36,212 nt of DNA, taken from the NCBI GenBank assembly GCA_027311705.1, contig DAICYJ010000218.1:1-36212 (forward strand). Reading direction: 5' to 3'. Positions 1 to 36,212 of this stretch are shown here, piece after piece. The position numbers and the translations under genes are program-made. The stretch's first letter is position 1; each line of letters begins with the position of its first letter. The notes under the pieces are model-generated. The model did not search any database. It had not been told where the DNA came from and was given only the letters and a program-made list of their open reading frames with translations. This DNA comes from Novosphingobium sp. GTDB lineage: Bacteria; Pseudomonadota; Alphaproteobacteria; Sphingomonadales; Sphingomonadaceae.

Positions 1-785
1 CCTCCGATGATCTTGTCATTGCCGCTCCCGCCGCGCATCGAAGGAAGAAACGGCAGGTCGAGTACATCGTCCGTACCCGTGCCAAGTCCGGTGTCGGCGA
101 GGATCGCAAGGTCGAGCGATCCGATGCCATACGCGTGTCCCATGTACATCGCCGGCGTCATCAGACCGAAAGCCTGGCCGGCATTGAAATTGTCGTAATG
201 GACGTAGTTTCCTGAAGTCAGGCCAACCGCGCGTCGAACATTCGGTCCCCAGAAATGTACGGAATTGCCGTTGTGGAGCAGCCGGTAGTCGAAGGGCGTC
301 TTGATGTCGTCCAGGAAGGTTGCGCTGCTCTGGTCAAAATTACCGCCGAAGCCCAGACCGTGGCCGATCTCGTGAAGCATCAGCCCCAATCCGTCAAATT
401 TGCCAGCCGGCGGGGTGTTATCGGTCTCCGGATTGGGATCGAGATAGACGTCCTTCAGGGTATCGGCGTTGATCTGGATGGTGATGTCGGGGTCGGCGCT
501 TCCATTCCTGACCCGGTTGCCCTCAAGCTGGAGGGCAACGCTGCTGACCCAGTACGACGCCGATCCATCATGCGTGATCACAGCCCCACGCGTCGGCCCG
601 CCGGTGGCAAGCACCGTGCCTGGCAATCCGTGGACGATTTCGATCCGCACGTCGATAGATGCATCGCCTGCGAGATTGTTGCTCCACAGGCTCATTGCCT
701 GGGTGGCAAGGCCTTCGATCAACCCGGTTGTGATTGACCCAACCCCGGCGGAATCGACGACGGTGAAGTGCGCCTTGATCGTCAT
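1..785 (-). CDS. Putative zinc metalloprotease with start of RTX-like repeats (C-terminus truncated by window edge)
   Basis: Manual minus-strand translation from ATG at 785: MTIKAHFTVVDSAGVGSITTGLIEG...LGLMLHEIGHGLGFGGNFDQ...LPFLPSMRGGSGNDKIIGG. HEIGH zinc-binding motif, then GGSGNDKIIGG resembling RTX/hemolysin Ca-binding repeats. The frame stays open to position 1, so it is absent from the ORF track. Confidence 0.8.
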   Translation of the reverse strand, partial: MTIKAHFTVVDSAGVGSITTGLIEGLATQAMSLWSNNLAGDASIDVRIEIVHGLPGTVLATGGPTRGAVITHDGSASYWVSSVALQLEGNRVRNGSADPDITIQINADTLKDVYLDPNPETDNTPPAGKFDGLGLMLHEIGHGLGFGGNFDQSSATFLDDIKTPFDYRLLHNGNSVHFWGPNVRRAVGLTSGNYVHYDNFNAGQAFGLMTPAMYMGHAYGIGSLDLAILADTGLGTGTDDVLDLPFLPSMRGGSGNDKIIG

Positions 786-839
786 GTTCTCGCCTGAATC
801 GTTCAGGCAGCACTGCCAGCAATGTCGCACGCACGCAAC

Positions 840-1595
840 TTAACCCGCGAACCACCCCCACAACAGCCGCCCGGTCAGCCCCAAGCTCACCGTCACCAGC
901 AGCGGGCGGATCAGGCGTGCGCCGAAGCGGGTGGCATAGTGCGCGCCCAGCCAGGCGCCCGCCATCGCGCCCGCGCCCATGCACAGGCCGAGCAGCCACA
1001 GAACTTGGCCGCCGAACGCGAACACGATGCCGCTGGCGACATTGCTGGTGAGGTTCAGCAGCTTGGTGAGCCCGGTGGCGCGGGTGAGGCCCAAGCCGCG
1101 CAGGCCGACAAGGCTGGTGGCAAAGAACTGTCCGGTGCCGGGGCCGAAGAACCCGTCGTAGAACGCGATGCCGCCGGCCACCTGAAGGTATCCGCGATCG
1201 GTAAGGCGGGCGTGGCGATCGGCATCGGTCATGCGCGGCGACAGCACGGTGTAGAGCGCCACCGCCATCAGCAGCAGCGGCACGATCAGGCGGAGCACCT
1301 GCGCATCCAGCCGCTGGATCAGCAGCGCGCCCGCGCTCGCCCCGGCAAAGGCGGCGGCCACGCCCGGCAGGTTTCCCCGCAACGTAAACAGGCCTGCCTT
1401 GCGATAACGCCATGCCGCCACGCTGGTGCCGCACATCGATTGCAGCTTGTTGGTGCCCAGCACGGCGTGGGGCGGAAGCCCGGCAAAGATCAGCGCGGGC
1501 ATCATCAGCAGCCCGCCGCCGCCGGCAATGGCATCGATGAAACCCGTGAGCACCGCCACGCCGGTCAGTATCGCATAGAGGCCAGGTTCCATCAT
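840..1595 (-). CDS. TauE/SafE (TSUP) family membrane transporter
   Basis: 251 aa, multiple hydrophobic helices, [40 protein letters not shown] is typical of the TSUP family. Confidence 0.88.
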
Positions 1596-1705
1596 GGCTG
1601 CGGTTTGCCGCCTTCATGCCGCCATCGCAACCTTGGCGCGCGCTTTCACACCGGTTCCCCACCAACGCGTTTGGAACTTCGGCAGGTCTGGGGCATCTAG
1701 GCCGC

Positions 1706-2665
1706 ATGGAACCCATTCTAGATATATGCGGCCTCGGCAAAACATACGAAGGCGGGCAGGTCGCGCTCGCGGATGTCGATCTGGCCATCAACAAGGGCGA
1801 GATTTTCGCGCTGCTCGGCCCCAATGGCGCGGGCAAGACGACGCTGATCGGCGCGGTGTGCGGGCTGGTGCGGCCGACGACCGGCACGATCCGCGCCTTT
1901 GGCCACGATCTGCTGCGCGATTGGCGCAAGGCGCGCGCGCGCATCGGGCTGGTGCCGCAGGAACTGGCGACCGACATGTTCGAGCCGGTGGGCCACGCCG
2001 TCGCCTATTCGCGCGGACTGTTCGGTCGCCCGCGCGACGATGCGCGGGTGGAGGAAGTGCTGCGCAGCCTGTCGCTGTGGGACAAGCGCGAGGCCAAGAT
2101 CCGCGAGCTTTCGGGCGGGATGAAGCGCCGCGTATTGATCGCCAAGGCGCTGGCGCACGATCCCGACCTGCTGTTCCTCGACGAGCCGACCGCCGGCGTG
2201 GACGTCGAACTGCGGCGCGACATGTGGCACCAGATCGGCGCACTGCGCGAAGCGGGCGTCACCATCATCCTGACCACGCACTATATCGAGGAAGCCGAGG
2301 AAATGGCCGACCGCATCGGCATCATCGATGGTGGCCGGCTGAAGCTGGTCGAGGAAAAGCACGCTCTGATCGACCGGCTGGGGCGGCTGGAAGCGCATAT
2401 CGGGCTGGAGCAGCCGTTGCAGGCGGTGCCGGCCAGCCTGAGCGATCTGCACGTCGATCTGATCAACGAAGGCCGCACGCTATGCTTCCACGCCGAAACC
2501 CGCGAGGAACGCGAAACCGGGCTGGCGCGGCTGGTGCAGCGGTTGAGCGCCGAGCACATCGGCTTCACCACGCTCGACGTGAAGCAATCGAGCCTGGAGG
2601 ACATTTTCGTCCGCCTGACCGGGCCTCATGCCATCGATGCGCCAGCACGGGAGCGCGCGGCATGA
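1706..2665 (+). CDS. ABC transporter ATP-binding protein (ABC-2 type)
   Basis: Walker [10 protein letters not shown], signature LSGGMKRR, Walker [13 protein letters not shown]. Start chosen at ATG 1706 ([14 protein letters not shown]). Confidence 0.93.
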
Positions 2666-3423
2666 ACTGGCGTGGCGCATTCACGATCTATCGCTGGGAA
2701 CTCGCGCGCACATGGCGCACGCTGTTCGAATCGATCCTCTCACCGGTGCTGACCACATCGCTGTATTTCGTGGTGTTCGGTACCGCCATCGGCGGCCAGA
2801 TACAGATGATCGGCGGGGTCAGCTACGCCGCGTTCATTGTGCCCGGCCTGCTGTTGATGACGGTGCTGAACGAATCCACCGCCAACGCCAGCTTCGGCAT
2901 TTACCTGCCGCGCTTTACCGGTTCGATCTATGAACTGCTGTCGTCGCCCACGGGAGTTACCGAAACGGTGATCGGCTATATCGGCGCGGCGGCGACCAAA
3001 TCGGTCATTCTCGCCGCGATCATCGTCCTCACCGCGCGGCTGTTCGTCGATTTCCACGTGGTACATCCCGTGCTGGCGGTGGGCTTCGTCGTGCTGATCG
3101 CCATTTCGTTTTCGGCGTTCGGGTTCATCCTGGGCTGCTGGGCCGATGGTTTCGAAAAGCTGCAGGTGGTGCCGATGCTGGTGCTTACCCCGCTGACATT
3201 CCTGGGCGGCACGTTCTATTCGCTCGACATGCTGCAGGAGCCTTGGCGCAGCGTGGCGATGGCCAATCCGGTGGTCTATCTGGTCAATGGCTTGCGCTGG
3301 ACCTTTTATGGCCAAGCCGATGTCGACATTCGCATTTCGTTCGCGCTGACGCTGGCGTTCCTTGGCGTATGTGCGGCGGTCATCGGCTGGATCTTCCGCA
3401 CCGGCTATCGCCTGCGGACGTGA
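2662..3423 (+). CDS. ABC-2 type transporter permease
   Basis: Starts [28 protein letters not shown]; hydrophobic permease; ATGA overlap with the preceding ATPase gene. Confidence 0.92.
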
Positions 3424-3460
3424 CCTCGACGCGGGGCGGGCAAGGCGCTAGGCGGCGGGG

Positions 3461-4585
3461 ATGACCCGCTTCGACTTCACCATCCACGCCACCGAGGGCA
3501 AGGCCCGCACCGGCACCATCCAGATGCAGCGCGGCGAGATCCGCACGCCTGCGTTCATGCCCGTCGGCACCGCCGCCACGGTCAAGGCGATGAAGGTGGA
3601 GGATGTGCGCGCCAGCGGGGCGGACATCATTCTGGGCAATACCTATCACCTGATGCTGCGCCCCGGCGCGGAACGCGTCGCGCGGCTGGGCGGCCTGCAC
3701 AAGTTCATGGGTTGGGACCGCCCCATCCTGACCGACAGCGGCGGCTATCAGGTGATGAGCCTGTCTGACTTGCGCAAGATCACCGAGGAAGGCGTGACCT
3801 TCGCCAGCCACCTCGATGGATCGCGCCACATGCTCAGCCCCGAACGCTCGATGGAAATCCAGCGGCTGCTGGGGTCTGACATCGTGATGGCGTTCGATGA
3901 ATGCCCGCGCGCCGACCAGCCGCGCGACGTGATCGCAAAGAGCATGGAAATGTCGATGCGCTGGGCCAAGCGCAGCCGCGATGGCTTCGATGCGGGCGGC
4001 GAACATGCCGAACGGTCGGCGCTGTTCGGCATCCAGCAGGGCGCGCTGGACGAAGGCCTGCGCAAGTACAGTGCCGATGCGCTCGCCGACATCGGCTTCG
4101 ATGGATACGCCATCGGCGGCCTTGCGGTGGGGGAAGGGCAGGAGGCGATGTTCGCCACGCTCGATTTCGCGCCCGGCCAGTTGCCGGCGGATCGCCCCCG
4201 CTACCTGATGGGCGTGGGCAAGCCCGACGACCTCGTTGGGGCGGTGGAGCGCGGCGTGGACATGTTCGATTGCGTGCTGCCCACGCGATCGGGCCGCAAC
4301 GGGCAGGCGTTCACGTGGAACGGCCCGCTGAACATGCGCAACGCCCGCCACGCGGAAGACAGCGCCCCGATCGATGACCGCTGCGCTTGCCCGGTCTGCG
4401 CGAAATACACCCGCGCCTATCTGCACCACCTGATCAGGTGCGGCGAAATGCTGGGTGCGATGCTGCTGACCGAGCACAATCTGTGGTTCTATCAGCAATT
4501 GATGGCCGGCATGCGCGCCGCGATTGCGGAGGGTACGTTTGCGGTGTTTGCAGGGCAATTCCGGCGGGATTATCTCAAAACATAA
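3461..4585 (+). CDS. tgt: Queuine tRNA-ribosyltransferase
   Basis: 374 aa; [44 protein letters not shown], ...[13 protein letters not shown], CxCxxC zinc site (CACPVC). Confidence 0.97.
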
Positions 4586-4710
4586 CATTGGCGGTCGGTG
4601 AGGGGCGGCCTTTGTAAAGGCGTTGCCCGAACAGCCCGATAATGGGATCAAGAGACCGCGGCCCCGCGTTGGCGGTGCCGCATGGATGGTGAAATTCGGG
4701 AGGCGGCAGG

Positions 4711-5325
4711 ATGAATGTGCGTACGACGGGCGCGTGTCTTGCTCTGCTGGCGGGTGCGCTTGCTGTTGGTCCGCTGCTGACCAGCGCAGCGTCGGCAGCC
4801 GAAACCGCGCCATCCGCTCCTTTCGTGGCGCCGGACTACGTGGTGCCTACTTTGGCGAGAGCCCCGCATTTCAAAGTCGTTCCGCTTGGCCCTGCTTTGG
4901 CGAAGATCGATTTCGACGCCTATATGTCGTCCATCGAACACCTGCAAAAGACGTTTACGCGCAGCACTGACTGGCCGCACGCGGGCATCTCGGACGCCGA
5001 CGCCATGAAGGATATGGAAACCGAACAGGCGCGTTTCCGGAACCGAGAATCGTTCGCCTACTCAGTGCTGACTTCGGATGGCCTGCGAGAGCGCGGGTGC
5101 ATCTATGTTTCACCCAGCCCAGTTGGCGGTTACGATGCGGTCGTCAGGATCTGGGTAACGAAGGCGGAATACGACGCCGGGTTCGACGCGGAACTCTATG
5201 CATGGGCTGCAAAATGGGTGCAGAAGAAATGGCCCTTCCGCCAGGTCGCCTATCCGGGCCGCGCCATTGATTGGGTAACGTGGGATCGGCTTGTCGCAAA
5301 AGGCAAAGTGATGGGCGGGGCCTAA
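4711..5325 (+). CDS. Hypothetical exported protein
   Basis: 204 aa with N-terminal hydrophobic signal peptide (ACLALLAGALAVGPLLTSAASAAE); no family recognised. Confidence 0.75.
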   Translation: MNVRTTGACLALLAGALAVGPLLTSAASAAETAPSAPFVAPDYVVPTLARAPHFKVVPLGPALAKIDFDAYMSSIEHLQKTFTRSTDWPHAGISDADAMKDMETEQARFRNRESFAYSVLTSDGLRERGCIYVSPSPVGGYDAVVRIWVTKAEYDAGFDAELYAWAAKWVQKKWPFRQVAYPGRAIDWVTWDRLVAKGKVMGGA

Positions 5326-5338
5326 GCTCCCGGAAATC

Positions 5339-5545
5339 TCAGGCCGCCAGTTCGCGCCCCATCATACCGTCATCGTCATCGACAGCCTGCGTTTCCAACC
5401 GCGTGCCCGGATACTGGTAGAACGCACCTGATCGCTGTTCGTAAAACCCGGCGCCGATGCTGCCGGCCTGTCGCTGTGCAGTTTCGAGGTCGCCGTACCA
5501 TTTGCCGGAACGGTGTGCGGTGGTGAAGCGGTACATGATCGTCAT
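5339..5545 (-). CDS. Hypothetical small protein
   Basis: 68-aa ORF in the intergenic space between the exported protein and rpsD; no antisense conflict, but small. Confidence 0.45.
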   Translation of the reverse strand: MTIMYRFTTAHRSGKWYGDLETAQRQAGSIGAGFYEQRSGAFYQYPGTRLETQAVDDDDGMMGRELAA

Positions 5546-5605
5546 GCCGCAACAATCGCGGCTGCGGCATGTTGTTCCCGCGGTTTAATGCGTTCTTTCG
5601 CAACG

Positions 5606-5632
5606 AAAAAGGCGGAGCTTGCGCCCCGCCTT
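5606..5632 (-). terminator. Rho-independent terminator of rpsD
   Basis: Minus-strand AAGGCGGGGC-GCAA-GCTCCGCCTT followed by TTTC, immediately downstream of the rpsD stop. Confidence 0.8.
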
Positions 5633-5662
5633 CTTGCGTTTTTCTTCAGTCGGAAAAACCGA

Positions 5663-6274
5663 TCAGCGCGAATAGAATTCGACGACCAGGTTCGGTTCCA
5701 TCTTCACCGGATAGGGCACTTCGTCAAGCGTCGGAACGCGCACGAAGGTCGCCTTGTCGGCTTCGGTGACGACGTAATCAGGCACGTCACGCTCGGGCAG
5801 AGTCTGCGCTTCGGCAATCAGGGCCATTTCCTTGGCCTTGGTGCCGAGGCTCAGCACGTCGCCCGGACGCACGCGGCGGCTGGCGATGTTGCACTTCACG
5901 CCGTTGACGTAGATGTGGCCGTGCGAAACGATCTGGCGGGCGGCGAAGATGGTCGGCGCGAACTTGGCGCGGTACACAACCATGTCGAGACGCTGTTCGA
6001 GCAGGCCGATCAGGTTCTGGCCGGTATCGCCCTTCATCGAGGACGCTTCCTGATAGGTGCGCTTGAACTGCTTTTCGGTCACGTCGCCATAATAGCCGCG
6101 CAGCTTCTGTTTGGCGCGCAGCTGGATGCCGAAGTCCGAAACCTTGCTCTTGCGGCGCTGGCCGTGCTGGCCGGGGCCATACGAACGGCGGTTTACCGAA
6201 GACTTGGGACGGCCCCAGATGTTTTCGCCAAGACGGCGGTCAATCTTATGCTTAGATGCCTTGCGCTTCGACAC
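5663..6274 (-). CDS. rpsD: 30S ribosomal protein S4
   Basis: 203 aa [22 protein letters not shown]...; S4 domain [31 protein letters not shown]. Confidence 0.97.
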
Positions 6275-6462
6275 GAAAGGTTCCTTTCAACTTTGCTCAA
6301 TAGCCCGGCTGGAACGCCGATGCTTCGTGGACCCGGAACCGCACCACATCACCGATATGCGATGTGCGGCCGCTGCTTCACCGGGTGTGCAGGGCCAATT
6401 GCGAAGCGCGGCCTAGAACAGTCAATTAGCGAAATGTCAAGGCAGCCGGGCATAGACAGGAA

Positions 6463-6813
6463 ATGTTTTTTGAGGTCCAATGTCCGATGATGCAAGAACC
6501 GCCACCCAGCCCCGGTGAATACCGGCTGCCGCTCCCTGTCGCTGGCGGGGCCGAAGCTGTGCCTGGCGGAATAGAGGCCATCGACCGGCTTATCCTCGAA
6601 CTGCTGTCGCAGCGCTTTGCCCTGCTGCGCGATGCCGCGCGCAATGGCGCGGCAATCGATTACGATGATGAAGACCATCGCCGCGCGGCAATCTCCGGCG
6701 CGCGTCGCCTCGCGTTCGAACTTGGCGTGCCGGTGGGCCTTGTCGGTGATTTCTGGGATCGGCTCCACGATGCCACGGCGGCGTCCATTCGCCAGGCGAT
6801 GCGCGAGGTTTAA
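6463..6813 (+). CDS. Chorismate mutase-like (AroQ fold) protein
   Basis: GGIEAIDRLILELLSQRFALLRDAARNG...DEDHRRAAI...ASIRQAM matches the AroQ helical pattern. The true start may be the internal ATG at 6487. Confidence 0.7.
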   Translation: MFFEVQCPMMQEPPPSPGEYRLPLPVAGGAEAVPGGIEAIDRLILELLSQRFALLRDAARNGAAIDYDDEDHRRAAISGARRLAFELGVPVGLVGDFWDRLHDATAASIRQAMREV

Positions 6814-7556
6814 CTCCGCCCCCGCGGCGAACGCACCCCCGGCGTGCGCGCCAGCACGCTCAGCACGCCGCGAAAAGTGCGCAATTCCAGATGATTCCAT
6901 GCCGGCTTGGTCAGCACGCTGCGCAAGGTGCGGCGCGTCGCGTCGGCACGGGCGGCGGGTTCGAAATATCCGCGCGGGTCCAGCATGTCGCAGATTTGCG
7001 CGAACATGCCTTCGAATTCGTCCTGCGGGGCCGGGGGCAGAATCTCCTCCACCGTTGGCTGCACCAGATCGTTGGTGGCCCCGGCATGCTTCGACCATTC
7101 ATAGGCGCACAGGATCACCGCCTGCGCCAGATTGATCGAGGCGAATTCGGGGTTGATCGGCACGGTCAGAATGGCACGGGCCAGCGCCACGTCGTCGGTT
7201 TCAAGTCCCGACCGCTCCGGCCCGAACACCAGCGCGCTGCGGCCCACTGCCGTCACGATCTCGCGCGCGGCCTGTTCAGGCGTGACGACCGGCTTGGTCA
7301 CCCCGCGCTTGCGCACAGTGGTTGCGTAAACGTGGCTGCAATCGGAAACCGCCTCGGCCAGCGTTTCGAACACCTGCGCATTGGCCAACACGCCGTCTGC
7401 ACCCGCCGCTGCCGGCCCGGCGGACGGATTGGGCCAGCCATCGCGCGGGGTGACGAGCCGAAGCTCCACCAGCCCGAAATTGAGCATGGCCCGCGCCGCC
7501 TTGCCGATATTCTCACCCAGTTGCGGACGCACGAGCACGATGACGGGCTGGCTCAC
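6810..7556 (-). CDS. trmJ: tRNA (cytidine/uridine-2'-O-)-methyltransferase, TrmJ-like SPOUT family
   Basis: 248 aa; [54 protein letters not shown]. Confidence 0.92.
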
Positions 7557-8014
7557 GTCCCGCCCACTTCACGCACCGTGCTGGCAAATTCCTCGAAATC
7601 GCGCGCTTCGGTGAAATCGCGATAGACGCTGGCGAAACGGATGTAGGCGACGCTATCCAGCTGGCGCAGGCCTTCCATCACCATCTCGCCAATCGCCTTG
7701 GAAGGGACCTCGCTGTCGCCCATCGTCTCGATCTGGCGCTGGATGCCGGAAACGAGCTGATCTAGCCGTTCCTGCGAGACCGGGCGCTTGCGACAGGCGA
7801 GCGCGACCGATTGCTCGATCTTCAGCCGATCGAACGGTTCGCGCGTATCGCCCGCCTTCACCACCATCACTTCGCGCAATTGCACGCGTTCGAATGTGGT
7901 GAAGCGCGCGCCGCAGCCTTCGCATTGACGGCGCCGGCGGATCGAGGTGTTGTCCTCGCTCGGCCGGCTGTCCTTCACCTGGCTGTTGTCATGGGCACAG
8001 AACGGGCATCGCAT
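7553..8014 (-). CDS. nrdR: Transcriptional repressor NrdR
   Basis: [46 protein letters not shown]; classic zinc ribbon plus ATP-cone. Confidence 0.97.
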
Positions 8015-8412
8015 TAGCCTGCACCTGCAATTGCGCTCTTCATGTTCTCATTAGCTATGCCTAGCTCGGCTGCATTTATCCAACCTTCGGCAAATTGCTG
8101 AGTAACAATCTTCGCAAAGATGCTTCTTTTGGACTGACCATTCATACCCAATATACCGCGATATGTATGATCAATTCCCATTTCGATATCGTGCAAGCAG
8201 GTGTTTACGATCATGTCTCCCACGACATCCTTAGGCCTGTGTCCGTCAAACACGACTCGGCGTTCGACTTCTTTCGAATGCTTAAGGAGCGCACTTTTCA
8301 CTTTGCTGTAGACCTCTTCCCAAGCAAATTCATCACTTAGTTCAGAGGCATAAATGCACAAGACCCGTAGGCATTGCCGCTCGTAGGCAGGACGAAAGAG
8401 AAATCTGAACAT
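8014..8412 (-). CDS. Hypothetical protein, AT-richer than its neighbours
   Basis: 132-aa ORF whose TAA overlaps the nrdR ATG by 1 nt (TAATG); visibly lower GC; no family recognised. Confidence 0.7.
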
Positions 8413-8444
8413 CGGTCGCCCCTGCCTACTTCTTCAGTTGCGGC

Positions 8445-8651
8445 TTAGCGTTTGATCCTCTGCCAGAACGCAAATCCTGCGCCCACGGCCAGGCCCAGCG
8501 GCAGCGACACGATCGGCAGGATCGCGCCGGCCACCGCCCCGATGCCGGCGCCAATCAGCACAGGCTTGGTCGAAGGATGGTTCATGCCCTGCTTGGCCAT
8601 GCCCGAAATCTCGTCCTTCGCGCGGGTGGCGATATCGTCCTGCTCGTTCAT
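8445..8651 (-). CDS. Small hypothetical membrane protein
   Basis: Start taken at ATG 8651 (MNEQDDIATRAKDEISGMAKQGMNHPSTKPVLIGAGIGAVAGAILPIVSLPLGLAVGAGFAFWQRIKR); glycine-rich transmembrane stretch. Confidence 0.7.
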   Translation of the reverse strand: MNEQDDIATRAKDEISGMAKQGMNHPSTKPVLIGAGIGAVAGAILPIVSLPLGLAVGAGFAFWQRIKR

Positions 8652-8655
8652 GGCG

Positions 8656-9984
8656 TTACATCTCCAGGTAGATGGGGAAGCTGGTGCACAGATCGGCAAC
8701 GCGATCACGCACCCGCTGTTCCACCTGACCATCGCCTGCTTCGCCATTGCGGGCAAGCCCGTCGACCACTTCGGCGATCAGCTTGCCGATCTGACGGAAC
8801 TCATCCTCGCGGAAACCGCGCGTCGTGCCCGCCGGGGTGCCCAGACGGATGCCCGACGTGACGAACGGCGAGCGCGTGTCGAACGGAATGCCATTCTTGT
8901 TGCAGGTGAGCCAGGCGCGATCGAGGCCCTTTTCGGCGATCTTGCCCGAAACGTCCTTAGCCGTAAGGTCCACCAGCATCAGGTGGTTGTCGGTCCCGCC
9001 CGAAACGATGCCGAGGCCCGCTTCCTGCAAGCTGGTCGCCAGCGCCTGGGCATTGGCGACGATCTGGTGGGCATAGGCCTTGAACTCAGGCCGCAGCGCT
9101 TCGGCAAATGCCACCGCCTTGCCGGCGATGACGTGCATCAGCGGGCCACCCTGCATGCCGGGGAACACCGCCATGTTGATCTTCTTGGCCAGGTCCTCGT
9201 CGTTGGTGAGGATCACGCCCGAACGCGGCCCGCGCAAGGATTTGTGCGTGGTGGTGGTCACCACGTGCGCGTGCGGGAAGGGCGAGGGGTGCGCGCCGCC
9301 CGCCACAAGGCCCGAAATGTGCGACATGTCGACCAGCAGCCACGCTCCCACTTCGTCGGCAATCGCGCGGAAAGCTTCCCAATCCCAGATGCGGGAATAG
9401 GCGGTGCCGCCGGCAATGATCAGCTTGGGCTTGGTCTCGCGCGCGATGCGGGCAACCTCGTCCATATCGATCAGGTGATCGTCGGCACGCACGCCATAGG
9501 GGATGGGCTTGAACCACTTGCCGCTCATGTTCACGGGCGAGCCGTGCGTCAGGTGGCCGCCCGAATTGAGGTCCAGCCCCATGAAGGTGTCGCCGGGCTG
9601 CAGCAGCGCAAGGAAAACGGCCTGGTTCATCTGGCTGCCCGAATTGGGCTGCACATTGGCAAAATTGCAGCCGAACAGCTGCTTGGCGCGCTCGATGGCC
9701 AGCGTTTCGATCACGTCAGCATATTCGCAGCCGCCGTAATACCGCTTGCCGGGATAGCCTTCGGCATACTTGTTGGTGAGGACCGACCCGGTCGCTTCCA
9801 GCACGGCGAGGCTGGTGATGTTCTCGGACGCGATCAGCTCGATCTTGGTCTGCTGGCGGTGCAGTTCGCCCCGGATCGCGGCGAAAACTTCGCTGTCAGC
9901 CTGTTCGAGATGCTGGGTGAAGAAACCCGCCTTGCGGATTTCCGGCGCTGCGGTGGCAGTGGTCATCGTGGAGGGCTCCTTCAA
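8656..9984 (-). CDS. glyA: Serine hydroxymethyltransferase
   Basis: 442 aa; [46 protein letters not shown]-lysine motif. Confidence 0.98.
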
Positions 9985-10418
9985 AACGTGGGGTTGGAAA
10001 GCTTGTCGACCCGGCCGGCATGGCGCCCGCCGCCGAATTCACCGGCAAGAAATGCGTCGAGGCAGGCCTTGGCCATGTCCGGCCCGGTCAGCCGCGCACC
10101 CATCGCGATGCAATTGGCATCGTTGTGTTCACGGGCGAGGGCGGCAGACAGCGGCTCGCTCACCAACGCACAGCGGCAGGCCGGGTTGCGATTGACGGCA
10201 ATCGAAATGCCGATCCCCGATCCGCATAGCGCGACACCGAACTGCACAGTGCCATCGGCGACGACAGAGGCCAGCTTGTAGCCATAATCGGGATAATCGA
10301 CACGGTCAGCGGTTTCGGGGCCAAGATCGGCCACCTCGTGCCCCTGTTCGATAAGGTATTCGCGCAATTCGGCCTTCAGGTCGACAGCGGCGTGATCGGA
10401 AGCAATGGCAATGCGCAA
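9981..10418 (-). CDS. rpiB: Ribose-5-phosphate isomerase B
   Basis: [35 protein letters not shown]...[21 protein letters not shown] overlap with glyA. Confidence 0.95.
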
Positions 10419-10583
10419 GGCGGCGTGATCCTGTGCGAAGGGATTCGTTGCGCCCCCTTAAAGGCGGCAGCCGCGCATGGCGAGTCTTGTGGGGGTGATC
10501 GTGCCGGAGTCTTATGGGCCAGGTCGCCCGGCGCTAATCGTGGGGTTTGGCGAAAGGTCGGGAAACGGCGGAAGCCCCGTGCC

Positions 10584-12281
10584 TCAGCGCACGGCGTGGG
10601 TTACGGGGACTGCGGCGGGTTCCTCCCACATGCGCAGCGCTGGCAGGAAGCTTGCGGGCAGTTCGCGACCCAATTTGCGAAATGTGGCCTGCAGGCCCGG
10701 ATTGTCGCGACCCAGGAAATCTGCGCCAAAATCATCAATGGAATTGATCGTTTTGATGCCCAGTTTTGCCCGATAAAAAGTGACGAGCGTTTTGGCGCGG
10801 GTGTCGTCGTCCATCATGTCCTGGGTCCACATGCCTTGCTCGGTTTCGGGCGTGACGGAACAGGTGCTCGCGATGTGGGCAGCAGGTTCATTGCTGGCAT
10901 AGCGCGCGGCCAGCATCGCCGCCTGCGCCTTTGCTTCGCTTTCCCGTCCCAGGCTGTGGTAGGCACAGAACCGCAAGGCAACATAGAAGCCTAGGGCCGC
11001 GGGGGCTTCCAGGATGCGCTCGGAAGGTGTTTCGCGATCAAGCAATTCCAGCGCGTCCTTCGCGTGCCCCGTAGCGATCAAAAGGCTCGCGAAGTTCGGC
11101 ATCAGATTGACGGCATACTGATACTTGCTGGCCGGGTTGGCCGTGTTCACCCGAATGGCCGTCGCGATGGCTGCTTCCAACTGGCCATCATATATTAGCA
11201 TTTTTGCATAGCGGGCGGTCATGAGTGAAATGTAGAAACGGTCGTCGTCCCAAAGTTTTGAATCTTCGACGGCTTCTGCGAGCAGCGACTTTGCTTCAGC
11301 ATGCCGACCCGCTCCCCAAAATGCATCCGCCAGCACGCGACGGTTGGGAAGCGACGGATCGACCCGGAATTGACTGAGCACGGCGGCCAGATTTGCATCT
11401 CGCTGGCCGTTCAGGTTGCCGCCGGCCCATTGTTCTACAGCCGGCCAGATTGGTTCAAAGCGCCTGTCGATGAGCATCCGAAGCCCGTATTCCGGCCCGA
11501 CGATTTGTGGCAGCAATGCTATTGCGCTGACAGCGTCTTGCTGGGCGATATAGTCGGCGATCGAATTGACCGCCATTTCACCAAAGAAATCGGAATCATC
11601 CTTGCCGTACCCCGCCTTGATCAACGCCATCCGCAAGTTCGTCTCGGTGATGTTCTCATGCGCATAATGCAGCATTCGAAAATACCCTTGCATTGATGCA
11701 ATCTCAACATTGTCCAGTACTTCCGGCTGCTTTTTTATGGCGGACAGGAGCAAAAGTCCTCCTTGATGCAACTGGTGGTTCTCAATCTTCGCCACCCCCG
11801 CAAGGAATTGCGCGTCAGCATCGTCCGGCATCAGTCTGTAGCATTGGTCGGCTGCATTGGCGGCCTCCTGTTCAAGGCTGGCGACGTCCGTCGATTCTTC
11901 GTAAATTCGCGATGCCAGGGTACAGGCAACCTTGCCGCGCAACGGGCCGGGTTGCGGAACGAGGGCCAAGGCGCGCTCAAGCAGCGATTTGACCTCGACG
12001 TAAGTCTTCGCGCGCATCGCCTGGGCCAAAAGGTCGTAAGCGGCGGCATCGCCATTTGACGGTATCGCGTCGGTTCCGCCGAGTGAGGTCGCTTTCGACC
12101 GATCGATCTCCGCAGCCATGGTGGCATTCGCCTGGATCGGCGCAAGGCCCGCTAGCAGCGCGGCAGATGCGACCAAAGTCCATGCTCTACGAGATTGGCG
12201 GCTATACTTGGGTGACGGCACGGGGGGTTCCAACAATTTCGGATCGGTCAATTCGCTTGCGCTTTTCCATCGAGAAACCAT
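10584..12281 (-). CDS. Hypothetical TPR-like, probably exported protein
   Basis: 565 aa; N-terminal hydrophobic segment AWTLVASAALLAGLAPIQANA; alpha-helical, Ala/Leu-rich repeats suggest TPR-like structure. Confidence 0.75.
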   Translation of the reverse strand: MVSRWKSASELTDPKLLEPPVPSPKYSRQSRRAWTLVASAALLAGLAPIQANATMAAEIDRSKATSLGGTDAIPSNGDAAAYDLLAQAMRAKTYVEVKSLLERALALVPQPGPLRGKVACTLASRIYEESTDVASLEQEAANAADQCYRLMPDDADAQFLAGVAKIENHQLHQGGLLLLSAIKKQPEVLDNVEIASMQGYFRMLHYAHENITETNLRMALIKAGYGKDDSDFFGEMAVNSIADYIAQQDAVSAIALLPQIVGPEYGLRMLIDRRFEPIWPAVEQWAGGNLNGQRDANLAAVLSQFRVDPSLPNRRVLADAFWGAGRHAEAKSLLAEAVEDSKLWDDDRFYISLMTARYAKMLIYDGQLEAAIATAIRVNTANPASKYQYAVNLMPNFASLLIATGHAKDALELLDRETPSERILEAPAALGFYVALRFCAYHSLGRESEAKAQAAMLAARYASNEPAAHIASTCSVTPETEQGMWTQDMMDDDTRAKTLVTFYRAKLGIKTINSIDDFGADFLGRDNPGLQATFRKLGRELPASFLPALRMWEEPAAVPVTHAVR

Positions 12282-12426
12282 GCCAATCGATCTCCGGGCG
12301 GGTCAAATTTTCGAAGATTCAGAGCTTGTTTGCAGCATTATGGACGTGTGTCACCAGCATCAAATCGTGCAGGATTGTTACAAGCAAGTCGACCTTTCCA
12401 TGAAAGACGTCATTCGCTTATTCTGC

Positions 12427-12456
12427 AACAAAAAACCCCGCCGAAGCGGGGCTTTT
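12427..12456 (-). terminator. Rho-independent terminator of rpoD
   Basis: Minus strand AAGCCCCGC-TTCG-GCGGGGTTTTTT directly downstream of the rpoD stop. Confidence 0.9.
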
Positions 12457-12458
12457 CA

Positions 12459-14465
<2,007 letters not shown>

Positions 14466-14540
14466 TGAACTTTCGCTACCACCTTGTGCCAGCCGGGCCC
14501 CGTGCGGTGGGGCGCGTCATAATTTCACTAATGAAACACT

Positions 14541-14546
14541 ATTATA
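14541..14546 (-). promoter_or_regulatory. Candidate rpoD -10 element (TATAAT) overlapping the dnaG stop
   Basis: Minus-strand CGCGTTATAATAGTG contains a perfect TATAAT about 75 bp upstream of the rpoD ATG; no strong -35 seen. Confidence 0.45.
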
Positions 14547-16401
14547 ACGCGTCTCGACCACGGCCCATTTGCCCCACCTGAGCAAACAAGGCCAGCCTTC
14601 GTTCGCGTAATCTTTCTTTTTCCACCTCGGATTCCGGGGAAAGTTCTTCCTGGTAGCGCCGATTGGCCTCTGCCAGCGCGGCTTCCACCGCCGGAAGCTC
14701 CACCAGCAGGGTGATTGCCTCCGCCAGATTCCCGGCGGCGCCTTCGCCCTTGCCCAGGAACCCGTACCTTATCTCTCCGAAATCCGCAGCTGACGGCAAC
14801 TTGATCTGCCGTCCGGCCAATATGGTGCGCAAGCCGGTACTTTCAAGGACATCCGGCGAGTCGGCAAACGCCAGCAGCGCATCCAGCAGCCGGGCCTGAT
14901 CGCCATCGGCGGGAGAAACGCGCGCCAGCATTTCGGCATGGGGCGCAATCACTTCAGGATGATCGACCAGCCCCAGCAGCACGGCAGCGAGCAGCCGCTC
15001 ATGCTGTCCCACGTGGCGCTGCAACCGTTCGGTCTGTACCGGCCCCAGCGGCGGCGGCGCGGGCTTCCATGGCTGGCCCGGCTTGCGGCCACCGGCGGAG
15101 CGTTGCATCGGCTGGAACGGCGCGCGTTCCTTCCTCGCATAAGCCAGCTCGCCAAAGCGTTCGAGCAAATCGCGGCGATAAAGCGCCTTGATATCCGGGT
15201 GCTGGATGGTGTCGACATGGTCCATCAGCCGTTGTTTCAAGCCGGCCTTGTCTTCCGGCGTGACGAGCGGCGAGACATCGCGCTCCACCTGCCACAGCAC
15301 CTCCACCATGCTGCGCGCGGCGTTCAGCAGTGTTTCCATCGCCGCCGCGCCGTCGCGCTTCAGCACGTCGTCCGGGTCCATCCCCGCAGGCAAAGTGGCG
15401 ATGCGCAGCGAATGGCCGGGGCGCAGCAGGGGCAGGGCGCGCAGGATCGCCCGCATCGCCGCGCGCTGGCCGGCCGCATCGCCATCGAAGCACAGCGTGG
15501 GGCATTCCACCACGCGCCACAGCCGCTCGATCTGGTCCTCGGTCAGCGCGGTGCCCAGCGGCGCCACCGCCTCGCCAATGCCCGCTGCCGCCAGCGCGAC
15601 CACGTCCATATAGCCTTCGACCACGACCACCCGGCCGGATTGCCGCGCTGCCGGCCCCGCGCGGTGGAGGTTGTAAACCGTCCGCCCCTTGTCGAACAAA
15701 GGCGTATCGGGTGAATTCAGGTATTTGGGCGCATCGGTCTTGTCGGCGCTCAGGATACGCCCCCCGAACGCGATCACGCGCCCACGCGGATCGAGGATCG
15801 GCAGCATCAGCCGCCCGCGAAACCGGTCGTAAGGCTCCTTGCCTTCAACCACGATCCGCAACCCAGCCTCGATCAGCATGGCATCGGGAAACGCCGAAAG
15901 CGCCTCCTTCAACGCCGTCCGGCTATCGGGCGCAAACCCGAACCCGAAATCGCGCACGATCCCGGCCGGAAACCCGCGCGAAGCCAGATAGCGCCGCGCA
16001 TCGGCCCCGCGCTCCTCGGCCAGGCTGCGCACGAAAAACTCCTGCGCCGCCGCCATCACGTCATGCAGCGATTTCTGCGCCTCCGCCCGCGCCGCCGCGC
16101 GCGGGTCTGGGGCAGGGACTTCCATCCCCGCCTGCATCGCCAGTTCCTTCACCGCATCCATGAACGGCAGGCCCTGATGATCGGTCATCCACCGGATCAC
16201 ATCGCCATGCGCCCCGCAGCCGAAGCAATGATAAAACCCCTTCTCATCATTGATCGTGAAGCTGGGCGTCTTCTCGTTGTGGAACGGGCAACACGCCTTG
16301 AACTCCCGCCCCGCCTTGGTGACGCGCACGCTCCGCCCGATCACGGCCGAAAGCGAGATGCGCGTGCGCAGTTCGTCAAGGAATTGGGGGGAAAGGCTCA
16401 C
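14542..16401 (-). CDS. dnaG: DNA primase
   Basis: CHC2 zinc finger (CPFHNEKTPSFTINDEKGFYHCFGCGAHGDVIRW), TOPRIM VVVEGYMDVVAL...LCFDGDAAGQRAAMRA. Confidence 0.97.
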   Translation of the reverse strand: MSLSPQFLDELRTRISLSAVIGRSVRVTKAGREFKACCPFHNEKTPSFTINDEKGFYHCFGCGAHGDVIRWMTDHQGLPFMDAVKELAMQAGMEVPAPDPRAAARAEAQKSLHDVMAAAQEFFVRSLAEERGADARRYLASRGFPAGIVRDFGFGFAPDSRTALKEALSAFPDAMLIEAGLRIVVEGKEPYDRFRGRLMLPILDPRGRVIAFGGRILSADKTDAPKYLNSPDTPLFDKGRTVYNLHRAGPAARQSGRVVVVEGYMDVVALAAAGIGEAVAPLGTALTEDQIERLWRVVECPTLCFDGDAAGQRAAMRAILRALPLLRPGHSLRIATLPAGMDPDDVLKRDGAAAMETLLNAARSMVEVLWQVERDVSPLVTPEDKAGLKQRLMDHVDTIQHPDIKALYRRDLLERFGELAYARKERAPFQPMQRSAGGRKPGQPWKPAPPPLGPVQTERLQRHVGQHERLLAAVLLGLVDHPEVIAPHAEMLARVSPADGDQARLLDALLAFADSPDVLESTGLRTILAGRQIKLPSAADFGEIRYGFLGKGEGAAGNLAEAITLLVELPAVEAALAEANRRYQEELSPESEVEKERLRERRLALFAQVGQMGRGRDAL

Positions 16402-16408
16402 GTCCGGG

Positions 16409-16864
16409 TCAGGCGGAAAGCGCCGCCTTCACCAGCCCGCTGGCCTTGCTCATGTCCAGCTGGCTGCCGTGCTTGGCCTTCAGCGCGGCAACGACCTTGC
16501 CCATGTCCTTCATGCCGGCAGCGGCCGTTTCCGCAATGATCCCGGCGATCAGCGACTTCACTTCGTCGTCGCCCAGCTGTGCGGGGAGGAATTCCTCGAT
16601 CACCGTCAGTTCGGCCTGCTCCACGTCGGCCAGTTCCTGCCGTCCGCCGTCGACGTACAACGTGATCGATTCGCGGCGCTGCTTGGCCATTTTCTGCAAC
16701 ACATCGACCGTCAGCACGTCATCGTCAGGCACCGTCGAAGCTGTGCGCAGTTCGATGTCCTTGTCCTTCAGCTTGGCGAGGATAAGGCGCACGGCGGCCA
16801 GACGCGGCTTGTCGCCGGCTTTCATCGCCGCAACCTGCGCGGCCTTGATCGAATCGCGGATCAT
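16409..16864 (-). CDS. GatB/YqeY domain-containing protein
   Basis: 151 aa; MIRDSIKAAQVAAMKAGDKPRLAAVRLILAKLKDKDIELR...MKDMGKVVAALKAKHGSQLDMSKASGLVKAAL. Confidence 0.92.
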   Translation of the reverse strand: MIRDSIKAAQVAAMKAGDKPRLAAVRLILAKLKDKDIELRTASTVPDDDVLTVDVLQKMAKQRRESITLYVDGGRQELADVEQAELTVIEEFLPAQLGDDEVKSLIAGIIAETAAAGMKDMGKVVAALKAKHGSQLDMSKASGLVKAALSA

Positions 16865-17022
16865 CGGTTGTATTCCTGTGGATGGGCACGCCCCCGGCGC
16901 GCCAAACGGTCCCTGTAGGACAAACTTTCTGCCCTTGCTAGGTTGACGGTTGGGCCCATCAGGTCTAGCCGCCGCCCCTTAGCAACATCGCCATAAACCA
17001 TGTCTCCGGAGCGCCCCCCATC

Positions 17023-18204
17023 ATGGCCGACCCCGTACTTTCGCACGCGCCTGCAACGGCTACCCGGCCGGATGGCGCGACGGGAGTCCTTGTGCTGGCG
17101 GATGGCTCGGTCGCGTGGGGCAGGGGCTTCGGCGCCACCGGCTCGGCCGTCGGCGAGGTGTGCTTCAACACCGCGATCACCGGCTATCAGGAAGTGATGA
17201 CCGATCCGTCCTATGCAGGCCAGGTCGTCACCTTCACCTTCCCGCACATCGGCAATGTCGGCGCGAATATCGAGGATGACGAAAGCCACGGCGTGCCAGG
17301 CGCAGTCGGTTGCCTCGTCCGCGAAGACGTGACCGTGCCTGCCAACTTCCGTGCGCAGGAAGGCTTCGGCGCATGGCTGGAACGCCACGGCAAGATCGGC
17401 ATCGCCGGCCTCGACACCCGCGCGCTCACCCGCCGCATCCGCCTGTCTGGCGCACCCAACGCAGTGATCGCGCATGATCCCAAGGGCGAGTTCGACATTC
17501 CCGCCCTGATCGAGCGCGCGAAAAGCTGGCCCGGCCTCGAAGGCAGCGACCTCGCCAGCGCCGTCACCCGCGACGTGAACGAGGAATGGCGCGGCAGCGT
17601 GTGGAAACTGGGTGAGGGCTTCACCCGCCCCGCCGCCGACACCAAGCCACACGTCGTCGCGATGGATTTCGGCGCGAAGGACAACATCTTCCGCAATCTG
17701 GTGCAGGCCGGCGCGTCGGTAACGATCGTCCCCGCCGATACCACGCTCGAAACCATCATGCTGCTCAAGCCCGCCGGCGTGTTCCTCTCGAACGGCCCCG
17801 GCGATCCCGCCGCGACCGGCGCCTATGCCGTGCCGGTGATCCAGAAGCTGCTGGCGGCGGACATTCCGGTGTTCGGCATTTGTCTGGGCCACCAGATGCT
17901 CGGCCTCGCCGCCGGTGCCCGCACCACCAAGATGCACCAGGGCCACCGCGGCGCAAACCACCCGGTACTGCGCAAGGCAGACGGCGTAGTCGAGATCACC
18001 TCGATGAACCACGGCTTCGCGGTCGATAACGCCGCGCTGCCGGACACGGTTGAGGAAACGCATGTGTCGCTGTTCGACGGATCGAACTGCGGCATCGCGG
18101 TGAAGGGCAAGCGCGCGTTCGGGGTGCAGTATCACCCCGAGGCTTCGCCGGGACCGCAGGACAGTTTTTACTTGTTCGAGAAGTTCGTGGGGATGTTGGG
18201 GTGA
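17023..18204 (+). CDS. carA: Carbamoyl-phosphate synthase small subunit
   Basis: GEVCFNTAITGYQEVMTDPSYAGQVVTFTFPHIGNVG; FGICLGHQMLGLAAGA glutaminase motif; QYHPEASPGP. Confidence 0.98.
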   Translation: MADPVLSHAPATATRPDGATGVLVLADGSVAWGRGFGATGSAVGEVCFNTAITGYQEVMTDPSYAGQVVTFTFPHIGNVGANIEDDESHGVPGAVGCLVREDVTVPANFRAQEGFGAWLERHGKIGIAGLDTRALTRRIRLSGAPNAVIAHDPKGEFDIPALIERAKSWPGLEGSDLASAVTRDVNEEWRGSVWKLGEGFTRPAADTKPHVVAMDFGAKDNIFRNLVQAGASVTIVPADTTLETIMLLKPAGVFLSNGPGDPAATGAYAVPVIQKLLAADIPVFGICLGHQMLGLAAGARTTKMHQGHRGANHPVLRKADGVVEITSMNHGFAVDNAALPDTVEETHVSLFDGSNCGIAVKGKRAFGVQYHPEASPGPQDSFYLFEKFVGMLG

Positions 18205-18722
18205 ATAGGCGCCGCATGCTTTGGAGCGCGGGACTTGTTTTGCTTGCTCTGAATGGCGCATTTTTTTGGTGGCGTTTCAATGCTGGTGAGCGTGAAATGT
18301 TGGCGGAATGGGTCGTGTTGATGCCCGACTTGGAGGCGAGCCAAAGGGATAATCCGATGAATTTCCTCGAATCTTCACACATTCATGATCCGCGATATCC
18401 GGTTTTGAATGGATTAGACGACGGCAATGTATTGATGAAAGCTGCCCACTCTTGCGCAATATCTCAGTCATATCTGGCTCACTATTTTGGTGTGGACGCG
18501 AATGGGAAGCAGCCCTTGCAAATGCCTGACCGTCTCTTCCTTCCGCGTCTTTCCACCAACCAAGCCCGCTGCCTGGGATCTAAACTGCCCAAGGGTTACC
18601 AGTTGGCGCGCTTGAAACGCTCCGTATCTCCCAAGTTTGTCGGCTGGGGAGCAAACGATCTTGAATTGTCGCCGCTTGTGCGGCCCGAAACGAACAGGCC
18701 TTCGCATGCCCAAACGCACTGA
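18201..18722 (+). CDS. Hypothetical membrane-anchored or exported protein between carA and carB
   Basis: GTG start at 18201 overlaps the carA TGA (GTGA); N-terminal hydrophobic helix [19 protein letters not shown]; overlaps the carB start by 17 bp; lower GC. Confidence 0.75.
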
Positions 18723-21700
18723 CATCTCCTCGATCCTGATCATCGGCGCCGGGCCGATCGTCATTGGCCAGGCTTGCGAGTTCGATTATTCGGGCACGCA
18801 GGCGGTGAAGGCGCTGAAGGAGGAGGGCTATCGCATCGTCCTCGTCAATTCGAACCCCGCCACGATCATGACCGATCCGGACATGGCCGACGCGACCTAT
18901 GTCGAGCCGATCACGCCCGAATTCGTCGCCAAGATCATCGAGAAGGAGCGGCCCGACGCCGTTCTGCCCACGATGGGCGGCCAGACCGCGCTAAATACCG
19001 CGCTGGCGCTGGCGCAGGATGGCACGCTCGAAAAGTACGGCTGCATCATGATCGGCGCAGACGCCGAAGCCATCGACAAGGCGGAAGACCGGATGAAATT
19101 CCGCGACGCCGTGGACAAGATCGGCCTCGAATCCGCGCGCTCCGGCATTGCCCACAACGTCGACGAAGCGCTCGCCGTGCTCGAACGCACCGGCCTGCCT
19201 TCGATCATCCGCCCCAGCTTCACGCTGGGCGGCACCGGCGGCGGCATCGCCTACAACAAGGAAGAATTCATCCAGATCGTGCGCGGCGGCATCGAAGCCT
19301 CGCCCACGTCCGAAGTGCTCATCGAAGAGTCGCTGCTGGGATGGAAAGAATACGAGATGGAGGTCGTTCGCGACAAGAACGACAACTGCATCATCATCTG
19401 TTCGATCGAGAACGTCGATCCGATGGGCGTCCACACCGGCGATTCCATCACCGTCGCCCCGGCGTTGACGCTCACCGACAAGGAATACCAGATCATGCGC
19501 AATGCATCGATCGCGGTCCTGCGGGAAATCGGCGTGGAAACAGGCGGTTCGAACGTACAGTTCGCAGTCAACCCGAAGGACGGTCGCCTGATCGTCATCG
19601 AGATGAACCCCCGCGTCTCGCGCTCGTCGGCGCTGGCTTCCAAGGCCACGGGCTTCCCCATCGCCAAGGTCGCGGCCAAGCTGGCGGTCGGCTACACGCT
19701 CGATGAGATCCTGAACGACATCACCGGCGCCACCCCCGCCGCGTTCGAACCGACCATCGATTACGTCGTCACCAAGATCCCGCGCTTCGCCTTTGAAAAG
19801 TTCAAGGGGTCCAAGCCACTCCTCGGAACGGCTATGAAGTCCGTCGGCGAAGTGATGGCAATTGGCCGGAATTTCAAGGAATCGATGCAGAAGGCGCTGC
19901 GCGGCCTCGAAACCGGGCTCGACGGTTTCAACCGTGTTGTCGAACTCGAAGGCGCTACCCGCGACCAGATCGTCGCCGCGCTCAGCATTGCCACGCCAGA
20001 CCGCATCCTCGTGATCGCGCAGGCCTTCCGCGAAGGCTTCTCGGTCGAGGACGTCCACGCGGTCACCAAATACGAGCCGTGGTTCCTGCGCCAGATCGAG
20101 GAAATCATCGCCGAAGAAGCGCGAATTTCCAAGGATGGCCTGCCGAACGATGCCGTGGGCCTGCGCCGCCTGAAAGCCATGGGCTTTTCCGACAAGCGCC
20201 TCGCCACGCTCGCCGTCCGCTCGGTCGGCGTCGCCGGCGGCATGGGCGAAACCCAGGCCAAGCGTTCGGGCCTGCTGCACGATGTGATCAGCGCGATGGC
20301 CGGTGCCACCAGCGAAGAAGAAGTGCGCAAGCTGCGCCACAAGCTGGGCGTGCGCCCGGTGTTCAAGCGCATCGACAGCTGCGCCGCCGAGTTCGAGGCG
20401 GTCACGCCGTACATGTACTCGACATACGAATCCGGCCTGTTCGGTGAACCGGAGAACGAATCCGCGCCCACCGGCCGGCGCAAGATCGTCATCCTGGGTG
20501 GCGGGCCGAACCGCATCGGGCAGGGGATCGAGTTCGATTACTGCTGCTGCCACGCCTGTTTCGCGCTGGAAGAAGCCGGCTACGAAACGATCATGATCAA
20601 CTGCAACCCGGAAACGGTGTCCACCGACTACGACACGTCGGATCGCTTGTATTTTGAGCCGCTGACCGCTGAGGACGTGCTCGAAATCCTTGAGCTGGAA
20701 CAGTCGAACGGCGAACTCGTCGGCGTGATCGTCCAGTTCGGCGGGCAGACCCCGCTAAAACTGGCGCAGGCGCTGCAGGATGCGGGCATCCCCATCCTCG
20801 GTACTTCGCCCGATTCCATCGACCTTGCCGAAGACCGCGAGCGCTTCGCGGCGCTAGTCGACAAGCTGAAGCTCAAGCAGCCCGAAAACGGCATGGCCCG
20901 CAGCCGCGACGAGGCCATCGCCGTCGCCGCGCGCATCGGCTACCCCGTGCTCATCCGCCCCAGCTATGTGCTGGGCGGTCGGGCCATGGAAATCGTCGAC
21001 AGCGAAGCCCAGCTGGACGACTACATCGCCACCGCCGTGAACGTATCGGGCGACAGCCCGGTGCTGATCGATCGGTACTTGCGCGATGCCATCGAATGCG
21101 ACGTCGATGCTCTGGCCGATGGCACCGACGTGGTTGTGGCCGGCGTTCTGCAACACATCGAGGAAGCCGGCATCCATTCGGGCGACAGCGCCTGCACCCT
21201 GCCGCCATACAGCCTGCCCGCCGACATCATCGCCGAAATGGAGCGGCAGACGGTCCTGCTCGCCAAGGGGCTGAACGTGCGCGGGCTGATGAACATCCAG
21301 TTCGCGGTGAAGGATGGCGAGGTTTACCTCATCGAGGTGAACCCGCGCGCCAGCCGCACGGTGCCATTCGTCGCCAAGGCCATCGGCCAGCCCATCGCCA
21401 AGTATGCCGCACGCGTGATGGCGGGCGAAAAGCTGGCAGACCTGCCGCCGATCCGCCGCGAGATGAACTACATGGCGGTGAAGGAAGCCGTGTTCCCGTT
21501 CGCGCGCTTCCCCGGCGTGGATCCGGTCCTCTCACCCGAGATGAAGTCCACCGGCGAAGTCATGGGAATCGATAGCAATTTTGCCGTCGCGTTCGCCAAG
21601 GCGCAGCTGGGCGCCGGGATGCACCTGCCGCTTTCGGGCACGCTGTTCGTGTCGGTAAAGGACAGCGACAAGGCCGTCGTCCTGCCTGCGGTCCAAAAGC

Positions 21701-22029
21701 TTGCCAGCTTCGGTTTCACCATCGTCGCCACCGGCGGCACCGCGCAGTTCCTGGCCGAAGCCGGCGTGGAAGTGCAGCGCGTAAACAAGGTTGCCGAAGG
21801 GCGCCCGCACATCGTCGATCGCATCATCGATGGCGATATCGCGCTGGTGTTCAACACCACCGAGGGCTGGCAAAGCCATAAGGATTCGCAATCGATCCGC
21901 GGCTCGGCGCTGAACAACAAGGTCTCGTATTTCACCACGGCGGCGGCATCTGTTGCCGCGGCAGAGGCGATCGAGGCCTTGCGCGGTGCCGAACTTGCGG
22001 TACGTTCGTTGCAGGACTATTATAGTTAG
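18706..22029 (+). CDS. carB: Carbamoyl-phosphate synthase large subunit
   Basis: Start at ATG 18706 ([33 protein letters not shown]); full two-ATP-grasp CarB sequence. Confidence 0.98.
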
Positions 22030-22041
22030 GCTTCCACGGGT

Positions 22042-22127
22042 TTCCCCACCAGCGCGGCAGTACAAGTCCGGACCGGAAGGTCGGTCCGGTGGGGAACGGT
22101 TTTCCCTTGTTTGCGTAGCGCAAGGGA
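22042..22127 (+). ncRNA. Structured greA 5' leader (two hairpins)
   Basis: TTCCCCA/TGGGGAA outer stem enclosing CCGGACCG-GAAGGT-CGGTCCGG (8 bp perfect), then TCCCTTG/CAAGGGA. No annotated family; structure read from sequence. Confidence 0.5.
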
Positions 22128-22148
22128 TTGAAAGAAAGAGGAATATCA

Positions 22149-22625
22149 ATGGCCAGTGTTGACAAGCTGCCGATGCTTCAGGAAGGCTACGACATGCTGA
22201 CCGCAGAGCTGGCAGCACTGCGCAAGGAGCGGCCACTGATCGTCGACGCGATCGAGGAAGCGCGCGCCCATGGCGACCTTTCCGAAAACGCCGAATATCA
22301 TGCCGCCAAGGAACGTCAGGGCCAGGTCGAGGCGACTGTCATCGATCTCGAAGACAAGATCAGTCGCGCCCACATCATTGATCCCAAAACGCTTTCAGGC
22401 GACCGCATCGTGTTTGGCGCTACCGTGACCCTGCTCGACGATCAGGACAAGCCGGTGCGCTACCAGATCGTCGGCCAGACCGAAGCGGACGCCAAGATGG
22501 GTCGCATCAGTTACAATTCGCCGCTTGGCAAGGCCATGATCGGCCGCCGCGTGGATGACGAGATCGAAGTCACCGTTCCATCCGGCGACAAGTTCTACGT
22601 CGTCGAGAAGATCGAATTCATCTGA
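22149..22625 (+). CDS. greA: Transcription elongation factor GreA
   Basis: [58 protein letters not shown]. Confidence 0.98.
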
Positions 22626-22656
22626 AGTAGCGGCGGTAACGTGCTGTCTCAGCAAT

Positions 22657-22690
22657 AAAAAAGGCCCCGGATCGCTCCGGGGCCTTTTTT
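22657..22690 (+). terminator. Rho-independent terminator of greA, probably bidirectional
   Basis: AAAAAAGGCCCCGG-ATCGCT-CCGGGGCCTTTTTT. Confidence 0.95.
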
Positions 22691-22693
22691 GTG

Positions 22694-22918
22694 TCACGCC
22701 GCAGTAGGATGTTCCGGATCAAGCAGTTTGTGCATGTGTACGATCACATAGCGCATCTCGGCATCATCGACCGTGCGTTGCGCCTGACTACGCCAGGCGT
22801 CTTCGGCGCTGGCATAGTCGGGATAGACGCCGACGAGGTCAATCGCGTTCAGATCGACGAATTCCAGGCCGCGCGGGTCTTTTACCCGGCCGCCCATCAC
22901 AAGGTGAAGCTTCTGCAT
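22694..22918 (-). CDS. DUF4170-like small protein
   Basis: Start at ATG 22918: MQKLHLVMGGRVKDPRGLEFVDLNAIDLVGVYPDYASAEDAWRSQAQRTVDDAEMRYVIVHMHKLL. Confidence 0.8.
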   Translation of the reverse strand: MQKLHLVMGGRVKDPRGLEFVDLNAIDLVGVYPDYASAEDAWRSQAQRTVDDAEMRYVIVHMHKLLDPEHPTAA

Positions 22919-22994
22919 GGCCACCGTTCCGTTGGGGAGAGAAGTCGTGCCCTTACAACGGCACGGCGTCCATGCAAGTCCGACGTTAGCCCTA

Positions 22995-23450
22995 TTAGTG
23001 GCGGATCTTCGAAGCGAACTCGTTGGCGCGGCGCATGGCCACTTCACCCGCTTCACGCGCGCCGGCGATGGCCAGGTCGGCCAGATCGAACGCGCGCTTC
23101 TTCGCTTCAGCGCTGCCTTCGCTGATCTTGCCGCCCACGCTGCCGCCGATGTCTTCCAGCTTGTGCACGCCGTCCTTGCTGGCATCCGCAGCCTTGGCCG
23201 CATAGGCAAGCGCCAGCTCGGTGCCCAGCGCGGCGAGCGATGACAGGCGCTTGCCCGCCTTCTTTTTCTGCGATTTGGGAATGGCCCGCGCGATCAGCGC
23301 GCCGATCAGGATGCCGCCGGCGAGCATCGCCACGGGATGTTCCTGCGCCAATGTCTTGACGGTCTTGGCGGAGTCGCCCGCTATTTCGGCGGTGCGGGCC
23401 TTGGCTGCGTCAAGGCGTTCGCGCAGGCGGGTATTGCGATCTTCGCTCAC
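22995..23450 (-). CDS. Small membrane protein, YtxH/DUF883-like
   Basis: GTG start at 23450 (VSEDRNTRLRERLDAAK...); helical then AQEHPVAMLAGGILIGALIARAIPKSQKKK transmembrane segment. Confidence 0.7.
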   Translation of the reverse strand: MSEDRNTRLRERLDAAKARTAEIAGDSAKTVKTLAQEHPVAMLAGGILIGALIARAIPKSQKKKAGKRLSSLAALGTELALAYAAKAADASKDGVHKLEDIGGSVGGKISEGSAEAKKRAFDLADLAIAGAREAGEVAMRRANEFASKIRH

Positions 23451-23467
23451 AGAAAATTCCTTCGGTT

Positions 23468-23749
23468 TCAACGGTCCAGCATGTCCTGCACCAGTTCGCC
23501 AATCGGGCGGCGGAACAGCCACCCCACCAGCGCCGCCACAGTCAGGCCGATCACCGTCTTGTTTTCGCCAGCCACATCGCGGGCGGTGTCGATGGCATCA
23601 ACGACTTCGTCGGTCGCCCGTTCCTTGATCCGCTGGCCGATCGACTTGTCGTCCAGCCCGTCGCGCAGCCGCTCCACGTCGCCGCGCACTTGCGCCCATG
23701 CTTCGGTGCGCAAGGCGCGGGCGTCGGACAGTTGCTTCGCGTCGCTCAT
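23468..23749 (-). CDS. Small tail-anchored membrane protein (DUF3618/YqjK-like, tentative)
   Basis: 93 aa; charged helical N-terminus and C-terminal hydrophobic segment GENKTVIGLTVAALVGWLFRRPIGELVQDMLDR. Confidence 0.7.
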   Translation of the reverse strand: MSDAKQLSDARALRTEAWAQVRGDVERLRDGLDDKSIGQRIKERATDEVVDAIDTARDVAGENKTVIGLTVAALVGWLFRRPIGELVQDMLDR

Positions 23750-24156
23750 GCCGCGCCATCCTTGCCAAGCAGCACGTCGCGCGCCTTACGAAACCGCGAG
23801 ACTGCGCTGAAAAAGCACAGGCCGGACAGTAGCAGCAACCCCAAGCCCACCACGGCAAGAGCGCCCCAAGCTGTCAGCAAGGGGGTAAGGGCCAGCAACA
23901 GCCCCACCACCAGCGCCACCAGCGTGAAGAACCCGAACGCCAGCGCCAGCAGCAACAGCGCCGCCACGCCCTTCGCGCGCCCCCAGCCATAGGCAATCCG
24001 CGCCTGCTGGAATGCCAGTTCGGCTTCGACGAGCGTCTGCCCGTCTTCCAGCAAGGCGCGCACGCCGTCCGTCAGCGATGGATCGCGCAGCTTTTGCGCG
24101 TCTTTCTCAGGTTTCGTCATCGCGGGTGTCGCAGTCGGTGCCGCAATGTCCGTCAA
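23746..24156 (-). CDS. Phage holin family / YqjE-like membrane protein
   Basis: 136 aa; two transmembrane helices after LRDPSLTDGVRALLEDGQTLVEAELAFQQARIAYGW; 4-bp overlaps with both neighbours. Confidence 0.8.
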   Translation of the reverse strand: MTDIAAPTATPAMTKPEKDAQKLRDPSLTDGVRALLEDGQTLVEAELAFQQARIAYGWGRAKGVAALLLLALAFGFFTLVALVVGLLLALTPLLTAWGALAVVGLGLLLLSGLCFFSAVSRFRKARDVLLGKDGAA

Positions 24157-24710
24157 GCGTCCGACGAGCCCGATCCACGGAACAGGCGGGCGAGCATGAA
24201 GCCGGTCGCGGCCGCAATGCCGATGGCCAGGGCCGGGCTCTTGCGCACGAATTCCTGCACGTCTTCTCCCAGTTCGCCCAGATCCTTCGATTCGATCTTG
24301 GCGGCCGTTTCCTGAATGCCGCGCGCTGCGCCACGCGCGTAATCGCCGTATTGCACGCCCAGCTTCTCGTCGATGGTCGTCGCGCTGCCCGAAATCGTCT
24401 TGCTCAGCGCGGTCAGCGCGTCACTGGCCTTGGCCTTGCCCTGAACTGCCAGTTCCAGGCCCTTGTCCTTGGCCGTGGCGGCATAGGCACCGGCTTGCTC
24501 GGACCAGTCGCTGGCGGCGGCGGAAACCTTGTCCTTGGCTGCGCCGGTTGCGGCAGTGGCGCGGCCCACGGCCTCGTCCTTAAGCGCTTCAGCGCCGGCC
24601 TTGGCTTCTTCGATGGCTTTGCCGAAGCGCGACTTGGCTTCGTCCAGGCCTTCGGTCGTGGTCACGCCATCGCCAGCCGTGGTGCTGCTGTCTTTGAGTG
24701 TATCGGCCAT
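24153..24710 (-). CDS. DUF883/YqjD-like tail-anchored protein
   Basis: 185 aa; long Ala/Lys/Glu amphipathic helix then VQEFVRKSPALAIGIAAATGFMLARLFRGS C-terminal TM. Confidence 0.75.
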   Translation of the reverse strand: MADTLKDSSTTAGDGVTTTEGLDEAKSRFGKAIEEAKAGAEALKDEAVGRATAATGAAKDKVSAAASDWSEQAGAYAATAKDKGLELAVQGKAKASDALTALSKTISGSATTIDEKLGVQYGDYARGAARGIQETAAKIESKDLGELGEDVQEFVRKSPALAIGIAAATGFMLARLFRGSGSSDA

Positions 24711-24869
24711 GAGTCTGTTCCTTCTGAAGCGATTCTGCTGCCGCTTGCGCGGTTGCTGCCATCATAAACGATCCGATGCCGCATGGCACAAACGAATTTG
24801 CGCATCGCAGCAGCTTCCCGCCCGTGTGCAGCCTTAACGCCGCTTGCCTGCACGGGTTCCACCCGATAG

Positions 24870-26222
<1,353 letters not shown>

Positions 26223-26232
26223 GGTCTAAGTA

Positions 26233-26346
26233 CCTCCCCGGTACGGGGAGGGGGAGCGCAGGCGGACCAAGCAAGCTGCCGGGGGCAGTTTGCCCGCCGA
26301 GCCGGGCGGCGGCAACGCGCCCGTGGCAAAGGATGGTGGAGGGACA
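26233..26346. repeat. Candidate GC-rich palindromic intergenic repeat element
   Basis: CCTCCCC-GGTAC-GGGGAGG at one end and GGTGGAGGGAC at the other, in noncoding DNA after eno; resembles interspersed palindromic repeats of related genomes. Copy number cannot be tested here. Confidence 0.4.
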
Positions 26347-26360
26347 CCCTCAGGAATAGA

Positions 26361-26390
26361 AAAGGGCCGTCCGGTGGGGCGGCCCTTTTT
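26361..26390. terminator. Rho-independent terminator downstream of eno
   Basis: AAAGGGCCG-TCCGGTGGGG-CGGCCCTTTTT. Confidence 0.85.
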
Positions 26391-26430
26391 ACGTCGCATG
26401 ATATTTCAACCAAATACGGCTTACACGCGA

Positions 26431-27978
26431 TCAGGCAGTAACGCGATCAGCGGCCGTGCGTTCGCGCATCAGCTTTATTGCTTCGTAGGATGACTCGATC
26501 GCGCCTTCCTGCCAGAATGGAATATAGCTGAGATGTTCGCCGGCAAAGAAGACCCGGCCCTCAGGCTTGCAGAGCTGGAGATAATCCGTCTTGCGCTGTT
26601 CGTCAGTCCACAGGCAGCCCACGCCTCCGCTGTACTGTGTTTCATTCCATGCCACGGTGATGGGTTTGCCGAGCAACTTTGATTTGCCCGGATGCATACG
26701 CTCGATCACGCCGCGAGAAATTGCCAGGCGTTCTTCGGGTGCCATATGCGTAAAGGCCACGGAATTTGGCCGCCCACCATACGTATAGGCGCCCATCAGG
26801 ATGCCCTTCGGGCTATTCCAGCCGCCGCTGGGATACCAGACCACGGTATTGGCTGCGTCGGTCCAGGCGAGGCCGCCGTAGATGCCTTCATCTTCCCAGA
26901 AACGCGGCGCCTCCCAAGCGACCTTTGCCGAAGGAACATAAGTGGCACCGGCGAGAGACGCCGTTTTGGCAGCGCTGAAATCGTGATCCAGTTTTGCCAC
27001 ATAGTTGGCGGGCAGCGTGCAAAGGCAATAATCGGCAGTGATCGGCGCACCGTGAACGAGCGTGACCGTTACGCCGCGATCAGACGAACGCACACCGGCC
27101 ACCGGACTGCCCAGCCTAACATGATCTCTGATCGTGCCATAAATGGCATGCGCGATCCGGTCCATTCCGCCGACCGGTTGGAACATCGGCGCTTGCTGAT
27201 CGAACGTTTCCTCGAACAGCGCTGGCGCGCCCCAGTCGCCATGCGACATCAGTTGATCGAGCGTCAGCGGATCAAATGCTTTGCCCGGTTCGTCATAACC
27301 ACCGGGAGGACGGCTATATCCTGATCGGTCGGACCCTGCGTAGCTGCCGCTTTTGGTCAACGCGCCCCAATCGGAAAGGTAGGCTCGCAACATTTCCTTG
27401 TCTTTTGAAGTCAGTTCCCGATCGAGCGCTCCACCGTCGATCGACTTGGTCAGCAGTTCGGCAATATGCCCGCGCGTGTCGTTGACCGCGCGCCGTTGCG
27501 AAACGATTTCACTGCCTGCATCCACCGGTGCGGAGCGATTGACGTTGACCATCACTTCAAGCGGTACGTTCAGTTCGCGCGCATAGTGAAAGATGCCGTG
27601 GTGCTCGGTCGGCAGACGCGCCGCGCCGGCATTCATATAAAGACCGCTGTCAAACTGGCAGATCTGGTCGTCGCGGCCATCCTGCACCACCCGGTCGCCG
27701 CGGCGGATCGACCATACCCGGCCCCCGATCCGATCGCGGGCCTCGATGATCGTAATCGCATAACCAGCCTTGATCAGCTCATGGCCCGCCGTCAATCCGG
27801 CCATGCCTGCGCCAAGAATAACCACCGATTTGCCCTTGCCCGATCCGGCCGGCAATTGCGGCACCCCGGCAAAAGCCCGCGGCATCGAAAGCAGGCCCAA
27901 CGCCTGCATCGACAAATAGGCCGCGCTATATCCGCCGGCTTTTCCCATCGCCTGAAGGAATGCGCGGCGCGAGGTCAC
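26431..27978 (-). CDS. Flavin monoamine oxidase / L-amino acid oxidase-like, Tat-exported
   Basis: 515 aa; MTSRRAFLQAMG twin-arginine signal; GxGxxG (VVILGAGMAGLTAGHELIKAGYAITIIEARDRIGGRVWS); C-terminal RVFFAGEHLSYIPFWQEGAIESSYEA. Confidence 0.92.
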   Translation of the reverse strand: MTSRRAFLQAMGKAGGYSAAYLSMQALGLLSMPRAFAGVPQLPAGSGKGKSVVILGAGMAGLTAGHELIKAGYAITIIEARDRIGGRVWSIRRGDRVVQDGRDDQICQFDSGLYMNAGAARLPTEHHGIFHYARELNVPLEVMVNVNRSAPVDAGSEIVSQRRAVNDTRGHIAELLTKSIDGGALDRELTSKDKEMLRAYLSDWGALTKSGSYAGSDRSGYSRPPGGYDEPGKAFDPLTLDQLMSHGDWGAPALFEETFDQQAPMFQPVGGMDRIAHAIYGTIRDHVRLGSPVAGVRSSDRGVTVTLVHGAPITADYCLCTLPANYVAKLDHDFSAAKTASLAGATYVPSAKVAWEAPRFWEDEGIYGGLAWTDAANTVVWYPSGGWNSPKGILMGAYTYGGRPNSVAFTHMAPEERLAISRGVIERMHPGKSKLLGKPITVAWNETQYSGGVGCLWTDEQRKTDYLQLCKPEGRVFFAGEHLSYIPFWQEGAIESSYEAIKLMRERTAADRVTA

Positions 27979-28478
27979 TTGCCCATGACCTTGGCTGCCT
28001 GGACCTCGATCTCGACAAGGAATTGGGGGGCGGCCAGCGCCGCCACTTCCACAGTCACCCGTGCCGGCTTGTTCGGCTGTGCAGGCGTGCCGAACATTTC
28101 ATTGTAAGCCTTCATCATGCCGCCAAAATCCATCCGTTTGGCGCCCGGAGGCGCAACCAGATAGACCCGCATCATCACGACATCTTGCGGACCCATGCCT
28201 TGGGCCGCCAGTGCCGCAGCAAGGCGGCCAAGCACGGAGCGCGTCTGGGTTTCTGTATCGCCAAAACGCTCTACGCTGCCCTCCGGCGCGGTCATGACCG
28301 ATTCTGCGGCGAGCGCGCCGCTAACGTAAACCACGGTCGCGCCGGGCGGAATGGTTACACTTGCCGCAATTGGCGAGGCCGCGGGACCCGCACGGGTTAT
28401 TTGTGCCATTGCAGCAGAAGTTGGCTGCAACGCCAACACGGCCAAAACGAACGATGCTGCTGCGAGCCGTACTCTCAT
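27975..28478 (-). CDS. RidA/YjgF-family protein with N-terminal signal peptide
   Basis: 167 aa; MRVRLAAASFVLAVLALQPTSAAMAQ signal; VVYVSGALA...RSVLGRLAAALAAQGMGPQDVVMMRVYL...KPARVTVEVAALAAPQFLVEIEVQA. Confidence 0.88.
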   Translation of the reverse strand: MRVRLAAASFVLAVLALQPTSAAMAQITRAGPAASPIAASVTIPPGATVVYVSGALAAESVMTAPEGSVERFGDTETQTRSVLGRLAAALAAQGMGPQDVVMMRVYLVAPPGAKRMDFGGMMKAYNEMFGTPAQPNKPARVTVEVAALAAPQFLVEIEVQAAKVMGK

Positions 28479-28604
28479 GAAGCCCCCAGATTACTAGAAA
28501 ATCGAGGGTCTCACGAAATTATGCAAATCACAATGGTGTCAGCCGGGTGGGTTTCCAGCGCGAATATCCTGCTGTCCTACACGGCGGCGCACGGCGAGGG
28601 TGGC

Positions 28605-28922
28605 TCATGCCGCCACCTTTTCCTCACGCGCAACCTCGTCCTTCGCCTGGTCGGCGATTTTCTCGGCTTTCTCGATCTCGCGCTTTTTCTTCGGGCTGAG
28701 CAGGTACTGCCACACGCCCCAGCCGTTCACCGCCAGCAGCAGCGCGTTCTGCACCACGATCGGCATGGTCCCGTTGAACAGCCCCGATGCGATCCACGCG
28801 ATCGACACCACCACGAACAGCACGAAAGCCCATCCGGTCCACCGCCGACCCCAGTCGGCGGCGATCATCGCGGCGGCGAGGATGGCACCGATGGCGCCGA
28901 ACCATTCGAGTGGACCGTTCAT
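28605..28922 (-). CDS. Hypothetical membrane protein
   Basis: 105 aa with several hydrophobic helices and a charged C-terminal tail. Confidence 0.65.
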   Translation of the reverse strand: MNGPLEWFGAIGAILAAAMIAADWGRRWTGWAFVLFVVVSIAWIASGLFNGTMPIVVQNALLLAVNGWGVWQYLLSPKKKREIEKAEKIADQAKDEVAREEKVAA

Positions 28923-29028
28923 GCGGGGGATCTCCTCCTGCCGGGATGGCAGGAGCGAGAACCCGCAGTGGCTGCACCGGTTCCGGGGCCGCCAGCTGCC
29001 TTCAGGTGCTGTTAGGTGTGCTTCGGGT

Positions 29029-29448
29029 TCAGGTGTACTTTTCGCGCAAAGCGAGCAGCGCCATGGCCGCCTTGGCCGCTTCGCCGCCCTTGTCCTTCTG
29101 CGCGGGGTCGGCGCGGACGAGGGCCTGTTCCTCGTTCTCGACCGTCAGGATGCCGTTGCCGATGGCCAGGCCGTCCATCGTTAAGGCCATAATTCCACGG
29201 GCGGATTCGCCGGCAACGATCTCGAAGTGATAAGTCTCGCCCCGGATGACAACGCCGATGGCGACATAGCCGTCGAAGTCGTTGCTTTCGTCCGCCAGCG
29301 AGATTGCGCCCGGAATCTCCAGCGCGCCCGGCACGGTGATCACCTCCACCTTGTGGCCCGCATCCTTCAGCGCAGCGCGCGCACCAGCGACAAGCATGTC
29401 GTTGAGATGGTCATAGAATCGTGCTTCGACGATCAGGAATTTTGCCAC
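29029..29448 (-). CDS. ribH: 6,7-dimethyl-8-ribityllumazine synthase
   Basis: [40 protein letters not shown]. Confidence 0.96.
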
Positions 29449-29456
29449 GTTATCAA

Positions 29457-30722
29457 TTACTCCGAAGGGATCGGCTGTTCACCGACGATATTGAGGCCAT
29501 AGCCTTCCAGCGCAACGATGTTGCGGTGCGCATTGGTCAGCAAGATCATTTCGTGCACGCCCATATCCGCCAAAATCTGCGCGCCGATGCCATAGCTGCG
29601 CAAGTCCATGTCGAGCGCCACGCCGCCGCCGCGCGCCGGATCGCTTTCAGGCGGCGCGATCAGCAGCACCATGATGCCCGCGCCGGCCTTGCCGATTTCC
29701 GCCATCGCGCGCTGCAAGGTGCGCTTGCGCAAACCGGGCTGGCCAAGAATGTCGTCGAGGACCGAGATCGTGTGTACCCGCGCCAGTGTCGGTGTGCCGT
29801 CGATCACCTGGCCCTTTTGCAGCACGAAGCTCTCCGTGCCGTCCACCTTGTTGCGATAGGTCAGCAAGCGCCAGTCGCCGCCATAGTCCGACGTGAACGG
29901 AATGTCCGCGATCTTGGTGACCAGATGATCGTGCCGGCGACGATATTCGATCAGGTCGCGGATCGTACCCATCTTCAACCCGTGCTTGCGCGCGAAGGGG
30001 ATCAGGTCGTCCATCCGGGCCATCGTCCCGTCGTCCTTCATGATCTCGCAGATCACGCCCGATGGATTGAGGCCGGCCAGCCGAGAGATATCGACCGCCG
30101 CTTCGGTATGCCCAGCGCGCACCAGCACGCCGCCATCGCGGGCGATCAGCGGGAACACGTGGCCCGGCGTCACGATGTCGTCACGCCCCTTTGCGGCATC
30201 GATCGCCACGGAGACAGTGCGGGCGCGGTCGCCCGCCGAAATGCCCGTGGTAACGCCTTCGCGCGCTTCGATCGAGACGGTGAACGCGGTTTCATGGCGC
30301 GTGCCGTTGGCGCGGCTCATCAGTTCCAGCCCCATCTGCTCGCAACGCGTGCGCGTCAGCGTCAGGCAGATCAGGCCGCGGCCGTGGGTGGCCATGAAGT
30401 TCACCGCATCGGGCGTCGCCATCTGCGCCGGGATCACCAGATCGCCTTCGTTCTCGCGGTCCTCGTCGTCGACCAGAATGAACATGCGACCATTGCGCGC
30501 CTCGTCGATGATTTCCTCGATGGGCACGAGGGCGGGGGTGTCGTCGCTATCCGCAAGGAACCGCTCCAGCTTGGCCAGCGTATCGGCCGTCGGGTTCCAG
30601 CCCGGTTCGGTCAGATCGCGCAAGGTGTTGGCATGGAGCCCCGCCGCGCGGGCGAGGCCGGAGCGGGACATTCCGCCGTCTACGACGAGACGGCGGATGC
30701 GATCGATGAGTTCACTGGACAT
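29457..30722 (-). CDS. ribB: 3,4-dihydroxy-2-butanone-4-phosphate synthase with N-terminal HTH and degenerate GTP cyclohydrolase II-like C-terminus
   Basis: 421 aa; N-term [30 protein letters not shown] (XRE-like HTH); [34 protein letters not shown] synthase; C-terminal [25 protein letters not shown] lacks GCHII cysteines. Confidence 0.93.
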
Positions 30723-30735
30723 AAAGTCCGTTTTT

Positions 30736-30778
30736 CACATCGTGATGTGATTTGCAATATGAAAAATAACATCACGAT
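30736..30778. promoter_or_regulatory. Candidate operator pair upstream of ribB
   Basis: CACATC-GT-GATGTG palindrome at 30736-30749; ATCGTGATGT (30739-30748) exactly reverse complementary to ACATCACGAT (30769-30778). Confidence 0.6.
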
Positions 30779-30790
30779 CACATTTATCCC

Positions 30791-31975
30791 TCAGAACGCG
30801 GCAATCCCGGTAATCCCGCGTCCCAAAATCAGCGCATGAACGTCATGCGTACCCTCGTAGGTGTTCACCGTCTCGAGGTTCACCATGTGCCGGATCACAT
30901 GATATTCGCCTGAAATGCCGTTGCCGCCGTGCATGTCGCGGGATGCGCGGGCGATATCGAGCGCCTTGCCGCAATTGTTGCGCTTGATCAGGCTGATCAT
31001 TTCCGGCGCAAACGCGCCTTCGTCCATCAACCGACCGACGCGCAGGCTGGCATGCAGGCCCAGCGCAATCTCGGTCAGCATGTCTGCCAACTTCTTCTGG
31101 TAAAGCTGCGTGGCGGCCAGCGGACGGCCGAACTGGTTGCGATCCAGCCCATACTGGCGCGCGGCGGAAAGGCAGAACTCCGCCGCCCCCATCACGCCCC
31201 ACGAAATACCGTATCGCGCGCGATTCAGGCAGCCGAACGGCCCCTTCAAGCCCTGAACGTTCGGCAGCAGCGCATCATCGGGCACGAACACATCGTCCAT
31301 GTCGATCATGCCTGTAATCGACGCCCGCAGCGAAATCTTGCCCTCGATCTTCGGCGCGGAAAGGCCTTCCATGCCCTTTTCGAGGATGAAGCCCCGGATG
31401 CCACCGCCATGCGCATCGGACTTGGCCCAGATCACGAACACATCGGCGATCGGCGCGTTGCTGATCCAGGTCTTGTTGCCAGTAATCCGATAGCCGCCAT
31501 CGACCTTCACAGCGCGGGTCCGCATCCCGCCGGGATCGGAGCCGGCGTCGGGTTCGGTCAATCCGAAGCAACCGATGGTTTCTCCGCGCGCCAGCGACGG
31601 CAGATAACGCATACGCTGTTCTTCCGACCCATAAGCATAGATCGGATACATAACGAGGCTGGATTGCACCGACATCATAGAGCGGTAGCCCGAATCCACC
31701 CGCTCGATCTCCCGCGCGACCAGACCATAGGCGACGTAGGTTGCACCCGCACCGCCATAGGCTTCGGGCAGGGTCAGCCCCAGCAGGCCCTGATCGCCCA
31801 TTTCGCGGAAAATCGCAGGGTCGGTATATTCACGCGCAAAAGCATCCGCCACGCGCGGCTGCAGACGATCCTGCGCAAACGCGCGAGCCGAAGCGCCGAT
31901 CATCCGCTCATCCTCGTTCAGCACCGTGTCGAGCGCCAGCGCATCTTCCCAATCGAATCGAACCATGTCGGCCAT
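30791..31975 (-). CDS. Acyl-CoA dehydrogenase, glutaryl-CoA dehydrogenase-like
   Basis: Start at ATG 31975 ([26 protein letters not shown]); [63 protein letters not shown] typical of GCDH. Confidence 0.9.
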
Positions 31976-32211
31976 TGAACTTCTTTCCAAAACGGATGGT
32001 GCCGACACGCAAGGGTGCGGCCAATGGCAGCCTTGTTGCATATTGCACCGAGCGTTGGAAAGATCGCGAACGGGCAATCCATCCCAATCGGTACCTGTCT
32101 GGCAACGGCGCAGGGTGGGCGAACGATCAAGTGTGGACACGCGCCGCAGGTGCGCGGCATTGGAGTGCCGCACCTTGCCACCGGCGCAGGCGCCATCACC
32201 TTGGAATTGCG

Positions 32212-32565
32212 ATGAATGCTGCACCCGATCTTGCCATTCGCCTGCGCCGCGCCGAGTTCAACCGCGCGCTGCGGGATTCAGATTTGGCCGCCATCGGTCC
32301 GATTCTCGCGTCGAATGCGATTCTCATCACCGGCTCGGACAGTGCGATCATCGCCGGCCGCAAGGCGCAACTGATTGCATGGAAACGCGAATTTGCGGCG
32401 AAAGAGCCAACGGTTTACATTCGCACCCCATCGGAAATCGTGGCCTCATCCGTCGAGCCGATCGCACTGGAGCACGGGCGATGGCAAGGAATGGACCCCT
32501 CGACGCGCAAAGCCCGCGCATCCGGTCTATATACCGCCAAGTGGCGGAGCAATGGCGCAGAGTAG
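32212..32565 (+). CDS. DUF4440 / NTF2-like family protein
   Basis: Start at ATG 32212: [61 protein letters not shown]. Confidence 0.75.
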
Positions 32566-32599
32566 GTGATCGAAGCCGAGATTTACCTGACCACGGCGT

Positions 32600-32616
32600 A
32601 ACAACCCGTTTACGGG
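32600..32616 (-). terminator. Possible terminator downstream of tRNA-Thr
   Basis: Minus strand CCCG-TAAA-CGGG followed by TTGTT; short stem. Confidence 0.35.
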
Positions 32617-32650
32617 CAGAACGGCGCAAATTCCTGAAATATCTAGAAAA

Positions 32651-32726
32651 TGGTGCCGCTTAGAGGATTCGAACCTCTGACCCCATCATTACGAATGATG
32701 TGCTCTACCGACTGAGCTAAAGCGGC
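32651..32726 (-). tRNA. tRNA-Thr (anticodon CGT), CCA encoded
   Basis: Minus strand GCCGCTTTAGCTCAGTCGGTAGAGCACATCATTCGTAATGATGGGGTCAGAGGTTCGAATCCTCTAAGCGGCACCA; full cloverleaf; loop TTCGTAA. Confidence 0.96.
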
Positions 32727-32831
32727 ATGCCCTTAAGGCAGGCCGGCCGTTTAGCCATGGCCGGCCGGGAACGCAATGGCATTTTCCGACTATCTGCACG
32801 TGGTTGGCTGATCCCGTGCAAGTCGTTGTTT

Positions 32832-33977
32832 TTACTGCCGCAGCAGGTCGCGGCCTACGATCATGCGCATCACCTGGTTGGTGCCTTCGAGGATCGAATG
32901 GACGCGCAAGTCGCGCCAGAAGCGTTCGATCGGATAGTCCTTGAGGTAACCGTAGCCGCCAAACAACTGAAGCGCGTCGTTGACGATCTTCGATCCGCTG
33001 TCGGTCGCCAGCCGCTTGGCCATCGCGGAAAAGCGCGACTTGTCGGGGGCGTTGGCCGAAACCTTGCCGGCGGCGAGATAGAGCAAGGCGCGGGCGGCTT
33101 CGAGGTCGGTCGCCATGTCGGCCAGCATAAACTGCGTGTTCTGGAAATCAGCGATCGCCTGGCCGAACTGCTTGCGGTCCTTGGTGTACTGCACGGCCTC
33201 GTCGAGGCAGCGCTGCGCACCGCCCAGCGAGCAGGCGCCGATGTTCAGACGGCCGCCGTCGAGGCCGGCCATGGCGATGCGGAAGCCTTCGCCCTCGTCG
33301 CCGACGCGGTTGGCAACGGGCACGCGGCAGTCCTCGAACACCACTTGTGCGGTGGGCGAGGCATTCCAGCCCAGCTTGCGTTCCTGTGCGCCGAAGGAGA
33401 AGCCCGGCGTGCCCTTTTCAACGACAATGCACGATACGCCCTTGGCGCCGTTGTCGCTGGTGCGGACCATGACCACGTAGATGTCGTTCACGCCCGCGCC
33501 GGAAATGAACTGCTTCGCGCCGTTCAGCACATAATGATCGCCATCGAGCCGTGCGGTGGTTTTCAGTGCTGCCGCGTCCGATCCGGAGCCGGGCTCGGTC
33601 AGGCAATAGCTGGCGATCTTTTCCATGCTGACGAGCGAGGGCAGGAAGCGGGCCTTCACGTCTGCCGAGCCATAGGCGTCGATCATCCAGGCGCCCATGT
33701 TGTGGATCGAGATGAACGCGCTGGTCGCGGGGCAGCCATAGGCCATCGCTTCCATGATAAGCGCCGATTCCAGCCGCCCAAGGCCGATGCCGCCCGATTC
33801 CTCGGACACATAGATCGAGCCGAAGCCGAGTTCGCCGGCCGCCTTCCACACATCGACCGGGAAGTGATGGTCCTCGTCCCATTGCGACGCGAATGGCGTG
33901 ATCGCATCGGCGGTAAACTTGCGCGCCATGTCCTGGATCGCGAGCTGGTCTTCGGTCAGTTCGAACTGGTTTGTCAT
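32832..33977 (-). CDS. Acyl-CoA dehydrogenase, isobutyryl-/short-chain type
   Basis: Start at ATG 33977 (MTNQFELTEDQLAIQDMARKFTADAITP); YCLTEPGSGSDAAALKTTA; LFGGYGYLKDYPIERFWRDLRVHSILEGTNQVMRMIV. Confidence 0.93.
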   Translation of the reverse strand: MTNQFELTEDQLAIQDMARKFTADAITPFASQWDEDHHFPVDVWKAAGELGFGSIYVSEESGGIGLGRLESALIMEAMAYGCPATSAFISIHNMGAWMIDAYGSADVKARFLPSLVSMEKIASYCLTEPGSGSDAAALKTTARLDGDHYVLNGAKQFISGAGVNDIYVVMVRTSDNGAKGVSCIVVEKGTPGFSFGAQERKLGWNASPTAQVVFEDCRVPVANRVGDEGEGFRIAMAGLDGGRLNIGACSLGGAQRCLDEAVQYTKDRKQFGQAIADFQNTQFMLADMATDLEAARALLYLAAGKVSANAPDKSRFSAMAKRLATDSGSKIVNDALQLFGGYGYLKDYPIERFWRDLRVHSILEGTNQVMRMIVGRDLLRQ

Positions 33978-34085
33978 GCGGTGCGGCCGTCCTGGCGGAA
34001 TGAGCGTATATCTGGTCCTAGACACGAAACTGCCCCGGCGACAAGCCTGTCACCGGGGCAGATCACATCACGCGTTGCCTTCCGA

Positions 34086-35510
34086 TCAGGAAGCCATCGC
34101 GTCGATCACGTCCTTGCCGAACAGTTCTTCGTCGCTGGGGATCACCTTGGTCTGCGCCAGCGGCTTCGAAACCCAGGTTTCGTTGATCAGGTCGCGCCAA
34201 GTGATGTTGTTGTTGGTGCCATTGCCGCCCCAGCTGCCGCAGCCGAGCGAGAAGGTCTGGCGCATGCCGTTCCACAGGTTGCCGCTGTTGGAAGCGGACT
34301 GCGGCTGATTCACCATCACGCGGCTGGTCTTGGTGCCCATCGCCAGCTTCAGGATGTTTTCGTCGGACTGCGAATAGATGCCGCAGCTGTGGCCCTGACC
34401 TTGGTAAGCCTGGATACGGTTGGTCAACGCAATCGCCTCGTCGAGGTCCTTCACGCGATACAGCGCCATCGTGACGGTCATCTTTTCGCCGGAGAACGGA
34501 TGTTCCGGGCCGACGCCGGTTTCGGGCACAATGAAGAAGCGCTTGCCTTCGGGCAGGCCGAACCCGGCGACGCCGGCGATCATTTCTGCGGGCTGCGCCA
34601 CGACCTTGGCATTGATGTGGCCATCGACCCAGATGACGTTCTGGAGCAGTGCCTTTTCTTCTTCCGAAACGATGTAGCCGCCCTGGTGGACCAGCTTGGC
34701 CAGCATTTCGTCATAGATGGCATCGACCAGCACGACCGCATTGTCGGACGAGCAGGAAGCAGCGAGGTCCAGCGTCTTGGAAATGCGGATCTTTTCGGCC
34801 GCATCGTCAAGGTCGGCGGTTTCGTCGACGGTGATGACGGCATTGCCGACGCCAACACCCAATGCCGGGGTGCCGCTTGAATACGCGGCGGTGACCATCG
34901 CCGAGCCGCCGGTGGCGAGCACGCGGTCGCACTGCTTCATCAGTTCGTTGGTCTTGGGCACCGAAGGCACTTCGATGGCGATGACGAGATCGGCCGGGGC
35001 GCCCATCTTGACCAGCGCGGCGCGCATCAGATCACAGATCAGCTTGTTGGTCAGCTTTGCGCGCGGGTGCGGGGCTACGATGATCGAGTTGCGGCCCTTT
35101 ACGGCCGAAATCGCCTTGATCACCGGGGTCGCTTCGGGGTTGGTCGAGGGCGAAAGTGCGCCGATCACGCCCACTGGCTTGGCGATCTTCACGATGTTGC
35201 GGACGGGATCTTCCTCGATGATGCCGACCGACTTGTCGTTGATGATGTCCATCAGCGTGGCGCGGGTCTTGCGGAAGATCTTGAGGTACTTGCCGTCATA
35301 ATTGCCCAGCTGCGTCTCTTCGACGGTGTGCTTGGCGATCATTTCGGCCACGTCTTCGCGGGCAACCGCCCACACCATCGCGCGGATCAGGCGATCGACC
35401 TGTTCCTGCGTGTAGTGCTCGATCTGCGCCTGCGCCACGCGCGAGCGGGCGACGAGACCGGCGATTTCGACGGCATCGGCGGAATCATCGATTTTCAGTG
35501 CAGTTGCCAT
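34086..35510 (-). CDS. Aldehyde dehydrogenase, CoA-acylating type (SauS/EutE/AdhE N-domain-like)
   Basis: 474 aa; GVIGALSPSTNPEATPVIKAISAVKGRNSIIVAPHPRA, DLAASCSSDNAVVL catalytic-Cys region, GCGSWGGNGTNNNITWRDLINETWVSKPL. Confidence 0.85.
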   Translation of the reverse strand: MATALKIDDSADAVEIAGLVARSRVAQAQIEHYTQEQVDRLIRAMVWAVAREDVAEMIAKHTVEETQLGNYDGKYLKIFRKTRATLMDIINDKSVGIIEEDPVRNIVKIAKPVGVIGALSPSTNPEATPVIKAISAVKGRNSIIVAPHPRAKLTNKLICDLMRAALVKMGAPADLVIAIEVPSVPKTNELMKQCDRVLATGGSAMVTAAYSSGTPALGVGVGNAVITVDETADLDDAAEKIRISKTLDLAASCSSDNAVVLVDAIYDEMLAKLVHQGGYIVSEEEKALLQNVIWVDGHINAKVVAQPAEMIAGVAGFGLPEGKRFFIVPETGVGPEHPFSGEKMTVTMALYRVKDLDEAIALTNRIQAYQGQGHSCGIYSQSDENILKLAMGTKTSRVMVNQPQSASNSGNLWNGMRQTFSLGCGSWGGNGTNNNITWRDLINETWVSKPLAQTKVIPSDEELFGKDVIDAMAS

Positions 35511-35640
35511 GACAGTCCTCTATCCCTTGAAGGCAGGCGTGGACGCGGCCTTGACCGACTCCGTCACCCGATTGACCTCGATTCCGCCGCCTATGAACCC
35601 GCCATTGGTTGCAGGCAATATCTGACTATGCAATGACGAC

Positions 35641-35654
35641 CTGCAATTATGCAG
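35641..35654. promoter_or_regulatory. LysR-type inverted repeat at regulator start
   Basis: CTGCA-ATTA-TGCAG in the divergent ALDH/LysR intergenic region, overlapping the LysR ATG. Confidence 0.4.
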
Positions 35655-36212
35655 ACGACTGACTGGCAAGACCTGCAGACCTTCCTCGCTATCGCACGGG
35701 CTGGGCAATTGACGCGCGCGGGCACGGCCATGGGGGCCGATGCGACGACGATGGGCCGGCGATTGCGGCGGCTGGAGGCGCAGCTGGGCGCGCGCCTGTT
35801 CGAACAGACGCGCGAGGGGCAAGTGCTGACCGAGGCGGGCGAAAGCCTGCTGGCGCGGGTGGAATCGATGGCGCAGGCGGCCGCCGGCATCGGCGATGAA
35901 AAAGGGCAGGGCCATGCGGTCATTTCCGGCACGTTGCGCATCAGCGTGTCCGAAGGTTTCGGTAGCTGGTTTCTGGCCAAGCATGTGCCGGAATTCGTGA
36001 CCGCCTATCCCGGCATATCGCTCGACCTTGTCGCCAGCAGCGGCTTTCTGTCGCTGTCAAAGCGAGAGGTGGATATTGCGGTGATGCTGTCGCGGCCGCG
36101 CGCCGGGCCGGTGATCGCGCGCAAGCTTTCGGATTATGCGCTTCGGCTCTATGCCACGCAGGGCTATCTCGCCGAGCACAGGATGCCCAAGGAGCCGGGC
36201 GATCTGGCGCAG
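35649..36212 (+). CDS. LysR-family transcriptional regulator (C-terminus truncated by window edge)
   Basis: Manual translation from ATG 35649: MQTTDWQDLQTFLAIARAGQLTRAGTAMGADATTMGRRLRRLEAQLGARLFEQTREGQVLTEAGESLLARVE...; open to the window end, so absent from the ORF track. Confidence 0.9.
   Translation, partial: MQTTDWQDLQTFLAIARAGQLTRAGTAMGADATTMGRRLRRLEAQLGARLFEQTREGQVLTEAGESLLARVESMAQAAAGIGDEKGQGHAVISGTLRISVSEGFGSWFLAKHVPEFVTAYPGISLDLVASSGFLSLSKREVDIAVMLSRPRAGPVIARKLSDYALRLYATQGYLAEHRMPKEPGDLAQ

Follow-up and report, generated by a model that had tools for sequence, protein, structure and literature searches.

A conserved four-gene membrane-protein cassette beside eno in sphingomonads, with an EcfG-type promoter motif interlocked with the eno promoter

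A four-gene cassette lying beside eno in a Novosphingobium-like sphingomonad appears to encode an inner-membrane module controlled by a stress sigma factor: it would be driven by EcfG, its four proteins would form a scaffold or coat, and its promoter is interlocked with that of eno. We give this overall reading a probability of roughly 0.6. The window, by which we mean the whole 36,212-nucleotide stretch of DNA analyzed here, comes from a 3.2 Mb assembly, and the gene set, its synteny, the profile relationships, the promoter motifs and the promoter register are matters of direct observation. The four genes, labeled A to D, are genuine consecutive open reading frames on the minus strand, just as the preliminary description of this DNA had them, and with a DUF4170 gene they make up the five minus-strand genes between greA and eno:

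24153-24710, minus strand: gene A, 185 aa, long amphipathic helices and a DUF883_C-like tail
about 24180-24236, minus strand: C-terminal glycine-zipper membrane segment of gene A
23746-24156, minus strand: gene B, YqjE-type PF07332 protein (Phage_holin_3_6 / Holin-X) with two predicted membrane segments
23468-23749, minus strand: gene C, 93 aa, DUF3618-like by its orthologues
about 23507-23569, minus strand: hydrophobic segment of gene C
22995-23450, minus strand: gene D, 151 aa, DUF883-like
about 23286-23348, minus strand: internal hydrophobic segment of gene D, with a second amphipathic helical part after it
22694-22918, minus strand: DUF4170 gene, downstream of D
24936-26222, plus strand: eno (enolase), divergent neighbor of A

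The closest coupling is between B and C, since their 4-bp overlap (ATGA, 23746-23749) recurs in 42 of the 61 loci compared, while the A/B and C/D spacings vary across the same loci. A 4-bp overlap had also been described between A and B, but it requires B to begin at the TTG at 24156; this start is uncertain, with the ATG at 24120 as the other candidate, and relatives do not keep the A/B spacing. For D, the start is most likely the GTG at 23450, which is preceded by AAGGAA, rather than 23522. In most of the relatives examined, D and greA are separated by a DUF4170 gene, which is possibly the fifth cistron of the A-D operon.

The arrangement is widely shared among sphingomonads. By tblastn over the loci of relatives, the order carB-greA, then DUF4170-D-C-B-A, then eno is kept in most of them. 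Of the 121 Sphingomonadaceae genomes searched with profiles, 117 contain B, and the same 117 contain A; the two genes lie within 1 kb of one another in every one of these, and both are absent from the other four (G011, G038, G050 and G054). C and D were each recovered in 61 of the 64 fetched loci by HMM iteration. Co-conservation and profile similarity, the two properties on which the preliminary description had staked its grouping of these genes, are thus both found. A second A-B pair is present elsewhere in genomes G024, G049 and G078.

From their profiles and neighborhood, we consider it highly probable that these genes form a YqjD/YqjE-type set. B scores 39.1 bits against PF07332, above the gathering cut-off of 28.4, which bears out its earlier assignment to a holin family; the model matches 25 of 25 B relatives scanned, and E. 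coli YqjE scores 75.8 bits. Hydropathy places two closely spaced membrane segments in B, at residues 54-72 and 86-104 counted from the ATG at 24120. The match to PF07332 in all B relatives scanned could point to a dormancy device in which A, C and D regulate a B that forms a holin-like pore or arrests growth, and in E. coli overproduction of YqjD and YqjE does lead to growth arrest (PMC10746276). However, overexpressing the homologues from P. aeruginosa had no slowing effect on growth, the cassette has no endolysin neighbor, and in cellular genomes PF07332 says no more than which family a protein belongs to, so that we hold such a device to be quite improbable.

Taken singly, A, C and D gave no match above a curated cut-off in Pfam or NCBIfam. 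As Ala-rich helical proteins inflate profile scores, we gave weight to gene order, curated cut-offs and shuffle controls (in hhalign, each profile pair was compared with 60 local column shuffles) and not to single E-values. Under these controls, a DUF883 set including E. coli YqjD was matched by A at 95% over 31 columns, by D at 97.6% over 62 columns and by C at 92.8% over 56 columns. Against the DUF883 C-terminal glycine zipper (PF19029), A scores 12.7 bits, below the cut-off of 27, and weak matches to this model occur among the relatives of A (13 of 26) and of D (11 of 24). The hydrophobic segments also resemble each other in all three pairings (A-D, A-C and C-D) at about 90%, with hhalign scores of 40-44 against 29 for the best local shuffle, although the similarities of A, C and D lie in short segments and may reflect convergence. 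The preliminary description had three proteins ending in similar membrane segments; the similarity exceeds chance, but the segment of D is internal, at roughly residues 35-55 of 151 by hydropathy, which leaves some 95 residues beyond it, and only in A and C does it lie at or near the C-terminus. The single C-terminal membrane segment of the DUF883 family is therefore present in A and not in D. The B profile matched none of the A, C and D profiles in hhalign; an apparent B-C similarity was an artefact of a fused ORF at locus L074 that sat in both alignments, and was gone once L074 was removed. AlphaFold2 models of A (pLDDT 81) and D (pLDDT 76) are all-helical and added little beyond the sequence.

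For C, neither the protein itself nor any other in this genome matched DUF3618 (PF12277), while 4 of 23 C orthologues did (best 3.8e-6). A resemblance of the cassette to the enterobacterial yqjD-yqjE-yqjK arrangement had been proposed, and it holds in that A and D are DUF883-like and B carries PF07332 like YqjE. It does not extend to YqjK (PF13997), which is ruled out as a counterpart of C by an hhalign value of 5.8% and the lack of a Pfam match.

The N-terminal part of A differs among relatives. Lys/Pro/Ala-rich basic tails with a net charge of at least +5, resembling nucleic-acid-binding tails, are found in 24 of 53 relatives (e.g. L077, L063 and L079). In the window, the N-terminus of A is acidic and lacks such a tail, and in the A protein of L074 the Lys/Pro/Ala-rich tail sits after the membrane segment instead.

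The preliminary description had also raised ribosome sequestration. A and/or D would then tether inactive ribosomes to the membrane of stationary-phase cells with B and C assisting, which would suit the tail similarity to YqjD, the YqjE-like neighbor and the stress-type promoter described below, and the basic A N-termini of relatives could bind rRNA. That proposal finds no support in the sequence: the DUF883 N-terminal domain (PF05957) has no match anywhere in this genome, is matched by 1 of 26 A relatives (E 0.044) and 1 of 24 D relatives (E 0.013), and in hhalign reaches 2.5% with A and a weak 41%, below threshold, with D. With this domain unrecognized in A and unreliable in D, and with an acidic N-terminus on the window's A, membrane-anchored ribosome hibernation seems unlikely. 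Somewhat in the manner of LEA proteins or apolipoproteins, the helical A and D might instead associate with lipid or protect proteins when cells dry out or meet osmotic stress, the membrane segment being an anchor only. Their helices are rich in Ala, Lys, Glu and Gly, and an apolipoprotein A1/A4/E model is matched by 22 of 26 A orthologues with E-values no higher than 0.1, the best being 3e-8, yet such models are composition-sensitive and the window's A scores 23 bits against a Pfam cut-off of 90. Since protection of this kind alone would also leave the constant pairing with B and the gene fusions unexplained, we regard it as doubtful.

The fusions point to contacts between B and C and between C and D. 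In the Sphingomonas-like locus L074 (5977-6705, plus strand), B and C are a single 243-residue ORF in which PF07332 is followed by a weak DUF3618 match. In other alphaproteobacterial families, B is followed by a fused C-D gene (L103:1874-2851, L105:1886-2665 and L107:203-1483) with a DUF3618 part and then a DUF883_C-like, D-like part; the C-like half of these fusions scores 26.2-26.9 bits against DUF3618, above the cut-off of 24.9. On the simplest reading, the sphingomonad C and D would be two halves of one module protein, and B, C and D would act together. The cassette had earlier been credited with an extra paralog-like member; for D we rejected this in favor of a split or fused C-D protein.

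The region between A and eno contains the following promoter features:

24836-24860, minus strand: EcfG-type promoter of A, with -35 GGAAC (24856-24860), N16 and -10 CGTT (24836-24839)
24826, minus strand: putative transcription start of A, 10 nt after CGTT, base A in 77% of aligned copies
24844-24872, plus strand: housekeeping-type eno promoter TTGCCT-N17-TAGGAG, overlapping the EcfG-type promoter by 17 bp

On the minus strand, 24836-24860 reads GGAACCCGTGCAGGCAAGCGGCGTT, an exact GGAAC-N16-CGTT that matches the EcfG regulon consensus of Sphingopyxis granuli (PMC7083833). The exact motif is found in forward orientation in 39 of 62 eno/A intergenic regions, in reverse in none (shuffle mean 0.04), and a relaxed form, GGAAC-N16/17-NNTT, in 52 of 62 forward and none in reverse (shuffle mean 1.0, maximum 4), the relatives counted not being independent of each other. 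Among exact copies, the boxes are fully conserved while the remaining spacer is 41% identical, and the motif lies about 42-128 nt from eno. In other alphaproteobacterial families, GGAAC-N17/18-GTT occurs 30-80 nt before the likely A start in 8 of 9 A-B modules, where chance would give about 0.01 per 170-nt window; the start codons are less secure in L102 and L108, and L109 has a palindromic match. Genome-wide there is no enrichment of the motif, with 29 sites as against 63 of the reversed pattern, and judged from this one genome it is not significant, so the case for it rests on conservation. Two further exact matches on the minus strand, at 23600-23624 inside gene C and at 8698-8722 overlapping the ORF at 8656-9984, are probably due to chance.

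The genome also carries the regulatory genes of the EcfG system. NepR was identified at 60 bits (C121), and we read the ORFs next to nepR as coding for an EcfG-like sigma factor and, in divergent orientation, a histidine kinase of the HWE type (L173:4742-7483, on C121 of this genome), with a GGAAC-N16-CGTT preceding nepR-ecfG at L173 6491-6515. A sigma-70 consensus scan gave nothing useful and an Rfam search of the region gave no match. The module is not named in the main-text table of the top 50 EcfG-dependent genes of Sphingomonas melonis, many entries of which read 'hypothetical protein', and in the open-access literature we found no paper linking EcfG to YqjD/DUF883/DUF3618 modules or to eno. 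On the motif evidence, EcfG-type control of the module is very likely, and this promoter lends support to a stress role as suggested in the preliminary description.

GCAAG hardly varies within the EcfG spacer, and just upstream of GGAAC stands CTAT; on the opposite strand these read TTGC-N19-TA[GA], the housekeeping-type eno promoter. Of the 62 regions, 51 have this pattern on the eno strand and none has it on the A strand, against a shuffle mean of 1.2. The EcfG-type and eno promoters overlap in 38 genomes, 37 of them with the identical 17-bp overlap, such that the -35 box of each promoter falls within the spacer of the other, and this interlocking is seen in most Novosphingobium-type relatives. 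In six Sphingomonas-like genomes, the two promoters are 1-71 bp apart and the EcfG-type motif still faces A, and in seven genomes there is an eno promoter without the motif; the motif therefore follows gene A and is not a mere part of the eno promoter. Were GGAAC...CGTT an element of the eno regulatory region only, unrelated to EcfG, the nearly fixed register in the 38 genomes and the confined distance to eno would be accounted for, but the six genomes with separate promoters, the seven with an eno promoter alone and the occurrence of the motif before the same module in other families make this very improbable.

Because the core promoters overlap, two polymerases would be unable to bind simultaneously, and we infer that the overlap may be used to lower enolase under stress. 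A stronger version, in which the interlocked promoters are a conserved growth/stress switch whose EcfG polymerase activates the four-protein membrane module and shuts the eno promoter by occupancy, we put forward only tentatively as a possibility. The promoter architecture itself is precise, with a glycolytic gene and a stress operon sharing one DNA stretch.

The explanation that we favor, a stress-controlled membrane module, takes the cassette as the sphingomonad form of a set comprising the DUF883-like A and D, the PF07332/YqjE-like B and the DUF3618-like C. Under stress or starvation, sigma-EcfG RNA polymerase would initiate at 24836-24860 and transcribe A-B-C-D and perhaps the DUF4170 gene. 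A, C and D would insert through their glycine-zipper-type segments and leave their long amphipathic helices exposed; with B and its two membrane segments they would most likely assemble as a heteromeric inner-membrane scaffold or coat stabilizing the envelope when cells are not growing. In this clade, exclusion of one polymerase by the other at the interlocked promoters would mean that induction of the module lowers enolase transcription. The use of EcfG, the assembly of the proteins, their role at the membrane and the mutual exclusion of the polymerases are each what we infer from the observations above and, taken on its own, a stress-induced membrane scaffold is the most likely function at somewhat short of even odds.

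Small membrane operons of DUF883, PF07332 or DUF3618 proteins have been linked to stress sigma factors in Enterobacteria (sigma-S), Pseudomonas (AlgU) and actinobacteria (sigma-H), and the sphingomonad cassette likely fits this pattern by analogy, with EcfG as the sigma factor. This would link the alphaproteobacterial form of these operons with the EcfG general stress response, large parts of whose regulon are unannotated. We found no earlier paper reporting the cassette in the open-access literature; what is new here is the EcfG-type promoter into A and the definition of the full gene set. In E. coli, yqjD has a sigma-S promoter and is located with yqjE and yqjK (PMC10746276). The yqjC-yqjD-yqjE-yqjK genes are alike in placing a DUF883-type tail beside a PF07332 protein, in co-orientation, in a stress-sigma promoter and in encoding small membrane proteins, whereas in sphingomonads A has no recognizable DUF883 N-terminal domain, C is DUF3618-like and not YqjK, there are two DUF883-like members (A and D), the promoter is EcfG-type and eno is the neighbor. 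P. aeruginosa PA3040-PA3041-PA3042 is likewise an operon of YqjD-like and YqjE-like genes under an envelope/stress sigma factor, being AlgU-controlled with a stationary-phase maximum and a connection to envelope stress (PMC11302039); it differs in its sigma factor and in a third gene without a recognized domain, and only there are phenotypes known. The expression table of a study that overexpressed sigma-H in Actinoplanes (PMC11205660) lists two pairs of DUF3618 and Holin-X genes (ACSP50_3381-3382 and ACSP50_4921-4922); these share the adjacency of DUF3618-type and PF07332 genes and the link to a stress sigma factor, but that list has no A-type gene and the phylum is distant. Among the modules found here, those of L103, L105 and L107 share the gene order, A-B followed by a DUF3618-DUF883_C fusion, and two of the three have an EcfG-type motif upstream, the difference being that C and D are fused there and separate in sphingomonads.
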